A stretch of 64,000 bases of DNA. Source: Peptostreptococcaceae bacterium pGA-8. Its GTDB lineage: Bacteria; Bacillota; Clostridia; Peptostreptococcales; Anaerovoracaceae. Under the pieces are notes generated by a model. The model was not told where the DNA came from, made no database searches, and worked only from the letters and a program-made list of their open reading frames with translations. Location: assembly GCA_900112915.1 (NCBI GenBank), contig FONK01000002.1, positions 124,001 to 188,000 of the forward strand, in the 5' to 3' direction. How positions within the stretch are numbered: position 1 is the first letter of the stretch; each line of letters starts with the position of its first letter. The position numbers and the translations under genes were made by a program. Shown one piece after another: positions 1-64,000 of the stretch.

Positions 1-827
1 ATACAAACTATCATACCTTTGCAACTACTGCCGGTGGTAAAGTTGTTCCTATTACAACTAAGGCGGAAGAAGGCTATCACTATGCTAAGAGAGAACAAAT
101 TGAAGCGAAGATTACAGACAGAACTAAGGCTATTGTTTGTATCACTCCGGGCAATCCTACGGGAACAGTTTTGACTCTTGATGAAATGAAGCTTATCGGT
201 GAAATCGCAAAAGAGCATGACCTTTGGATAATTGCAGACGAGGTATATAGAGAATTTGCATATGACGATCGCAAGGTTACTTCATTCGCTATGCTTCCTG
301 AATATGCCGATAGAGTAATTGTCATTGACTCGGTTTCAAAGAGATTCTCTGCTTGTGGAGCCAGAATCGGTCTTCTTATTTCTAAGAATGAAGAATTTAT
401 GTCAAATGTTATGAAGGTTGCACAGGGAAGACTTTGTGTTTCAACGGTCGACCAGGTGGGTGCTGCTGCATTGTTTAAGCTTCCAATGTCATACTATGAC
501 GAGGTTAAGGCTGAATACTGCGGCAGAAGAGATGTTGTGTATGAGGAATTGATGAAGATTCCGGGTGTTGTTTGCCAGAAGCCGGGCGGTGCATTCTATA
601 TGACTGCAAAACTTCCTGTTGACAATGTGGAAGACTTCTTGATCTTCTTGTTGAGTGAATTTGATGACAATGGTGAAACCGTTATGTTCGCACCTGCAGA
701 AGGCTTCTATGCTACTCCGGGCCTGGGAAAAGATGAAATGAGAATAGCATATGTTCTAAACCAGGCAGATATGAGAAGAGGCGTTGAGCTTATTAGACTT
801 GGTATTGAAGCATATAACAAAAGATAA
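1..827 (+). CDS. Aminotransferase class I/II, PLP-dependent (5' end outside window)
   Basis: This is the C-terminal part of a fold-type I PLP aminotransferase. The reading frame is open from base 3, so the start lies upstream of the window. Visible family marks are the NPTG loop that binds the substrate carboxylate (near base 155), an ADEVY segment in which Asp pairs with the PLP nitrogen, and SVSKRFSACGARIG, where the Lys is the expected Schiff-base residue. A late GGAFYM segment and a conserved Arg before the end also fit. It resembles the aspartate/aromatic aminotransferase group, but the amino acid used cannot be told from this part. It ends 18 bases before mutS on the same strand and may be co-transcribed with it. 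Confidence 0.9.
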   Translation, partial: TNYHTFATTAGGKVVPITTKAEEGYHYAKREQIEAKITDRTKAIVCITPGNPTGTVLTLDEMKLIGEIAKEHDLWIIADEVYREFAYDDRKVTSFAMLPEYADRVIVIDSVSKRFSACGARIGLLISKNEEFMSNVMKVAQGRLCVSTVDQVGAAALFKLPMSYYDEVKAEYCGRRDVVYEELMKIPGVVCQKPGGAFYMTAKLPVDNVEDFLIFLLSEFDDNGETVMFAPAEGFYATPGLGKDEMRIAYVLNQADMRRGVELIRLGIEAYNKR

Positions 828-845
828 AAAGGAGATATACATTTT

Positions 846-3449
846 ATGAAATTATCCCCAATGATGGAGCAATACAATGAAATAAAGAAAGAATACAGTG
901 ATTGCATTCTTTTCTTTAGGCTGGGCGATTTTTATGAAATGTTTTTCCAAGATGCACTTACTGCATCAAAGGCTTTAGAGCTTACCCTAACAGGTAGAAA
1001 TTGTGGATTAGAGGAAAAGGCACCCATGTGTGGAGTGCCTTTTCATTCTGCCGATAATTATATAGCACGCTTGGTTGAAAAGGGGTTTAAGGTTGCAATC
1101 TGCGAACAGGTTGAAGACCCTGCTGTAGCCAAGGGAATTGTAAAAAGAGAAGTGATAAAGGTTATTACTCCGGGTACGGTAACATCAGAAGCCATGCTTA
1201 GAGATGATGAAAATAACTATTTGGCTTCTCTTTATTATGATGGAAGAGTTATGGCTTTATCCTATGCTGATATTTCCACAGGAGAGCTTGCCGTAACAGA
1301 AGAAGCCGTATATGAAAATATCATATATGATTTTATCAGTGAATTGATAAAAATCGGGGCCAAAGAAATTATTGCAAATAAATTATTTCAAGAAGAATTT
1401 GAAGAGAATAATTTGCTAAAGGGTGCTGATTTAAGAATAGAATATAAGGATGATATTTATTTCAATTATGAGAGCGGTATAAATACTGTTAAGAGTCAAT
1501 TTAATATAAGGACTCTCAGTTCAATAGGTTTAGATAACGCAAATGGTGCAGTCTCCTCACTGGGAGGACTTCTTTCTTATCTTATTGAAACTCAAAAAAC
1601 AGCATTAAAGCAGCTCATTAAATGCAATACATATAAAATGGGAAAACACATGTCTCTTGATCGGACCACTTTGAGAAATTTAGAGATTACGGAGACATTA
1701 TTTGATAAAAATGTTAAAGGCTCATTACTGGGAATTCTAAATAAAACCCATACGGCCATGGGATCCAGAATGCTTAGAAAATGGCTTAGCCGGCCTTTAA
1801 ACAATTGTGCAGAAATTAATCTGCGATTAGATTTTATAGAGGAGCTATATAATAATCCTCTGCTTTTAAATGATATTAGAGAAGCTCTAAAGGGAATATA
1901 TGATTTTCAAAGACTGACGGGAAGAATTGCATCCGGAAATGCCAATGGCAGGGATTTACTTGCATTGAAGGCTTCAGTGGAACATATTCCCAATATAAAG
2001 GATTTGCTCTCAGAATGTAATTCCTCACTTTCAGAAAAAATTAATCAAAAAATGGATTCCTTGGAATATATATATGAGATTATTGATGCTTCCATTTCCA
2101 ATGAACCGCCATTTACCTTAAAAGACGGCGGTATCATCAAGGATGGATACTCTCTGGATTTGGACGGTCTCAAAAATTCCATAAAGGATGGCAAGGAATG
2201 GATATCTTCCCTTGAAGAAATTGAAAGAGAAAGAACGGGAATAAAAACTCTAAAAGTGGGATATAACAAAGTCTTCGGATATTTCATCGAAGTTACGAAG
2301 GCAAATTCCGATAATGTTCCTGAGGACTACATAAGAAAGCAAACTCTTGTTAACAACGAAAGATATATTACCCCTAAGATGAAGGAAATAGAGAATATTG
2401 TTCTAAATGGAGAAGCTAAGATAAACCGGCTCGAATACGAATTGTTTTGTCACATAAGAGAGCAGCTGGCTGAATATATTGAAGAGCTTCAGCGAACATC
2501 AGAGATGATTGCTAATTTAGATGCATTATGCTCTTTTGCTCATGTAAGCCTTGCTCTGGGTTATGTCAGACCCGTTGTGGATGATGGAAATGTACTGGAA
2601 ATAGAAGATGGAAGACATCCTGTAATAGAGCAAACTATTAACGATGGGATTTTCGTATCAAATGATACTTATCTTGATTCTGAGAAAGCGTCAATGGCAA
2701 TTATAACCGGTCCTAATATGGCCGGTAAATCCACATATATGAGACAAACGGCACTTATAGTCTTAATGGCTCAGAGTGGTTGTTTTGTCCCTTGTGCATC
2801 TGCTCATATCGGGGTAGTGGATAGAATATTCACCAGAATAGGAGCTTCGGATAACCTTGCTTCCGGCCAGTCTACATTTTTTGTGGAAATGAGCGAGCTC
2901 GCATATATACTTAATTGTGCTACAGAAAAAAGCTTAATTATCTTGGATGAAATTGGCCGTGGCACAAGTACATATGATGGCATGTCAATAGCCTTTGCCA
3001 CAGCTGATTATCTTTGCAACGAGCATAGGCATATCAGAACCATGTTTGCTACACATTATCATGAGCTTACAGTGCTTGAGGGGAAAGTTTCGGGAGTTAT
3101 CAACCTAAATGTTGATGTTTTAGAAGAGGATGGGAACATTGTTTTTCTTCACAAAATAGTACCGGGCTCAGCCAGCAAAAGCTATGGAATACATGTTGCA
3201 AAGTTAGCAGGTGTTCCCGAAACCCTATTAAGAGAAGCTCAACTGCGTCTTGAGCATCTGGAGTCGGATAACAAGAGTCATGAGAGTCGGTGGTATAATC
3301 CGGACGACGGTCATGATAAGATCGAAGAACAGCTTAGCTTGTTTAACATGGATAGCCCGGTAGTTGATAAACTTAAGGAAATAAATTTAATGGAGCTAAC
3401 CCCTTCAAGGGCTATCGGTTTAATTGAGGAACTTAAGGAGTTGCTATGA
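846..3449 (+). CDS. mutS: DNA mismatch repair protein MutS
   Basis: MutS recognises mispairs and small loops and recruits MutL in an ATP-dependent way. The 867-residue length is normal for MutS1. The mismatch-wedging FYE motif is at residues 29-31 inside GDFYEMF. The P-loop GPNMAGKST lies near residue 621, followed by the DEIGRGTST Walker B region and a THYHEL switch. The C-terminal tail has QLSLF at about 829-833, which fits a beta-clamp binding motif. The start is an ATG behind AAGGAG at good spacing. The stop overlaps mutL by four bases (ATGA), so the two are translationally coupled. Confidence 0.98.
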   Translation: MKLSPMMEQYNEIKKEYSDCILFFRLGDFYEMFFQDALTASKALELTLTGRNCGLEEKAPMCGVPFHSADNYIARLVEKGFKVAICEQVEDPAVAKGIVKREVIKVITPGTVTSEAMLRDDENNYLASLYYDGRVMALSYADISTGELAVTEEAVYENIIYDFISELIKIGAKEIIANKLFQEEFEENNLLKGADLRIEYKDDIYFNYESGINTVKSQFNIRTLSSIGLDNANGAVSSLGGLLSYLIETQKTALKQLIKCNTYKMGKHMSLDRTTLRNLEITETLFDKNVKGSLLGILNKTHTAMGSRMLRKWLSRPLNNCAEINLRLDFIEELYNNPLLLNDIREALKGIYDFQRLTGRIASGNANGRDLLALKASVEHIPNIKDLLSECNSSLSEKINQKMDSLEYIYEIIDASISNEPPFTLKDGGIIKDGYSLDLDGLKNSIKDGKEWISSLEEIERERTGIKTLKVGYNKVFGYFIEVTKANSDNVPEDYIRKQTLVNNERYITPKMKEIENIVLNGEAKINRLEYELFCHIREQLAEYIEELQRTSEMIANLDALCSFAHVSLALGYVRPVVDDGNVLEIEDGRHPVIEQTINDGIFVSNDTYLDSEKASMAIITGPNMAGKSTYMRQTALIVLMAQSGCFVPCASAHIGVVDRIFTRIGASDNLASGQSTFFVEMSELAYILNCATEKSLIILDEIGRGTSTYDGMSIAFATADYLCNEHRHIRTMFATHYHELTVLEGKVSGVINLNVDVLEEDGNIVFLHKIVPGSASKSYGIHVAKLAGVPETLLREAQLRLEHLESDNKSHESRWYNPDDGHDKIEEQLSLFNMDSPVVDKLKEINLMELTPSRAIGLIEELKELL

Positions 3450-5305
3450 TAAGAATACTTGAAAAGTCTGTAGCTGACAAAATAGCGGCAGGCGAAGTGA
3501 TCGAAAATCCCGGGTCAATAGTGAAGGAATTAGTCGAAAACTCCATAGATTCAGGAGCAACATCTATTGTTGTTGAAATAAAAAAGGGTGGTAAGGCTTA
3601 TATACGAGTCACAGATAACGGAATCGGAATAGAAAAGGATGAAATCTTACTAGCCTTTCTTAGGCATGCCACGAGTAAAATTTCTGATATAAAGGATTTG
3701 AACAGCATTGCTACCTTAGGTTTCAGAGGTGAAGCCCTTGCCAGCATTTGCGCAGTTACACGCCTTGAAATTTTTAGTAAAACAGCTGCTGCTAAAACTG
3801 GAACCAGGGTTGTAATAGATGGCGGTCAGGTTATTGATAAGGTATCCACAGGTTGTCCGGAGGGCACCACTATTATAGTTAGAGATTTATTCTTTAATAC
3901 CCCGGCAAGATTGAAATTTTTGAAAACTGATTCTTCCGAAACAGCTAAAATAAGTGATTTTATATCAAAAATTGCCATTGGCTTTCCAAATATAAGCTTT
4001 AGATTTATGAATAATGGTCAGCTAATCTTTTCTACCGATGGAAAGGGGAATAGAAATACCGCCATTGCCAACGTATATGGTCATGGAGACTTTGATAATT
4101 TAATAGAAGTTGCCGGAGAGAATGATGAGGCAAAAGTGTGGGCATTTATTTCCAAGCCTACAGTTTCCAGACCTTCAAGGAGAAATCAAATTTACTTTGT
4201 TAACGGAAGATCCATTGAAAGCAGGGTTATTGACAAAGCAGTTGATATCGCTTACAAAGAGCGTTTATTTGAAGGGAGATTTCCAATCGCCTTTGTTTTC
4301 CTGCAGGTTAATCCTGCCTTACTTGATGTAAACATACATCCTAATAAGAAGCTGATTAAGTTTGACGATGATGATAAAATTATTGAATTAGTATCAAGCA
4401 CCTTGCTCAAAGGGGTGATGTCATCAGAAAGTCTCCCAAAGCTGTCGGAAATTTTTGAGCATAGCAGGGAGCATAATATAGTTGAAGTGGAAACTGCAAA
4501 AGATGCTTTAAGCTATAATATTGACACATTAAATGCATCAAAAAATACAAACCCCAGTGCTCAGGTTGTGGAAGAAACTGTTACCTCTTTTATTTCGGAA
4601 AGTCAAGTTGATATAAAAGAATTATTGCAAACTAAATCCCGCCCGGAGCCTAATAATAGTACGAAACCGGATAGAAACGGCAATTCCGATATAAACGATT
4701 TTATTGCCGCACCGGTTAATATCCCTTTTAAGATTGAAAATTTAACCATTACAGGCTCCATCTTCAATTCATATATTACAGCCGTTGATGATGAAAATTT
4801 TTATTTAATAGATCAGCATGCTGCTCACGAAAGGGTTTTCTACGAAGAATTTGTAGGTGGTTATCTCAGGGATAATGTTCCGGCACAAAAGCTTTTAATT
4901 CCCATTGTTTTAAATCTAACTCCTGAAATGGATGCGAGCATTGACATTTGGGAATCCAAATTAAATGACATGGGTTTTATTCTAGAAGAATTTGGACCTA
5001 GAACCTATAGAATAACAGAGATTCCGGATTTTATGGAGCTGGACGAGGCTGAAAGCTTTGCAATATCATTTATAGAGAATTTTGACAGTAAATTAGATTA
5101 CAATAATACTGTAATCATAAACAAGCTGATTACTCGTTCCTGCAAAAGTGCTGTAAAAGCTCATGACAAATTGTCATCGGAAGAAATGGCGGGTCTTTTG
5201 CAAGATTTAGCTAAGTGCAGAAATCCTTTTTCATGCCCCCATGGAAGACCGATTTTCGTAAAATTCACACCTTATGATTTAGCGAAAATGTTCAAACGTG
5301 CGTAA
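3446..5305 (+). CDS. mutL: DNA mismatch repair endonuclease MutL
   Basis: MutL links mismatch recognition by MutS to strand incision. The N-terminal GHKL ATPase shows ELVENSID (metal-binding Asn32), DNGIGI (57-62) and GFRGEAL (92-98). A low-complexity linker of roughly residues 330-420 separates this from the dimerisation/endonuclease domain. That domain has DQHAAHERVFYEE near residue 455 and CPHGRP near 597, which match the metal-dependent nicking motif of MutL from organisms lacking MutH. The protein is therefore expected to be an active endonuclease. It starts inside the mutS stop (ATGA overlap). A 32-base gap follows before miaA. Confidence 0.97.
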   Translation: MIRILEKSVADKIAAGEVIENPGSIVKELVENSIDSGATSIVVEIKKGGKAYIRVTDNGIGIEKDEILLAFLRHATSKISDIKDLNSIATLGFRGEALASICAVTRLEIFSKTAAAKTGTRVVIDGGQVIDKVSTGCPEGTTIIVRDLFFNTPARLKFLKTDSSETAKISDFISKIAIGFPNISFRFMNNGQLIFSTDGKGNRNTAIANVYGHGDFDNLIEVAGENDEAKVWAFISKPTVSRPSRRNQIYFVNGRSIESRVIDKAVDIAYKERLFEGRFPIAFVFLQVNPALLDVNIHPNKKLIKFDDDDKIIELVSSTLLKGVMSSESLPKLSEIFEHSREHNIVEVETAKDALSYNIDTLNASKNTNPSAQVVEETVTSFISESQVDIKELLQTKSRPEPNNSTKPDRNGNSDINDFIAAPVNIPFKIENLTITGSIFNSYITAVDDENFYLIDQHAAHERVFYEEFVGGYLRDNVPAQKLLIPIVLNLTPEMDASIDIWESKLNDMGFILEEFGPRTYRITEIPDFMELDEAESFAISFIENFDSKLDYNNTVIINKLITRSCKSAVKAHDKLSSEEMAGLLQDLAKCRNPFSCPHGRPIFVKFTPYDLAKMFKRA

Positions 5306-5337
5306 ATATATTTAAGAAAGCTAAGTAAAACACTAAT

Positions 5338-6288
5338 ATGTCAAATAGAACTATTGTAGTAATTGCAGGCCCTACAGCCGTTGGAAAAACTGAATATGCC
5401 ATTGAAATTGCGAAAAGAATTAATGGCGAGATCATATCCTGTGACTCTATGCAACTGTATAAATACATGGATATAGGCTCTGCTAAGCCTACAAAAGAAC
5501 AAATGGCTGAGGTTAAACACTATTTAATTGATATGATCGATCCCGGTGAAGAGTTTTCCGTGGCTATGTATCAAAAATTAGCAAAAGAGGCAATTGAAGA
5601 AGTTTTTTCCGGAGGAAAAGTTCCAATTATTGCCGGCGGCACAGGTTTATATTTAAATTCTCTGATATTCGATATGGATTTTTCGGCTCCACCCGGTGAT
5701 GGTCCATTTAACCAATTTCGACAGGAATTATATGATTTAGCGGAGGCTGAAGGAAATGAAGCCTTGTATGATAAGCTGAAGGCTCTGGATGCAGAAAAAG
5801 CCAAGGAAATCCACCCCAATAATGTAAAAAAAATTGTTAGAGCAATTGAGGCGTTAAAATTGGGATCAGCAGTTAAACCGCTATCTTCTCTAGAAACAAA
5901 AACTTCGGATTACGATGTGATTTTAATTTGTCTTACACGAGATAGGGAAGAGCTTTATAATAGAATAAATCGCAGAGTTGATATTTTAGTAGATTTAGGG
6001 CTTGTATCTGAGGTCAATGCTTTGAAAAGCCAAAATTTATGCTCTGACAATATTTCAATGAAGGGCATAGGCTATAAGGAAATACTGGCATATTTAGAAG
6101 GAGAATATACTCTTGAGCGCGCTATTGAGCTTATAAAAAGAAATACCAGAAGGTTTGCCAAAAGGCAGCTTACCTGGTTTAGACGCTATGATGATATGCA
6201 ATGGTTTAATTTAAGCAACTATAAAGATGAAAACACTGCCCTGGAAGAGGTATTACAATGGCTATTTCAAAAACTCCAAAAGAAATAA
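5338..6288 (+). CDS. miaA: tRNA dimethylallyltransferase MiaA
   Basis: MiaA transfers a dimethylallyl group to N6 of A37 in tRNAs that read codons starting with U. The 316-residue protein has the P-loop GPTAVGKTE at 11-19. Further family segments are SCDSMQLYKYMDIGSAKP, the IAGGTGLYL strand-turn and a C-terminal RNTRRFAKRQLTWFR segment. All are typical of bacterial MiaA. The ribosome binding site upstream is weak, which suggests partial dependence on mutL translation. It sits third in a mutS-mutL-miaA cluster, a common order in Bacillota. The next gene starts within its last 31 bases. Confidence 0.97.
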   Translation: MSNRTIVVIAGPTAVGKTEYAIEIAKRINGEIISCDSMQLYKYMDIGSAKPTKEQMAEVKHYLIDMIDPGEEFSVAMYQKLAKEAIEEVFSGGKVPIIAGGTGLYLNSLIFDMDFSAPPGDGPFNQFRQELYDLAEAEGNEALYDKLKALDAEKAKEIHPNNVKKIVRAIEALKLGSAVKPLSSLETKTSDYDVILICLTRDREELYNRINRRVDILVDLGLVSEVNALKSQNLCSDNISMKGIGYKEILAYLEGEYTLERAIELIKRNTRRFAKRQLTWFRRYDDMQWFNLSNYKDENTALEEVLQWLFQKLQKK

Positions 6289-7397
6289 AGGTTCATAACA
6301 AAAATGACAAGCCTGATAATATTGTCAAGAAGGAAGCTGAAATTCTTAATAAATGTGAAGCTATTGAGAGTGAGCTTCCTAAATTTTTAAGGGGATTCTT
6401 TATTTACCTTCGTGGAAATGTTTTGCCTATGACAAGGTATGCTTATTTAAATGATTTAAAATTCTTTTTCAATTACTTAATATCTGAAACGGATACAACC
6501 GATGCGAAACATTCTAAGGATATAAGCCTTTCTGAGCTTTCTAGATTAAAGGCTGTAGATATTAATATTTTTCTGGACTATTGCAGAAAATATAAGGTTG
6601 AAACTGATGATTCCATTACTTATTATGAAAACAGCAACAAGACGTTAGCAAGAAAAAAATCATCTATTTCCGTAATGTTTAAACAGCTATATCGTGACGA
6701 GCTTTTAGAAAAAAATATTACCGACGGTTTTGATCCGATACGTGTTCCAAAGGCAGGAGAAAGAGAGATCAAAGCCTTACAGGACAACGAAGTAATGATA
6801 CTTTTAGATGCCGTATCCAACGGAACCGGCATGACCAAGCATCAAATAAGCTATTGGGAAAAAACAAAAAAGCGTGATAAAGCAATTTTGATTATTTTCC
6901 TTACCTACGGTCTTAGATTGTCAGAGCTGCAACAGCTTAATATTTCATCTTTTAATTTTACAAGAGAAGAATTTAAAATTTATCGAAAAAGAGGAAAGGA
7001 AAGCAGCATGCCGTTAAATAACTCTGTCAGCAAGGTCTTAACAGATTATTTAAATAACGAAAGGCCTAAAGAAGAGTCTCTTGCAGATGAAGAAAAGGAT
7101 GCACTTTTCTTATCTTTGCAAGGAAAAAGAATGACAGAGCGACAGATTCGCGAGCTTGTTAAGAAATACACGGCAATTGCTATGAAAACAACTCAGAAGG
7201 CCGGATATAGCCCTCATAAGCTGAGAGCAACGGCGGCAACCAGCTTAATAGGAAGGGGAAATTCCATATTTGATGTTCAGGCTCTTTTGGACCACGAACA
7301 GGTGACTACAACTCAGCTTTATGCCGCTCATAAGGCTAATGTTAAACGTGACCTTGTAAAAAATATGGAATGGGAAGAAGAGCGAACTGAAGAGTAA
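6258..7397 (+). CDS. Tyrosine recombinase, XerC/XerD family
   Basis: This is a tyrosine site-specific recombinase of the Xer type. The catalytic set is complete: Arg220 in GLRLSEL, Lys247 in the beta-hairpin RKRGKESS, His320 and Arg323 in SPHKLR, His346 in LLDHEQ and nucleophile Tyr355 in QLYAA. At 379 residues it is longer than the usual 295-305, mostly because of a charged, Lys-rich N-terminal stretch of about 50 residues before the SAM-like DNA-binding domain. The chosen ATG overlaps miaA by 31 bases and has GGAAGAGG upstream. A role in chromosome dimer resolution is inferred from its location among housekeeping genes. An orphan recombinase role is possible. Confidence 0.9.
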   Translation: MAISKTPKEIKVHNKNDKPDNIVKKEAEILNKCEAIESELPKFLRGFFIYLRGNVLPMTRYAYLNDLKFFFNYLISETDTTDAKHSKDISLSELSRLKAVDINIFLDYCRKYKVETDDSITYYENSNKTLARKKSSISVMFKQLYRDELLEKNITDGFDPIRVPKAGEREIKALQDNEVMILLDAVSNGTGMTKHQISYWEKTKKRDKAILIIFLTYGLRLSELQQLNISSFNFTREEFKIYRKRGKESSMPLNNSVSKVLTDYLNNERPKEESLADEEKDALFLSLQGKRMTERQIRELVKKYTAIAMKTTQKAGYSPHKLRATAATSLIGRGNSIFDVQALLDHEQVTTTQLYAAHKANVKRDLVKNMEWEEERTEE

Positions 7398-7417
7398 AAG
7401 CGAACTGAAGAATAAAA
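7382..7417 (+). repeat. 18-bp tandem duplication across the recombinase stop codon
   Basis: Two adjacent 18-base units at 7382-7399 and 7400-7417 differ at one base (GAG versus GAA). Each contains an in-frame GCGAACTGAAG and a TAA or shifted TAA, so the stop region of the recombinase gene has been copied. The second copy lies just before the ribosome binding site of the next gene. Confidence 0.85.
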
Positions 7418-7435
7418 GGAGAATATGTAATCCTA

Positions 7436-8716
7436 ATGGATAAAAAAGAGATTTTATTAAATAGATATAATATTGATCCCAGAGCTATCGATGCTGTATA
7501 TTCTGCAGAAAATCAATTAAATAGCCAATTTGCTGAATATGATGCCATTGCTGAAATTAATCAATTGAAGGTTCTCGGAGCCATGCAGGAGCACCGACTT
7601 TCCGACATGCATTTTAACTGGAATACCGGTTACGGCTATGATGACTCGGGTCGTGAAATAACTGAAAAAATCTTTGCGACCGCTTTTGGAGGAGAAGCTT
7701 CTCTTGTACGAACAGGATTTGTAAATGGTACACACGCCCTTGCCACATGTCTTGCGGGTATCCTTAGGCCTAAGGATCATCTTATATATTGCACAGGTAA
7801 GCCCTATGATACTCTAGAGGAGGTAATAGGAACCAGAGGGGCGGGGATGGGTTCTCTTATGGAATTCGGTATTACCTACGACCAAGTGGAACTAACTGAA
7901 AATGCTCAATTCGATTTTGAAAAAATTAAAGAAAAAATCAAGGCTGAGACTAAAGTTGTCGGAATTCAACGAGCTACAGGCTATGGATTCAGACCATCGA
8001 TTTCAATGAAACAAATTGCTGAATTCGTCAAATTTATCAAAGCTATATCGAAAGACATTATAGTATTTGTAGACAATTGCTATGGCGAGTTTCTAGACAC
8101 AAAAGAGCCGTTAGAGGTAGGTTGCGATGTAATGGCCGGTTCTCTAATTAAGAATCCCTGTGGTGGCTTAGCCCTTTCCGGAGGCTATGTGTGCGGGCGA
8201 AAGGATATAGTGGATATGGTTTCCTACAGATTAACTTGTCCGGGAATTGGTGATGAATGCGGTCTTACCTATGGACAGACTCGAAATATACTTCAAGGGC
8301 TTTTTATAGCTCCAAAGGTTGCGGTAAATGCAATAAAAGGTGCTGCACTCTGTGGCTTGGTCTATGAAAAAATGGGATTTGATGTATGCCCTAAAACAGG
8401 AGAACTTAGAAGTGATATAATTCAAGCAATTACTCTAGGTTCAAGAGAAAGACTGATTTCATTCTGCAAGGGAGTACAGAATGCTGCCCCCGTTGACTCC
8501 TTTGTCAGCCCCGAGCCTTGGCCTATGCCGGGATATGATTGTAATGTGGTTATGGCAGCCGGAGCCTTTGTACAGGGATCTTCTATAGAATTAAGTGCAG
8601 ACGGCCCGGCTAGAGAACCCTTTAATGTATATTTCCAAGGCGGTCTTACATACGAGCATTCAAAATTCGGTGTACTAAAATCTCTGGATCAACTATATAA
8701 GGACGGATTATTATAA
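7436..8716 (+). CDS. Methionine gamma-lyase / aluminium resistance family protein (YnbB-like)
   Basis: This 426-residue protein belongs to the PLP-dependent family annotated as methionine gamma-lyase family or aluminium resistance protein (YnbB in Bacillus). The Schiff-base lysine is probably Lys239 in SLIKNPCGG. FVNGTHAL and GFRPS segments also fit the family. Members are widespread in Bacillota next to miaA, as here. The physiological substrate is poorly defined, so cysteine/methionine catabolism is only a family-level guess. AAAGGAG lies upstream but 14 bases from the ATG. A start-stop pair (ATG TAA, 7425-7430) sits between them, which might affect initiation. Confidence 0.88.
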   Translation: MDKKEILLNRYNIDPRAIDAVYSAENQLNSQFAEYDAIAEINQLKVLGAMQEHRLSDMHFNWNTGYGYDDSGREITEKIFATAFGGEASLVRTGFVNGTHALATCLAGILRPKDHLIYCTGKPYDTLEEVIGTRGAGMGSLMEFGITYDQVELTENAQFDFEKIKEKIKAETKVVGIQRATGYGFRPSISMKQIAEFVKFIKAISKDIIVFVDNCYGEFLDTKEPLEVGCDVMAGSLIKNPCGGLALSGGYVCGRKDIVDMVSYRLTCPGIGDECGLTYGQTRNILQGLFIAPKVAVNAIKGAALCGLVYEKMGFDVCPKTGELRSDIIQAITLGSRERLISFCKGVQNAAPVDSFVSPEPWPMPGYDCNVVMAAGAFVQGSSIELSADGPAREPFNVYFQGGLTYEHSKFGVLKSLDQLYKDGLL

Positions 8717-8719
8717 TAG

Positions 8720-9439
8720 ATGAATAATAAAATAAAGAAAGAAAAAATAAAAACGATTGTATCAATTTTGGAATTGAGCCTTTTAGCTTTAATTGTAATT
8801 GGAATCCCAATATATATCTGGTTTTTTCACCAGGACTTCTTATCCAAATTCACTTCCCTTGAGGATATTACAGCTTATTTAAATTTGCATAAGGGAAAAA
8901 GCATCATTATATATATAGGTGTGCAGATTTTACAAATTATTATAAGTATAATCCCAGGTCAGGTTTTTCAATTTGCTGCAGGCTACGTTTTCGGATTCTG
9001 GCAAGGCTTAATATACTCCATAATTGGAGCCGGCCTTGGAACTGCTATATCATATTATATTGCAAAACTTCTTGGACATAATGCGGTCATCACGTTACTG
9101 GGGGAGGATAAGATTGGCGATCTTGTAGAAAAATTAAACAGTAGGATGGCATACAATATTGTGTTCATTTTATATCTTGTCCCAGGAATTCCCAAAGATG
9201 TTGTTAGCTATGCAGCTGGAATTTCAAAGATGAGATTTAAAACTTTTTTTCCAATTTCAATTTTAGGCAGAATACCGGCAATGGCAGGGAGCCTTCTAAT
9301 AGGAAGCTTGTACTACCATAAACACTATACACCGATGATTATTATAGCGATCATTTCTGTCATTCTTTTTTGTCTAGGAATTGTCTTTAGACACAAGCTG
9401 TCTCAGCTTATAGATAAATTCTATTCTAAAATTTCTTAA
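8720..9439 (+). CDS. TVP38/TMEM64 (VTT/DedA-related) family membrane protein
   Basis: This is a 239-residue integral membrane protein with about six hydrophobic segments. The central part carries the VTT signature: a GQVFQFAAGYVFGFWQGL re-entrant region, followed by GAGLGTAISYYIAKLLG and a LVPGIPKDVVSYAAGIS segment. Family members are thought to act as lipid scramblases or transporters. The substrate here is unknown. The ATG is three bases after the preceding stop, so the two genes are likely one transcript. Only a weak purine-rich site precedes the ATG. LexA-like boxes of the next gene begin directly after its stop codon. Confidence 0.88.
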   Translation: MNNKIKKEKIKTIVSILELSLLALIVIGIPIYIWFFHQDFLSKFTSLEDITAYLNLHKGKSIIIYIGVQILQIIISIIPGQVFQFAAGYVFGFWQGLIYSIIGAGLGTAISYYIAKLLGHNAVITLLGEDKIGDLVEKLNSRMAYNIVFILYLVPGIPKDVVSYAAGISKMRFKTFFPISILGRIPAMAGSLLIGSLYYHKHYTPMIIIAIISVILFCLGIVFRHKLSQLIDKFYSKIS

Positions 9440-9444
9440 AAAAA

Positions 9445-9521
9445 TAAACATTTGTTCTATTTTCTATTGACAAAGAACATATATTCTGTTATTATCTAAT
9501 TATCTTAAGAACATATGTTTG
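9445..9521 (+). promoter_or_regulatory. SOS-type promoter with three LexA-like boxes
   Basis: A strong promoter has TTGACA at 9467-9472 and TATTAT at 9490-9495 with a 17-base spacer. Three 14-base LexA-like boxes flank and fill it. Box 1 at 9445-9458 (TAAACATTTGTTCT) lies upstream. Box 2 at 9474-9487 (AGAACATATATTCT) fills the spacer. Box 3 at 9508-9521 (AGAACATATGTTTG) lies downstream. All share the GAAC-N4-GTTC plan also seen at recA in this window. This layout predicts tight repression and DNA-damage induction of the LysM gene. Confidence 0.85.
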
Positions 9522-9542
9522 AAAGGGTAAGGGGATAGAAAT

Positions 9543-9854
9543 ATGAATAGAACATTTAAGTTAAAATATAGAATTAAATCAAAGGTTAGATTTACAGTGT
9601 TTTTGGTGGCTGTAATATTGCTTAGCTATGCAATTATCAGTGGAGCTTTTTCCATTAATGCAGCCAATGGTGATTCCATAGAGCAATATAAACATGTGAA
9701 TATATCTGCCGGTGATACACTTTGGTCAATAAGTCAGGAATATGCACCTAATGATATGGATCTTAGAGAATATGTTGCCGTGATTAATCATATTAATAAT
9801 CTGGATGGCAAAGCGCTAAGACCCGGACAGACCATTTTAGTACCAATTTACTAA
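9543..9854 (+). CDS. Small membrane-anchored LysM protein, likely SOS cell-division inhibitor (YneA-like)
   Basis: The 103-residue protein has a basic N-terminus, one transmembrane segment (about residues 18-38) and one LysM peptidoglycan-binding domain (about 50-103, with GDTLWSIS and RPGQTILVP). This is the architecture of YneA, the SOS-induced division inhibitor of Bacillus, which is made next to lexA and acts at the cell envelope. Three LexA-like operators in its promoter support that role. No lexA gene is beside it here. AAGGGG lies upstream of the ATG. Division inhibition is inferred from architecture and control, not from clear sequence identity. Confidence 0.8.
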   Translation: MNRTFKLKYRIKSKVRFTVFLVAVILLSYAIISGAFSINAANGDSIEQYKHVNISAGDTLWSISQEYAPNDMDLREYVAVINHINNLDGKALRPGQTILVPIY

Positions 9855-9983
9855 TTATCACGAAAATAGGATTTAAAGCGTTTTTATTAAATAAATTGAA
9901 GGATAGAAGTATTGACCTATATAAATAAAATCGCTTAAAAGGCAAAATAGAGCTTCACTAAAAATCCCATATACAAAGAAAAA

Positions 9984-10035
9984 CCTCCATAATAGCTAAT
10001 CTAAAGGATTTGCCAAAATGGAGGCTTTTTTCATT
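9984..10035. terminator. Bidirectional intrinsic terminator
   Basis: Arms CCTCCAT (9984-9990) and ATGGAGG (10018-10024) pair. A smaller inner AATC/GATT stem lies in the loop. A T-run follows on the plus strand (10026 onward), and AAAAA precedes on the other side, giving a T-run for the minus strand. It can end the LysM transcript and the leftward transcript from the antiporter cluster. Confidence 0.75.
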
Positions 10036-10056
10036 TTTTATTATAAGGGATTTATA

Positions 10057-10090
10057 AACTATTCCGAAAATTATGATTTTAGGAATAGTT
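10057..10090. other. Long hairpin after the 139-residue protein gene
   Basis: AACTATTCC (10057-10065) pairs with GGAATAGTT (10082-10090). A single mismatch is followed by AAAAT/ATTTT around a TATG loop, so about 14 pairs form in total. It lies 22 bases past the leftward stop codon and has no T-run of its own. It may protect a 3' end or assist the terminator at 9984-10035. Confidence 0.6.
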
Positions 10091-10112
10091 ATATCTACAT
10101 CCTTCTTTTGCT

Positions 10113-10532
10113 TTATCTTTTATTATGGTTCACTTCTGTTACAGATATTTCCGGTCTAACTGAACCTATTAATTCAATTACATCTCTAGTGTCATTTTTA
10201 GATAATATAAATCGTCTATTAATAACTCCCTTATTAAAATGCATTTCTACATTTGGAGCAGATTTTAATTTGTCTGTATGTACGGCCAGTATAACATCCC
10301 ATTCCCACATATTGTGAAAGTGCTGTCCTAAAACTGTATACACAATATCTACTCCAATATCAGATACCACCTGTTTTCTTGATGAAAACGTTGCCAGTAT
10401 TAATATCATGCCAAATGGTAAGTAAAACCAGTTTCCATTTGTGTAAGTATCCCAAATTGCGTACATGGATAATAAAATCACCGCTATCTTGACCCATGGT
10501 TTTCTTTCCGGCAATATTCCATAGTATTCCAT
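10113..10532 (-). CDS. Hypothetical small membrane protein
   Basis: I do not recognise this 139-residue protein. Residues about 15-32 and 33-50 form two closely spaced hydrophobic segments (KIAVILLSMYAIWDTY, then YLPFGMILILATF). The remaining C-terminal 90 residues are soluble, alternating and beta-rich. A two-helix hairpin followed by a beta domain recalls bacterial PH-domain-like membrane proteins, but no family motif can be pointed to. Its ATG has GAGGTG at good spacing. It follows the NhaC-type gene by 62 bases on the same strand, so it may be part of that transcript. Confidence 0.7.
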   Translation of the reverse strand: MEYYGILPERKPWVKIAVILLSMYAIWDTYTNGNWFYLPFGMILILATFSSRKQVVSDIGVDIVYTVLGQHFHNMWEWDVILAVHTDKLKSAPNVEMHFNKGVINRRFILSKNDTRDVIELIGSVRPEISVTEVNHNKR

Positions 10533-10594
10533 CGTTTCACCTCAAACAAATTGTTAAATTTTATACAATCCTTCGAATTGCATTTATTTTTGAA

Positions 10595-12115
10595 TTATAA
10601 GCTCTTATATATACCGGCCCTTCTTCTTTCAGCAAGAGCTTCCATAGCAATCTTGTGGGCTTCCTCCGGTGCTCCGGCAGGACCTCTACCCTTCTTAAGT
10701 CTTCCAAACATATTTGTTCTTGAACCGTCAGCATATAAAATGTTTCCGCCATAGCTTGCAGTTACAATTGCAAATACCGGATTTATCAAATTCATAAAGC
10801 AGAATGGTATGTAGGATAATGTAGGCACACCCAGTACTGCAGAATGATATGAACCACAGGATGACCAAGGAACAAGCGGTGACCAAAGGGTTCCACCATC
10901 CTCTAATGTTCTTGATAGCATGTTTCTTCCAAGACCCATTTCATCAAAATTTTCTTTATACATTGATGATGGAATGATCAGACCTAAGTACTGGTCACAC
11001 ATTGTTGTAATACAGAATATGGAAGTTAAAATTGTAACAACTATTAGCTGGAATGGATTTTTTACTTTATGAATCAATCCACCTAGAATTGATTCTATTG
11101 CCCCTATTTTTTGCAATATACCGCCAAAGGCTACAGCTACAATTACCAGGTTATTAGTCCAGAGCATACTGTTCATTCCGCCTCTGTTTACAAGCTTTGT
11201 GAATAATACATTTTTAGACTCGGCAGAGTATCCATAGTGAAGCATGCCGATGCAATCAGATATTCCGGCACCCTGGAATATTACGGCAAACACGCAACCT
11301 ACCAATGACAATAAAACTATGGATGGTATAGCCGGCATCTTAATAACCGCCACAATTATAATCATCAAAATTGGAATCAGCAGAATTGGGCTCATGTAAT
11401 TATAATGACCTGTAATTGATGCAGATAATTCATTAGCAAGAGTAGGATCATACTTGTCCACGCTTGAGAATGAGAAAAATGCATAAATTATAACAGCCAT
11501 TACTAAACTTGGGAACGTTGTAGTAATCATAGCTGCTACGTGATCAAACAAGCCCGTTTGAGCTGAACCTGCAGCAAGATTTGTTGAGTCGGATAATGGA
11601 GAAAATTTATCTCCACAACAAGCTCCTGATAAAATCGCACCTGCAATAAGAGCAGGATTTAAACCCATGGTTGTACCGATAGCCATAAAAGCTATTCCCA
11701 ATGTAGCTGAAACGGTCCAGGCTGATCCTAAAGCTATCCCTACAATTGCACACATTACAGTTACAAATGGAAGGAAAATTCCCGGTGATAGCAGCTTTAA
11801 GCCATAATATACTACAGATGGAATAGTTCCACAGGCGGTAAATGATCCAATCAAGCAGCCTACTAATAAAATAATAATAATAGCTTCCAAGGACTGATTA
11901 ACAGCCTCAAGTCCTGCCGCCAACATATCTTTATAACTATATCCGCAGAATTTACCGATAATCATTGCTACTGCACAGGATAAAGTCACAGGAATATGTG
12001 GATCCCTTTCCCAACCAAACACGTAGTTAGAAATCATCACTACTAAAAGAAACACAATTGGAATAAGTGCTTCAATTTTGTTTGGTAATCTTTGAGTTAT
12101 ACCTTTTTCACTCAT
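10595..12115 (-). CDS. NhaC-type Na+/H+ antiporter family membrane protein
   Basis: This 506-residue protein has 11 to 12 predicted transmembrane segments and matches the NhaC branch of the ion transporter superfamily. Diagnostic parts are GSAWTVSATLGIAFMAIG, then GAILSGACCGDKFSPLSDST. The latter Asp- and Ser/Thr-rich loop is conserved across NhaC/MleN/ArcD-like carriers. The late SRTLEDGGTLWSPLVPW segment is also typical. It may exchange Na+ for H+, or an organic acid as in MleN, and the sequence alone does not settle this. GGAGGTG precedes the ATG. It lies downstream of a two-component system. Confidence 0.87.
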   Translation of the reverse strand: MSEKGITQRLPNKIEALIPIVFLLVVMISNYVFGWERDPHIPVTLSCAVAMIIGKFCGYSYKDMLAAGLEAVNQSLEAIIIILLVGCLIGSFTACGTIPSVVYYGLKLLSPGIFLPFVTVMCAIVGIALGSAWTVSATLGIAFMAIGTTMGLNPALIAGAILSGACCGDKFSPLSDSTNLAAGSAQTGLFDHVAAMITTTFPSLVMAVIIYAFFSFSSVDKYDPTLANELSASITGHYNYMSPILLIPILMIIIVAVIKMPAIPSIVLLSLVGCVFAVIFQGAGISDCIGMLHYGYSAESKNVLFTKLVNRGGMNSMLWTNNLVIVAVAFGGILQKIGAIESILGGLIHKVKNPFQLIVVTILTSIFCITTMCDQYLGLIIPSSMYKENFDEMGLGRNMLSRTLEDGGTLWSPLVPWSSCGSYHSAVLGVPTLSYIPFCFMNLINPVFAIVTASYGGNILYADGSRTNMFGRLKKGRGPAGAPEEAHKIAMEALAERRRAGIYKSL

Positions 12116-12146
12116 TTCACACCTCCGAATGTAATATTATAAAATT

Positions 12147-12186
12147 TAAACATATTGTAATATTTTATTCGTCAATAAAGTGTCAA
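12147..12186 (-). promoter_or_regulatory. Possible promoter region of the NhaC-type gene
   Basis: Reading leftwards, TTGACA (12186-12181) and TTGACG (12175-12170) are two overlapping -35 candidates, each with only a modest -10 match downstream. The region is A+T-rich and separates the response regulator from the antiporter gene. Which -35 is used cannot be decided. Confidence 0.35.
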
Positions 12187-12233
12187 TGAATTCACAAAAT
12201 ATAATTTTTTTAGGAAATTTATTAATAGTATGA

Positions 12234-13040
12234 CTATTTATAAGAATATTTTTCAAATTCTATAAGTGCGTTTACTTCCTCCGCCCAGGAATATTGAGCC
12301 ATATATTCTCCATTATATAGCTTGCTACCCTCTTCTTTGTTCCTCAGCCACTTAAAATAGTCACAATCTATACAATCCAGCTTTGCAATTCCCAAACGCC
12401 CTCTTTCGCTGTAAATAATATCACCGCAACCCAGCTCGTTTAGAGAGTCGTACAAGTCCTTTTTTAGCATTCTATAGTATGAATCGTGCCCTTCATCCTC
12501 CCAAAGTGTTGCCATTATTTCTTTTGAAGTGCAGCGAGAGCCTCTTCTGTGAATTAAATAGGCCATTAACTCTTTTGTTTTATCGAACTTAAACCTTATA
12601 GGTACATTGTCTATTAATACATCGAAGTTGCCGAAGCATATTATCTTAATCCTGTGCTTTTTCCCATCAGTCCCGGAATTCTCAGTACTGTAACGCAAAT
12701 TTTCAATTGCATGACCCACCTGAATCGAGGTCGCCGGCTTCATTAAATAGTCACTTGCGTCAAGCTCAAAGGCGTTGGCCATATAGTCTGCATAGCCTGT
12801 TACAAATACAAAATTGCTTTTAGGGTATTTTTTCTTAAGCTCTGTTGCAAATTCCACTCCGTTGATTCCGGGCATTTGAATATCAATAAAATACACGTCA
12901 AAATGCTCTTTTTCATCTAATTTTAATGCCTGTAGCGGATTATTTATTACCATAACATCAGCATCTTCATCATTTTCTTTAATTAATTCAGCTAAATAAT
13001 TTGCAGCAATTATCTCATCGTCCAATACTATGTATCTCAC
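12234..13040 (-). CDS. Response regulator with SARP/BTAD-like DNA-binding domain
   Basis: Residues about 1-118 are a receiver domain: the acidic DDE pocket is near residue 7, the phospho-acceptor Asp is in YFIDIQMPG, and the conserved Lys is in SDYLMKPAT. The C-terminal half (about 130-268) starts IKIICFGNFDVLIDN and continues with a TKELMAYLIHRRG winged-helix segment. That is the pattern of OmpR-like DNA-binding regions in SARP/BTAD regulators, not the LytTR domain usual beside LytS-type kinases. Translation starts at GTG behind AGGAGAT, and the gene overlaps the kinase end by 26 bases. Kinase and regulator are a clear pair. Targets are unknown. Confidence 0.88.
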   Translation of the reverse strand: MRYIVLDDEIIAANYLAELIKENDEDADVMVINNPLQALKLDEKEHFDVYFIDIQMPGINGVEFATELKKKYPKSNFVFVTGYADYMANAFELDASDYLMKPATSIQVGHAIENLRYSTENSGTDGKKHRIKIICFGNFDVLIDNVPIRFKFDKTKELMAYLIHRRGSRCTSKEIMATLWEDEGHDSYYRMLKKDLYDSLNELGCGDIIYSERGRLGIAKLDCIDCDYFKWLRNKEEGSKLYNGEYMAQYSWAEEVNALIEFEKYSYK

Positions 13041-14313
13041 GTCTATCTCCTACAAGTTCTTTTATGGCAGCCTTCTTTCCTGGGATTATTATAGTAACCT
13101 TGGTACCAACTCCAACCAAGCTGCTTATTTCCATTTCCGTTTTCAAGGTGTTTTTCAGCCTTTCATTGGCATTGAAAATTCCAATATGAGGTTTACCGTC
13201 ACTGTAAATATCACTCGTATCAAAGCCCTCTCCGTTGTCGGCAATAACTATAATTCTATCATTTCCACTTTTTCGAGTTTCAATTCTAATAGTTCCACCT
13301 TCAATACGCTTACAGATTCCATGCTTAACTGCATTTTCAACAATTGGCTGTAAGGTTAAAACAGGTACTTCAAAATCAGTTGCCTCAATATGATACTCTA
13401 CATTTAATCTATCGCCGAATCTCAGCTTTTCAATTTCCAAATAGATTTTTATATGTTCCAGCTCTTGTTCAAAAGGATGAGTATCCGCCTTCCCCATACT
13501 ATACATGTTTTCTCGTAAATATTTAGAAAATTTTACTGTAGTCTCTTCTGCTAATTTGGGGTTTATCCGACACAAAGCAGTAATGGTATTTAAGGTATTA
13601 TACAAAAAATGAGGCTGAATTTGGGAAAGCATCATAGACAACCTTTGCTCTCGTAATTTAATGTCTTTTTCCTCATTAACCTGCTGAGAAATGTATACAT
13701 GAATTATAAGATAATACAACAAAAAAGCCACTGCATAGGTTTTTAACATAATGCCGGGCCGTATCCCGAAGGAATCCATTATATTTGCCGTCATTAAAAT
13801 CGAAATATAAAGAAAAATCCCCAGAGGGTTGTTATTGGTTTTCTTATAAAACTTTACATTTAAAATACATAAGAAGATTACCCAATATACCCATTCTGTG
13901 ACGATATAGGTATGTCGCACAAGGAAATTTGGTTCAACCACTCCCGATGACAGCACAGCTGTTCTGTCATACCAAAAGTAACAGATGTATAATACGAGAT
14001 TAATTAAAGCCGGTATATAGTTTCGTTTATAGGTTTTATCAGACATTCCTATAAGAGCCGCCATAGGCAGCGGCTTTGTGGCATAGTACAATACTTCTGC
14101 AACAAAAACCTGCCAACCTACAGCATTAATTTCATTTAGATAGTTTAGATAAGCATCATTAATTGACATTGCCAGCAATAAGGACATATTAATTACCATG
14201 CGGGTTTTCAATGATAAATCTACGGTAGATTTCATAGAAACAACGAAATAGGTACCTACTATGATCATGATAAATATGAAGTTTTCAGTTAAATAGTTAT
14301 GTAAGTAGTTCAT
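13015..14313 (-). CDS. Sensor histidine kinase, HisKA_7TM/LytS-like with HisK domain
   Basis: The 432-residue protein has about six transmembrane segments in residues 1-205. A short coiled linker leads to a His_kinase domain with the phospho-acceptor His in QIQPHFLYNTLNTI. An HATPase_c domain follows, with N-box LQPIVENAVKHGI and DNGEGFD as the G1 box. This is the LytS/YehU class fold. No extracellular sensor domain is visible, so the signal may be sensed in the membrane. AAGAGGAT precedes the ATG, which lies only 23 bases after the purL stop with no terminator between. Read-through from the purine operon is therefore likely. Confidence 0.92.
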   Translation of the reverse strand: MNYLHNYLTENFIFIMIIVGTYFVVSMKSTVDLSLKTRMVINMSLLLAMSINDAYLNYLNEINAVGWQVFVAEVLYYATKPLPMAALIGMSDKTYKRNYIPALINLVLYICYFWYDRTAVLSSGVVEPNFLVRHTYIVTEWVYWVIFLCILNVKFYKKTNNNPLGIFLYISILMTANIMDSFGIRPGIMLKTYAVAFLLYYLIIHVYISQQVNEEKDIKLREQRLSMMLSQIQPHFLYNTLNTITALCRINPKLAEETTVKFSKYLRENMYSMGKADTHPFEQELEHIKIYLEIEKLRFGDRLNVEYHIEATDFEVPVLTLQPIVENAVKHGICKRIEGGTIRIETRKSGNDRIIVIADNGEGFDTSDIYSDGKPHIGIFNANERLKNTLKTEMEISSLVGVGTKVTIIIPGKKAAIKELVGDRREIHSIGR

Positions 14314-14336
14314 ATCCTCTTGCCAATCATTGTAAT

Positions 14337-17300
14337 TTATCTAAAGTACTCTACTGCGCTCCTGAAAATCTCCATATCATAATTTCCAAGAACATTTTTA
14401 TAAAGGTTTTCCCCTATTCTTTCAGCATGCCCCATTTTACCTAAAATCCTTCCATCCGGTGAAGTTATTCCTTCAACAGCCATATATGATCCGTTTGGGT
14501 TATACTCTATGTCCATAGTAGGATTTCCGTTTAAATCCACATATTGTGTTAATATTTGACCGTTGTTTTTCAATTCATCAAAGAGCTCAGAGCTGCATAT
14601 AAATCTTCCCTCACCGTGGGAGATTGGAACTTGATATGATGTATTCATATCAACATTTGCCATCCAAGGTGATTTATTAGAGCAAGGTTTTAAGTTTACA
14701 ATCTTAGATTGGTGTCTGCCAATTTCATTAAGAGTTAATGTAGGACAAGACTCATCTGTGTCAATAATTCTTCCATATGGAACCAGTCCTAGCTTTATTA
14801 ATGCTTGGAAACCATTGCAAATACCTGCAATTAAGCCTTCTCTATTTTCAATTAAATCATTAACGGCATCCTTTATCTGTTCATTTCTGAAAAATGCGGT
14901 AATAAGCTTTCCTGAACCATCAGGTTCATCACCGCCTGAGAAGCCGCCGGGAATGAATATGATATGGCTGGCTCTGATTTTAGTTGCAAATTCATTAATA
15001 GATGCTTCTATAGATTCCGAATTTTGATTATTTATTACAAAAATTTCCGTCTCAGCTCCGGAAGCTTCAAAGGCCTTTGCACTGTCGTACTCACAATTTG
15101 TGCCGGGGAATACCGGAATAAGAACCTTAGGTTTATCAACTTTATATGATGCATGTATTTTATTTTCAGTTTTATATGAAATTGGAGCAACTGAGCCTTT
15201 AGCTCCATTTTTTACATTCATATTATATACTGGCTCCAATTTACCTTCATATATTGAATCCAGCTCTTCTAAGGAAACTACATCCCCCTTTAATGAAATT
15301 GCTCTGTTTCTTCTGGTAAATCCAAGTGTTATAGCATTTTTTACATTAATTTCCTCAGCTAATTCCAGAATAAAGGCAGCATAGGAATATTTGAATACAT
15401 CTTTAATTGATATATCGTCATTATACTCAAATCCTATATCATTGCCAATAGCCATCTTATAAATAGCCTCTCCTACACCACCAAAGACCGGAGTATAGGC
15501 TGAGAGCACCTTTCCTGATGCAATTAAGTCTCCGACTTGCTTAAACAATTCCGGCAATGCTTTTGAATCGGGTAATCCATTGTTCAATAGAGCCGGAGTA
15601 AGCATAATAACTTTATTGTCTACTCCTTTGAATTCCGGTGAGATTATATCCTTAGCATCAGCTGTGGTTACTGCAAAGGAAACCAATGTTGGTGGAACAT
15701 CAATATTCTCAAAAGTTCCACTCATGGAGTCTTTTCCTCCAATTGCTGCAATTCCCAAATCCTTTTGAGCCTTAAATGCACCTAAGACTGCTGCTAAAGG
15801 CTGTCCCCATCTGGTTGGTATATCCATCGGTTTTTCAAAGTATTCTTGGAATGATAGATAAACATCTTCAAACCTTGCTCCTGTGCTTATAAGCTTTGAA
15901 ACGGACTCGATTACAGCCAAGTATGCACTGTCATAAGGACTTTTTTCGGCTATATTCGGATTATATCCCCATGCCATAACAGAACATGTTTCTGCATTTT
16001 CCTTCTCCATGGAAATTAAGTTTACCATAGCTTGAGCAGGAGTCCTCTGGTTTTTACCGCCGAAAGGCATCAAAACAGTTCCGGCTCCTATGGTTGAATC
16101 AAATCTTTCAGATAAACCTCGCTTAGAGCAAACATTTAAGTCCCCTACAAGCTCTCTCATACCTACACTAAAATCATCCGGTATAGCTTTATCGAAAGGC
16201 TTTATTTCTTCTACTTCTATGTCAATATGCTTTTCAGCACCGTTTGTATCTAAGAATTCTCTTGAAATATTAACGATTTTTTTATCGTTCCAATTGATAA
16301 CAAGATAAGGCTTGTCTGTAACTTCAGCTACTACAGAGGCTTCTAAGTTCTCTTTAAAGGCTTCTTTTTTGAATTCCTCAATATCGTCTGCTGCTATTAC
16401 TACCGCCATTCTTTCTTGAGATTCACTGATTGCCAGCTCTGTTCCATCAAGACCTTCATACTTCTTCGGTACGCAGTTTAAATTAATTTCAAGACCGTCT
16501 GCCAATTCTCCAATGGCAACAGAAACTCCACCGGCACCAAAATCATTGCATCGCTTAATCATTTTGCTGACCTTCGGATTTCTAAATAATCTCTGAAGCT
16601 TTCTTTCTTCAGGAGCATTGCCCTTCTGAACCTCAGCACCACACGATTCCAAAGACTCAAGGGTATGAGACTTAGATGAACCGGTAGCTCCGCCACAGCC
16701 ATCTCTACCGGTCTTTCCCCCCAGAAGTATTACCACATCTGTAGGTGCCGGTCTTTCACGACGCACATTGTCAGCATGTGCTGCTGCAATTACAGCCCCT
16801 ATTTCCATTCTTTTTGCCAAATATCCTTTATGGTAAAGTTCATCTACCTGACCTGTTGCCAAGCCAATTTGGTTGCCATAGGAAGAATAGCCTGCGGCAG
16901 CTGTCGTTACAATTTTTCTCTGTGGAAGCTTTCCTTTCATTGTATCTGAAACAGGTACCAAAGGATTAGCTGCACCGGTAAGCCTCATAGCTGAATATAC
17001 ATAGCTTCTCCCTGAAAGCGGATCTCTTATGGCTCCTCCTACACAAGTTGCAGCCCCTCCAAAAGGTTCAATTTCCGTAGGATGATTATGCGTTTCATTT
17101 TTAAACAGCAATAGCCAATCTTCTTCCCTGCCATTTACCTTAACCTTTGTTTTAACAGTGCATGCATTGATCTCTTCCGATTCATCAAGATTCTTCAGCA
17201 TGCCGGTTTTTCTAAGATATTTAGCAGCAATGGTACCGATATCCATTAAAGTTACAGGCTTGGTTCTATTAAGCTCTTGCCTCATATCAATATATTCGTT

Positions 17301-18038
17301 GTAAGTATTTGCGATTTTTTCATCTTCAAAAGTGACTGAGTCGATAATTGTATTGAAGGTTGTATGCCTGCAATGGTCTGACCAGTATGTATCAATTACT
17401 TTAATTTCAGTTATAGTAGGATCCCTGTCTTCCTCATTGAAGTATGATCTACAGAACTCCAAGTCTCCTAAATCCATTGCAAGACCATTAGCAGCTGCAA
17501 AATCAGCCATCTCATCTTTTGTAAAGTTTCTAAAGCCTGATAGAGTCTCAACCTCGGTAGGTATGTCATAGTCTATTGCAAGAGACTCATATTCCTTTAG
17601 AGCCGCCTCTCTGGATTCAATTGGATTTATGACATAACGCTTTATTTCTTCAAGCTGTGTAACTGTTAAGTTTCCTTTAATGACATATATCTTTGCAGTT
17701 CTTACTACAGGTCTTTCGCCCTTTGAAATAATTTGAATACATTCAGACGCTGAGCTTGCTCTCTGGTCAAACTGCCCCGGCAAGTATTCTACAGCAAATA
17801 CAATATCATTTTCTTCTAAATCTAAGCTTTCAAATACTGTATCAACCTGTGGTTCTGAAAAAACAGTTTTTACAGCATACCGGAAAATGTCCTCTGATAT
17901 CCCTTCAACATCGTATCTATTGATTATACGAACATCTTCAACAGCTTCTATTTGTAATAAATTTATAAATTCATCTTTAAGATTTTTGCTTTCACTGGCA
18001 AAATTCGGTTTTTTTTCTACAAATATTCTATTTACCAT
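14337..18038 (-). CDS. purL: Phosphoribosylformylglycinamidine synthase, single-chain (PurL with glutaminase domain)
   Basis: This enzyme makes FGAM from FGAR, glutamine and ATP. At 1233 residues it is the large one-chain form that carries its own glutaminase, as in Proteobacteria and many Clostridia, instead of PurS/PurQ/PurL. SDHCRHTTFNT marks the linker and active-site region, and KNETHNHPTEIEPFGGAATC the ATP-binding half. The class I glutaminase starts near residue 960 (PVFPGTNCEYDSA), with nucleophile Cys about 1074 in GICNGFQ and HGEGRF for the His-Glu pair. It is the last pur gene, and its ATG shares one base with the purD stop (TAATG). Confidence 0.96.
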   Translation of the reverse strand: MVNRIFVEKKPNFASESKNLKDEFINLLQIEAVEDVRIINRYDVEGISEDIFRYAVKTVFSEPQVDTVFESLDLEENDIVFAVEYLPGQFDQRASSASECIQIISKGERPVVRTAKIYVIKGNLTVTQLEEIKRYVINPIESREAALKEYESLAIDYDIPTEVETLSGFRNFTKDEMADFAAANGLAMDLGDLEFCRSYFNEEDRDPTITEIKVIDTYWSDHCRHTTFNTIIDSVTFEDEKIANTYNEYIDMRQELNRTKPVTLMDIGTIAAKYLRKTGMLKNLDESEEINACTVKTKVKVNGREEDWLLLFKNETHNHPTEIEPFGGAATCVGGAIRDPLSGRSYVYSAMRLTGAANPLVPVSDTMKGKLPQRKIVTTAAAGYSSYGNQIGLATGQVDELYHKGYLAKRMEIGAVIAAAHADNVRRERPAPTDVVILLGGKTGRDGCGGATGSSKSHTLESLESCGAEVQKGNAPEERKLQRLFRNPKVSKMIKRCNDFGAGGVSVAIGELADGLEINLNCVPKKYEGLDGTELAISESQERMAVVIAADDIEEFKKEAFKENLEASVVAEVTDKPYLVINWNDKKIVNISREFLDTNGAEKHIDIEVEEIKPFDKAIPDDFSVGMRELVGDLNVCSKRGLSERFDSTIGAGTVLMPFGGKNQRTPAQAMVNLISMEKENAETCSVMAWGYNPNIAEKSPYDSAYLAVIESVSKLISTGARFEDVYLSFQEYFEKPMDIPTRWGQPLAAVLGAFKAQKDLGIAAIGGKDSMSGTFENIDVPPTLVSFAVTTADAKDIISPEFKGVDNKVIMLTPALLNNGLPDSKALPELFKQVGDLIASGKVLSAYTPVFGGVGEAIYKMAIGNDIGFEYNDDISIKDVFKYSYAAFILELAEEINVKNAITLGFTRRNRAISLKGDVVSLEELDSIYEGKLEPVYNMNVKNGAKGSVAPISYKTENKIHASYKVDKPKVLIPVFPGTNCEYDSAKAFEASGAETEIFVINNQNSESIEASINEFATKIRASHIIFIPGGFSGGDEPDGSGKLITAFFRNEQIKDAVNDLIENREGLIAGICNGFQALIKLGLVPYGRIIDTDESCPTLTLNEIGRHQSKIVNLKPCSNKSPWMANVDMNTSYQVPISHGEGRFICSSELFDELKNNGQILTQYVDLNGNPTMDIEYNPNGSYMAVEGITSPDGRILGKMGHAERIGENLYKNVLGNYDMEIFRSAVEYFR

Positions 18039-19306
18039 TAGAACTCCTCCATTCCTGCAATTGCCTTTTTCCCTATATCATGTCTGAAATATGCATTTTC
18101 AAAATAAATCTTACTAACTGAATTATACGTTTTTTCAATGGCCTTTGTCAAAGTATCTGCAGTTTCAGTGATTCCCAGTACCCTTCCGCCGTTTGTGTAT
18201 AGCTTTCCATTTTCTAAGGTTGCACCGGCAACATAGACACAATTTATTGACTCATCGATAAATATTTCCTTATGCTTTTCATAAGCTGAAGGATATCCGT
18301 CAGAGGCCATAACAACACAGCATGCGCACTCATCAGAAAATTCAACCTCTGCCTGATCCAAGGTTCCTTTTGATACTTCAATCATTATTTGAAGTAAATC
18401 TGATTTTAGAAGGGGCAAAACAACCTGAGTCTCAGGGTCTCCAAAACGGCAATTATACTCTATTACCTTAGGACCCTCTGAAGTCAACATTAGCCCAAAA
18501 TAAAGACAGCCCTTGAAGGTTCTTCCTTCTTCATTCATTGCCTCCATAGTAGGAAGAAAAATTTTCTCCATAGCCAGATCAGCAATTTCCTTAGTATAAT
18601 AAGGATTAGGAGCTATAGTGCCCATTCCGCCGGTATTAAGACCCTTATCCCCATCTAAGGCCTTCTTATGATCCATGGATGAAATCATTGGAATCAAAGT
18701 CTTTCCATCAGTAAAAGCTAAAACAGATACCTCCGGACCGGTTAAAAACTCTTCTATTACAACTGTTTTTCCGCTTTCGCCGAATTTCATATCTGCCATC
18801 ATTGACCGTACGGCAGCTTTAGCTTCTTCTGTGGTTTCGGCGATTATAACCCCCTTACCCAGAGCTAAACCGTCAGCTTTTACAACTATTGGAGCAGTCT
18901 GATGATCGAGATAGGCAATCGTTTCATCTAAATCTGAAAAAACCTCATATTTAGCAGTCGGGATATTATACTTTTTCATTAAATCTTTTGAAAAAGCCTT
19001 ACTGCCTTCTATTATTGCCGCTTTTTTATTTGGACCGAAGCATGGTATGCCGATAGCTTCCAGCTCATCGACAAGGCCAAGAACAAGAGGATCATCAGGG
19101 GCAACTATGGCAAAGTCAAAGCTTTCTTTTTTTGCAAATTCAACAATTGCTTTTATATCTGTTGCTTTTATGTCTACACATATAGCATCCCTTGCAATTC
19201 CCCCATTGCCCGGTAACGCATATATTTCTTCAGCTAAAGAACTTTTTTTTATGGCTTTAATAATGGCATGCTCTCTTCCGCCACCGCCTATTACAAGAAT
19301 TTTCAT
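18038..19306 (-). CDS. purD: Phosphoribosylamine--glycine ligase
   Basis: PurD joins glycine to phosphoribosylamine with ATP, giving GAR. The protein is an ATP-grasp enzyme of 422 residues when started at MKILVIGGGGREHA. Other marks are GPDD-like APDDPLVLG, EGSKAFSKDLM, VVKADGLALGKGV and the metal-binding CRFGDPETQ segment. A longer in-frame extension exists upstream, but the ATG at 19306 has GGAGG at good spacing and matches the family N-terminus, so it is preferred. It is eighth in the purine operon and coupled to purL by overlapping stop and start. Confidence 0.96.
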   Translation of the reverse strand: MKILVIGGGGREHAIIKAIKKSSLAEEIYALPGNGGIARDAICVDIKATDIKAIVEFAKKESFDFAIVAPDDPLVLGLVDELEAIGIPCFGPNKKAAIIEGSKAFSKDLMKKYNIPTAKYEVFSDLDETIAYLDHQTAPIVVKADGLALGKGVIIAETTEEAKAAVRSMMADMKFGESGKTVVIEEFLTGPEVSVLAFTDGKTLIPMISSMDHKKALDGDKGLNTGGMGTIAPNPYYTKEIADLAMEKIFLPTMEAMNEEGRTFKGCLYFGLMLTSEGPKVIEYNCRFGDPETQVVLPLLKSDLLQIMIEVSKGTLDQAEVEFSDECACCVVMASDGYPSAYEKHKEIFIDESINCVYVAGATLENGKLYTNGGRVLGITETADTLTKAIEKTYNSVSKIYFENAYFRHDIGKKAIAGMEEF

Positions 19307-19369
19307 TATGCCTCCAAGTTTTTTAATAAAGATTGAACGACTCAGTTTGTACAATTCGTATTTTAGAAA

Positions 19370-20554
19370 TTAATGATGGAACAGTCTTAAGCCTGTAAAT
19401 GCGGTAACCATCCCGTATTTATTACAGGTTTCAATAACATTATCATCTCTGATGGACCCGCCGGGTTCAGCAATATATTTTACTCCACTTTTTGCAGCAC
19501 GCTCAATATTGTCATCAAAGGGGAAGAATGCATCACTTCCTAAAGAAACATCTGTACAGGTTTTCAAAAAGGCTTTTTGCTGCTCCTTTGTAAAGACAGC
19601 AGGCTTTTCGGTGAAGAGGGTCTCCCACACACCATCTCGTAAAACATCCTCTCTGTCATCGCTGAGATAAATATCAATGGTATTATCACGAGTTGCCCTG
19701 GGAATGTCTTCCTTGAAAGGCAGATTCAAAACCTGCTCTGATTGACGCAGGTGCCACAAATCAGCTTTGCTTGCCGCCAATCTGGTGCAATGTATTCTGG
19801 ACTGCTGGCCTGCACCGACACCTATAGCTTGTCCATCCTTGGCGAAAACTACTGAATTGGACTGAGTATACTTAAGAGTGATTAAAGCTACAATAAGGTC
19901 AATTTTTGCACTCTCAGGCATATTTCTATTTTCAGTAACAATATTCTCCAACATATCCTTCGTGATTTTACAATTATTTCTGCCCTGCATGAAGGTAATA
20001 CCGTACACTTGTTTTTTCTCAATGGGGTTTGGTACATAGCTTTCATCTATTTTTATAATATTATACGCCCCTTTTTTCTTTGTCTTGAGAATTTCTAGAG
20101 CGTCCTCATCATAGCCTGGAGCTATAACTCCATCGGAAACCTCTCTTTTTATTATTTTTGCAGTGGTATGATCACATGGATGACTCAAGGCAATAAAATC
20201 CCCAAAGGACGACATTCTATCTGTTCCGCGAGCACGAGCATAGGCCATAGCCAAAGGAGATTCATCCAAGCCTTCAATATCATCTACAAAGCATGCTCTC
20301 TTAAGCTCCGTGGACATGGGCACGCCTACTGCTGCTGATGTAGGACTTACATGCTTAAAGGATGTGGCTGCCTCCATTCCAAGGCTCTCACTTAGTTCAT
20401 GAACGAGCTGGTAGCTGTTTAATGCATCCAGTAGGTTTATATATCCCGGTCTGCCATTTAAAATTTCTATAGGTAGGCTGCTTCCATCTTCCATAAAAAT
20501 TGATGCAGGGCTTTGGTTCGGATTGCATCCATATTTCAATTGAAAATCTAACAT
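19370..20554 (-). CDS. Stand-alone AICAR formyltransferase (PurH C-terminal domain type)
   Basis: This protein transfers a formyl group from 10-formyl-THF to AICAR, the ninth step to IMP. In most bacteria this is the C-terminal domain of bifunctional PurH. Here 394 residues carry only that activity: KYGCNPNQ at the start, KHVSPTSAAVGVP with the Lys-His pair needed for catalysis, RGTDRMSSFGDFIALS and GAGQQSRIHCTRLA. No MGS-like IMP cyclohydrolase domain is present. The next gene upstream supplies that activity as a PurO-type protein. AAGGAG precedes the ATG, and the gap to the upstream gene is 10 bases. Confidence 0.93.
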   Translation of the reverse strand: MLDFQLKYGCNPNQSPASIFMEDGSSLPIEILNGRPGYINLLDALNSYQLVHELSESLGMEAATSFKHVSPTSAAVGVPMSTELKRACFVDDIEGLDESPLAMAYARARGTDRMSSFGDFIALSHPCDHTTAKIIKREVSDGVIAPGYDEDALEILKTKKKGAYNIIKIDESYVPNPIEKKQVYGITFMQGRNNCKITKDMLENIVTENRNMPESAKIDLIVALITLKYTQSNSVVFAKDGQAIGVGAGQQSRIHCTRLAASKADLWHLRQSEQVLNLPFKEDIPRATRDNTIDIYLSDDREDVLRDGVWETLFTEKPAVFTKEQQKAFLKTCTDVSLGSDAFFPFDDNIERAAKSGVKYIAEPGGSIRDDNVIETCNKYGMVTAFTGLRLFHH

Positions 20555-20564
20555 TCCATTCTCC

Positions 20565-21308
20565 TTATTTATTCTTGTTTATTACTATAGTTTCTACTTC
20601 TCCGGTGGATAGATCAATTGACTTACCCAAAATCGATATCTTGTTTTCTTCATTCAGATTGCTCCAGACATTCTCAACAAAAGCTTCAAGATTTCCGGAA
20701 AGCTCCACTCTATCCGGCTCCCCAACGAAAGTAGGTAGTGGATTTCCATCCCCTTGGTAAGTATGGATAAAATGTCCTAAACCATTTATCGCTTCATAGG
20801 AGAAAGTGTATCTGTTGCAAACAGTTCCCGACTCATCGCCGCTTTTTAAAATGCTAAGCTCATAGGACATCTCGCCACCGGTCATATTGTCTGCATCAGC
20901 TGTTTTATATTGAATTATGCCGCTTATTCTAGGGGTTAAATTTGGCATATCAGGCTCAAAACGCCTGCTTTTTAAAGCTTCAGCAAATGATTTTCCCTCT
21001 TTTATGCCCTTGTATACTGTGTCGGTCTGATCTCCATTGGTAACTATTAATGTGTTATCCAGCTTTCTAAGTGGATAATAGATGATCAGGCTCGGATCGG
21101 AAAGCTTGGCTTCATCAAAGGCTTTAATCATCACATCATTACCGGTTTCAACGAAAACTCTATTTCTGCTGTTCTCACTTCTTCCCATGATAAAATATAC
21201 AGCTATTGCCTTTGTCCCATCTGAGCTTTTTCCCAGAATTATGCCACGTCCAACATAAGGATTGTCTTTTATCAGACTATCTATTTTGTTTATTTTATAT
21301 ACACTCAT
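20565..21308 (-). CDS. purO: IMP cyclohydrolase, archaeal PurO type
   Basis: IMP cyclohydrolase closes FAICAR to IMP, the last purine ring step. The 247-residue sequence matches the PurO family first known from archaea, not the MGS-like domain of PurH. YVGRGIILG near the start, AVYFIMGRSENSRNRVF (about residues 35-52), TNGDQTDTV and the GNPLPTF segment are the visible family marks. It sits between purN and the stand-alone AICAR formyltransferase, which is strong context for the assignment. GGAAGG precedes the ATG, and only three bases separate it from purN. Confidence 0.9.
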   Translation of the reverse strand: MSVYKINKIDSLIKDNPYVGRGIILGKSSDGTKAIAVYFIMGRSENSRNRVFVETGNDVMIKAFDEAKLSDPSLIIYYPLRKLDNTLIVTNGDQTDTVYKGIKEGKSFAEALKSRRFEPDMPNLTPRISGIIQYKTADADNMTGGEMSYELSILKSGDESGTVCNRYTFSYEAINGLGHFIHTYQGDGNPLPTFVGEPDRVELSGNLEAFVENVWSNLNEENKISILGKSIDLSTGEVETIVINKNK

Positions 21309-21311
21309 TGT

Positions 21312-21881
21312 TTAACCTTCCTTAGAAATATCCTCAATTGCTTGAGGTAAGAGAACCCATTCCGCCTCTTCCATTACTCTTTTTTGTAGAGTTTCCGGCG
21401 TATCATCATCCTTGATATAAACAGCCTTCTGAGCTATAATTTCACCACCATCCGGTATTTCATTTACATAATGCACTGTTGCCCCTGTAACCTTAACACC
21501 GTATTTAAGAGCTTCCTGATGCACTTTAATGCCATAGCAACCTTTTCCACAAAAGGATGGAATAAGAGAAGGATGAATATTGATGATTGGTCCTCCAAAG
21601 CTTTTTATAAAATCTTTAGACAATATTTTCAAAAAACCTGCAAGAACAACAATATCAATGTTATGCTTCTTTATTGCATCAAGCATATGATTTTCATCAT
21701 TGAAGTAATAATGCTCAATTCCGGACTTCTCAGCACGTTTAAGTCCGAAGGCATGTTCTTTGTTGGATATAACCAGATCTACCTCAGCTGATTTTATAAT
21801 CCCCTTTACTTCAGCATCGATTATAGCTTGTAAATTAGTTCCACCACCGGAAATCAGCACCGCTACTTTCTTTTTTAGCAT
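21312..21881 (-). CDS. purN: Phosphoribosylglycinamide formyltransferase
   Basis: PurN formylates GAR with 10-formyl-THF. The 189-residue protein has GGGTNLQAI for phosphate binding, INIHPSLIPSFCG with the catalytic Asn-x-His, and GATVHYVNEIPDGGEI with the catalytic Asp. It is full length for the family. The ATG overlaps the purM end by seven bases (ATGCTAA), so translation is coupled. No PurT-like alternative is seen in the window. Confidence 0.96.
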   Translation of the reverse strand: MLKKKVAVLISGGGTNLQAIIDAEVKGIIKSAEVDLVISNKEHAFGLKRAEKSGIEHYYFNDENHMLDAIKKHNIDIVVLAGFLKILSKDFIKSFGGPIINIHPSLIPSFCGKGCYGIKVHQEALKYGVKVTGATVHYVNEIPDGGEIIAQKAVYIKDDDTPETLQKRVMEEAEWVLLPQAIEDISKEG

Positions 21882-22915
21882 ATTACCACGCCTTCTTCAC
21901 CTTGAACAATTTCACCAATTATCACCGGCTTTTCTCCGGCTTCCTTTAGTACTTCCATTGCCTTTTCAGAATTTTCTTCTGCGACAATTATTGTCATTCC
22001 AACACCCATATTGAAGGTATTGAACATATCTCGTTCAGGAATATTTCCAACTTCTTGAATATATTGAAAAATTTCCAATGTAGGAATCTTATCCTTGAAT
22101 ATCCTTGCACTCATTTCTGCCGGCAAGCTTCTAGGGATATTTTCATAGAAGCCTCCGCCTGTAATATGAGCTATAGATTTAACCTGCACCTTTTCCAAAA
22201 GCTTAAGTACAGCCTTTACATATATTCTGGTTGGAGTTAAAAGAGCTTCACCTAATGACTTGCCGGATAGCCTTTCAATTGGTTCTTTAATATCTACATT
22301 CTCAACATCCAGCACCTTTCTGACCAAAGAAAATCCGTTGGAATGAACTCCTGATGAAGGTAGTCCGATGATGACATCCCCTTCTTTTACAGCGTTTTTG
22401 TCCAAAATCTTTGATTTATCAACTACTCCTACAGAAAATCCTGCTAAATCATACTCATCCTCCGGATAAAAGCCCGGCATCTCTGCAGTTTCTCCACCAA
22501 CTAAGGCAGCTTCGGCCTCAATACAGCCCTTGGCAATTCCGGATACTATGTTGGCAACCTTTTCAGGAACATTTTTTCCTACTGCAACATAATCTAAAAA
22601 GAACAAAGGCTTAGCGCCAACGCATATAATATCATTTACACACATGGCAACACAGTCTATACCTACAGTATCGTGTTTATCCATTAGAAAAGCCAATTTA
22701 AGCTTGGTTCCTACACCATCAGTTCCGCTGACCAGAACCGGTTTTTCAATTCCGGTTAAATCCAATTCCATAAGGCCGCCAAAGCCGCCTAAGTCGGTAG
22801 TGTTACCAAAAACCATAGTCTTTGCAACATGCTCCTTCATAAGCTCTACAGCCTTATATCCTGCTGTAATATCAACTCCTGCTGCTTTATAGCTTTCGCT
22901 GAAACTCTTTTCCAT
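21875..22915 (-). CDS. purM: Phosphoribosylformylglycinamidine cyclo-ligase
   Basis: PurM closes FGAM to AIR with ATP. Started at MEKSFSESYKAAG the protein has 346 residues. Conserved parts are the N-terminal SYKAAGVDI, GTDGVGTKLKLA, DCVAMCVNDI, GGETAEMPG and HITGGGFYENIPR. A start 11 codons earlier is possible, but CAGGAG stands at good spacing before this ATG. It follows purF by 19 bases and overlaps purN. Confidence 0.97.
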   Translation of the reverse strand: MEKSFSESYKAAGVDITAGYKAVELMKEHVAKTMVFGNTTDLGGFGGLMELDLTGIEKPVLVSGTDGVGTKLKLAFLMDKHDTVGIDCVAMCVNDIICVGAKPLFFLDYVAVGKNVPEKVANIVSGIAKGCIEAEAALVGGETAEMPGFYPEDEYDLAGFSVGVVDKSKILDKNAVKEGDVIIGLPSSGVHSNGFSLVRKVLDVENVDIKEPIERLSGKSLGEALLTPTRIYVKAVLKLLEKVQVKSIAHITGGGFYENIPRSLPAEMSARIFKDKIPTLEIFQYIQEVGNIPERDMFNTFNMGVGMTIIVAEENSEKAMEVLKEAGEKPVIIGEIVQGEEGVVIC

Positions 22916-22934
22916 TTTAATCTCCTGTATAATT

Positions 22935-24365
22935 TTATTCCTTTTCACTTAAATGCTTTGTAAATTTGTCCTCTATTGTCCCTTCCGGCACTTCAGTGGG
23001 ATAATTTCCTGTGAAGCAGCTATAGCAAAACTCTGAATTATCAGTCTTGCCTATCAGCATATTCAGATGATTTACGTTGAGGTATCCAAGGCTGTCCGCA
23101 TCTATAATCTTACAGATCTCATCCAGTGTATGCTTACAGGCAATCAGATTTTCTTTAGAGTCAACATCAGTACCGTAATAGCATGGATCTGTAAAAGGTG
23201 GTGCAGCTGAGCGAACATGAACCTCTGTTGCACCGGCATCTCTTAAACGTTTAACTATTTTAGCAATCGTAGTGCCTCGTACAATAGAGTCATCCACGAT
23301 TACGACTCTTTTGTCTTTGACAGTTGCAGAAAGAACATTTAGCTTTATTCTTACCTTATCTTCTCTGGATTTTTGACCGGGAGCGATGAAGGTACGACCT
23401 ATATACTTGTTCTTAATGAATCCGATGCCATAAGGGATTCCTGATTGAGCCGCATATCCAATTGCAGCATCTAAGCCTGAATCCGGAACTCCTATTACAA
23501 CATCAGCCTGTACAGGATGCTCCAGAGCAAGACATGCTCCGGCTTTTTTTCTGGCTTCATGAACACTGACACCCTCTATTATTGAATCGGGTCTGGCAAA
23601 ATAGATGTATTCAAAAATGCACAGCTTTTCTTGCATTTTATTGCAATGGTCTTTAATGGTTCTTATGCCTTCTCTGTCAAATATTACTATTTCTCCGGGC
23701 TCTACGTCCCTGATAAACTTAGCTCCTACGGAATCTAATGCACAGCTTTCTGAAGCGATAATATAGGTTCCATCATCCTTCTGTCCGTAGCACAAGGGTC
23801 TGAAGCCTTGAGGGTCTCGCACTGCAATAAGTTTAGCCGGAGACATTACCACGAGAGTATATGCACCTTTAAGCTGGTTCATGGCAATATTAATTGCATC
23901 TTCAATTGAGCCGGTTTCAAGTCTGGCCTTTGTTATTAAATATGAAATCAGCTCAGCATCACTTTTGGTATGAAAAATTGAGCCTTCAAGCTCCAGCTTT
24001 TTCCTGAGCTCCGGAGCATTTACAAGGCTTCCATTGTTTGCCAACGCCATTCTGCCCTTGTGATGATTTACAACCATAGGCTGTGAATTTAGCCTATCCT
24101 TTGTGTCTGCAGTACCGTATCTGACATGGCCTATTGCCATATTCCCTTCTTTTAACTCATCAAGAACTTCTGCTGTAAAAACATCATTTACAATTCCGGT
24201 ATCCTTGTAATAGTTAAAGACACCATCATCATTTACAACAATTCCACAGCTTTCCTGTCCTCTATGTTGAAGAGCAAAAAGACCATAGTAAGCAGCTTTT
24301 GCAGTATCTTGTTTAAAGGTTGAAAATACACCGAATACGCCACATTCTTCTCTTAATCCACTCAT
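22935..24365 (-). CDS. purF: Amidophosphoribosyltransferase
   Basis: PurF makes phosphoribosylamine from PRPP and glutamine, the committed step. The Ntn-hydrolase nucleophile is the Cys in REECGVFG at residue 8, so a seven-residue propeptide should be cleaved. A C-terminal FCYSCFTGNYP motif plus other Cys fit the Fe-S containing Bacillus-type enzyme, which would be sensitive to oxygen. The PRPP loop is RVVIVDDSIVRGTT. GGGAG precedes the ATG. Four bases separate it from purC. Confidence 0.97.
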   Translation of the reverse strand: MSGLREECGVFGVFSTFKQDTAKAAYYGLFALQHRGQESCGIVVNDDGVFNYYKDTGIVNDVFTAEVLDELKEGNMAIGHVRYGTADTKDRLNSQPMVVNHHKGRMALANNGSLVNAPELRKKLELEGSIFHTKSDAELISYLITKARLETGSIEDAINIAMNQLKGAYTLVVMSPAKLIAVRDPQGFRPLCYGQKDDGTYIIASESCALDSVGAKFIRDVEPGEIVIFDREGIRTIKDHCNKMQEKLCIFEYIYFARPDSIIEGVSVHEARKKAGACLALEHPVQADVVIGVPDSGLDAAIGYAAQSGIPYGIGFIKNKYIGRTFIAPGQKSREDKVRIKLNVLSATVKDKRVVIVDDSIVRGTTIAKIVKRLRDAGATEVHVRSAAPPFTDPCYYGTDVDSKENLIACKHTLDEICKIIDADSLGYLNVNHLNMLIGKTDNSEFCYSCFTGNYPTEVPEGTIEDKFTKHLSEKE

Positions 24366-24369
24366 ATCA

Positions 24370-25086
24370 TTATTCTCCCAGCAGTCTCTTTCTTACTTCC
24401 ACATAAGCGTCACTTACGCCACCCATATCTCTTCTGAACCTGTCTTTATCAAGCCTTTCATGGGTAATAGTATCCCAGAATCTGCAAGTATCAGGAGAAA
24501 TTTCATCAGCCAAAACAATTGTTCCATCACTTGTCTTACCGAATTCAAGCTTAAAATCTATTAATTCAATATTTGCATCTTTTAAATAAGCAGTTAAAAA
24601 TTCATTTACCTTAAAGGCATATTTCTTGATTGTCTCCAATTCCTCTACAGTAGCATAATTCATAGCCAGTATATGATAATCATTTACCATAGGATCACCT
24701 AAATCATCATCCTTATAGCTGAATTCCAAAACAGTTTTGCTCAGCTTATAGCCTTCCTCAAGACCTAATCTTTTAGCCAAAGAGCCTGCAGCAATATTTC
24801 TGACAATAACCTCCAGTGGAATTATTTTAACCTTCTTTACAACCGTTTCTCTTTCACTTAATTCTTCTACAAAATGAGTTGGAACCCCTTCTTTCTCAAG
24901 GAGCTGCATAAGGAAATTGGTTACTCTGTTGTTAATCTCACCCTTTCCCATAATCGTTCCTTTTTTTAAGCCATTGAATGCAGTTGCATCATCCTTATAT
25001 GAAACAATGCATAGGTTCTCATCATTTGTAGCGTAAACTTTTTTTGCTTTTCCTTCATAAAGTTCTACAGTCTTTTCAACACTCAT
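24370..25086 (-). CDS. purC: Phosphoribosylaminoimidazole-succinocarboxamide synthase
   Basis: PurC (SAICAR synthetase) joins aspartate to CAIR with ATP. The 238-residue form starting [18 protein letters not shown] has the nucleotide-binding N-terminal sheet, FKLEFG, and [12 protein letters not shown] with the metal-binding Asp pair. The ATG at 25086 is preferred over one five codons upstream because GAGGAG stands correctly before it. It is second in the operon, 14 bases after purE. Confidence 0.97.
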
Positions 25087-25106
25087 CTTAATTCTCCTCA
25101 TTTACA

Positions 25107-25601
25107 TTACTTATTATATTTTTCTTCAATTAATCTATTGTTTTCCAACACCTTTTTAGTGTTGCTTTCTCTGAGATTCTGAAGCCCGGTATATAATTCA
25201 TCATCAGAAACGGCAATTATTTCTGCTGCCAAAAGAGCTGCATTTTCAGCACCATCTATAGCAACAGTAGCTACCGGTATTCCGCCAGGCATTTGAACAG
25301 TTGAAAGTAAAGCATCAAGTCCATCTAAGGTAGATGATTTAATAGGAATCCCTATAACCGGCAAAGCTGTATTTGCCGCAATTGCTCCGGCCAAATGAGC
25401 TGCCTTTCCTGCTGCGGCTATAATTACACCAAATCCGTTTTCCTTAGCATTTCTAGTGAATTCTGAAGCCTCTATAGGTGTTCTATGTGCCGAATACACA
25501 TGAACCTCATATGGAATTGATAATTTTTTTAGAGTATCCACTGCCTTTTCAACTACGGGCAAATCACTTTGGCTACCCATTATGATTCCTACTTTTTTCA
25601 T
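25107..25601 (-). CDS. purE: 5-(carboxyamino)imidazole ribonucleotide mutase / AIR carboxylase
   Basis: PurE makes CAIR. Started at MKKVGIIMGSQSD it has 164 residues. SAHRTP carries the catalytic His, and the GKAAHLAG loop resembles the class I GGAAHLPG form more than the animal-like class II SNALSG form. No purK lies nearby, so whether it uses N5-CAIR or AIR plus CO2 is open. GGAGG is placed well before the ATG. It is the first gene of the purine operon, with its own promoter. Confidence 0.95.
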   Translation of the reverse strand: MKKVGIIMGSQSDLPVVEKAVDTLKKLSIPYEVHVYSAHRTPIEASEFTRNAKENGFGVIIAAAGKAAHLAGAIAANTALPVIGIPIKSSTLDGLDALLSTVQMPGGIPVATVAIDGAENAALLAAEIIAVSDDELYTGLQNLRESNTKKVLENNRLIEEKYNK

Positions 25602-25633
25602 ACTTACCTCCAAATTGAATTGCTATCTAAGAT

Positions 25634-25672
25634 AAATTTATCACAATGAAATTCTTAGTCAACATTTGTTCG
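25634..25672 (-). promoter_or_regulatory. purE promoter with a LexA/PurR-like operator over the -35
   Basis: Reading leftwards, TTGACT (25662-25657) and TAAATT (25640-25635) lie 16 bases apart. An extended TGTGA stretch comes before the -10. A 14-base near-palindrome at 25659-25672 (TCAACATTTGTTCG on the plus strand) overlaps the -35. It matches the recA box at 11 of 14 bases and also contains the CGAAC core of PurR boxes. Which protein binds it is not known. Confidence 0.55.
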
Positions 25673-25760
25673 CATTTTATAGGTAATATATATGTGTTTT
25701 ATGTGTAAAAATTAATAAAATGCATCATTTTACGAACTTTATTATGAGTTTTGGCTTTTA

Positions 25761-26186
25761 TTATAAGGTTTCTAAGTAACTTGACAGTATAATTACCGCC
25801 GCCTGCTTATCTATGACGCTTTTGCGTTTGTTGCGCTTTACATCAGCATCAATCAATACCTGCTCTGCCATTTTTGTGGTAAATCTTTCATCCTGCCAGA
25901 CAAAGCTGACCCCCTTTATTCCGGTACTCCTCATTTTATTTTCCAGCATAGTTCTAAATTCTCTAACTTTTTCCGTTTGAATACTGTCGCTGCCGTCCAA
26001 GTTAAGAGGAAGCCCGATTACAACAGTATCGCACTCATATTCCTTAATAAAATCAATAACCTTACCTGCATCCTTTCTAATGCCTACTCTTTCAATAGTT
26101 GTCACTCCCTGTGCGGTGATGTTAAGCAAATCGCTTACAGCTACACCTATTGTTTTGTCTCCTACATCAAGTCCAATTTTTCTCAT
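25761..26186 (-). CDS. ruvX: Putative pre-16S rRNA nuclease / Holliday junction resolvase-like RuvX
   Basis: This YqgF/RuvX family protein has an RNase H fold and is linked to 16S rRNA 5' maturation. Started at MRKIGLDVGDKTIG it has 141 residues. The catalytic acids are in GLDVGDKTIGVA, VVIGLPLNLDGS and a late DKQAAVIILSSYL segment. VWQDERFTTKMAE is also typical. GGGAGG precedes the ATG at 26186. It follows ireB as usual in Bacillota, but an intrinsic terminator lies between them. Confidence 0.94.
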   Translation of the reverse strand: MRKIGLDVGDKTIGVAVSDLLNITAQGVTTIERVGIRKDAGKVIDFIKEYECDTVVIGLPLNLDGSDSIQTEKVREFRTMLENKMRSTGIKGVSFVWQDERFTTKMAEQVLIDADVKRNKRKSVIDKQAAVIILSSYLETL

Positions 26187-26202
26187 ATTTTCCTCCCATA
26201 GC

Positions 26203-26228
26203 AAAAAACGGCAGGTTAACCTGCCGTT
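26203..26228 (-). terminator. Intrinsic terminator between ireB and ruvX
   Basis: A perfect 22-base palindrome at 26207-26228 has arms AACGGCAGG/CCTGCCGTT and a TTAA loop. Reading leftwards it is followed by a T-run (26208-26203). It would stop most transcription from alaS-ireB just 17 bases before the ruvX start. Confidence 0.88.
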
Positions 26229-26239
26229 TAATCAATAAA

Positions 26240-26485
26240 CTATTTCTCAAGATAATCCTTTAAAATTTCTTCAACCAGGTCATCTCTATCTATTCTACTT
26301 ATAAGCATACGAGCATTGTTATAGCTTGTGATATATGAAGGATCTCCTGAAAGAATATAACCAACCATCTGATCAATTCCGTTATATCCTCTTTCTTCCA
26401 ATGCAGAATATACTGTTTCTAAAATTTCCTTTGTGGTTTTCTGTTGAACTTTAGTTGAATCAAACATTATAGTTTTTCTTTCCAT
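26240..26485 (-). CDS. IreB family regulatory phosphoprotein
   Basis: IreB (DUF965) is a small dimeric protein that in Enterococcus is phosphorylated on threonines by the PASTA kinase IreK and limits cephalosporin resistance. This 81-residue version keeps YNGIDQMVGYILSGDPSYIT and the YNNAR motif. Its N-terminal MFDSTKVQQKTTKEI is Thr-rich. AGGAGGAG precedes the ATG. Its place between alaS and ruvX is conserved in Bacillota. The matching kinase is not in this window. Confidence 0.93.
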   Translation of the reverse strand: MERKTIMFDSTKVQQKTTKEILETVYSALEERGYNGIDQMVGYILSGDPSYITSYNNARMLISRIDRDDLVEEILKDYLEK

Positions 26486-26520
26486 TTAAGACTCCTCCTT
26501 TGCTTTCAGTCATTATACTA

Positions 26521-29106
26521 TTAAATTAATGTTTCTGCAACCTCAAAAGCTTTTTCTATTAATTGAGAATTGCCTCCTCCTGCTTGAGCCATATCAGCTT
26601 TTCCGCCGCCTCTGCCACCGGCTGCTGCAGCGATTTCTTTAATTAATTTTCCTGCATGGTATTTTTCAAGTAAGTCATCCGTTAAGCTTACGATAAAGGT
26701 TACCTTTCCGGAATTAATTGCTGCAAATACCATTACCACTGACTTATATTCAGCCTTGATACTATCAGATAATCTTCTCAAATAATCTATCTGACAGTCT
26801 TCAAAAATTTCTCTTACCAGCTTAACGCCATTTATTTCTTTAGCTTTTTCGATAATCTTATCAGTACCTGAATCCATAGCCTCTTTCTTAAGCTGATCCA
26901 ATTCTTTTTTTGTTTGCTTCAGCTCTTCGCTTAATGCTGCAGCTCTCTTAACTAAATTGTCTCTGCTTGATTTTAAATTTTCTGAAAGCTGATCGATGAT
27001 TAATTCTTCGTTTCTAAGTCTATTTAAAACGCCTATACCGGTTATAGCCTCAATTCTTCTCACTCCTGAAGCTATTCCTGATTCTGATAAAATTTTAAAT
27101 ACGCCAACTTCTCCCGTATTGGCTACATGGGTTCCACCACAAAGCTCAATACTCCAATTGCCGCTGTTTACCACTCTGACCGTATCTCCATACTTTTCCC
27201 CGAAGAGAGCCGTTGCGCCTTGAGCCTTTGCTTCATCCATAGACATTTCAGCCACCTTAACGGGAAGAAATTCGGCAATTTTTTGATTAACCAGGTTTTC
27301 AATCATGAAAAGCTCTTCTTCTTTCACACTCTCAAAGTGGGTAAAGTCAAATCTAAGCATATTTTCATTAACTGATGAGCCTGCTTGCTCCACATGGCTG
27401 CCAATTACTTCTCTTAAAGCCTTTTGAAGCAGATGAGTGGCAGTATGGTTTCTGGCAGTTGAATTTCGCTTATATATGTTAACATTACATAGCACCTTGT
27501 CGCCGGGAATTAGGCTGCCCTCTTTAACCGTGACAAAATGTTTTATAATGCCATGACTTTTTGTAACCTTATCTACAGAACCGGTAAAGCCGTCTTTGGA
27601 TATAAATCCATTATCAGAAGCTTGTCCACCGCCTTCAGCGTAAAAAGGCGTTTTATCTAAATAAACGAAAATCCCCTTATCACCTTGGATAACTTCAAGG
27701 ACAGTAGCTTCTTCAGCTAAATGCTCATATCCGGTAAATATAGTTTCAGGAACATCTATGTTTTCAGTTGCCTCCTTCCACCCTTCTTCATCATCAGCTT
27801 TTCTTCCGCCTCTGGATTTAGCTCTCTGTTCTTCCATATGCTGAGCAAAAGATTCTTTGTCCACACCGTATCCGTCTTCCTCTAGAATTTCTTCTGTCAG
27901 CTCAAGTGGAAATCCGTAGGTATCATATAGCTTGAAAGCTTTTTCTCCGCTCAAGATTTTGCTGTCATCGTTCTTTAGAGCTTCAATATAGCTATTTAAA
28001 ATGTTAAATCCTTGATCAATGGTAGCTGCAAATTTTTCTTCCTCAACACTGATTATTTTTTTGATATAATCCTGTTTTTCCACAAGTTCAGGATAAGCAT
28101 CTCCGGAAATATAAATTACTCTATCTGCCAGTTTAGATAGGAATGCTCCTTTAATACCTAAAATTCTTCCATGCCTTGCAGCTCTTCTGATAAGTCTTCT
28201 AAGCACATAGCCTCTGCCTTCGTTGCTAGGTGTAATACCATCACCTATCATAAATACCATGGATCGAAGATGGTCTGTAATAATTCTAATGGATATGTCA
28301 GTAGCCTTTTCTCCATCTTCATAGGAAATTCCCGAAATCTCTATAACGCCCTCTAATATATACCTGATTGTATCAATATCAAATATTGAATCTACTCCCT
28401 GCATAATACACGCTAATCTTTCAAGACCCATGCCGGTATCAATGTTCGGGTGCTCCAATTTAGAATAGCTTCCATCTTCTTCCTTTGAAAACTGAGTAAA
28501 AACGTGATTCCAAAATTCAATATATCTATCGCATTCACAACCCGGCTTGCAATCCTCATCGTCACATCCGTAGGCCTCGCCTCTATCATAATATATTTCT
28601 GAACATGGTCCACATGGTCCTAAGCCGATTTCCCAAAAATTGTCATCTTTTCCTAAACGAACAATTCTTTCTTCCGGCATTCCAAGCTCTTTCCATAATT
28701 CAAATGCCTCATCATCATCTTGATAAACAGTTGCCCAAAGCTTGTCTGTAGGCATATTTAACTCTTTTGTTATGAATTCCCAGCCCCATGTGAGGGATTC
28801 TTTCTTAAAATAGTCTCCGAAGGAGAAGTTTCCAAGCATTTCAAAGAAAGTTCCATGTCTGGATGTTTTTCCTACATTTTCGATGTCGCCGGTTCTGATA
28901 CATTTCTGACATGTAGTCATTCTGGTTGACGGTGGCGTTTCAAGGCCTGCAAAGTAAGGCTTTAGGGGTGCCATTCCGGAGTTGATAAGCAAAAGACTCT
29001 TATCCCCGGATGGTATAAGAGATGCACTTTTTGCACCATAATGACCCTTACTTATATAAAAATCTCTAAATCTACTTCTTATTTCATTTAAGCCTAATTT
29101 TTCCAT
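26521..29106 (-). CDS. alaS: Alanine--tRNA ligase
   Basis: AlaRS charges tRNA-Ala. The 861-residue length is normal. The class II core is at the N-terminus (RSRFRDFYISKGH), and the editing domain has RNHTATHLLQKAL and ELCGGTHVANTGEVG, which supply the zinc ligands and clear mischarged Ser/Gly. The C-Ala domain ends in GGRGGGKADMAQAGG. The region 29107-29224 upstream is too short for a T-box, and none is seen. A promoter candidate lies over the end of the preceding gene. Confidence 0.98.
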   Translation of the reverse strand: MEKLGLNEIRSRFRDFYISKGHYGAKSASLIPSGDKSLLLINSGMAPLKPYFAGLETPPSTRMTTCQKCIRTGDIENVGKTSRHGTFFEMLGNFSFGDYFKKESLTWGWEFITKELNMPTDKLWATVYQDDDEAFELWKELGMPEERIVRLGKDDNFWEIGLGPCGPCSEIYYDRGEAYGCDDEDCKPGCECDRYIEFWNHVFTQFSKEEDGSYSKLEHPNIDTGMGLERLACIMQGVDSIFDIDTIRYILEGVIEISGISYEDGEKATDISIRIITDHLRSMVFMIGDGITPSNEGRGYVLRRLIRRAARHGRILGIKGAFLSKLADRVIYISGDAYPELVEKQDYIKKIISVEEEKFAATIDQGFNILNSYIEALKNDDSKILSGEKAFKLYDTYGFPLELTEEILEEDGYGVDKESFAQHMEEQRAKSRGGRKADDEEGWKEATENIDVPETIFTGYEHLAEEATVLEVIQGDKGIFVYLDKTPFYAEGGGQASDNGFISKDGFTGSVDKVTKSHGIIKHFVTVKEGSLIPGDKVLCNVNIYKRNSTARNHTATHLLQKALREVIGSHVEQAGSSVNENMLRFDFTHFESVKEEELFMIENLVNQKIAEFLPVKVAEMSMDEAKAQGATALFGEKYGDTVRVVNSGNWSIELCGGTHVANTGEVGVFKILSESGIASGVRRIEAITGIGVLNRLRNEELIIDQLSENLKSSRDNLVKRAAALSEELKQTKKELDQLKKEAMDSGTDKIIEKAKEINGVKLVREIFEDCQIDYLRRLSDSIKAEYKSVVMVFAAINSGKVTFIVSLTDDLLEKYHAGKLIKEIAAAAGGRGGGKADMAQAGGGNSQLIEKAFEVAETLI

Positions 29107-29206
29107 TTATCGGTTTTCCTCCCTAATAAGTTATCGTCAAACCACCTTGACAATGAGTACTTTACTTATATTTTTACTTATAGATTTTGTTTAATCTCAA
29201 AATAGA

Positions 29207-29234
29207 ATTATACAACAATTTGTTTTAATTGTAA
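29207..29234 (-). promoter_or_regulatory. Candidate alaS promoter
   Basis: Reading leftwards, TTACAA (29234-29229) and TATAAT (29212-29207) are 16 bases apart. The -35 overlaps the last codons of the phosphoglucomutase gene. This would let alaS-ireB be read separately from the upstream cluster. Confidence 0.5.
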
Positions 29235-30886
29235 AACTTATCAATAACTGATTTTATCGCTTCTTCAGTTTTTCTGGTGTCTTTATTTCCAAATAAGTAT
29301 ATCTTCAGCTTAGGCTCTGTTCCTGATGGCCTTACAAGAAACCTTGTACCATCTCTAAGCTCATATTCAATTACATTTGCCTTTAAGGCCGTATCATCCT
29401 TCAAATAGTCTATTCTATTTACAATTTCAATACCGGCAATGAAATTGCCCAGGTAGTCACGGAAATAATCCATTATGCCTGCCATTTTTTCATTTCCGTC
29501 TATACCCTCGAAGAAAAAGTTCTTGGTCTTATCGTGACAAGTACCATATTTTCTATATAGGTCCTCCAGCTTGTCTAAAAGCGTCATTCCTAAGGATTTA
29601 TAGTAATCAGCCATTTCTGCAACTAAAACAGCCGTGCTGACACCATCCTTATCTCTTATGAAATCCCAAGCTAAATATCCGTTACTTTCCTCAAAGGCAA
29701 AAACAAAGGAATCCAGCTTATCCTCTTTCTCCAATGACAAGATTTTCTCACCCATATGCTTAAATCCGGTTAAAGTTCTTATTACGGAAGCCTCATGCTC
29801 TGCCGCTATTTTGTCGACTAAAGGACTTGAAACAATTGATGTAATAATCTGTCCATCTTTAAAAACTTTACAATTTAATATGTAATCCAGAATTAATAAT
29901 CCCAACTGATTACCGCTAAGCAAGACTTTCATATTTCCCTTGTATAGGGCAACTCCAACTCTGTCGCAATCAGGATCCGTTGCAATTATAATATCTCCGT
30001 TTTTTCTGTCAAATACTTTAAAGGCCTCATTATATGCAGCAATTTTTTCAGGATTTGGAACCGGACATGTTGTGAAATTACCATCCGCATCCATCTGCGA
30101 CTCAACCGTAATTATATTGAAAAAGCCCGCCTTTCTTAAGCCGGATAAGACAAAATCCCTACCTGCTCCGTTGAGAGGTGTGTAGACTATATTTAGGCTT
30201 TTAGAGTCGGTTTTACTGCATTTTGAAATGGATGTATGGATTTCATCTAAAAATTCGTCTATCAGCTCATTATCCACATAATCTATAGCTGTAGCTTCAA
30301 CTATTTCGGTCTCAAAATAAGGGATATCGCTTATCTCATCTAAAATTGCTCCGGCCTCGTCATCCAGAACCTGATATCCCCATTGATTATAAACCTTATA
30401 TCCGTTATAAAACTTGGGATTGTGACTTGCAGTAATCATAACTCCCATATGGGAATTCGTTTTCAATATGGTGTATGAAAGATAAGATACCGGTGCCGCC
30501 TTATTAACCATAAAGGCTTTAATTCCCATATCCCTAAGAACACTATATGTAACTTCTGCAAAAAATTCTGAATTAAGTCTGGTATCATAGGCTATGATTA
30601 CCTTGATTTCTTCACTCTTCAGGCTGCTATATTTCTTTTTTAAATAATTTCCCAGGCCCTTTGATGCTCTGGCGACTACGAACTCATTCATTCTATTGCT
30701 GCCATATCCCATTATGCCGCGCATTCCGGATGTTCCAAAAATCAGTTCTTTACCAAAAGCTTCAACCAGTTCATTGGGATTAGAGGCGATGCGATTTAAC
30801 TCTCTTGATATCTCTTCCTTTTCAAGACAGTTATCAATCCAAAGCTTGGCTTTATCTACAAGCAATGCCATTTCCATTTCATTCAT
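29225..30886 (-). CDS. Phospho-sugar mutase (phosphoglucomutase/phosphomannomutase family)
   Basis: This alpha-D-phosphohexomutase moves phosphate between C1 and C6 of a hexose phosphate. The phospho-serine is Ser154 in TASHNPKFYNGYK. The metal loop is DPDCDRVG, the sugar loop FEESNGY, and the phosphate-binding loop RPSGTEPKLKIY. At 553 residues it is of the PgcA-like long type of Bacillota, so glucose is the likeliest sugar. GAGGT precedes the ATG. It follows an unknown gene by 21 bases. Confidence 0.93.
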   Translation of the reverse strand: MNEMEMALLVDKAKLWIDNCLEKEEISRELNRIASNPNELVEAFGKELIFGTSGMRGIMGYGSNRMNEFVVARASKGLGNYLKKKYSSLKSEEIKVIIAYDTRLNSEFFAEVTYSVLRDMGIKAFMVNKAAPVSYLSYTILKTNSHMGVMITASHNPKFYNGYKVYNQWGYQVLDDEAGAILDEISDIPYFETEIVEATAIDYVDNELIDEFLDEIHTSISKCSKTDSKSLNIVYTPLNGAGRDFVLSGLRKAGFFNIITVESQMDADGNFTTCPVPNPEKIAAYNEAFKVFDRKNGDIIIATDPDCDRVGVALYKGNMKVLLSGNQLGLLILDYILNCKVFKDGQIITSIVSSPLVDKIAAEHEASVIRTLTGFKHMGEKILSLEKEDKLDSFVFAFEESNGYLAWDFIRDKDGVSTAVLVAEMADYYKSLGMTLLDKLEDLYRKYGTCHDKTKNFFFEGIDGNEKMAGIMDYFRDYLGNFIAGIEIVNRIDYLKDDTALKANVIEYELRDGTRFLVRPSGTEPKLKIYLFGNKDTRKTEEAIKSVIDKFYN

Positions 30887-30907
30887 AACGGTTACCTCAT
30901 AAACTGC

Positions 30908-31540
30908 TTATTGCCTTGAAATCAGTACATTTTCATTTAAGCTATTTTTGCTGACCATAAATTTAATTAAATCACCTTTAGAAAGCTGAAATCCACCGAA
31001 AGGAACTTCCAACAGTTGGCCTACAAAATCTCCACCTTCCATTGCAATACACTTTACCCTGGCTTTAGATTTAAAAATAACCCTTTTAGATTCAATGCTT
31101 ACTTTAACTGTATCATAATTTTCAATCATCCTAAATACATCAAGCTCTGTATTTTCTCTTGTTTCAATTAAAGTTTCATCAACTAAATTTGCCAGTTCAA
31201 TCTTTTCAATTATACCCTTATATGCTTCATTGTCATCAATTACATTTGGACTGAACACCTTAATGAAAGAGTCCATTTCCAAGGCGAATGGTATATTATA
31301 GCTTTCTTCCATAAAGTCTGTATTTGATGAATTAATCTCAAAATACTCATCGTCTCCGAAGCCTATATCTACAACTCTAAAGTAGATTTCACCGTCCTTA
31401 TGCCAAAAACAATATGCAAAATATCCGTTTACAAATTCATTGTTTACATATTCTTTTTTTAAATCCATAAGATTATCTAAATTTCTTATAAAAACAATAT
31501 TATTTAAAGCTTCCCGAAAGTTTATATCTTTAAGAACCAT
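30908..31540 (-). CDS. Hypothetical protein in the iscS-iscU-mnmA cluster
   Basis: I do not recognise this 210-residue soluble protein. It is acidic, has no signal peptide or membrane helix, and carries no obvious catalytic motif. Residues 35-75 are aromatic-rich (GYFAYCFWHKDGEIYFRVVD). The C-terminal 50 residues look like a small beta barrel (KARVKCIAMEGGDFVGQLL, then PFGGFQLSKGDLIKF). AAGGAG precedes the ATG, nine bases after mnmA, so co-expression with the tRNA thiolation genes is likely. A link to sugar phosphate metabolism through the next gene is equally possible. Confidence 0.75.
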   Translation of the reverse strand: MVLKDINFREALNNIVFIRNLDNLMDLKKEYVNNEFVNGYFAYCFWHKDGEIYFRVVDIGFGDDEYFEINSSNTDFMEESYNIPFALEMDSFIKVFSPNVIDDNEAYKGIIEKIELANLVDETLIETRENTELDVFRMIENYDTVKVSIESKRVIFKSKARVKCIAMEGGDFVGQLLEVPFGGFQLSKGDLIKFMVSKNSLNENVLISRQ

Positions 31541-31549
31541 AGCTTCTCC

Positions 31550-32623
31550 TTACTTGATAAATCCTCCTCCAACAATCAGGTCATTTTGATAGAAAACAAT
31601 TGATTGTCCCGGTGTAGGACCTCGCTGCCCTTCCTCAAATTCAACAGTGATATTTCCATCCTTATATTCTTTAATTGATGCCTTTGCCGACTTTGAGGCA
31701 TATCTAATTTTAGCATAAATGTCTCTGTTTTCCAAAAGTGTTTTAGGAATTTCTCCAGATGATGTTTCTGTAAAAAAACAATCTTCTGCACTTACTTCCT
31801 TCTTAAATAAGTCTTCATTACTTCCTAAAGTTACAGTATTTTCGCTACTGTCAATCGCAGTAACAAAGGCAGGCCTGCCCAAAGCAATTCCAAGCCCCTT
31901 TCTTTGACCAATTGTATAGCATGCGACTCCTTTGTGCTTACCTAGTATTTTGCCATCCTTGTCGACAAAATTCCCCGGTTGAGCTTTATATCCTTTTCTA
32001 ACCAAAAAATCTTCATAGGATTCTCTTTCGTTATCAATAAAGCAAATTTCCTGGCTATCCTTTTTATTTGCATTGGAAAGACCTGATTTCATAGCAATTT
32101 CTCTGGTCAAAGTCTTATCTGTGAATTTTGCCAGAGGAAAAATCAATCGTGATAAGACTTCCTGTCCCAGCCTGTGCAGCATGTATGACTGATCTTTATT
32201 ATTGTTCGGATTTCGCTTTATGAAAAACTTATTTTTTTCTGCATCATTATATATTTCAGCATAGTGTCCTGTAGCTATGTAATATGCACCTATTTCATTG
32301 GCTGTTTCAATCAAAAGCTTGAATTTTACATTAGGATTGCATATTATGCAAGGATTCGGAGTTCTCCCCTTTACATAATTGCTACAAAAATCATCTATAA
32401 CAATTTTTTCAAACAAGTAAGATGTATCAGCTACTATAAGGGGGATTTCCAATTCATCAGAAACCTTCTGAACGGCCTTTCTTCCTTCTACATTTTCGCC
32501 TAATACATCAAAATAAAATCCCGTTACATGGAATCCTTCTTTTTTTAACAACAAAGCAGCGGTAGTGCTATCCACTCCGCCGCTTAATCCCAACAAAACC
32601 TTATTCTTCAATAACTCCTTCAT
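31550..32623 (-). CDS. mnmA: tRNA-specific 2-thiouridylase MnmA
   Basis: MnmA makes 2-thiouridine at position 34 of Lys, Glu and Gln tRNAs. The PP-loop SGGVDST opens the protein. Catalytic cysteines are in NPCIICNPNVKF and ACYTIGQRKG, as in the family. The start MKELLKNKVLLG at 32623 overlaps the iscU end by 23 bases and has GAGGAT upstream. A longer upstream extension has no family match and is rejected, giving 357 residues. Sulfur probably comes from the adjacent IscS. Confidence 0.95.
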   Translation of the reverse strand: MKELLKNKVLLGLSGGVDSTTAALLLKKEGFHVTGFYFDVLGENVEGRKAVQKVSDELEIPLIVADTSYLFEKIVIDDFCSNYVKGRTPNPCIICNPNVKFKLLIETANEIGAYYIATGHYAEIYNDAEKNKFFIKRNPNNNKDQSYMLHRLGQEVLSRLIFPLAKFTDKTLTREIAMKSGLSNANKKDSQEICFIDNERESYEDFLVRKGYKAQPGNFVDKDGKILGKHKGVACYTIGQRKGLGIALGRPAFVTAIDSSENTVTLGSNEDLFKKEVSAEDCFFTETSSGEIPKTLLENRDIYAKIRYASKSAKASIKEYKDGNITVEFEEGQRGPTPGQSIVFYQNDLIVGGGFIK

Positions 32624-33047
32624 GATCATCCTCATCAGCATCAGGGTCAAAGCCTTCCAACCCTGCATATGTCTTATTGTTCTTCTGAGCATAGTCGTAA
32701 ATTGCAGATTTAATAGCATGATCCGCCAAAACTGAACAATGAATCTTCACTGCAGGAAGTCCACCAAGCTCTTCAACAATCTGTTTATTAGTGATTGCCA
32801 AAGCATCATCGATAGATTTTCCTACTATCATAGAAGTTGCCATACTTGAAGATGCAATAGCTGAGCCACACCCAAAAGTTTTGAACTTAGCATCTGTAAT
32901 TATATCATCCTCAACCTTTATTTGAATTTGCATCATATCTCCGCAAACAGGACTTCCGTAAACTCCGGTTCCATCAGGATTTTCCAATTCTCCAACATTC
33001 TTTGGATTCATGAAATGTTCCATTACTGTTTCATTATATAGTGCCAT
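32601..33047 (-). CDS. iscU: Iron-sulfur cluster scaffold, NifU/IscU N-terminal type
   Basis: This 148-residue scaffold assembles Fe-S clusters using sulfur from IscS. The ligands are Cys35 with Asp37 (PVCGDMM), Cys60 (TFGCGSAIASSS) and Cys104 (KIHCSVLA). An acidic tail of about 15 residues (DPDADEDDHEG) is unusual in length and shares its coding bases with the start of mnmA. It lies five bases after iscS. It could be named nifU; the NifU C-terminal domain is absent. Confidence 0.93.
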   Translation of the reverse strand: MALYNETVMEHFMNPKNVGELENPDGTGVYGSPVCGDMMQIQIKVEDDIITDAKFKTFGCGSAIASSSMATSMIVGKSIDDALAITNKQIVEELGGLPAVKIHCSVLADHAIKSAIYDYAQKNNKTYAGLEGFDPDADEDDHEGVIEE

Positions 33048-33052
33048 TTATA

Positions 33053-34222
33053 TTACCAACCTTTCTCATCGTTAATAGGTGAAATTTTTCTTAAAGTCTC
33101 AACTATGTTTCTAAGCTGATCTACAACATAGTCAATATCCTCTTTAGTTGTAAAATCTCCAACGGTTATTCTCAAAGTTCCGTGAATCTGCTCCCATGGA
33201 ATTCCCATAGCATCAAGCACATGTGACGGCTTTAAGGATTTAGATGAACATGCAGACCCCGTGGATACTGAGATTCCCTTGCTGTCAAGCAAAATTAAAA
33301 GCGACTCCCCTTCAATATAGTCAAAGGTCAAGTTTGCATTTCCCGGATGTCTATACTTTAATGTTCCGTTTAAATATACCTTGGGAATTTCAGCCACTAT
33401 TCTATCAACCATATAGTTTCTCAATTCGCTTAGATGCTTAACATGGTCGTTAAAATTCTCTTTTGCAAGCTCTGAAGCCTTACCGAAGCCTACTATTGCC
33501 GGTAAGTTTTCAGTACCGGCTCTTTTGCCCATTTCCTGAGCTCCACCGTGTAAAAAGTTTGGAAGTCTAACTCCCTTTCTAACAAACAATGCTCCAACGC
33601 CCTTAGGACCATAAATCTTATGAGCGGACATAGACAAAAGATCCACCCCCAGAGACTTGACATCAATGCTTACATTTCCAAGAGCCTGAACCGCATCGGT
33701 ATGAAATAAAACATTGTGCCTATTTGCAATGCCTGCAAGTTCTCTAATTGGTTGAACAGTTCCGACTTCGTTATTAACCATCATAATGCTTATTAGAATT
33801 GTTTTACTTGTAATAGCCTTCTCCAAAGTTTCAGGCTTAATTCTGCCATCCGGCTCCACATCAAGATAGGTAACATCATATCCATGTTTTTCTAAAAATT
33901 CACAGCTATGTAGGATTGCATGATGCTCAACTTTACTGGTAATAATATGGTTGCCCTTATGCTTAAGTCCATCGGCAATACCCATAAGCGCCCAGTTATC
34001 AGCCTCTGTGCCACCTGCTGTAAAAAATATTTCCTTAGAATCAGCATTTATAAGTGACGCAACCTGGGATCTGGCCTTGTCAATAGCCTCTTTTGTCTTT
34101 AATCCCAGAGAATATAAGCTGGATGGATTACCATAATTTTCTGTATAGTAAGGAAGCATTTCATTCAATACTTCTTGTTTCACCGGTGTTGTTGCTGAAT
34201 AGTCAAGATAAACCTGTCTCAT
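33053..34222 (-). CDS. iscS: Cysteine desulfurase, NifS/IscS type
   Basis: The enzyme takes sulfur from cysteine to form a persulfide for Fe-S clusters and tRNA thiolation. It has 389 residues. PLP is held by Lys202 in SAHKIYGPKG, and the persulfide-carrying Cys325 is in STGSACSSK on a long loop, marking the group I enzymes. AAAGGAG precedes the ATG. iscS-iscU-mnmA is a compact operon. No iscR regulator precedes it here. Confidence 0.96.
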   Translation of the reverse strand: MRQVYLDYSATTPVKQEVLNEMLPYYTENYGNPSSLYSLGLKTKEAIDKARSQVASLINADSKEIFFTAGGTEADNWALMGIADGLKHKGNHIITSKVEHHAILHSCEFLEKHGYDVTYLDVEPDGRIKPETLEKAITSKTILISIMMVNNEVGTVQPIRELAGIANRHNVLFHTDAVQALGNVSIDVKSLGVDLLSMSAHKIYGPKGVGALFVRKGVRLPNFLHGGAQEMGKRAGTENLPAIVGFGKASELAKENFNDHVKHLSELRNYMVDRIVAEIPKVYLNGTLKYRHPGNANLTFDYIEGESLLILLDSKGISVSTGSACSSKSLKPSHVLDAMGIPWEQIHGTLRITVGDFTTKEDIDYVVDQLRNIVETLRKISPINDEKGW

Positions 34223-34310
34223 ATAATTCGCTCCTTTTCATAATTTATCTATGACTTTTTATACCATAATTAAATGTTCATTAAACAGTCTTTGCGAAAA
34301 AACTTCCCAA

Positions 34311-34481
34311 TCACACCTTCTTAATTGAATCAAGATGAGCCCTTAAATTTGACTTAAATGAGTCGATGTATTTCCTTCTCAAAACCGCTTGCTCTTTAGC
34401 TTCCTCCTCAGTTAAACCTTCGGTGGTTTTTGATTTTTTTGCAAGCTGATTAATTCTTTCTATTTCTTTTTCAGTTACCAT
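34311..34481 (-). CDS. DUF896 (YnzC) family protein
   Basis: This small helical protein has 56 residues when started at MVTEKEIERINQLAKKS, just after GGAGGATATT. LTEEEAKEQAVLRRKYI is the DUF896 signature. The family, including YnzC of Bacillus, has a two-helix hairpin and no settled function. In Bacillus YnzC belongs to an SOS-induced operon with yneA. Here no LexA box is seen at its promoter. Confidence 0.88.
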   Translation of the reverse strand: MVTEKEIERINQLAKKSKTTEGLTEEEAKEQAVLRRKYIDSFKSNLRAHLDSIKKV

Positions 34482-34503
34482 AATATCCTCCAAATACTAT
34501 GTG

Positions 34504-34532
34504 ATTATATCATTTAAAAGACTCTCCTTCAA
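34504..34532 (-). promoter_or_regulatory. Promoter of the DUF896 gene
   Basis: Reading leftwards, TTGAAG (34532-34527) and a perfect TATAAT (34509-34504) are 17 bases apart, ending 22 bases before the ATG. No LexA-like box is seen in it. Confidence 0.7.
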
Positions 34533-34538
34533 GAAAAA

Positions 34539-35183
34539 CTAAACAGTCAACTGATCCTTTAAATTTTCAAATATCTTCTCCCCTATGCCGCTGATATTCT
34601 TTAAATCTTCAATTGAATTAAACTTTCCGTTTTCCCTTCTATAATCAATGATCTTCCCTGCCATAGCAGGACCAATACCCCTAACTTTTTGCAATGTGTT
34701 TTTATCCGCCATATTTATATTGATTTTTCCGCTGCCATCTGCGGACACGCTATTACCGTCGGCTACACCTTCATCGGGTTCAGAGTGGGATGTTTCCCCT
34801 ATCTTCCCTATTACAATTCTTTGTCCGTCAACAACCTTTTCTGCCTTATTTATATTGGAAACATCAGCTGACTCCAGTAATCCGCCAGCCTTATCGATAA
34901 CCTGAAAAACTCTGCTGTCGGCTTTCATTTTGAACACGCCCGGTTTTTTCACTTCTCCAATTATATCAACAAAAACATACTCTTCAGAATTATGATTATT
35001 TTCACTTTTAGCGTTAATGGATTTACCTGCCACCTTGCTATCATCAGTTATAATTACATTATCTTGTTTTTTCCCATAGTTCAGGAACAAAAAAACGGCC
35101 AGCAGCAGTGTCAACACTACAGCAACCGTTTTTATCAGCTTGCTATTGTCTTCGTAAAAGCATTTTATTCTATTGAAATTCAT
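34539..35183 (-). CDS. comEA: ComEA-like helix-hairpin-helix DNA-binding protein
   Basis: ComEA binds incoming DNA at the outer face of the membrane during natural transformation. The protein of 214 residues has a transmembrane segment at about 13-35 and a SLBB domain near 70-120 (VFVDIIGEVKKPGVFKM). A double helix-hairpin-helix follows at its end (ININMADKNTLQKVRGIGPAMAGKII). The ATG at 35183 has AGGAGG at ideal spacing and is preferred over an upstream TTG. The partner comEC is not next to it, where it is often found. Confidence 0.9.
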   Translation of the reverse strand: MNFNRIKCFYEDNSKLIKTVAVVLTLLLAVFLFLNYGKKQDNVIITDDSKVAGKSINAKSENNHNSEEYVFVDIIGEVKKPGVFKMKADSRVFQVIDKAGGLLESADVSNINKAEKVVDGQRIVIGKIGETSHSEPDEGVADGNSVSADGSGKININMADKNTLQKVRGIGPAMAGKIIDYRRENGKFNSIEDLKNISGIGEKIFENLKDQLTV

Positions 35184-35219
35184 CTTGCCTCCTAATTTAA
35201 ACAAATTGTATTTTCCATT

Positions 35220-35248
35220 ATTTTACATTTGTTCATTAAGATAGTCAA
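35220..35248 (-). promoter_or_regulatory. comEA promoter with a degenerate LexA-like spacer
   Basis: Reading leftwards, TTGACT (35248-35243) and TAAAAT (35225-35220) have a 17-base spacer. Within the spacer, 35222-35235 matches the recA LexA box at 10 of 14 bases, including all of ACATTTGTTC on the plus strand. The other half-site is poor. LexA control is therefore uncertain. Confidence 0.6.
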
Positions 35249-35260
35249 TAAGATAGAGTA

Positions 35261-35923
35261 CTAAATTTCAACATTAAAATGCATCTTTTCTCTTGATACC
35301 ATAATCTTTTCACGACCAATTTTTATATTGAAAAATGAGTTTATTCCTTGAATGAGCTGTTCAGGACTCAGGTTTGAAACACTTCCGCAATCAAGTATGG
35401 CAATTATTTCATTACCTCTATCATTTGACTTCAGCTCCCTAATTTTATCTTTAATATTCACCTTTATCATTTTCTTAGTTTTTTTCTGTCTTTTTTCGGC
35501 AATTATTTCATCCTGCTTCATGAAGTTTCCTAAGGTTATGGCATCAAACAGCATGACAAAATCAGGATATGTAATGGTGTAAACAGCTTCATAGCATGTT
35601 GCACCTACAGACTTTACGCCATCCGGATAAAATCTGCCACTGAGCAACCTAATACCCTCCGGCAATACATTATTTATAGCTTGAACAAACAAGTCCGGCT
35701 CAATTTCTTCCACTATCTCCACTTCAAAATACTCATGTCTCCCAACATACCCAAGAGATAAAGGCTGAGCCATTGCAAATTTAGGATGAGGATTGTAGCC
35801 TTGGGAATAGGCTAAATTATATCCTAACCTTCTTATGGTTCTTCTAAACAATCTCTGTAAATCCAGATGGGAGATAAATTGCATATATCCGGTTTTTTCA
35901 AATTCAATTAAATACTTACTCAT
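35261..35923 (-). CDS. TIGR03936 family radical-SAM-associated protein (DUF2344)
   Basis: This 220-residue protein starts YLIEFEKTGYMQFISHLDLQRLF, the mark of the DUF2344 family that always travels with a TIGR03960 radical SAM protein. In many lineages the two are fused. Here they are separate and overlap by eight bases, with GGTGGAAT before the ATG at 35923. GYNPHPKFAMAQPLSLG is another conserved segment. A role in RNA modification has been suggested for the pair, but no substrate is established. Confidence 0.9.
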   Translation of the reverse strand: MSKYLIEFEKTGYMQFISHLDLQRLFRRTIRRLGYNLAYSQGYNPHPKFAMAQPLSLGYVGRHEYFEVEIVEEIEPDLFVQAINNVLPEGIRLLSGRFYPDGVKSVGATCYEAVYTITYPDFVMLFDAITLGNFMKQDEIIAEKRQKKTKKMIKVNIKDKIRELKSNDRGNEIIAILDCGSVSNLSPEQLIQGINSFFNIKIGREKIMVSREKMHFNVEI

Positions 35924-37799
35924 ATATTCCACCAAAATGACAAGTAACTCTCTCATTTATTCCACATCCGACGCAACCATATCTGCAGTCATGAGTAGTA
36001 GTTTCATTGAGAGCTTTTTTCATTTCCTTAAGCAAAAATGACTTTTTTACACCACTATTAATTTTATCCCAAGGTAACAGCTCGTCAAAGCTTCTTTCTC
36101 TTGTAGTGTAGTAGTTCTCATCCATGTCCCACTGTTCAATAGCTTTCTTCCAGCCCTCTAAATTAAAGAATTCACTCCACCCATCGAGCTTACATCCCAA
36201 TTTAAAAGCATTCTCCAGCAAATCGGCAACTCTACGATCTCCTCTTGCAAAAATGGCCTCAATAGTGCTGGTATAATCATCATGATAATTAAAGGTCACC
36301 CCTTTAATTTTCAGTTTATCGAACAAGTAGTTGTGCTTTTCAGTAAATTCGGCAGTGCTGTTCTGTGGAGACCATTGAAATGGAGTATGAGCTTTAGGTA
36401 CAAAGTTTGATACACTTACAGTTACATTGAACCTTCCTCCATTGCCAATTTCTTTATTAATTTGAACTATATTGTGCGCTATTTCAGCTATACCATCTAA
36501 ATCCTCCAAAGTTTCAGTAGGTAGGCCGATCATAAAGTATAGCTTTACATTTTTCCATCCCAATCCAATAGCTTGTCTCACGCTATCATATATGTCATTT
36601 TCCGTTATTCCCTTATTTATAACATCTCTAAGTCTTTGACTCCCCGCTTCAGGAGCAAAGGTAAGTCCTGATTTTTTATAGCCTTGAATTTCATCTAAAA
36701 CCTTGAAAGAAAAGCTGTCAAGGCGCAGTGACGGCAGTGATAATGACACGTTATTCGCCTTGCATTTCCCCATCAATTCAAGGGCTAAATTTTCAAAGTC
36801 TGAGTAATCACTGGTAGATAGGGATAAAATGGAAAGTTCATCATGCCCGGTATTTTTAATTTGTTTTTCAGCAATTCTCAATATATTGTCTTTGCTACGT
36901 TCTCTTATCGGTCTGTAAATCATTCCGGCCTGACAAAATCTGCACCCCCTTGTGCAGCCTCTAAATGTTTCAACTACCGACCTGTCATGAACGGTTTCAA
37001 TTAGCGGCACTACCGGGTTTTCGGGAAATTCAACGGCATCGATATCATCAATTATAGCTCTCTGTATCGTGTCTGGTGCACCATCATATAGCTTTTTATA
37101 TGCAGATACATTTCCAAATTCGTCATATTCTTCTTCATAAAACCCGGGAACATATACTGCCAATTCCGGATCACACTGGATTTCTTTTAAGAATTCTATT
37201 TTATGCGAGGTGCCATTGACCAATTTGTTTCCTTTATTTCTCGCCTTAAATTCTCCATATTTTTCTAAAATTACAGGCAAAGTGTTTTCTCCATCACCAA
37301 TGATAAAAAAGTCTATGAATGGCGCCAACGGTTCCGGATTAAATGCACATGGTCCTCCCGCCGCAACAAGTGGAAATCTGTCGTCTCTATCGATGCTTCT
37401 AAGGGGCATTCCTGCCATATCAAGCATGTTCAGGATATTTGTGAAAGCCATTTCATATTGTAGCGTAAAACCAATAATATCCATTTCTTTTACATCAGTC
37501 TTGTTTTCAAGGGTAAATAAGGGAATATGTCGTTCCCTCATAAGCATTTCCATATCATGTGCAGGTGTAAATATTCTCTCGCAAGAAATACCCTCTCTTT
37601 TATTTATAGTATTATATAAAATTTGCATTCCCATATAGGACATACCTATTTCATATAAATCCGGAAACGCAAAACCAAAGCGGACATTAGTTTTGCCCGC
37701 TTCCTTCACTGATACATTAGTTTCTCTACCGATATATCTTCCCGGCTTTTCAACCAATCTGAGTAGCTCTTCAATTCTTTCTTTCAATTCATTTGCCAT
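35916..37799 (-). CDS. TIGR03960 family B12-binding-like radical SAM protein
   Basis: The 627-residue protein has a degenerate B12-binding-like N-terminal domain (residues about 30-190). A radical SAM core follows with CTRGCRFCQAGMIYRP as the CxxxCxxC cluster motif near residue 285. A Cys-rich tail (HDCRYGCVGCGIN and CHFGG) may hold a further metal site. The family is common in Clostridia beside L21/L27/obgE genes, as here. The reaction is unknown. Its end overlaps the DUF2344 gene. Confidence 0.93.
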   Translation of the reverse strand: MANELKERIEELLRLVEKPGRYIGRETNVSVKEAGKTNVRFGFAFPDLYEIGMSYMGMQILYNTINKREGISCERIFTPAHDMEMLMRERHIPLFTLENKTDVKEMDIIGFTLQYEMAFTNILNMLDMAGMPLRSIDRDDRFPLVAAGGPCAFNPEPLAPFIDFFIIGDGENTLPVILEKYGEFKARNKGNKLVNGTSHKIEFLKEIQCDPELAVYVPGFYEEEYDEFGNVSAYKKLYDGAPDTIQRAIIDDIDAVEFPENPVVPLIETVHDRSVVETFRGCTRGCRFCQAGMIYRPIRERSKDNILRIAEKQIKNTGHDELSILSLSTSDYSDFENLALELMGKCKANNVSLSLPSLRLDSFSFKVLDEIQGYKKSGLTFAPEAGSQRLRDVINKGITENDIYDSVRQAIGLGWKNVKLYFMIGLPTETLEDLDGIAEIAHNIVQINKEIGNGGRFNVTVSVSNFVPKAHTPFQWSPQNSTAEFTEKHNYLFDKLKIKGVTFNYHDDYTSTIEAIFARGDRRVADLLENAFKLGCKLDGWSEFFNLEGWKKAIEQWDMDENYYTTRERSFDELLPWDKINSGVKKSFLLKEMKKALNETTTHDCRYGCVGCGINERVTCHFGGIYE

Positions 37800-37831
37800 A
37801 GTTTATAACTATTATTAAATTATTTTAGCTT

Positions 37832-39118
37832 TTAATATTCGTCAAAGTATTCAAATTCAAAGTTAAATAATTTAATAGTATCTCCTTCACTTAAGCCTAA
37901 TTCAATAAGCTTATCAATTGCTCCGCTTTTTTCTATATACTTGTATAAATATCTCAGTGATCCCATATCGTTGAAGTTAGTAGAGTCAAATATCTTTTGT
38001 AGCTGTTTTCCTGATATTCTGTAACTATTTCCTTCCTTTTCTGCATATACAGTCTTATAATCCGGATCCTTATCATCCTTATCTACATCAAAGTATACGA
38101 TTTCCTCCTCCGGTTCATCAACGGCCTGTTCAAGCTCTGCCAGAGCTTCAGTAAGAAGCTCCTTAACGCCCAAATTAATTGGTGCTGATGTTGGAAAGAC
38201 CTTGTATCCTCTTTCCTCTACGTAGACCTTAAATTCCTTATATTCTTCAGAATCTTCGCCAATCAAATCAATCTTATTGGCACAAACAATTTGAGCCTTT
38301 TTCTTTAAACCGACATTGTACAGCTCCAATTCCTTATTAATTTTCTCAAAGTCTTCAATTGGATTTCTACCTTCACTTCCTGAAACATCAACTACATGAA
38401 TTAGAACCTTAGTGCGTTCAATATGCTTAAGGAATTTTAAGCCTAGGCCAAGCCCTTTATGAGCTCCCTCTATAATTCCCGCTATATCAGCCATAACAAA
38501 GCTTTTGTCAAAAATACTAACAACACCGAGATTAGGTGCAATCGTGGTAAAATGGTAATTTTCAATCTTTGGCTTTGCACTGGTTGCAATTGACAAAAGA
38601 CTTGACTTACCAACATTTGGAAAGCCTACTAATCCTACATCAGCCAACATCTTTAGCTCAAGTATAATATTTCTTTCCTTTGCAAATCCTCCGGCTTCTG
38701 CAAAATTAGGAGCCTGTCTGACAGAATTTTTAAAGTGGGTATTTCCTTTTCCTCCACGGCCACCTTTAGCAGCAATAAAAGATTCGCCATCTACGGTTAT
38801 ATCTTTCATAGGAAGCCCCGACTCTTCATCGATTACTACCGTGCCAAGTGGAACTTTAATAATGAGATCCCGGCCTTTTTTACCATATCTCTTCTTTTTC
38901 ATGCCATCTTGGCCATTTTCGGCTTCATATTTCCTTTTATATCTAAAATCCATTAAAGTTCTCAGGTTTCTATCGCCGATAAATACTATATTACCGCCAT
39001 CTCCACCGTCTCCTCCGTCAGGACCGCCTTCAGGTACGAAGGGTTCTCTTCTAAAAGAAACAGCTCCATTACCACCTTTACCTGACCTAATGAATATTTT
39101 CGCTCTATCTACAAACAT
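37832..39118 (-). CDS. obgE: GTPase Obg/CgtA
   Basis: Obg is an essential GTPase tied to late 50S ribosome assembly and stress control. Residues 1-158 form the Gly-rich Obg fold (GGDGGDGGNIVF). The GTPase core has GFPNVGKSS near 166, DIAGII, and NKID. A C-terminal OCT domain covers about 350-428. The length of 428 is normal for Bacillota. GGAGG precedes the ATG. It has its own promoter after the terminator that ends rplU-rpmA. Confidence 0.97.
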   Translation of the reverse strand: MFVDRAKIFIRSGKGGNGAVSFRREPFVPEGGPDGGDGGDGGNIVFIGDRNLRTLMDFRYKRKYEAENGQDGMKKKRYGKKGRDLIIKVPLGTVVIDEESGLPMKDITVDGESFIAAKGGRGGKGNTHFKNSVRQAPNFAEAGGFAKERNIILELKMLADVGLVGFPNVGKSSLLSIATSAKPKIENYHFTTIAPNLGVVSIFDKSFVMADIAGIIEGAHKGLGLGLKFLKHIERTKVLIHVVDVSGSEGRNPIEDFEKINKELELYNVGLKKKAQIVCANKIDLIGEDSEEYKEFKVYVEERGYKVFPTSAPINLGVKELLTEALAELEQAVDEPEEEIVYFDVDKDDKDPDYKTVYAEKEGNSYRISGKQLQKIFDSTNFNDMGSLRYLYKYIEKSGAIDKLIELGLSEGDTIKLFNFEFEYFDEY

Positions 39119-39138
39119 TTTTCCAATCCTCCAAGACC

Positions 39139-39168
39139 ATTATAATATCTAAACTGATAGATGTCCAA
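39139..39168 (-). promoter_or_regulatory. obgE promoter
   Basis: Reading leftwards, TTGGAC (39168-39163) and TATAAT (39144-39139) have an 18-base spacer. It begins directly after the terminator of the L21-L27 transcript. Confidence 0.65.
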
Positions 39169-39170
39169 TG

Positions 39171-39194
39171 AAAAAGAGCCCTGATAACAGGGCC
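39171..39194 (-). terminator. Intrinsic terminator after rpmA
   Basis: GCCCTG/CAGGGC arms (39178-39193) with a four-base loop are followed, reading leftwards, by a T-run at 39175-39171. It separates the ribosomal protein transcript from obgE. Confidence 0.85.
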
Positions 39195-39229
39195 CATAGA
39201 TTCTTAAGCTTTCTATTATACCGTTTATT

Positions 39230-39490
39230 CTAAGCTTCTCTTGAATAAACGCTGACTTGCTTTCTGGTCTTATCTTTTCTTTCAAATTTAACACAACCAT
39301 CAATCTTTGCGAACAAAGTATCATCTCCACCAATGCCAACATTGTTGCCAGGATGTAACTTAGTTCCTCTCTGTCTTACTAGAATGCTTCCAGCACTTAC
39401 GAACTGACCGTCACCAGTCTTGACGCCTAAACGCTTGGACTCGGAATCTCGACCGTTCTTAGAGCTACCTACTCCTTTTTTACTTGCCAT
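39230..39490 (-). CDS. rpmA: 50S ribosomal protein L27
   Basis: L27 sits near the peptidyl transferase centre with its N-terminal tail. This 86-residue form starts [16 protein letters not shown], so the mature Gly/Lys-rich tail begins almost at once. Most Bacillota make a longer L27 whose first residues (ending LQFF) are cut by the protease Prp. Here GAGGAGG before the ATG fixes the short start, and no prp gene lies between rplU and rpmA. Thus no processing is needed. Confidence 0.97.
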
Positions 39491-39526
39491 AACCGGACAC
39501 CTCCTCGCTACTTCCGATATCGTGAA

Positions 39527-40015
39527 TTACTTTAACGCTTCTTCGATTGTTTCAATGATAACAGCCTTAGTAGCTTTTTCATTTACTTCAATGTTGTTCT
39601 CTTTTGCAAAAGCAATAAGCTCATCTTTCTTCATTGAAGCTGAAACTTTCTTTTCATGTGTATGAGCCTCTGCTGCAGGCGCAGATTCAGCAGTCTTTGG
39701 TGCTTCTCCACCTAAGCCCAGGATTTTAACCATAGTGTATGGCTGTCTGTGTCCTTGCTTCTTTCTGTAGTCCTTCTTTGATTTATATTTGAAAATGATA
39801 ACCTTCTTAGCCTTACCGTTTTCAACTACCTCACCAAATACTCTAACACCTTCAACATAAGGTGTACCAACCTGAAGATCAGCACCTTCGCCAAGAACTA
39901 AAACCTTGTCAAATTCAACCTTATCTCCGGCTTCTACAGAAAGCTTTTCGATAGTGATTATATCACCTTCGCTTACTCTGTACTGTTTTCCGCCTGTTTC
40001 AATTACTGCGTACAT
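39527..40015 (-). CDS. rplU: 50S ribosomal protein L21 with C-terminal extension
   Basis: L21 binds 23S rRNA early in 50S assembly. The core from [18 protein letters not shown] to [11 protein letters not shown] is ordinary, about 103 residues. A tail of some 59 residues follows: an Ala/Pro/Glu/His-rich linker and then a helical unit [22 protein letters not shown], which resembles SAP/HeH nucleic-acid-binding folds. The ATG at 40015 follows AGAGGAGG. Upstream codons in frame belong to the L21 leader RNA and are not protein. Confidence 0.95.
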
Positions 40016-40098
40016 TATATTACCTCCTCTATCCAGTCTCGCCACCTGAGGGTATGCCGTAGCACCGACATTTAAAACCCACAATGAGCGGTCTAACT
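40016..40098 (-). ncRNA. L21 leader RNA (rplU 5' UTR element)
   Basis: The leader between the promoter and rplU carries the conserved Bacillota L21-leader pieces, reading leftwards: GACCGCTCATTGTGGG, then CATACCCTCAGGTGGCGAGA just before the ribosome binding site. This family is thought to let a ribosomal protein feed back on rplU-rpmA. It extends to the start codon. Confidence 0.85.
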
Positions 40099-40103
40099 TG
40101 GAT

Positions 40104-40132
40104 AGTTTATCACAGGTTTAGAATGTTGTCAA
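40104..40132 (-). promoter_or_regulatory. rplU-rpmA promoter
   Basis: Reading leftwards, a perfect TTGACA (40132-40127) and TAAACT (40109-40104) have a 17-base spacer, and the L21 leader starts a few bases later. Confidence 0.85.
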
Positions 40133-40187
40133 CGCCTTAATTCCTATGTTTATATGATTTCTTTTGAAAAATACCTAAACTTTTAAA

Positions 40188-41264
40188 TTACTCAATTACT
40201 ACACCGTCATCATCTATTTCCAGCGGTTTAACATTAACATCGGCATCAGATGAAATTGACTTATCTTCCTCATTGTTGACATGTATTGAATCCATTAACT
40301 TACCATATAGTTCATTCATGACCTGAGGATTGGATTCCAGGTATTTCTTAACAGTTTCTCTTCCTTGTCCTATTCTCTCGCCATTATAGCTATACCACGA
40401 ACCTGATTTCTCCACTAATTTCTCATTTACAGCAGAGTCAAGAACATCTCCCGCTCTTGATATACCCTGCCCGTACATAATATCGAATTCAGCCATTTTA
40501 AACGGCGGTGCAACCTTGTTTTTTACAATTTTAACCTTGGTTTTATTACCGAGCATTTGATCCCCTGATTTAATGGTTTCCGCCCTTCTTACATCAATTC
40601 TCATTGAAGAATAGAATTTAAGAGCACGGCCACCGGTTGTAACCTCCGGAGATCCGAACATAACACCAACCTTCTCTCTGAGCTGGTTAATAAAAATTAC
40701 ACATGTATTGGATTTATTTACTGTTCCTGTTAATTTTCTCAAAGCCTGCGACATCAATCTGGCTTGAAGCGCAACGTGAGATTCACCCATATCGCCTTGA
40801 ATTTCAGCCTTAGGAACCAAAGCGGCAACAGAGTCTATTACAATTACATCCAAAGCTCCACTTCTGGACAGCATATCACAAATCTCCAAAGCCTGTTCAC
40901 CGGTATCAGGTTGAGAAACCAAAAGCTCATCGACATTAACTCCTAAGTTTTTCGCATAAACCGGATCCAGAGCATGCTCCGCATCTATAAAAGCTGCCTT
41001 TCCCCCCGCCTTCTGAGCTTCCGCTACAATGTGTAATGTAAGGGTTGTCTTTCCTGAAGATTCAGGCCCGTATATTTCTACAATCCTTCCCTTAGGGACC
41101 CCACCTACACCGGTAGCCATATCAAGACTAATGGATCCTGTAGAAATAGTCTCGATATTGAGAGCACTTTGATCGCCCAGCTTCATAATAGCTCCCTGAC
41201 CAAACTGTTTCTGTATTTGTTTTAAGGCTTCATCTAACGCCTTAGTTCTTTCATCATTCTTCAT
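40188..41264 (-). CDS. recA: Recombinase RecA
   Basis: RecA forms filaments on single-stranded DNA for homologous recombination and triggers LexA self-cleavage. The 358-residue protein has Walker [10 protein letters not shown] (66-74), a [12 protein letters not shown] Walker B strand, the loop L1/L2 regions with a [14 protein letters not shown] segment, and an acidic C-terminal tail. AGGAAGGG precedes the ATG. It lies after cinA but has its own strong promoter with a LexA box. Confidence 0.98.
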
Positions 41265-41284
41265 TTTCTAATAAATCCCTTCCT

Positions 41285-41333
41285 CGAACATTTGTTCTTT
41301 ATTTATAATACAATACTTTTTAATCAAGGTCAA
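41285..41333 (-). promoter_or_regulatory. recA promoter with LexA box
   Basis: Reading leftwards, TTGACC (41333-41328) and TATTAT (41310-41305) have a 17-base spacer. The box at 41285-41298 is AGAACAAATGTTCG in that direction, a near-perfect LexA palindrome placed just after the -10 near the transcription start. It sets the local consensus used to judge the other boxes. Confidence 0.9.
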
Positions 41334-41407
41334 GCCTTTTCATTATTATCAAACAAAAAATTATTTGCGTCAATAAGGATTCTTTCAACATGTTGAAATT
41401 AGATATT

Positions 41408-42634
41408 TTACAGTAGTTTATTAACGGTATCCAGCATTTTTAATACAGCATAATTTCTGTTCCATTTTCTATCTATATTTCTCATTTGAAATTTTTCAAC
41501 GAAAATTTCACCTTTGTATGAAACGCCAATATACATAAGCCCTACGGGATTATCGCCATCAGACAATGGTCCGGCAACACCGGTAATTGCAATACAAATA
41601 TCGCTTCCCGTAATATTATATAGCCCCTTAACCATTTCTAATGCGACCTGGCTACTTACTGCAGAGTATTTCTCAAGAGTTTCACGCTTCACACCCAGGA
41701 CCTGCTCCTTTGCATCCCAGCTATAAGTAACAAAGCTCCTGTCAAATACCTTGGATATTCCTGAAATTTCCGTTAATCTTTCTGCAAACATTCCACCGGT
41801 GCAGGATTCTGCCGATGAAATTGAAATTGATCTTTCAATTAACTTTCTGCCCACTACTTGAACTAAATCTTCATCATCATAGCTATAAATATACTCACCA
41901 AGGCGATTTTTAATTTCATCGATAACTCTCCTGCATGCCAATTCCGCAGCTTCCATAGAAGAGCCCTTTGCGCAAACCCGCACTGAGCATTCCCCTTCTT
42001 TTGCATAGGTTGCCACAGTTGGGTTTGTTTGATTATGTACCAAATCAATTATCTCTGTTTCTAAGGATGATTCTCCTTTACCAAAGGTTCTGATGGTTTT
42101 GTAATACAAAAAATCCTTTACCAGGCTTTTAAGGCGTGGTATTACTTCGTCTAGAAACATTTTTTTCATCTCTCTAGGCGGTCCCGGAAGTGATATTATT
42201 ATCTTCCCCTTATCTTCAAGCCAAAAGCCCGGAGCCGTACCTGCATGATTTTGTAGCGGTATTGCTTTAGATGGCAAGACTGTCTGTTTAAGATTATTGT
42301 CCGTCATAGTCCTGTTCATCTGCTGGTAATAGGCTTTTAACAAGCTTAAGCTTTCTTCATTTTGTACTAATTCATCATCAAAATACTGACATATTATCTC
42401 TTTTGTCAAATCGTCCTCTGTTGGGCCTAGGCCTCCTGTAGTAATAATCATTTGGCAGTCTTCATAAGCGATATCTAAAATTCGTTTTAAACGGCCCGGA
42501 TTATCTCCCATTGTATAGTGATATAATACATCAAAACCCAGCAAATTTAATTGCTGGGATAGATATGTAGCATTTGTATTTACAGTTTGCCCAAATATTA
42601 GCTCCGTTCCAACACTGAGTATTGCAACCTTCAT
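41408..42634 (-). CDS. cinA: Competence/damage-inducible protein CinA (nicotinamide-nucleotide amidase family)
   Basis: CinA has an N-terminal MoCF/COG1058 domain (VGTELIFGQTVNTN and TTGGLGPTEDDLT) and a C-terminal PncC-type domain (SAESCTGGMFAERLT) that deamidates NMN. Started at MKVAILSVGTEL it has 408 residues. AAAGGAG precedes the ATG, which is preferred over upstream in-frame starts that overlap pgsA. The pgsA-cinA-recA order is classical in Bacillota. Both NAD salvage and a link to competence are family knowledge. Confidence 0.95.
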   Translation of the reverse strand: MKVAILSVGTELIFGQTVNTNATYLSQQLNLLGFDVLYHYTMGDNPGRLKRILDIAYEDCQMIITTGGLGPTEDDLTKEIICQYFDDELVQNEESLSLLKAYYQQMNRTMTDNNLKQTVLPSKAIPLQNHAGTAPGFWLEDKGKIIISLPGPPREMKKMFLDEVIPRLKSLVKDFLYYKTIRTFGKGESSLETEIIDLVHNQTNPTVATYAKEGECSVRVCAKGSSMEAAELACRRVIDEIKNRLGEYIYSYDDEDLVQVVGRKLIERSISISSAESCTGGMFAERLTEISGISKVFDRSFVTYSWDAKEQVLGVKRETLEKYSAVSSQVALEMVKGLYNITGSDICIAITGVAGPLSDGDNPVGLMYIGVSYKGEIFVEKFQMRNIDRKWNRNYAVLKMLDTVNKLL

Positions 42635-42651
42635 TATTTGCTCCTTTACTA

Positions 42652-43191
42652 TTACATGGTAAATAATTTTCTGTTCTTGTAAACGTACTCCACACCTGAG
42701 TAGACAGTCATTATTAATGAAGCCCAAAGGAAAAATTTAGCTGCATACATTATAGCCTCCCCTTTGACAGTTAGTGAATTTGCAACAGCCAGCATAAGAA
42801 GAGGAACGGCAATCATCTGGAGAACAGTCTTTATCTTTCCGCTCATAGCCGCAGCTATAACGATGCCTTCAGCGGCTGCAACGGTTCTCATTCCTGCAAT
42901 TGTAAACTCTCTGGCTAGAATTACCACCAGCATCCATGCCGGTACAATATTTCCTTCAACCATCATACAGAAAGCTGAATACACCAAAACCTTATCAGCC
43001 AAGGGATCCATAATTTTTCCGAAGTTACTAACCAAATTGTACTTACGTGCAATGTAGCCATCGAGAAAATCCGTAAATGATGCTATTAAGAAAATGACTA
43101 AGGCAACATAATAGTACCCAAGCATATATGCAGCCATAAAAAACGGAACAGAAATAACTCTTCCAATTGTCAATTGATTAGGTAAATTCAT
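42652..43191 (-). CDS. pgsA: CDP-diacylglycerol--glycerol-3-phosphate 3-phosphatidyltransferase
   Basis: PgsA makes phosphatidylglycerol phosphate, the entry to anionic phospholipids. The 179-residue membrane protein has the CDP-alcohol transferase signature DFLDGYIARKYN followed by GKIMDPLADK, supplying the metal-binding aspartates. Four to six hydrophobic segments are visible. Its ATG overlaps the rimO stop by four bases (ATGA), so they are coupled. Confidence 0.96.
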   Translation of the reverse strand: MNLPNQLTIGRVISVPFFMAAYMLGYYYVALVIFLIASFTDFLDGYIARKYNLVSNFGKIMDPLADKVLVYSAFCMMVEGNIVPAWMLVVILAREFTIAGMRTVAAAEGIVIAAAMSGKIKTVLQMIAVPLLMLAVANSLTVKGEAIMYAAKFFLWASLIMTVYSGVEYVYKNRKLFTM

Positions 43192-44507
43192 TCTGGTACC
43201 TCCATGCCCATTAAATCATAATCATAGCCATCTTCAATATACACTTTAACAATATCTCCTGGCTCATGGTTAACATCGGTCTTAAAAATAACCGTATTGT
43301 CTATATCCGGAGCATCAAACTCCGTTCTCCCTACATATACCCCTTCATCGTCCTTATAATCTACTATTACCTTAAGGGTTTTACCAATTTTATTTTGATT
43401 TTTTTCGAGAGAAATTTCCATTTGAGTTCTCATTATAACATCAAGCCTCTCCTGCTTAATGTCTTCATCAATCTGATTTTCCATTTCTCCGGCTAAAGTA
43501 TTCTCTTCTTGAGAATAGCAAAATACACCTAATCTATCAAATCGATTATGTTCTACAAAATTTAATAAACTCTCAAAGTCTTCATCAGTTTCTCCCGGGA
43601 ACCCAACAATTAAAGTTGTCCTTATATGTATTTCGGGAATTCTTTCTCTTAACCTGCTGATTGTGGCCTCTATAGATTCCCGGGTAGAATGTCTTCTCAT
43701 AGCTTTCAAAATATTATTTGACCCATGCTGCAACGGAATATCGAGGTATTTGCATATCTTGTCTTCGGTGGCGATAACATCAATTAGCTCCTCCGTAATC
43801 CTATGTTCATAGCAATACATCAGTCTGATCCATTGCAGCTTCTCTATTCTACATAACTTTCGCAGTAACTCGGGAAGCATATATTTGCCATACAAATCTT
43901 TTCCGTAATAGGTTAAGTCCTGAGCAATTAAAATGAGCTCCCTGCAGCCTTCAGCGGCCAAATACTCCGCTTCAGCTACAATGTCTTCAATAGACTTGCT
44001 TCTAAATGGTCCTCTTATACCGGGAATTATGCAATAAGCACATCTGTTGTTACAGCCTTCAGCTATCTTCAGTGTGGATGAATAAGGATTATCTTCCAGC
44101 TTTCTTGGTCCTGAAAGGAGCTGAGTTTCGGAACATTCTGAAACTATATTAGGCTTCTCGCCAGCAAATATTTTATTTATGATGTCTTGAATATCATTAT
44201 ACTCATTTACTCCAATTATACCGTCGATTTCCGGTATTTCTTCCATAAGCTCCTTGCTATACCTTTTTGATAGGCAACCTGAAACGAGAATTTTTTTCCC
44301 TTCAGCTTTGTATTCTATCATCTCAAGAATCCTATCAATAGATTCCTTCTTCGCATCATTTATAAACCCACATGTATTTACCATAATCAAGTCGGCATCT
44401 TCAGGTGAGTTTACAATAATATTATTATGCAATTCTAAGCTTCCTGAGACCATTTGACTGTCATTATAATTTTTAGGGCATCCTAAAGTCTGTATATTAA
44501 TCTTCAT
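43188..44507 (-). CDS. rimO: Ribosomal protein S12 methylthiotransferase RimO
   Basis: RimO methylthiolates a conserved Asp of ribosomal protein S12. The 439-residue protein has an N-terminal UPF0004 domain with three Cys (GCPKN, NTCGF, SGCLS) for an auxiliary cluster. The radical SAM motif is EGCNNRCAYCIIP, and a TRAM domain ends the protein. RimO is preferred over MiaB because of the family pattern QTLGCPKNYNDSQ. Its start lies within the last 11 bases of ftsK with only a weak ribosome site, so coupling is likely. Confidence 0.93.
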   Translation of the reverse strand: MKINIQTLGCPKNYNDSQMVSGSLELHNNIIVNSPEDADLIMVNTCGFINDAKKESIDRILEMIEYKAEGKKILVSGCLSKRYSKELMEEIPEIDGIIGVNEYNDIQDIINKIFAGEKPNIVSECSETQLLSGPRKLEDNPYSSTLKIAEGCNNRCAYCIIPGIRGPFRSKSIEDIVAEAEYLAAEGCRELILIAQDLTYYGKDLYGKYMLPELLRKLCRIEKLQWIRLMYCYEHRITEELIDVIATEDKICKYLDIPLQHGSNNILKAMRRHSTRESIEATISRLRERIPEIHIRTTLIVGFPGETDEDFESLLNFVEHNRFDRLGVFCYSQEENTLAGEMENQIDEDIKQERLDVIMRTQMEISLEKNQNKIGKTLKVIVDYKDDEGVYVGRTEFDAPDIDNTVIFKTDVNHEPGDIVKVYIEDGYDYDLMGMEVPE

Positions 44508-47022
44508 TATTTAAATCTGAACCTTCTTTCAATTGATTAAGCTCATCTTCGTTTATTAAAACCTGTCTTGGCCTGCTTCCGTCCTGTGGTCCGACTATGC
44601 CTCTTTCTTCCATCATATCAACTATTCTTGCCGCTCTATTATAGCCGATTCGAAATCTTCTCTGCAGCATTGATACCGAAGCCTGTCCGGTTTTAACGAC
44701 ACATTCAATGGCATCAGGTAACAGCTCATCGCCATCAGAAGATTTACCCATAGGCATTAAGTTTTCATTTTCAATGGTAGAAATAACCTCGCCTGAATAT
44801 TCCACATCCTTGACCTGGCTTTTTACATAGTTAATTACTTTGTTAACTTCTTCATCAGAAACAAAGGTTCCTTGAACTCTTATAGGCTTGCCCATTCCCA
44901 GTGGATTAAAGAGCATATCACCTTTTCCAACTAACTTTTCTGCTCCGGACATATCTAATATAGTCCTTGAGTCAAATTGTGAAGAAACTGCAAATGCAAT
45001 TCTTGAAGGTATATTAGCCTTGATAACGCCTGTAATTACATCTACAGAAGGTCTTTGGGTTGCAACAATAAGGTGCATGCCGGCAGCCCTGGCCATTTGA
45101 GCCAATCTGCATATTGATTCCTCAACTTGAGACGGTGCTGCCATCATAAGATCTGCCAACTCGTCAATTATAATTACAACCTGTGGCAAAACATTCTCCT
45201 GCTGGCCATTCTTCTTCATATATTCATTAAATGATTCGAGATCACGAACACTATGCTCTGCAAATTTTTTGTATCTGTCATTCATCTCCGCCACAGCCCA
45301 GTTCAGTGCCGCCGCCGCCTTGGATGGCTCTGTTACAACAGGTATCAGCAAATGAGGTATGCCATTGTAATTCCCCAGTTCAACAACCTTCGGATCCACT
45401 AAAACCAGCTTCACTTCATCGGGATTGGCTTTGTATAAAATACTCGTAATAATGCTGTTGATGCATACACTCTTACCGGAGCCTGTAGAACCTGCAATCA
45501 GCAAATGCGGCATTGATTTTAAATCGGCAACAATTGCTTTGCCTGCAATATCCTTACCTACAGCAAATGTAATCTTTGATTTTGCGTTTTTAAACTCATT
45601 CGAATCTATAATTTCCCTGAGAGTTACCATATTTATAGTTCCATTTTCAACTTCTATGCCTACAGCAGCCTTACCGGGAATCGGTGCCTCAATTCTGATG
45701 CTCTTAGCTTCCAAATTTAACGCAATGTCATCAGCCAATCTAACTATGCTGGCAACCTTTACTCCCACATTGGGCTGTATTTCATACCTGGTGATTGCCG
45801 GTCCCTGTGTAACCTTAGATACCGTTGCATCCACCTTAAAGGTTCGCAGCGTTTCCTCCAGCTTCATGGCTTTTTGTTGAAGCAGCCTGCTATCCCCTTC
45901 CGAATTGCGCTTTTTAGGCATATTAAGCAACCCTGACTCCGGTTTTACATAATTAATCGCCGTACCGGAACCGGAAAGCTCTTCAGGGGATAAAACAGCT
46001 GCCGCGGCTTCCTTATTGGTAAGCTTAGGGGGCTCTTCCACGGCACTGCCATATTGGTTATCATATTCATAATTTGAGTCTGCAGCATAGTTTTCTTCAA
46101 TTCCATTTACAGTATGCTTAGATTTTTCATCCGCCGTATCAACAGTCGGTTTTGAACCTAAAATTGAACTTTCAGTCATAAATTTTAAAATATTGGACTT
46201 TTTATTACCTGACGGTTCATGACTGCCTTCATCATAAGGATTATTAATTGTAATTGGCTTTCGATTTCCTTTTCCTCTAAATTCAGAGCTTCTCTCATTA
46301 GAAAAATCAGGTCCCTGCGTATCCGCCTTAAAGGCTTCTGCCTCAGCCTGCTTGGCAGCCTTAACCTTAGCTCTTTCTTCCAGCTTAGAAGCTCTTAAAA
46401 GCTTTCTTTCTTCAAACTTATTGCTAATGCCTTCAAGTCCTCTGGAAATAGGAGTGTTTATTACAAGTAATGCCGGAACTATGATAAAAATTAATGCCGT
46501 CACATATAAACCAACCTTGCCGATGATTTTTACAAGAACAGTTCCTAAGGACATTCCAAAGCTACCGCCACTTTCCAGCTCTATTCCACTATCGTAAAAT
46601 GTTGAAAATGATATTTTTAAATTCTCAGCATCAATAAAACGTCCGCTATTTATTAGACAAAACATCAGAAATATAAGGGTAGTTAAGGCTACACTTTTTT
46701 TACTGATATTAACCGTTTTATCAGCAAAAATCAAAATACCGCATAGTATTAAGAACCACGGAAAAATAACCCCCATCAGCCCAAATGAGCCCTTAAGGAA
46801 ATTGCCAATGGCATTTCCCAGCTGACCGGCCGCCTGAAACTGCACAGCTGCAAAGGTAAAAACTCCCAAGGCTATGAAAACAAAAGCCCAAATTTCGTCG
46901 ATGACTCTTTTGTTAGCCTTTCGTTTCTCTTGCATCTTTTTAATTTCTGCTTTTTTTTCTTCATTTTTTGCTCTAGATTTGGAACTTCCGGCAGGACGTC
47001 CCCTTTTCTTCTTTTCTGCCAA
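44497..47022 (-). CDS. ftsK: DNA translocase FtsK/SpoIIIE
   Basis: This motor pumps chromosomal DNA at division. The 841-residue protein has four transmembrane segments within about 45-205, then a Lys/Glu/Ser-rich linker to about 385. The RecA-like motor has Walker A GSTGSGKSVC near 511, and a gamma winged-helix domain at the end (SMLQRRFRIGYNRAARIVD) reads KOPS-type sequences. The first residues, KKRGRPAGSSKSR, look like an AT-hook. The role could be sporulation-type or division-type; no sporulation genes are nearby. Confidence 0.96.
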   Translation of the reverse strand: MAEKKKRGRPAGSSKSRAKNEEKKAEIKKMQEKRKANKRVIDEIWAFVFIALGVFTFAAVQFQAAGQLGNAIGNFLKGSFGLMGVIFPWFLILCGILIFADKTVNISKKSVALTTLIFLMFCLINSGRFIDAENLKISFSTFYDSGIELESGGSFGMSLGTVLVKIIGKVGLYVTALIFIIVPALLVINTPISRGLEGISNKFEERKLLRASKLEERAKVKAAKQAEAEAFKADTQGPDFSNERSSEFRGKGNRKPITINNPYDEGSHEPSGNKKSNILKFMTESSILGSKPTVDTADEKSKHTVNGIEENYAADSNYEYDNQYGSAVEEPPKLTNKEAAAAVLSPEELSGSGTAINYVKPESGLLNMPKKRNSEGDSRLLQQKAMKLEETLRTFKVDATVSKVTQGPAITRYEIQPNVGVKVASIVRLADDIALNLEAKSIRIEAPIPGKAAVGIEVENGTINMVTLREIIDSNEFKNAKSKITFAVGKDIAGKAIVADLKSMPHLLIAGSTGSGKSVCINSIITSILYKANPDEVKLVLVDPKVVELGNYNGIPHLLIPVVTEPSKAAAALNWAVAEMNDRYKKFAEHSVRDLESFNEYMKKNGQQENVLPQVVIIIDELADLMMAAPSQVEESICRLAQMARAAGMHLIVATQRPSVDVITGVIKANIPSRIAFAVSSQFDSRTILDMSGAEKLVGKGDMLFNPLGMGKPIRVQGTFVSDEEVNKVINYVKSQVKDVEYSGEVISTIENENLMPMGKSSDGDELLPDAIECVVKTGQASVSMLQRRFRIGYNRAARIVDMMEERGIVGPQDGSRPRQVLINEDELNQLKEGSDLNNED

Positions 47023-47057
47023 TTTAATCCCCCACTATGATTAATAAAGCCTAGAAT

Positions 47058-47909
47058 TTATGCTGTCTTCAGAAATAATGAAACAACTCCGTAAACAATT
47101 GTCAGAACCCCGATAACCCAAACATAAGTTGAAAAATATTTTAATTTTTTCTGTGAAACAACCTTTATCATCGCCTTAATTGCAACATATCCTGAAACCG
47201 CTGCAACTATGAAGCCAACTGCCATAGGTCCTAGAATGCTTAAATCAATTCCGGCCTTAATTGCCTTAGGTAGCTCCAATATCGCCGAGCCGAGAATAGA
47301 TGGAATAGAAATCAGAAAAGCAAATTTTACAGCGAATTCCCTGTCTAATCCTGAAATCAGGCCGCCAACCAAGGTTGAACCTGACCTTGAAACTCCCGGA
47401 CAAATTGCAAAGCCTTGCAATAGACCTACAAATATTGCATTTCTGTAATTCATTCTATCGATCAGCTTATTTGCACCGGCAATTTTTTCTGCAAAGTACA
47501 TAAGAAATCCGGTTATGATCCAGCCAACACCTATGGCAATCAAGCTATTGAACAAGCTTGAAAAAATATCCTGGAAAAGAAAACCGATAATAACTGTAGG
47601 AATAGTTGCTACAATAATCATTATCCCCAGCTTTCTCACAGGATTATCATTAATCCTAAGACCTTTACCGGTAAAGATATCCTTAATGAGATTTACCAGT
47701 TCCAAGCAAAGCTCCAGTATTTCTTTTTTATAGACAATGAATACGGATACTAATGTACCTAAATGCAATACGACGGAGAAGAAAATTACCTTATCTCCAT
47801 CAATTCCAAAAAAATGCTGCAGCATGGCCAGATGTCCTGAACTGCTGATTGGAAGAAACTCTGCAAGTCCCTGTATAAAGCCTAATATTATCGCTTCAAA
47901 ATATCCCAT
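47058..47909 (-). CDS. uppP: Undecaprenyl-diphosphatase UppP/BacA
   Basis: UppP recycles undecaprenyl pyrophosphate to the carrier lipid needed for wall synthesis, and excess confers bacitracin resistance. The 283-residue, multi-helix protein has both family boxes: GLAEFLPISSSGHLAM near the N-terminus and CPGVSRSGSTLVGGL mid-protein. Its length fits. It lies 35 bases before ftsK on the same strand, so read-through is possible. Confidence 0.96.
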   Translation of the reverse strand: MGYFEAIILGFIQGLAEFLPISSSGHLAMLQHFFGIDGDKVIFFSVVLHLGTLVSVFIVYKKEILELCLELVNLIKDIFTGKGLRINDNPVRKLGIMIIVATIPTVIIGFLFQDIFSSLFNSLIAIGVGWIITGFLMYFAEKIAGANKLIDRMNYRNAIFVGLLQGFAICPGVSRSGSTLVGGLISGLDREFAVKFAFLISIPSILGSAILELPKAIKAGIDLSILGPMAVGFIVAAVSGYVAIKAMIKVVSQKKLKYFSTYVWVIGVLTIVYGVVSLFLKTA

Positions 47910-47943
47910 AAAATTCTCCTATTAATCTATTTCTCGATAAAAA

Positions 47944-49044
47944 TTATTTATTTTCCTCTTTAGGATTGATAAACTTCTTCTCTACTAAAAGTTCTGCACA
48001 GAGAACAGCTCCGCCGGCAGCACCTCGTTTAGTATTGTGAGCAAGGCCTATGAATTTAAAGTCATATATTTTATCTTCTCTAATTCTTCCAATGTTAACA
48101 GCCATTCCGTTTTCTGCCTCAACATCTAAAGATACCTGCGGTCTGTCATCTTCAGGTAAATAATGGATAAACTGCTTAGGTGCGCTGGGAAGCTCATGTT
48201 CAGCCGGAAAGCTCTTAAAGTCTACTAATTTTTTTATCAGCTCCTCTTTGGTAGCTTTCTTTCTAAACTTAACAAAAACAGCCGCAGTATGGCCATTCAG
48301 CACAGGAACTCTTACACACTGACATGTAATATCAGGTTCCGAGGCTTTAACAATTTCACCATTTTCAATTTTTCCGAATACCTTCAATGGTTCATCTTCA
48401 CTTTTTGCTTCTTCACCACCAATATACGGTATTATATTGCCAACCATTTCAGGCCATTGTTCAAAGGTTTTTCCTGCGCCTGAGATGGCTTGATAGGTTG
48501 TAACAACTGCTTCGTATGGTTCATATTCTTCCCAAGCCGCCAAAGCCGGTACATATGCCTGAATTGAACAATTAGGCTTCACGGCAATAAATCCGTATTT
48601 TGTGCCTAATCTGTTTTTTTGACTGCTTATGATATCCGTATGTCTATGATTTATCTCAGGAATAATCATAGGCACATCAGGTGTCCATCTGTGGGCACTG
48701 TTATTTGAAACTACCGGAACTTCTGCTTTAGCATAAGCATTTTCAATTGCTATAATCTCATCCTTATCCATGTCGACAGCACTGAAGACAAAATCCACTT
48801 TCCCGGCTATATCATCGATTTGAGCTATATCATATACAGTGAGTTTTTTCACTGCTTCCGGCATCGGTGCTTCCAATTTCCATTTAGCGGCTTCTTCGTA
48901 AGCCTTTCCTGCACTTCTGGAGCTGGCTGCAACAACCACTACCTGAAACCATGGATGCTCTTCAAGAAGAGAAATAAATCTCTGCCCTACCATTCCTGTA
49001 GCTCCTAAAATACCAACTTTAAGTTTTCTGTTCAAATTTCTCAT
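47944..49044 (-). CDS. asd: Aspartate-semialdehyde dehydrogenase (archaeal/fungal-type)
   Basis: Asd makes aspartate semialdehyde for lysine, diaminopimelate, threonine and methionine. The 366-residue sequence has GATGMVGQRF for NADP, KPNCSIQAYV with catalytic Cys159, and GHTAAVFVKF with the active His. The pattern (SNNSAHRW, EINHRHTD, VPVLNGHTAAV) is that of the archaeal and fungal branch, not the usual 330-residue Bacillus form. GAGAGGG lies before the ATG at 49044. Its own promoter is strong. Confidence 0.93.
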   Translation of the reverse strand: MRNLNRKLKVGILGATGMVGQRFISLLEEHPWFQVVVVAASSRSAGKAYEEAAKWKLEAPMPEAVKKLTVYDIAQIDDIAGKVDFVFSAVDMDKDEIIAIENAYAKAEVPVVSNNSAHRWTPDVPMIIPEINHRHTDIISSQKNRLGTKYGFIAVKPNCSIQAYVPALAAWEEYEPYEAVVTTYQAISGAGKTFEQWPEMVGNIIPYIGGEEAKSEDEPLKVFGKIENGEIVKASEPDITCQCVRVPVLNGHTAAVFVKFRKKATKEELIKKLVDFKSFPAEHELPSAPKQFIHYLPEDDRPQVSLDVEAENGMAVNIGRIREDKIYDFKFIGLAHNTKRGAAGGAVLCAELLVEKKFINPKEENK

Positions 49045-49076
49045 GTCCAACCCTCTCAAATAATTGTAACTATGTT

Positions 49077-49105
49077 ATTATACACTAATTCCGTTGATAT
49101 TTCAA
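49077..49105 (-). promoter_or_regulatory. asd promoter
   Basis: Reading leftwards, TTGAAA (49105-49100) and a perfect TATAAT (49082-49077) have a 17-base spacer. It stands just after the rpmF terminator. Confidence 0.8.
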
Positions 49106-49121
49106 CATTTTTAACAGATTA

Positions 49122-49153
49122 TAAAAAATAAAAAACGCCGGAAAACCGACGTT
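49122..49153 (-). terminator. Intrinsic terminator after rpmF
   Basis: AACGTCGG/CCGGCGTT arms (one T-G pair) with a four-base loop at 49134-49153 are followed, reading leftwards, by a long T-rich tract to 49122. Confidence 0.85.
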
Positions 49154-49166
49154 AGTATTATTCATC

Positions 49167-49358
49167 TTAAGCCTCTGCAGCATTGTCAGCAACGATTTCC
49201 TTGCCGTCATAGTAATTGCAATTAGGGCATACTCTGTGTGGAAGCTTTGGCTCATGACACTGTGGACAGATAGAAAGTCCCGGTAAAGCCTTCTTCATAT
49301 TTGGAGCTCTTCTGCTGTCTCTCTTTGCTTTAGATGTTTTCCTCTTTGGAACTGCCAT
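49167..49358 (-). CDS. rpmF: 50S ribosomal protein L32
   Basis: L32 is a small zinc-ribbon ribosomal protein. The 63-residue sequence begins [17 protein letters not shown] and has two CxxC pairs ([17 protein letters not shown]) for zinc, so it is the C-plus form. AAGGAGGTG precedes the ATG. It forms a single-gene transcript between a consensus promoter and a terminator. The DUF177/YceD gene that often precedes rpmF is absent. Confidence 0.97.
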
Positions 49359-49409
49359 ATTCTACACCTCCTTATACTCTGAATATCGAACTGTATTCGT
49401 AACCACTAG

Positions 49410-49438
49410 ATTATAACCGTTAATTTGACTCATGTCAA
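49410..49438 (-). promoter_or_regulatory. rpmF promoter, full consensus
   Basis: Reading leftwards, perfect TTGACA (49438-49433) and perfect TATAAT (49415-49410) have the ideal 17-base spacer. The -35 begins directly after the ackA stop codon. Confidence 0.92.
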
Positions 49439-49441
49439 GCC

Positions 49442-50650
49442 TTACTTTCTCAATCTTTCGTTTACGATTTTATATGTATCTCTTGCAATCATCAGCTCTT
49501 CATTCGTAGGAACCAAAAGAATCTTAACTTTAGAATCATCTGTGGATATAACTCTTTCTTGTCCTCTTACCTTATTCTTAAGGAGATCAAGCTTTATTCC
49601 GAGATTGCCCATTTCATTACAAATGTGAGCTCGCATTTCTGCGCTGTTTTCACCTACACCTGCTGTAAATATCAAGGCATCTACTCCGTTCATTTCAGCA
49701 ATATATGCACCGATATAGAATCTAACCTTCTGGGCAAATACTCTCAAAGCCAGTGCAGCTCTTTCATCACCTTCAGCTACAGCATCCTCCAAATCTCTAA
49801 AGTCGCTGGATACGCCGGAAATGCCGAGGACACCGGATTTTTTGTTCAAGATGTCATTGACAACCCCATGAGGAAGATTTTCTTTTTCTCTGATAAAGGT
49901 CACGATTGCCGGGTCAATGTCCCCGCTTCTGGTTCCCATTACAAGACCCTGAAGTGGTGTAAAGCCCATTGATGTATCAATAACCTTACCATATTTGATC
50001 GCAGAAACAGATGCTCCGTTACCAAGATGACAGGTTATAATTTTTAAATCATTAATGCTTACATTCAGCTTTGCAGCCGCTCTCTCAGAAACATACTTAT
50101 GTGATGTTCCATGAAAACCATACTTTCTGATTCCATACTTTGTGTAGTATTCATATGGGATAGCATATAAATAGTTATGTGCCGGCATAGTCTGATGAAA
50201 TGCAGTATCAAATACGCCAACCATAGGAGTTGTAGGCATAAGCTCTCTACAAGCCGCAATTCCCAATAGGTTTGGAGGGTTGTGAAGTGGAGCCAGCTCG
50301 ATACAATCTTCTAATGCTTTTATAACATTGCTATCGATTAAAACTGATTCTGCATACTTTTCACCTGCGTGAACAACTCTGTGGCCGACAGCTCCTATTT
50401 CCTCCATTGACTTAACCACTCCATGGTTTTCATCAACAATAGCGTTTAAAACCTGAGCAATCGCATCCTTATGGTTTGCCATAGGAACCTCGGTTGAAAT
50501 CTTGTCCATACCCATCTTCGTATGATTGATTACCGATCCATCCATACCTATTCTCTCAACAAGACCTTTGGCTAACAACTGTTCATTTGTCATATCAAGG
50601 ACTTGATACTTCAGTGATGAGCTGCCACAATTAATTACTAAGACTTTCAT
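49442..50650 (-). CDS. ackA: Acetate kinase
   Basis: AckA converts acetyl phosphate and ADP to acetate and ATP, the energy-yielding end of anaerobic acetate fermentation. The 402-residue protein has [11 protein letters not shown] for nucleotide binding, [19 protein letters not shown], the active-site region HLGNGASV and [14 protein letters not shown] precedes the ATG. Its usual partner pta is not in the window. Confidence 0.97.
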
Positions 50651-50710
50651 TTACATCCTCCATATATATCTATTAAAACTTAACATTAAACATATTAAAC
50701 ACACCAAAAT

Positions 50711-50739
50711 ATTATACAAGAATTTCTATCAAAAATCAA
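50711..50739 (-). promoter_or_regulatory. ackA promoter
   Basis: Reading leftwards, TTGATT (50739-50734, within the last codons of tmcAL) and a perfect TATAAT (50716-50711) have a 17-base spacer. Confidence 0.75.
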
Positions 50740-51868
50740 GATTAGACTCATAATATGGTTTTTGAACATAATCAGAATTCTCATATAAGTCTCTGCCTGT
50801 TATTATATTGAAGATATCAGTGCTTTTTATATCCAGTTCCAATTGCCTCCTCACATTCGGATTATGGCTATAAAACTTATTTATATTGGAAATTACAGGT
50901 AATTCACCATTACCCTTAAGGTAGGCTTTTAAGAATCTGCTCCCCCTTCCGTTTAATGCCAATACTCGAATGTATCCCGGAAATTTGTCAGCATCATCTC
51001 TTTTGATTCCAAGGAGTATCTGTGCTAAAAGCCTCGAAATTCTAGTATATGTATATCCCTTTGACTTTACTGCTAAAATCAATTCATCTGTGCTTTTTAC
51101 ATATCTAAACTCTTTAAACAGCTTATTGACAAGCCCCTCATCCCCGGATATTCCTATAAGCTCTTCTCTGCTTCTTCCAATTAGCGAGTTAACGACCATT
51201 TTAAAATAGTTTTTCTCAGTTTCTGCATAAAAATTCGGATTATTTTTATACAAAATTTCTCTAATTCTAGTGCCGCTTTCATGGTGGCCCTGACCATTTC
51301 TCTTAATTGAAAAAAGCTTCATTTTATCATTATTGAGTATATAATCCAGAGCAAGAATATTGTTTGAACCTGACAAAACAGCCATTTCTTCGGTGGTTAT
51401 AAACTCCTTAAGGGCTTTTTCACGAGCCGAAGGATAAGCACTTCCATCCTTCATAAATATAGCCATCATATGGTTTATTTTCTCCATATTATAAGTGAGC
51501 TTATCTGCCACTGATTTCAACACTTTTACATCGTCACACTCAGTACCGAATGCCAGGGTATCGCATCCTATTTTTTCAAGTAAATTCACTGCGCCCTTTG
51601 CAAAATAATTGCTGCTTGAGGATGCGTAAACAACCGGCAGCTCAATTACTAAATCAACACCATTTTCAACGGCAGTTTTTGCTCTATGCCACTTATCAAA
51701 ATATGCGATTCCACCTCGCTGAACAAAGCTTCCGCTCATAGTTGATACAATCACGGCATCGGGAAACTCTTCCTTAGCTCTTGAAATTAAATATCCATGA
51801 CCCTGATGAAAGGGATTAAACTCAGCAACAATGCCTACTGCTTTCGTAGACTTATTTTCCCTTGACAC
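50729..51868 (-). CDS. tmcAL: tRNA(Met) cytidine acetate ligase TmcAL (YlbM family)
   Basis: TmcAL makes N4-acetylcytidine at the wobble base of elongator tRNA-Met from acetate and ATP. The 379-residue protein has the nucleotidyltransferase-like AEFNPFHQGHGYLI, then STMSGSFVQRGG and KWHRAKTAVENGVDLVIELP, all family marks. The start is a GTG with only a weak site upstream. Use of acetate is notable next to ackA. It is the last gene of the recG-rsmD-coaD cluster. Confidence 0.93.
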   Translation of the reverse strand: MSRENKSTKAVGIVAEFNPFHQGHGYLISRAKEEFPDAVIVSTMSGSFVQRGGIAYFDKWHRAKTAVENGVDLVIELPVVYASSSSNYFAKGAVNLLEKIGCDTLAFGTECDDVKVLKSVADKLTYNMEKINHMMAIFMKDGSAYPSAREKALKEFITTEEMAVLSGSNNILALDYILNNDKMKLFSIKRNGQGHHESGTRIREILYKNNPNFYAETEKNYFKMVVNSLIGRSREELIGISGDEGLVNKLFKEFRYVKSTDELILAVKSKGYTYTRISRLLAQILLGIKRDDADKFPGYIRVLALNGRGSRFLKAYLKGNGELPVISNINKFYSHNPNVRRQLELDIKSTDIFNIITGRDLYENSDYVQKPYYESNLDF

Positions 51869-51883
51869 TTTAGTAATCCCGAC

Positions 51884-52420
51884 CTAAAGCTTTATTTCCT
51901 CGCCATTTTTGGTTTTAATGGCCATTGACTTTATTTCGTCTCTGTTGTTTTGAAGAATATGAGCAATATCATTAAAGGTTTTTTCCAGATTTGAATACAT
52001 TTCTCCGAAATACTTCATATTCATCTCATCCATTCTGCCCTGCATGTCAAATAGCATGTTATCAACATAATCATAGGTCTTCATCTTAAGAAGCATTGCA
52101 TAGTCCTCAGCGTCTTTCATGATAGCTTCAGCGCGCTCCTTTGCCTTTTTTGTTATTTCGTTGCTTTCAACCATGTAATCGGCCTGTTTATTAGCGTTTA
52201 CGATAATCTTTTCATATTCGCCCTTAGCTTCTGCCAGAATTCTGTCCTTTTCATCTTTAATCCACTTGGCTTCTTTAATATCATCAGGAAGGGATAGATC
52301 AATATTTCGTGAAATTTCCAGAATTTCACTTCCGTCCACCATAATTTTTCCTGTCAAAGGAACTCCCGGCGCATTATTAACGATGTCATTTAATTCTGCC
52401 AACATATCAAGAACTGTCAT
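51884..52420 (-). CDS. Coiled-coil protein of unknown function, DivIVA/ATP synthase b-like
   Basis: The 178-residue protein is mostly a charged helix. Residues 1-45 are a folded start (VLDMLAELNDIVNNAP), and 50-165 are a coiled coil rich in Lys, Glu and Ala. It has no membrane segment. Such proteins, often labelled ATPase or DivIVA-like, lie beside coaD in many Clostridia, but the activity is unproven. A scaffold role in envelope growth is only a guess. It lies 22 bases after coaD and 15 before tmcAL. Confidence 0.8.
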   Translation of the reverse strand: MTVLDMLAELNDIVNNAPGVPLTGKIMVDGSEILEISRNIDLSLPDDIKEAKWIKDEKDRILAEAKGEYEKIIVNANKQADYMVESNEITKKAKERAEAIMKDAEDYAMLLKMKTYDYVDNMLFDMQGRMDEMNMKYFGEMYSNLEKTFNDIAHILQNNRDEIKSMAIKTKNGEEIKL

Positions 52421-52442
52421 TTTATTTCTCCTATTCTATATA

Positions 52443-52931
52443 TTATTTAATTTTTATATACTTGTTCTTCATCTTATCCAAAACCATATCGGGAACCAGA
52501 CCGGATACGGATCCGCCTAAGGATGCAACCTCTTTAATCATACTTGAACTGATGAATGAATACTTAGGACTTGTCATTAGAAAAATAGACTCTACATCCT
52601 TATTAAACAAACATGCATTCATCTGAGCCATAGACAGCTCATACTCAAAGTCCGTAATGGCTCTCAAGCCTCTTATAACGGCATTGAATCCGTTAGCATT
52701 TACATAGTCCGCCAGTAGCCCGGAAAATGAATCCACTTCTACATTGGGGGTATCTTTGAAGAGTTCCTTGAGCATGGTAACTCTTTCTTCAACGGAAAAC
52801 AACGGCTTCTTCTGAGGATTTTCAATTACGCCTACAACCAGTGAATCAAACATCTTAGCACCGCGATAGATTATGTCTAAATGACCGCTGGTAACCGGGT
52901 CAAAGGACCCTGAATATAATGCTTTAGTCAT
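52443..52931 (-). CDS. coaD: Pantetheine-phosphate adenylyltransferase
   Basis: CoaD adds AMP to phosphopantetheine, the fourth step of coenzyme A synthesis. The 162-residue form starts MTKALYSGSFDPVTSGH, which holds the (T/H)xGH nucleotide site. The SFISSSMIKEVA segment is the second family mark, and RGLRAITDFEYE binds substrate. The ATG overlaps the rsmD end by eight bases. rsmD-coaD is a conserved pair. Confidence 0.97.
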   Translation of the reverse strand: MTKALYSGSFDPVTSGHLDIIYRGAKMFDSLVVGVIENPQKKPLFSVEERVTMLKELFKDTPNVEVDSFSGLLADYVNANGFNAVIRGLRAITDFEYELSMAQMNACLFNKDVESIFLMTSPKYSFISSSMIKEVASLGGSVSGLVPDMVLDKMKNKYIKIK

Positions 52932-53484
52932 TAAGTTCCTCTCCCATCTCATATATTGATAGAGCAATGGTGCCGTATTTTCTGACCTTAGTTTTTAAAA
53001 GTCTTCCAACTTGTTCAGGCAACTCCATGCGACTATTATGCTCTGCTATTATTATACCGTCAGACGCCAATAAATCAAGTGAATCTATCATATCCAAGGA
53101 AACTTCATAATATCCGGATTCATATGGTGGATCTAATATTATTAAATCAGCCCTTTCTGAAATTTTATTTAAAGCCGACTTATAATCCAGCATCAAAAAA
53201 GTCGCACGCTCAAGACATTTACACAGCTTTACATTTTCTTTTATAACTTTCATACTTTCACGCTTGCTATCGCAAAAGTAGCATTTTTTGGCACCGCGGG
53301 AAATAGCTTCAATACCCAGCCCTCCGCTTCCACCAAACAAATCTATACACACACCGTCATACAGATTGTGCATGGCAATACTGAAAATTGCTTCTTTTAC
53401 TTTATCCGATGTGGGTCTAACACCTTGATTATCCTCCGGCGAAATTAACTTTCGACCTTTGAATTCTCCTGAAATTACTCTCAT
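52924..53484 (-). CDS. rsmD: 16S rRNA (guanine(966)-N(2))-methyltransferase RsmD
   Basis: RsmD methylates G966 of 16S rRNA in the 30S particle. The 186-residue protein begins MRVISGEFKGRKL and has RPTSDKVKEAIFS, the SAM loop DLFGGSGGLGIEA and the catalytic motif LDPPYE. It follows recG by 11 bases and overlaps coaD. Length and order match other Bacillota. Confidence 0.95.
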   Translation of the reverse strand: MRVISGEFKGRKLISPEDNQGVRPTSDKVKEAIFSIAMHNLYDGVCIDLFGGSGGLGIEAISRGAKKCYFCDSKRESMKVIKENVKLCKCLERATFLMLDYKSALNKISERADLIILDPPYESGYYEVSLDMIDSLDLLASDGIIIAEHNSRMELPEQVGRLLKTKVRKYGTIALSIYEMGEELND

Positions 53485-53495
53485 CTTTTACATCC

Positions 53496-55541
53496 TTACA
53501 TATTCAAAGAAATATTCTCACCAAATACTTCTACAACCTTTTCTCTTACCGGTTTATTTTCATTCTTGCTCAAATTACTGTCATTTTCAAGCAGCTCTTT
53601 TGCACTTTCGCGCGCCCTTTCCAGAACGTCACCATGTCTGACTAAATCAGCTATATGCAAATCCGGCAACCCATGCTGTTTTAATCCGAAAATATCTCCG
53701 GGACCTCTCAGCCTCAAATCAGCTTCCGCAATTTCAAACCCGTCTGCAGATGAACTTAATATTTCTGCTCTTTCAACGGATTTTTCGCTTTCATTCCCAA
53801 TTAGGAGATAGCAATATGATTGTTCTTCACCTCGGCCAACCCGCCCTCTAAGCTGATGCATTTGGGCAAGGCCGAATCTTTCACAATTCTCAATTACCAT
53901 TATGGTTGCATTCGGAACATTAACACCTACTTCAATAACAACAGTTGAGACTAATAGGTCTATTTCCTTATTCATAAATGCACTCATTATGGCATCTTTC
54001 TGCTCTTGTTTTAATTCTCCGTGTAAAATCTCTACATTGAATCGAGAAAATTTGGATTTTAACTCAGAAAAAATCTCGTCTGCAGATTTTGCATCAATAG
54101 CTTCTGATTCTTCAATAAGTGGCGCTATGACATAGGCTTGCCTTCCTTTCTCCAGCTCCGCCTCAATCTTTTCATAAATCTCAATCCTGTCTATTTCATT
54201 GCGCCCGACTTCGGTTTTTATTTTCTTTCTCCCCTTAGGCATTGTTTTAATTACGGAAATATCCAAATCCCCATAAATGATTACAGCAAGGGTTCTTGGG
54301 ATTGGAGTTGCAGTCATTACCATTACATTGGTATCAGCTCCTTTCCCTGCCAAAGCAGCTCTTTGCTTTACACCGAATCTATGTTGCTCGTCAGTAATTA
54401 CAAGACCGAGATTTTTAAACTCTACATCCTCGGATATGACTGCATGTGTCCCTATCAAAACATCAATATCACCCTTTGCCAAAGCTTCTTTAATTTCTCG
54501 CTTTTCTCTCGCCTTAGTTCCTCCTACCAAAAGAGCTGTCCTTATACCATGCTTTTCGAAATCCTGCGATATTGTCATAAAATGCTGCTTTGCAAGAATT
54601 TCTGTCGGAACCATCATTACACTTTGCATTTTAGATTTTCCACAACATATCATTGCACACTGAGCTACAACGGTTTTTCCGGAGCCGACATCCCCCTGAA
54701 CTAACCTGTTCATAGGTCTGGAAGAAGATAAATCCTTCTTAATAGCCCTTAAAGCGGTTTTTTGTCCAGAAGTTAGTGAAAATGGCAAGGTGGAAATATA
54801 GCTGTCCATAAAGGAGCAGTCCACTATTTTGCCTTTTCCCCCGGAGTTACTCCGATTCCTCATATAGAAAAGACCTGTTTCAAGAACCATGAGCTCATCA
54901 AAGATCAGTCTGTATTTACCCTGTAAAACCAGCTTAGCATCTGTAGGAAAATGAATCCACTTATATGCCAGGTTAATTGTACAAAGGTTATTTTCCTCTA
55001 TAACCTTTTCCGGTAGCCATTCAAGGCTATCTTCAAGATCATCTTCCAAGCCGCTTATCCATTTTCCAATTTCTTTTCCTGAAATTGCACCTATAGACTT
55101 ATATATCGGAACAATGCCTCTGCGATCCTCGTGAGAGCCCAAGGCGTGAAATTCCGGATGTATCAGCTGTTTTTTACCCTTATTATCCTTTACAACCCCG
55201 AAAAAACTATAGCTTTGGCCTTCCTTTATCATATTGTTGACATACATGCCATTAAAAAAAAGAATTTCCATGATGCCGGTATCATCTTGTCCATATATAA
55301 TGAGTGGGCTGTTCTTTGTTCTAAAGCTCCCATAGTAATGCTTAGAGATGACTTTACATTCAATCAAAACCGTATCTTCAGCCTTAGCAAAAAACACCTT
55401 ACTGACGACTCTTTTGTCCTGATAGCCTACAGGAATTATATTTAGCAGATCCTGCACCTTATTAATACCTACATTGTGTAAAACAAGGGCCTTTTTAGGT
55501 CCTATGCCCTTTATTGCAGAAATATCATCTTTTAGGCTCAT
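53496..55541 (-). CDS. recG: ATP-dependent DNA helicase RecG
   Basis: RecG reverses stalled replication forks and branch-migrates junctions. The 681-residue protein has an N-terminal wedge (OB fold) domain. Helicase motifs are QGDVGSGKTVVAQ, ITDEQHRFGVKQR (DEQH box), TATPIPRTL, and QLRGRVGRGEEQSYCYL near the end. Length is normal. Its start overlaps the Asp23 gene end by 17 bases, and the fakA-like gene usually found between them is missing. Confidence 0.97.
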   Translation of the reverse strand: MSLKDDISAIKGIGPKKALVLHNVGINKVQDLLNIIPVGYQDKRVVSKVFFAKAEDTVLIECKVISKHYYGSFRTKNSPLIIYGQDDTGIMEILFFNGMYVNNMIKEGQSYSFFGVVKDNKGKKQLIHPEFHALGSHEDRRGIVPIYKSIGAISGKEIGKWISGLEDDLEDSLEWLPEKVIEENNLCTINLAYKWIHFPTDAKLVLQGKYRLIFDELMVLETGLFYMRNRSNSGGKGKIVDCSFMDSYISTLPFSLTSGQKTALRAIKKDLSSSRPMNRLVQGDVGSGKTVVAQCAMICCGKSKMQSVMMVPTEILAKQHFMTISQDFEKHGIRTALLVGGTKAREKREIKEALAKGDIDVLIGTHAVISEDVEFKNLGLVITDEQHRFGVKQRAALAGKGADTNVMVMTATPIPRTLAVIIYGDLDISVIKTMPKGRKKIKTEVGRNEIDRIEIYEKIEAELEKGRQAYVIAPLIEESEAIDAKSADEIFSELKSKFSRFNVEILHGELKQEQKDAIMSAFMNKEIDLLVSTVVIEVGVNVPNATIMVIENCERFGLAQMHQLRGRVGRGEEQSYCYLLIGNESEKSVERAEILSSSADGFEIAEADLRLRGPGDIFGLKQHGLPDLHIADLVRHGDVLERARESAKELLENDSNLSKNENKPVREKVVEVFGENISLNM

Positions 55542-55938
55542 AGCTGTATACCACCTCTAGGTCTCTATTTGCAATATTTTTTGATTTAACGCCACTTATA
55601 TGGATGTGAATTTCTCCCACCGGATATTTTTCTTTTTCAAATAATTCGAATATATCCTTCGACAAGGATTCGGTAACTGCACTTATACTTGCTCCCAGCT
55701 GAGTTATAATATGAAAGCTTATAAGTATTAAACCGTCATCTAAAAGCTCTGTAGAAATTTCATCGGCAAACTCTGCAGCCTCAACCTCGTGAATTTGCCC
55801 CATAAGCTTCGATTTATCATTAGATGGCCAAACCTTGTTATTATATTCAATTTTTCCCATTACTTTTAATATAGCTCCGGCAAAGACTTGATTTGAGATG
55901 GTTATAGTTCCATGGTCATTTGCAATACTGATTGTCAT
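55525..55938 (-). CDS. Asp23/Gls24 family envelope stress protein (YloU-like)
   Basis: Started at MTISIANDHGTITISNQV, behind GGGAG, the protein has 137 residues. The pattern (strand-rich start, HIITQLGASISAVTESL, then HISGVKS) fits the Asp23/Gls24 family, although it is divergent. Members sit at the membrane under envelope stress. Its place before recG, near rpmB, matches yloU in Bacillus. The overlap with recG implies coupling. Confidence 0.8.
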   Translation of the reverse strand: MTISIANDHGTITISNQVFAGAILKVMGKIEYNNKVWPSNDKSKLMGQIHEVEAAEFADEISTELLDDGLILISFHIITQLGASISAVTESLSKDIFELFEKEKYPVGEIHIHISGVKSKNIANRDLEVVYSYEPKR

Positions 55939-56033
55939 TATAAGCTCCCGGTTCATTATATATTTGTCTTAACACTATTTTACCATAATACCATGATAAT
56001 TGGTATAAAAAGCTTTACGGGATTTTTAGGCAT

Positions 56034-56077
56034 ATAAAAAACACCTAAGTGCAATTAACATGCAATCAGGTGTTTTA
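56034..56077 (-). terminator. Intrinsic terminator after rpmB
   Basis: Reading leftwards, AAACACCT pairs with AGGTGTTT, with an inner TGCA/TGCA contact and a T-run at the far end. It lies 15 bases after the rpmB stop. Confidence 0.8.
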
Positions 56078-56091
56078 AACAAATTTCTTCA

Positions 56092-56286
56092 TTAGATGGC
56101 ACGGTTGATCTTATTGGATCTAATGCATCTTGTGCAAACATTAGCTCTTCTTACAGTTCCATTTTCATCTACAATCCTAACAGTCTGAATGTTGGCATTC
56201 CATTTTCTTCTTGTATGTCTGTTTGAGTGAGAAACACTGTTTCCTGAAACTTGACCTTTTCCGCAGATTTCACATTTTCTTGACAT
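56092..56286 (-). CDS. rpmB: 50S ribosomal protein L28
   Basis: L28 is a small ribosomal protein. The 64-residue sequence begins SRKCEICGKGQVSGNSVSHSNRHTRR and has CxxC pairs (CEIC and CTRC), the zinc-binding form. GAAGGAGGTG precedes the ATG. It has a promoter upstream and a terminator downstream, so it is transcribed alone. In Bacillus it lies divergent from yloU; here both genes read the same way. Confidence 0.97.
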   Translation of the reverse strand: MSRKCEICGKGQVSGNSVSHSNRHTRRKWNANIQTVRIVDENGTVRRANVCTRCIRSNKINRAI

Positions 56287-56355
56287 CTACCGCACCTCCT
56301 TCACTATCTTAAGCATAATGCATATATTTCATTCTTTTCATATCGAACAAGCGAC

Positions 56356-56385
56356 ATTATAACACAGTTTTCATTAGTAATGCAA
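56356..56385 (-). promoter_or_regulatory. rpmB promoter
   Basis: Reading leftwards, TTGCAT (56385-56380) and a perfect TATAAT (56361-56356) have an 18-base spacer that ends in TGTGT. Confidence 0.75.
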
Positions 56386-56446
56386 GGGTTTTTTCTTATT
56401 TAGGCCTAAATTTGACCTAAATTACTAAAAAACAAGTCTATACACC

Positions 56447-57016
56447 TTATAAACTAACATCTCCATCAATTAATACGGGAGCATTCACCTCATCTGAAAG
56501 CTTCATATCTATTACTCTCTGGTTTCTGCTGCCTCTGTATTGCAAAGTCAAATCCTTCTGTTCTTCTTCAAACGGCCCGTCAACCAGTATGTCGGTCAAA
56601 TTTAAAAGCTCATCAAGAGAAGCATTGGATTTTCTCATTTCTGACAAAACCTCAAATGTATATCCGGTATATATAAGCAAATTAAGTTTTCGGGCTTTCA
56701 CTTCTTTTGCCAGCGACAAAAAACCTGCACTCTGGCACAGCGGCTCTCCTCCACTGAAGGTTACACCCTGCAGCATGGGGTTTTCATCAATTGCCTTGAC
56801 AAGCTTATCGATAGAACAGCTGTACCCACTTTTAAAGTCATGGGTTTCAGGGTTATGACAGCCCCTGCAGTTATGAGGACAGCCTTGACAAAATATTACA
56901 AACCTGATGCCCGGCCCATCGACTATTGATTCTCGCACAATTCCCGCAATTCTCAACTCATCATTATTATCTAATGTCAAGCCTTTGAATTCTTTCATGA
57001 CCATTGTTACCTTCAT
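56447..57016 (-). CDS. nrdG: Anaerobic ribonucleoside-triphosphate reductase activating protein
   Basis: NrdG is a radical SAM enzyme that puts the glycyl radical on NrdD. The Fe-S motif is CPHNCRGC, preceded by VDGPGIRFVIFCQG, and SAM binding is shown by TFSGGEPL. The start is uncertain: ATG codons at 57016, 57004 and 56998 are all possible, and 57016 (after AGAAGG) is chosen. All overlap the nrdD end by 30 to 50 bases. The protein is about 189 residues and normal for the family. It is coupled to nrdD. Confidence 0.93.
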   Translation of the reverse strand: MKVTMVMKEFKGLTLDNNDELRIAGIVRESIVDGPGIRFVIFCQGCPHNCRGCHNPETHDFKSGYSCSIDKLVKAIDENPMLQGVTFSGGEPLCQSAGFLSLAKEVKARKLNLLIYTGYTFEVLSEMRKSNASLDELLNLTDILVDGPFEEEQKDLTLQYRGSRNQRVIDMKLSDEVNAPVLIDGDVSL

Positions 57017-59219
57017 GCTCCCTTCTTCCGCATTTTGGGCAAACATTGTCTATTATACCTGTATATCCACAGCAAGGGTCACGGTCAACAGGATGGTTAA
57101 TTGAACCATATCCAACACCGCTTTCCTTCATAACTCTTACAACCTTTTCAAAGGCATCAAGATTCTTAAGCGGATCACCATCAAGCTCAATGTAGGAAAT
57201 GTGTCCTCCATTTGTTAAGGCATGATAAGGAGCTTCTTTCTTTATTTTGTCAAAAGCTCCGATATTATAGTAAACAGGAACATGGAAGCTGTTGGTGTAA
57301 TAATCTCTATCGGTTACACCCTCTATATTCCCAAATCTCTTTCTATCAAGTCTTACAAATCTTCCTGATAAGCCCTCAGCAGGAGTTGCTATTATTGACC
57401 AATTTAATCCGGTCCTCTTAGCCTCCTCATCCATACGCTTTCTCATATATGCAATTATTTCAAGGCCTAGTCTTTGAGCCTTTTCACTTTCACCATGGTG
57501 CTCTCCAATTAGAGCCTTCAAGGTTTCAGCAAGTCCGATAAAGCCTATAGTCAAGGTTCCATGCTTTATAACCTCATCAATTGAGTCTGTCACCTTAAGC
57601 TTATCCGAATCTATCCAAACTCCCTGACCCATTAAGAAAGGGAAGTTCATTACTTTCTTTTGAGACTGAATCTTAAGTCTTTCGTTCAACTGTCCAATAC
57701 AAATATCTATCATATGATCCAAGCTGTCAAAGAATATGTCTAAATCTCCCTTTGACTTTATTGCAAGTCTAGGCAGGTTGATTGAAGTAAAGGATAAGTT
57801 TCCTCTTCCATACACAATTTCTCTGTCGGGGTCATATGCATTACCCATTACTCTAGTTCTGCAGCCCATATAAGCGCATTCAGTTTCCGGATGTCCCGGC
57901 TTATAATATTGTAAATTAAACGGTGCATCTATAAATGAGAAATTAGGGAATAATCTCTTTGCAGAAGTTCTACACGCTAATTTAAATAAATCATAATTAG
58001 GATCTTCCGGATTATAGCTGACACCCTCTTTAACCTTAAAAATCTGTATTGGGAAAATAGGAGTTTCTCCATTTCCAAGGCCGGCCTCCGTAGCCTTCAT
58101 TACACATTCCATTACAAGTCTGCCTTCCGGTGATGTATCGGTGCCATAGTTGATGGAACTAAATGGAACCTGAGCACCGGCTCTGGAATGCATCGTATTA
58201 AGATTGTGTATAAGGGCTTCCATTGCCTGATAAGTCTTTCTCCTTATTTCTTTATCAACAAATTCTTTGGCTTTTTTCTGAACCTTAGCTATAAGCTCCT
58301 TATCGGCAAACTTAGTAAGCTCTTCCATTTCAACAGCTGTATAGTCATCATCCCAATTCATAGCAGGATACCTGCCGGTTTCAGCTTCTATTTTCTTTCC
58401 AAGCTCTTTTATCGCTTCCGGACCATTCTCAAGCAAATCTTCAAACTCCAGAAGCTTACCGAGATTGGTCCAATATAGCTTTTTATAAGTTTTTTTAACG
58501 CCCGGAGCCATGCCATAGTCAAAATTCGGAACTGATTGGCCACCATGCTGATCGTTTTGGTTTGACTGAATTGCAATACAAGCAAGTGCCGCATAGCTTT
58601 CAATGTCGTTAGGCTCTCTAAGATGTCCATGACCTGTTGAGAATCCTCCCTTTAACAATCCGACCAGATCAATCTGACAGCAAGTCATAGTTAATGTATA
58701 GAAATCCATATCGTGAATATGAATGTCACCGGCTTCATGAGCTTTAACAAACTTAGGATCTATTACATACATTTTATAGAACTCTTTTGCACCTTCTGAA
58801 CCATATTTCAGCATGGTTCCCATAGCCGTATTCCCGTCTATATTGGCATTTTCACGCTTAACATCATTATCCTTGGCATCTAAGTATGTAAGATCCTCAT
58901 ATATCTTCATGAGCTTAGTATTCATATCTCTGACACGAGTCCGCTCCGCTCTATAAAGTATATACTCCTTAGCTGTTCTTGCATGTCCGTTTTCAATCAG
59001 TATCTTTTCAACCGTATCCTGAATCTGTTCAACAGTAGGAGTTGTATTATGACAAATTTCCAAAAGATAAAGCTCTACCTGTCTGGCCAGATATTCAGAC
59101 ATATCCCTGTCATTTCCACCTAAAACCTGAGCGGCTTTAAAAATAGCATCTGCAATTTTTTCCACATCAAAATTAACCGTTCTGCCATCTCTTTTAATTA
59201 TCTTTTTGATTCCGTCCAT
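56967..59219 (-). CDS. nrdD: Anaerobic ribonucleoside-triphosphate reductase (class III)
   Basis: NrdD makes dNTPs without oxygen. Residues 3-95 are an ATP-cone for allosteric control by ATP/dATP. The catalytic barrel has TLTMTCCQIDLVGLL and the C-terminal radical site DPCCGYTG, with Gly near 718. CGYTG and CPKC also bear the structural zinc Cys residues. At 750 residues it is full length. The ATG at 59219 has AGGAG eight bases before it. An NrdR-like box lies in its leader. Confidence 0.97.
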   Translation of the reverse strand: MDGIKKIIKRDGRTVNFDVEKIADAIFKAAQVLGGNDRDMSEYLARQVELYLLEICHNTTPTVEQIQDTVEKILIENGHARTAKEYILYRAERTRVRDMNTKLMKIYEDLTYLDAKDNDVKRENANIDGNTAMGTMLKYGSEGAKEFYKMYVIDPKFVKAHEAGDIHIHDMDFYTLTMTCCQIDLVGLLKGGFSTGHGHLREPNDIESYAALACIAIQSNQNDQHGGQSVPNFDYGMAPGVKKTYKKLYWTNLGKLLEFEDLLENGPEAIKELGKKIEAETGRYPAMNWDDDYTAVEMEELTKFADKELIAKVQKKAKEFVDKEIRRKTYQAMEALIHNLNTMHSRAGAQVPFSSINYGTDTSPEGRLVMECVMKATEAGLGNGETPIFPIQIFKVKEGVSYNPEDPNYDLFKLACRTSAKRLFPNFSFIDAPFNLQYYKPGHPETECAYMGCRTRVMGNAYDPDREIVYGRGNLSFTSINLPRLAIKSKGDLDIFFDSLDHMIDICIGQLNERLKIQSQKKVMNFPFLMGQGVWIDSDKLKVTDSIDEVIKHGTLTIGFIGLAETLKALIGEHHGESEKAQRLGLEIIAYMRKRMDEEAKRTGLNWSIIATPAEGLSGRFVRLDRKRFGNIEGVTDRDYYTNSFHVPVYYNIGAFDKIKKEAPYHALTNGGHISYIELDGDPLKNLDAFEKVVRVMKESGVGYGSINHPVDRDPCCGYTGIIDNVCPKCGRREHEGNNGHERIQRLDIR

Positions 59220-59241
59220 CACCAAAACTCCTAATCACCAT

Positions 59242-59257
59242 ACACTATATATTGTGG
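59242..59257 (-). promoter_or_regulatory. NrdR-like operator upstream of nrdD
   Basis: ACACTATATATTGTGG on the plus strand is close to the 16-base NrdR box seen before ribonucleotide reductase genes. A 7-base-pair hairpin (GTGGATT/AATCCAC, 59254-59272) abuts and shares four bases with it. A clear second box at the usual one-turn spacing is not seen. Confidence 0.75.
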
Positions 59258-59279
59258 ATTTTTTTAATCCACTTTCAGT

Positions 59280-59308
59280 ATTATACTACTTATTCCATTT
59301 TATTTCAA
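59280..59308 (-). promoter_or_regulatory. nrdDG promoter
   Basis: Reading leftwards, TTGAAA (59308-59303) and a perfect TATAAT (59285-59280) have a 17-base spacer. The NrdR-like box begins 23 bases after the -10, so a bound repressor would sit over the early transcript. Confidence 0.8.
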
Positions 59309-59325
59309 TTGGATATTTAATTAAA

Positions 59326-59865
59326 TTACCTATCATGAATACTTTCATAATAGTCAGCACGAAGCATAGACATCAAAATTAAATCCAGATATTTCCCATT
59401 CTTCTTCCCTGAATTTCGCATTGTTCCTTCTCGCTTAAATCCTATTTTCTGATACAGCTGTTGAGCAATTATATTCTTAGTCATATAATCCAGTGTAACA
59501 CGCTCTCTATGCATATTAATAAAAGCATATTCCAGGAAAAGTCTTAATGCCTCTTCACCGTAGCCCTTCCCCCTGTTTAATTTAGGGGCAATATATATTC
59601 TTGTAATATCGAGCGAATCACATTTATCGTTTATATTCGTGATAAAAAGCTTACCAATCGGCTCATCAGTCTCCTTAAGGCAAATAGTAAAAATCTCTTT
59701 TGACGGATCAATCTTGCACTTGATAAACTCCGTTACTACGTCTTCATATGTCAATCCTTCATCCATCGTAAAAAATTCTGTAACCTCCGGCATAACCTCC
59801 CATTGGGCAAAATACCGGCAATCCTCAAAAACAGCATGTCTGATTATTAAATTCTTAGATTCCAT
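59326..59865 (-). CDS. GNAT family N-acetyltransferase
   Basis: This 179-residue protein is a GNAT acetyltransferase of the RimJ/RimL type. RIYIAPKLNRGKGYGEEALRL holds the acetyl-CoA loop (RGKGYG). LYQKIGFKREGTMRNSG is the usual C-terminal strand. The substrate is not evident; protein N-termini, sugars or polyamines are all possible. The ATG at 59865 has GGGGGAGG before it. It stands alone between nrdD and a divergent gene. Confidence 0.88.
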   Translation of the reverse strand: MESKNLIIRHAVFEDCRYFAQWEVMPEVTEFFTMDEGLTYEDVVTEFIKCKIDPSKEIFTICLKETDEPIGKLFITNINDKCDSLDITRIYIAPKLNRGKGYGEEALRLFLEYAFINMHRERVTLDYMTKNIIAQQLYQKIGFKREGTMRNSGKKNGKYLDLILMSMLRADYYESIHDR

Positions 59866-59990
59866 ATGACCTCCCCCTACAAGCATAAAAAACTTGTCAC
59901 ATCAACTTTCATTTGATATTATTATATATGATTTTACTGGAAAAATAAACGGGAAAAGCAAATATTTCCTAGGAAATAAAGGAGATTTTC

Positions 59991-61403
59991 ATGAAGCGAA
60001 ATACTTTTAAACATATAATAATCGGTCTCACTATATTAGCTCTGCTGGGACTTGCAATCCTTGGATATTTCATCGGAATAAGCCCCAGTAAAGAGCTTAA
60101 AAAGGAACTTGAAAAAAGAGTTTTATCCTACGAAACCGATATTACCGACTCTATAGAACACATAAAAACAGCAGAAAAATTTAAGGCATTTTTGATAAAC
60201 TGGGCAGATGAAAAAGGCGTGGAATGCAGATATGACAAGGAAGGAAATGTAATAATGCACAGAGAGGCCTCATCTCTTTTTACAGATGCCGCACCTACAA
60301 TTTTAGTATGCTCATATGATATAAGCGACTTAAACTCAACTGTTGACCCTCTTACCATGGCTTTTTCCGCATTAAAGGTTAACAAAGAAATGGGAGACTT
60401 GACCGTTATTATAACCTCTGATGAAGGCAGAGCCTTCTCAGGTGCTAAAACGCTCGATCCTTCGTATTTCCCTGACAATGCAAATGTTTTCACATTATCT
60501 CAAGGGAACAAGCATATGTATTCCTTAAATTCCGGAGGTTCATCCAGCTACATGTTTACGAGGTCCCTATCCTATGAAAAACCAAAGGGTACCAAGGCAT
60601 ATAGAATAAATATTTCCGGAGCTCCGGGGGGATTCCCTGATACAAGAATTTCATACTATCCTAATCCTGTAAATGAATTGGGAAAGCTGCTGGCTAAATT
60701 TCAAGGCAGTTCTCTTATTTTCGATTTAGCTGAAATTCAAGGTGGAAGTAACAGCAATGTATACCCTACCTCTGCAACTGCATTGATCACCATGGATGAA
60801 GATAATGTTGAACGGTTTATTGCAAAGATGGACACATATATTAAAAATTTTACTGATGAATATGGTAAGGATTATCCTAATGTAATCGTAACCTATAGCG
60901 AAGCGGAAATGCCTGAGAATGTTATTTCAAAAAGTGATGCAAATCCTTTGTATAGCCTTCTCTATACTCTCAATCACGGTGTATATTATAAAAATGAAGA
61001 CGGTGATGTTGTATCAATTTCAAGTGTTAACTATTTCAGCACCGGTGATGATAGGCTGCAAATCGGTACATCAGCTTCCAGCTTGACTGATTCAAATTTA
61101 AAGGAAATAGATACTGCATTTGAAACTTTAGCTGGACTTTCAGAGTTTACCTTTGAAAAAACAGCCTCAAGTATGTTTTGGTCATCTGCAGAAAGTCAGC
61201 TGTCTGACATTTTTGCCTTGGCTTATAAATCATTTACCGGCAGAGCTATAGAATATATAGACTCGGTGCCTGCAACGTTGGCACCCATTATCGCAGAAAA
61301 AAATCCGAATATAAGGATAATTAACATTACCACTAATTCGGATTATGTTCTTCAAGATGTAGGAAGCCTTGTAACATTGATGACTATTCCGGGCAATAAA
61401 TAA
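59991..61403 (+). CDS. Membrane-anchored PepD-like (M20) protein, probable pseudo-peptidase
   Basis: Residues 8-30 are one membrane helix, and the rest is outside the cell by prediction. Residues 60-470 follow the order of E. coli PepD: NWADEKGVECRYDKEGNV, a long mid-domain with NISGAPGGFPDTR, and EIQGGSNSNVYPTSATA. Yet metal-ligand sites seem changed. Ser108 stands where PepD has His80, Ser170 where it has Asp173, Phe215 replaces the His in GGHSG, and no His matches the last ligand. Asp110, Asp119 and Asp144-Glu145 remain. It may bind dipeptides or muropeptides without cutting them. AAAGGAG precedes the ATG. Confidence 0.7.
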   Translation: MKRNTFKHIIIGLTILALLGLAILGYFIGISPSKELKKELEKRVLSYETDITDSIEHIKTAEKFKAFLINWADEKGVECRYDKEGNVIMHREASSLFTDAAPTILVCSYDISDLNSTVDPLTMAFSALKVNKEMGDLTVIITSDEGRAFSGAKTLDPSYFPDNANVFTLSQGNKHMYSLNSGGSSSYMFTRSLSYEKPKGTKAYRINISGAPGGFPDTRISYYPNPVNELGKLLAKFQGSSLIFDLAEIQGGSNSNVYPTSATALITMDEDNVERFIAKMDTYIKNFTDEYGKDYPNVIVTYSEAEMPENVISKSDANPLYSLLYTLNHGVYYKNEDGDVVSISSVNYFSTGDDRLQIGTSASSLTDSNLKEIDTAFETLAGLSEFTFEKTASSMFWSSAESQLSDIFALAYKSFTGRAIEYIDSVPATLAPIIAEKNPNIRIINITTNSDYVLQDVGSLVTLMTIPGNK

Positions 61404-61408
61404 AATCC

Positions 61409-62263
61409 TTATTCATACCAGGTCTTCTTAACATATTCAAGGTTAAGATCAACATTGTTTCCTATTCCGGAGACTCTTCCATGCTGAGTAAACTGCCAAA
61501 ATCTATGAGTAAATTCATAGTCATTCAGGGTTGTGTAGTATGCCAGCCAAGTATCATAATTTGAAAGCTTATCCATATTTACGGATTTTGACAGCCATGT
61601 TGGATTACCATATATGGCCGGTGTAAATCCGTATTTTTTTATTACTTTGCAGAAGGCGTCGGCAATTTCCGTCTTTTCTTCCTTGCTGAGACTGCTTGTT
61701 CTTTCAGTCCCATCTATTGGCTCCATATCAAAAACTACCGGATAGGTTACACCCTTTCCTTTTATTTCACTTATAACGTATTCAGCCTCTTTTATGCCTT
61801 CCTCCTTTGTGCTGGCTTGAGAAAAGAAGTATATTCCGATATCTATACCGGCTTTTTTTGCTCCATTGATGTTTTTATCAAATTGCTTATCCTTAACAAT
61901 TTTTCCGGAATGCCATCCGCTATATCCCAGTCTAATGAATGCAAACTTAATGTCATCTCCCTTTACCTGATTCCAGTCAATTGTTCCTTGGTGTTCGGAA
62001 ACATCTATGCCCAGATTTGATTTATAGTTATCATCATTATAGCTAAATATGCCGTTGGACTCTCTATAGCCTTCCTGTATGTAATCTGTGGGCTTCTGAA
62101 GCATTTGTTTTGATGATTGACGACTGCCTATATAGTCACAGCTGCGTATAGCTAAAAAAACGGCAGTGCATATTATGATGAACAGTAAAATTAACCTGGT
62201 TGCAAATTTTCTGCGTTTCTTTTTCTTTAATTTTCTTGTTTTTCTATTGGAAGTTTTATTCAT
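61409..62263 (-). CDS. GH25 family lysozyme (membrane-anchored muramidase)
   Basis: This 284-residue protein has a strongly basic N-terminus (about residues 7-20), one membrane helix (22-40) and a GH25 lysozyme domain (84-280). The catalytic region shows Asp87 in GIDVSEHQG and Asp179 with Glu181 in VVFDMEPIDG. It should cut the MurNAc-GlcNAc bond of peptidoglycan at the cell surface. The stop lies five bases from the stop of the convergent PepD-like gene. It is divergent from the amidohydrolase gene. Confidence 0.92.
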   Translation of the reverse strand: MNKTSNRKTRKLKKKKRRKFATRLILLFIIICTAVFLAIRSCDYIGSRQSSKQMLQKPTDYIQEGYRESNGIFSYNDDNYKSNLGIDVSEHQGTIDWNQVKGDDIKFAFIRLGYSGWHSGKIVKDKQFDKNINGAKKAGIDIGIYFFSQASTKEEGIKEAEYVISEIKGKGVTYPVVFDMEPIDGTERTSSLSKEEKTEIADAFCKVIKKYGFTPAIYGNPTWLSKSVNMDKLSNYDTWLAYYTTLNDYEFTHRFWQFTQHGRVSGIGNNVDLNLEYVKKTWYE

Positions 62264-62362
62264 TTAATCTTGCATCCATTCATTTTTATATATAAATTAT
62301 TGCCTGCTTCAAATCTTATATCTCTGTATTTTAACACACATCTTAAGTATTATAAAGATGGT

Positions 62363-62391
62363 TTGACCTTTTAATAATTGTGTAATATTAT
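62363..62391 (+). promoter_or_regulatory. Promoter of the M20 amidohydrolase gene
   Basis: TTGACC (62363-62368) and TATTAT (62386-62391) have a 17-base spacer, followed by GAGAGGAG before the ATG at 62412. Confidence 0.8.
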
Positions 62392-62411
62392 TGTATTGAG
62401 AGGAGACAACC

Positions 62412-63539
62412 ATGATTAATTATGACGAATTAAAAAGTATGGTAATTAGGTATAGACGGGACCTGCATCAAATTCCTGAGCTTGGTTTTTTTGTCTATAA
62501 AACCTCAGCCTATGTTAAAGAAGTTTTAGAGCCTCTGGACTGCTCAATAGAAGCCGTTGCCGGAACCGGTATAGCTGCCTTCTTTAATTTCGGCAAAGAA
62601 AAAACTATAGCCTTCAGAGGTGATATGGATGCCCTTCCCATTGAAGAGGAAAGTGGCGCTGAATATTCTTCAAAGCACCCGGGTTGTATGCATGCCTGCG
62701 GCCATGACGGTCATATGGCAAACCTTCTTGGCTTTGCAAAAGTATTAAATGATTATAAGCGAAATAATACTCAAGTAAGATATAATGCTCTTTTAATCTT
62801 TCAGCCTGCTGAAGAAACTATTGAAGGGGCAAAAAAAATTCTGGAGTCCAATATTTTTGAAAGATATAACACAAAGGCAATTTTTGGACTTCACCTGTGG
62901 CCGATGTTAGAAAAAGGCGAAATTGCCTCAAGACCCGGTCCCATGATGGCCCGTTCTACGGAAGTGGCTATTAATTTCGAGGGAAAAAGCGCCCACTGCG
63001 GAGAACCTGAAAAAGGTCGCGATGCCCTTTTGGCCGCTTGCCGATTTGTCGATACAATTTATAATTTTAAGGATAACTTTGTAAAGGAAAAATCTATTTT
63101 AAAATTCGGCAAAATGGAAAGTGGTGATGTGAGGAATGCAATCTCCAGCCACACCAGGCTTGACGGAACTTTAAGAACATTTAACGACAATACCTGGGAC
63201 TACATCGTTAATGCAATGCGTGCTTTGGGAGATGAAATTGAAAGCTCCACAGGTGTTGTTGTCGATATAGATGTAAATAAAGGTCACCCTGCCGTAGTCA
63301 ATGATGAGAGGCTCTATGCCATGATGAAGCATTGCACAGAGGATTTGAATTATGTTGAGCTTAGAAAGCCGGTTTTAATAGCTGAAGACTTTTCCTGCTT
63401 TGAACAGGTAATTCCGGGAGTATTTTTCTTCCTCGGAACAGGAACCGGTATACCCCTGCATAACGATCACTTTGATTTTGATGATAATATTTTAATAGAC
63501 GGTGTTCATCTATTTAATAAGCTTTTCATGGAGCTATAG
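62412..63539 (+). CDS. M20 family amidohydrolase (N-acyl amino acid hydrolase type)
   Basis: This 375-residue metal hydrolase belongs to the M20D group with hippurate and N-acetyl-diaminopimelate hydrolases. Metal ligands include HACGHDGHM (94-102, Cys96 and His98), the acidic QPAEET pair and FGLHLWP. The dimerisation lid is present. FRGDMDALPIEE is another family mark. It probably removes acyl groups from amino acids or peptides; the exact substrate is unknown. It has its own promoter and converges with the next gene. Confidence 0.93.
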   Translation: MINYDELKSMVIRYRRDLHQIPELGFFVYKTSAYVKEVLEPLDCSIEAVAGTGIAAFFNFGKEKTIAFRGDMDALPIEEESGAEYSSKHPGCMHACGHDGHMANLLGFAKVLNDYKRNNTQVRYNALLIFQPAEETIEGAKKILESNIFERYNTKAIFGLHLWPMLEKGEIASRPGPMMARSTEVAINFEGKSAHCGEPEKGRDALLAACRFVDTIYNFKDNFVKEKSILKFGKMESGDVRNAISSHTRLDGTLRTFNDNTWDYIVNAMRALGDEIESSTGVVVDIDVNKGHPAVVNDERLYAMMKHCTEDLNYVELRKPVLIAEDFSCFEQVIPGVFFFLGTGTGIPLHNDHFDFDDNILIDGVHLFNKLFMEL

Positions 63540-63555
63540 GAATTCCTATAGCTCC
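63530..63555. repeat. Perfect 26-base palindrome over two convergent stop codons
   Basis: The arms, GGAGCTATAGGAA and its complement, meet at 63542/63543 with no loop. They cover the TAG stop of the amidohydrolase and the TAG stop of the convergent gene. Both proteins end in Glu-Leu coded GAG CTA. No T-run follows on either side, so it is not a standard terminator. Confidence 0.85.
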
Positions 63556-64000
63556 AATTTCATATCTCCATCCTTTATCCATCCTATTTTTTTTAGAATT
63601 GTATAGAAAGCAAGACTTAGGACCATTGGTAGAAAAAAGTGTACCACTAAGATTCCTAAATATATAGATGCTGCACTTGCACCGGTTTCTGCCATAGCTG
63701 TAATAGTTCCTATTTGACCGACAAGACCGCTTGTTCCCATACCTGATCCGATAGGTATATTCTCCATTTTGAATACCAGTGTGGATACCGGCCCCGTTAT
63801 TGCCGATGCCAATGTTGGCGGTATCCAAATCTTCCAATTTTTCAAAATATTAGGTACCTGAAGCATAGATGTTCCTACTCCCTGAGCAAATAACCCTCCC
63901 CAGCCATTTTCTTTAAAGCTTATAACGGCAAATCCGACCATCTGAGCGCAGCAACCCGCAGTTGCAGCTCCTCCTGCAAGACCACCTAAAGAAAGCATCA
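63546..64000 (-). CDS. PTS transporter subunit IIC-like membrane protein (5' end outside window)
   Basis: This is the C-terminal part, about 151 residues, of a membrane protein whose start lies beyond the window. Four hydrophobic segments and GMGTSGLVGQIGT, plus GGLFAQGVGTSMLQVPNILKN, match the PTS_EIIC_2 family, whose members lack the usual IIA and IIB parts. The sugar or other substrate is unknown. Its stop is seven bases from the stop of the M20 gene, inside the 26-base palindrome. Confidence 0.8.
   Translation of the reverse strand, partial: MLSLGGLAGGAATAGCCAQMVGFAVISFKENGWGGLFAQGVGTSMLQVPNILKNWKIWIPPTLASAITGPVSTLVFKMENIPIGSGMGTSGLVGQIGTITAMAETGASAASIYLGILVVHFFLPMVLSLAFYTILKKIGWIKDGDMKLEL

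Follow-up and report, generated by a model that had tools for sequence, protein, structure and literature searches.

The open reading frame at 59991..61403 (+) of the 64,000-nucleotide stretch analysed here (the window) raises the question of what a membrane-anchored protein built like the dipeptidase PepD can be doing when the metal ligands of PepD are gone from it. The frame encodes 470 aa and was recognized in the list of open reading frames, by profile search and phmmer, and from a fold model. It can be taken as a real gene because of its length, its ATG start, the Shine-Dalgarno-like sequence AAAGGAG situated 6 bases 5' of the ATG (59978..59984, +) and the occurrence of relatives at the same locus. 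Between the frame and the divergently oriented GNAT gene lies a promoter-like sequence (TTGTCA-17-TATTAT, its second hexamer preceded by TG; 59894..59922, +); it is a consensus match only, and such matches occur at chance level (11 found, against a mean of 10.4 in shuffles).

Homology to PepD and state of the active site

Comparison of the protein with the NCBIfam model TIGR01893 gave an E-value of 4.8e-33 and 114.6 bits, short of the curated cut-off of 343.75; the protein is a PepD homologue but, by the cut-off rule, not a member of TIGR01893. A phmmer search of the PDB returned the M20-family PepD structures 2qyv (Haemophilus somnus; 6.6e-17) and 3mru (Vibrio alginolyticus; 2.5e-15). In the Pfam scan, PF07687 (M20_dimer) scored 20.5 bits, just below its gathering threshold of 21, and PF01546 (Peptidase_M20) gave no match at E<=1. 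The AlphaFold2 model (mean pLDDT 90.3, pTM 0.82), made from an input alignment of 24 sequences of which four were complete enzymes, has the two-domain fold of PepD. Foldseek matched it to 2qyv with an E-value of 2.1e-33, and VIA aligned 428 residues to 2qyv (Z 34.2, rmsd 3.5) and 424 residues to 3mru (Z 29.5, rmsd 6.9). The first-pass annotation of this locus, made from the letters alone, had stated that the sequence follows PepD along its whole length; profile, phmmer and model bear this out across nearly the whole protein. What sets the protein apart from PepD, besides the low profile score, is the loss of ligands, a deleted segment and an N-terminal anchor. A second PepD of the same genome (L006) is encoded elsewhere, has no anchor and carries all five ligands. 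An initial family guess, PF03577 (C69), was discarded, as this is a separate dipeptidase family whose sole match in the genome is another gene. Locus L001 (G000:C8:21290-22477) contains a C69-family peptidase match within a 691-aa open frame, the model itself having only 402 positions.

In Vibrio PepD, according to PMC6271292, the metal ligands are His80, Asp119, Glu150 (whose role is called ambiguous), Asp173 and His461, the catalytic residues are Asp82 and Glu149, and three lid residues, His219, Asn260 and Arg369, are described as serving the carboxyl end of the substrate. The corresponding positions in the window protein were read from a 98-sequence alignment, not from model coordinates. 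The five ligand columns hold S, S, G, S and L, so that no ligand is present. The His80-x-Asp82 motif has become S108-Y109-D110 (60312..60320, +), in which the ligand is gone and Asp82 is kept. Shortly thereafter, at about residues 111-119 (60321..60347, +), lies the approximate site of a deletion, where the protein lacks a 31-residue segment found ahead of Asp119 in the active enzyme (residues 81-111 of L006). The Glu149-Glu150 pair reads E145-G146 (60423..60428, +), in which the catalytic Glu149 is preserved and the ligand lost, and S170 (60498..60500, +) stands for ligand Asp173. Within the lid, or dimerisation, domain (approximately residues 183-395, boundaries by eye; 60537..61175, +), F215 replaces the His219 of GGHSG (60633..60635, +), N256 is Asn260 preserved (60756..60758, +) and S363 occupies the place of the substrate-binding Arg369 (61077..61079, +). 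Finally, the C-terminal region, at approximately residues 448-454 (61332..61352, +), is devoid of the His461 loop.

The hand alignment behind the first-pass annotation had already placed Ser at His80, Ser at Asp173 and Phe at the His of GGHSG, noted the missing last His and counted Asp110 among the residues that remain, and on all these points the larger alignment agrees, Asp110 being PepD Asp82. Its further statement that Asp119 remains is not supported: the PepD Asp119 column holds Ser116, and the window's D119 lies three residues on, so that a match hinges on gap placement. On the other hand, G146 for Glu150, S363 for Arg369 and the 31-residue deletion are losses beyond those originally listed.

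Anchoring, distribution and history of the family

A membrane helix that PepD lacks was another element of the first reading. It is found at residues 3-28 of the AlphaFold2 model (59997..60074, +), where hydropathy over 15 residues peaks at 2.91. Anchoring is general: each protein from 41 loci (the window's and 40 others hand-picked for long contigs and genus spread) has a lipobox or a membrane helix. Lipoboxes number 29 (23 found by script and six by eye), the other 12 proteins, including those of the window's genus, having a plain membrane helix. Since LspA was found in all ten genomes searched, the window's among them, loss of lipoprotein processing does not account for the plain helix. The pseudo-PepD is probably held outside the membrane, as judged from its N-terminus. 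Control of the cytosolic PepD through hetero-dimers was discounted, since the two proteins are expected on opposite sides of the membrane.

A search of genome contigs with the single protein found no relative; a scan with an alignment of relatives sharing FELASFxGG succeeded. A profile built from 12 relatives identified the family at E<=1e-50 in 195 of 349 Anaerovoracaceae genomes (107 of the 156 of good quality; 37 of 92 genera); the other 154 genomes gave no match at this threshold. Across the 41 loci, His80 and His461 are never kept, Glu150 is kept in two, Asp119 in five and Asp173 in eight; 29 proteins have no ligand at all, nine have one, three have two and none has more than two of the five. 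By contrast, the complete set is present in all 38 PepDs used for comparison, L006 among them. Ligand loss therefore recurs among relatives, which is where the first reading had proposed to look. The catalytic residues fare variably (Asp82 in 18 of the 41, Glu149 in eight), as do the lid residues (Asn260 in 14, Arg369 in 11, His219 in none). Residue-by-residue examination of 53 of the 195 carriers, ten of them picked for low score, uncovered no full ligand set; nor is there one in an eleventh low scorer, G193, just below the threshold. In 20 more genomes with weak matches, the anchored proteins (by eye) lack ligands, whereas the unanchored full-length proteins of this set keep everything (HDDEEDHNRH, Leu standing for Asn260 in one of them). 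Within this 30-locus weak-match set, L177, L178, L189 and L199 are partial frames and L202-L206 duplicate other loci; the tabulations omit L035/L157 (a 249-aa fragment), L034 and L015.

Outside the Anaerovoracaceae, overlapping samples at the levels of phylum, class and order (393, 391 and 398 genomes, with at most four candidates scored per genome) gave a best score of 185 bits, and all matches examined were complete enzymes. Seven non-family genomes of the phylum sample matched at E<=1e-45; five (L162, L163-L165 and G430 as L131) keep all ligands, G1012 and G918 falling outside the five examined. All ligands are likewise kept in the 23 loci of the class sample (L130-L152) and in the three examined of the six non-family genomes matching at E<=1e-45 in the order sample (G041, G046 and G052; loci L023, L022 and L021). 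Restriction of the family to the Anaerovoracaceae holds only for the genomes sampled.

The surroundings of the gene are shared as well. Upstream of it lie, all on the minus strand, the divergent GNAT acetyltransferase gene (59326..59886; Pfam), whose cluster holds the same divergent position in 24 of the 41 loci, a 752-aa gene (56967..59225; cluster in 22 loci), which we take by recognition to be NrdD-like, and a 681-aa gene (53496..55541; cluster in 35 loci), presumably RecG-like on the same grounds. In 35 of the 41 loci the recG-like gene is found no more than about 9.5 kb away, and all but one of these have it on the opposite strand (34). It is absent from the other six stretches and from those of L116, L121, L153, L166, L167, L168 and L169, some stretches being short. 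On the strength of the shared locus, an assembly artefact or a recent transfer was rejected. An open reading frame at the window's edge (63546-63998, -) looks on inspection like a transporter subunit with several membrane passes. A link to sporulation was also considered and rejected: in 15 genomes searched, Spo0A matches do not track the gene. There was no Spo0A match in the window's genome or in carriers G015, G009 and G098 and weak matches only in four carriers of the same genus, while Spo0A did match in G006 and G014, neither of which has the gene at E<=1e-45.

The 31-residue segment divides the family into two forms. At most three of its 31 columns are filled in 49 short forms, all 31 in nine long forms; yet these long forms have only zero to two of the five ligands. 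L116, L121-L124, L020, L027 and L033 resemble the window protein in their degraded ligands and differ from it in retaining the segment. L123, L124, L020 and L027 lie near the recG-like gene; L116 and L121 have none within the stretch examined. In a tree from which L160 and L161 (copies of L130 and L131) were omitted, the 49 short forms cluster together with SH-aLRT 100, and a further split, likewise at 100, sets the 38 enzymes and L030 apart from the remaining inactive forms; the tree comes from a quick search, has several long branches, that of L030 included, and has no outgroup. The simple reading, we infer, is that an anchored copy lost its metal site once and that the segments were deleted afterwards. 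Other anchored homologues are known from three MAGs titled Synergistales, Acidaminococcaceae and Clostridia: L125, L126 and L127 have, like the window protein, an N-terminal export signal by sequence (a lipobox in L127, a hydrophobic N-terminus in L125 and L126). Unlike the window protein, they have all five ligands, and the tree places them with the enzymes, not as sisters of the inactive group. No anchored PepD with complete ligands was seen among the Anaerovoracaceae genomes examined.

Two long forms deserve separate mention. L030 (L153 9015-10652), a ligand-poor lipoprotein from the Anaerovoracaceae, sits on a long branch among the complete enzymes and has no recG-like gene in its 20-kb stretch; it may represent a second, independent inactivation or a misplaced long branch. 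The protein at L168 7201-8868, a long form, has by alignment His80, Asp119, Glu150, Asn260 and Arg369, hence three of the five ligands, and is without Asp82, Glu149, Asp173, His219 and His461, a half-way state.

Selection, the lid domain and competing readings

In ten of ten pairs of family members, pN (0.07-0.44) lies below pS (0.68-0.84). Seven of these pairs are saturated in dS; the three computable ones gave dN/dS values of 0.06 (L067/L068), 0.04 (L069/L071) and 0.09 (L082/L098), at dS of 1.8-3.4, which is near saturation. The recG-like gene gave 0.07 for L067/L068 and 0.05 for L069/L071. These values indicate that the family is under purifying selection, the estimate being rough with dS so close to saturation. 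The protein evolves fast nonetheless: identity to L066, from the same genus, is 40% for the pseudo-PepD, 51% for the recG-like product and 84% for the nrdD-like product. A homologue without the metal and substrate residues, apparently kept by selection (within the roughness of the estimate), fits the description of a pseudopeptidase as far as sequence goes. The earlier proposal of an exported pseudo-peptidase is accordingly well supported at the level of sequence, with no more than two ligands in any of the 41 proteins, an anchor in each and pN far below pS.

Constraint is distributed over the two domains in a manner opposite to that of the enzymes. Of the two parts, the lid shows the higher identity in 1027 of 1176 pairs of short forms and in one of 703 enzyme pairs. 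Mean identities in the 38 enzymes are 0.347 for the lid and 0.513 for the catalytic part; in the 49 short forms they are 0.297 and 0.229, and the lid is on average the higher for each of the 49. Three alternative domain boundaries gave 1005-1088 of the 1176 short-form pairs and 0-4 of the 703 enzyme pairs. Long forms fall in between, with the lid higher in ten of 36 pairs (nine sequences). Positions common in short forms and not in enzymes include W71 (0.98), Y325 (0.98), T326 (0.94) and P308 (0.96). This inversion could reflect only a freed catalytic part, with no new task for the lid.

Taken together, we think it probable that the gene specifies an old, lineage-wide, exported pseudo-dipeptidase that uses its lid for binding or as a scaffold. 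By sequence and model, a protein with the PepD fold and an N-terminal anchor has lost the two-metal site and most of the substrate-binding residues, presumably with the ligands going before the surrounding segments were deleted. Judging from the residues that remain, it would have no dipeptidase activity, and its present work would be binding rather than cutting. The lid, the dimerisation domain in PepD, would be the likely contact surface because it is the better conserved part, and might serve self-association or contact with an envelope partner.

An alternative is that cutting was lost while short peptides are still held in the old cleft, in the manner of a substrate-binding protein. We regard this as unlikely, if worth keeping in mind. 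An exported protein would encounter peptides, the modelled protein keeps the two-domain fold, and, given that Asp82, Glu149 and Asn260 are kept in the window protein, Asn260 in 14 and Arg369 in 11 of the 41, weak ligand binding may persist. Yet the former catalytic part is less conserved than the lid, and the Pfam scans of neighbouring genes brought up no peptide transporter, an ABC-type ATPase cluster, of unassigned class, being found in six loci. The residues that hold the substrate in PepD are also mostly missing: in the mutants described in PMC6271292, Arg369Ala abolishes activity and Asn260Ala roughly halves it, though His219Ala hardly alters it. The suggestion in the first-pass annotation that the protein may sense or hold peptides is therefore disfavoured in its canonical form, since the window protein keeps only Asn260 of the three lid residues and, across the 41 loci, His219 is never kept and Arg369 in just over a quarter. 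A reworked cleft could bind something.

The neighbouring muramidase gene suggests a different role. As the first reading had it, this gene lies tail to tail with the pseudo-PepD gene (61409..62263, -); Pfam identifies it as a GH25, and the gap measures 5 bases. Degenerate LytM proteins position amidases, and by analogy the pseudo-PepD might bind or position peptidoglycan enzymes, namely the GH25 in the window and, at other loci, a class A penicillin-binding protein. A GH25 gene is the immediate downstream neighbour in ten of the 41 loci, and one same-strand downstream cluster occurs in five (L076, L085, L087, L089 and L101); the L076 copy, the only one scanned, has transglycosylase and transpeptidase domains, as in a class A penicillin-binding protein. 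However, the tail-to-tail arrangement means that the GH25 gene is not co-transcribed, and among 22 other downstream neighbours scanned with Pfam only that of L081, with cell-wall-binding repeats and an amidase-like domain, is of wall type, the remainder being metabolic, transport, regulatory, redox or helicase genes or matchless. The adjacency is thus real and the muramidase link weak: as the GH25 gene adjoins in only part of the family, it is a neighbour and not a fixed partner. We consider such a wall-directed role quite unlikely. More generally, downstream genes vary, and the neighbourhood was rejected as a guide to function.

Another active site could have taken the place of the zinc site, perhaps centred on Cys107 (60309-60311), beside the lost His80. 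Cys occupies this column in 39 of the 49 short forms and in five of the nine long ones; in the enzymes it is mostly Gly (33 of 38). New catalysis is nevertheless very improbable in our judgement, for the column has Ala, Val or Met in ten of the 49 short forms, Cys107 lies in a strand of the model, where it may be buried packing, and no His, Asp or Glu is found among the positions conserved in at least 75% of the short forms. That the gene is a functionless, decaying relic or an assembly artefact can be dismissed almost outright: the active-site residues are gone and six matches (G002:C1, G333:C13, G161:C43, G234:C41, G168:C14 and G230:C221) have one stop inside the match, but the other matches, among the matches listed, have no internal stop, the locus is shared in many genera and pN is far below pS. 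The single stops in the six may mark the ends of genes, stem from errors or signal local decay.

Returning to the pseudo-dipeptidase that acts through its lid, a more specific version may be put forward tentatively, as a conjecture with somewhat less than even prospects: the proteins might form a hitherto undescribed family on the surface of Anaerovoracaceae, its lid converted to serve a widely kept envelope complex as receptor or assembly module and its former catalytic domain reduced to a support.

Place among pseudopeptidases

Membrane-anchored pseudo-peptidase ectodomains whose fold is used for binding are familiar from the transferrin receptor and nicastrin. These are eukaryotic proteins of another family, and the comparison concerns only how they work. 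Metallopeptidase pseudopeptidases of other families, covered by a review (PMC11266112), have likewise lost catalytic residues and kept the fold, with a presumed binding or scaffold role; in that review, 'M20' occurs twice, both times within reference identifiers. Searches of open-licence PMC papers turned up no title or abstract opening that names an M20/PepD pseudoenzyme of this kind. Pseudopeptidases as such are already known; one of the M20/PepD type with this breadth was not found in the literature searched.

The Anaerovoracaceae thus have a dead-looking, anchored dipeptidase kept alongside a complete, unanchored one, with intermediates surviving. Because intermediate forms persist, the route from enzyme to binding protein is open to direct comparison step by step. 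A conserved pseudoenzyme in bacteria readily takes the name of the enzyme it looks like; if the present proteins were counted as dipeptidases, peptide breakdown by the Anaerovoracaceae would be overstated.
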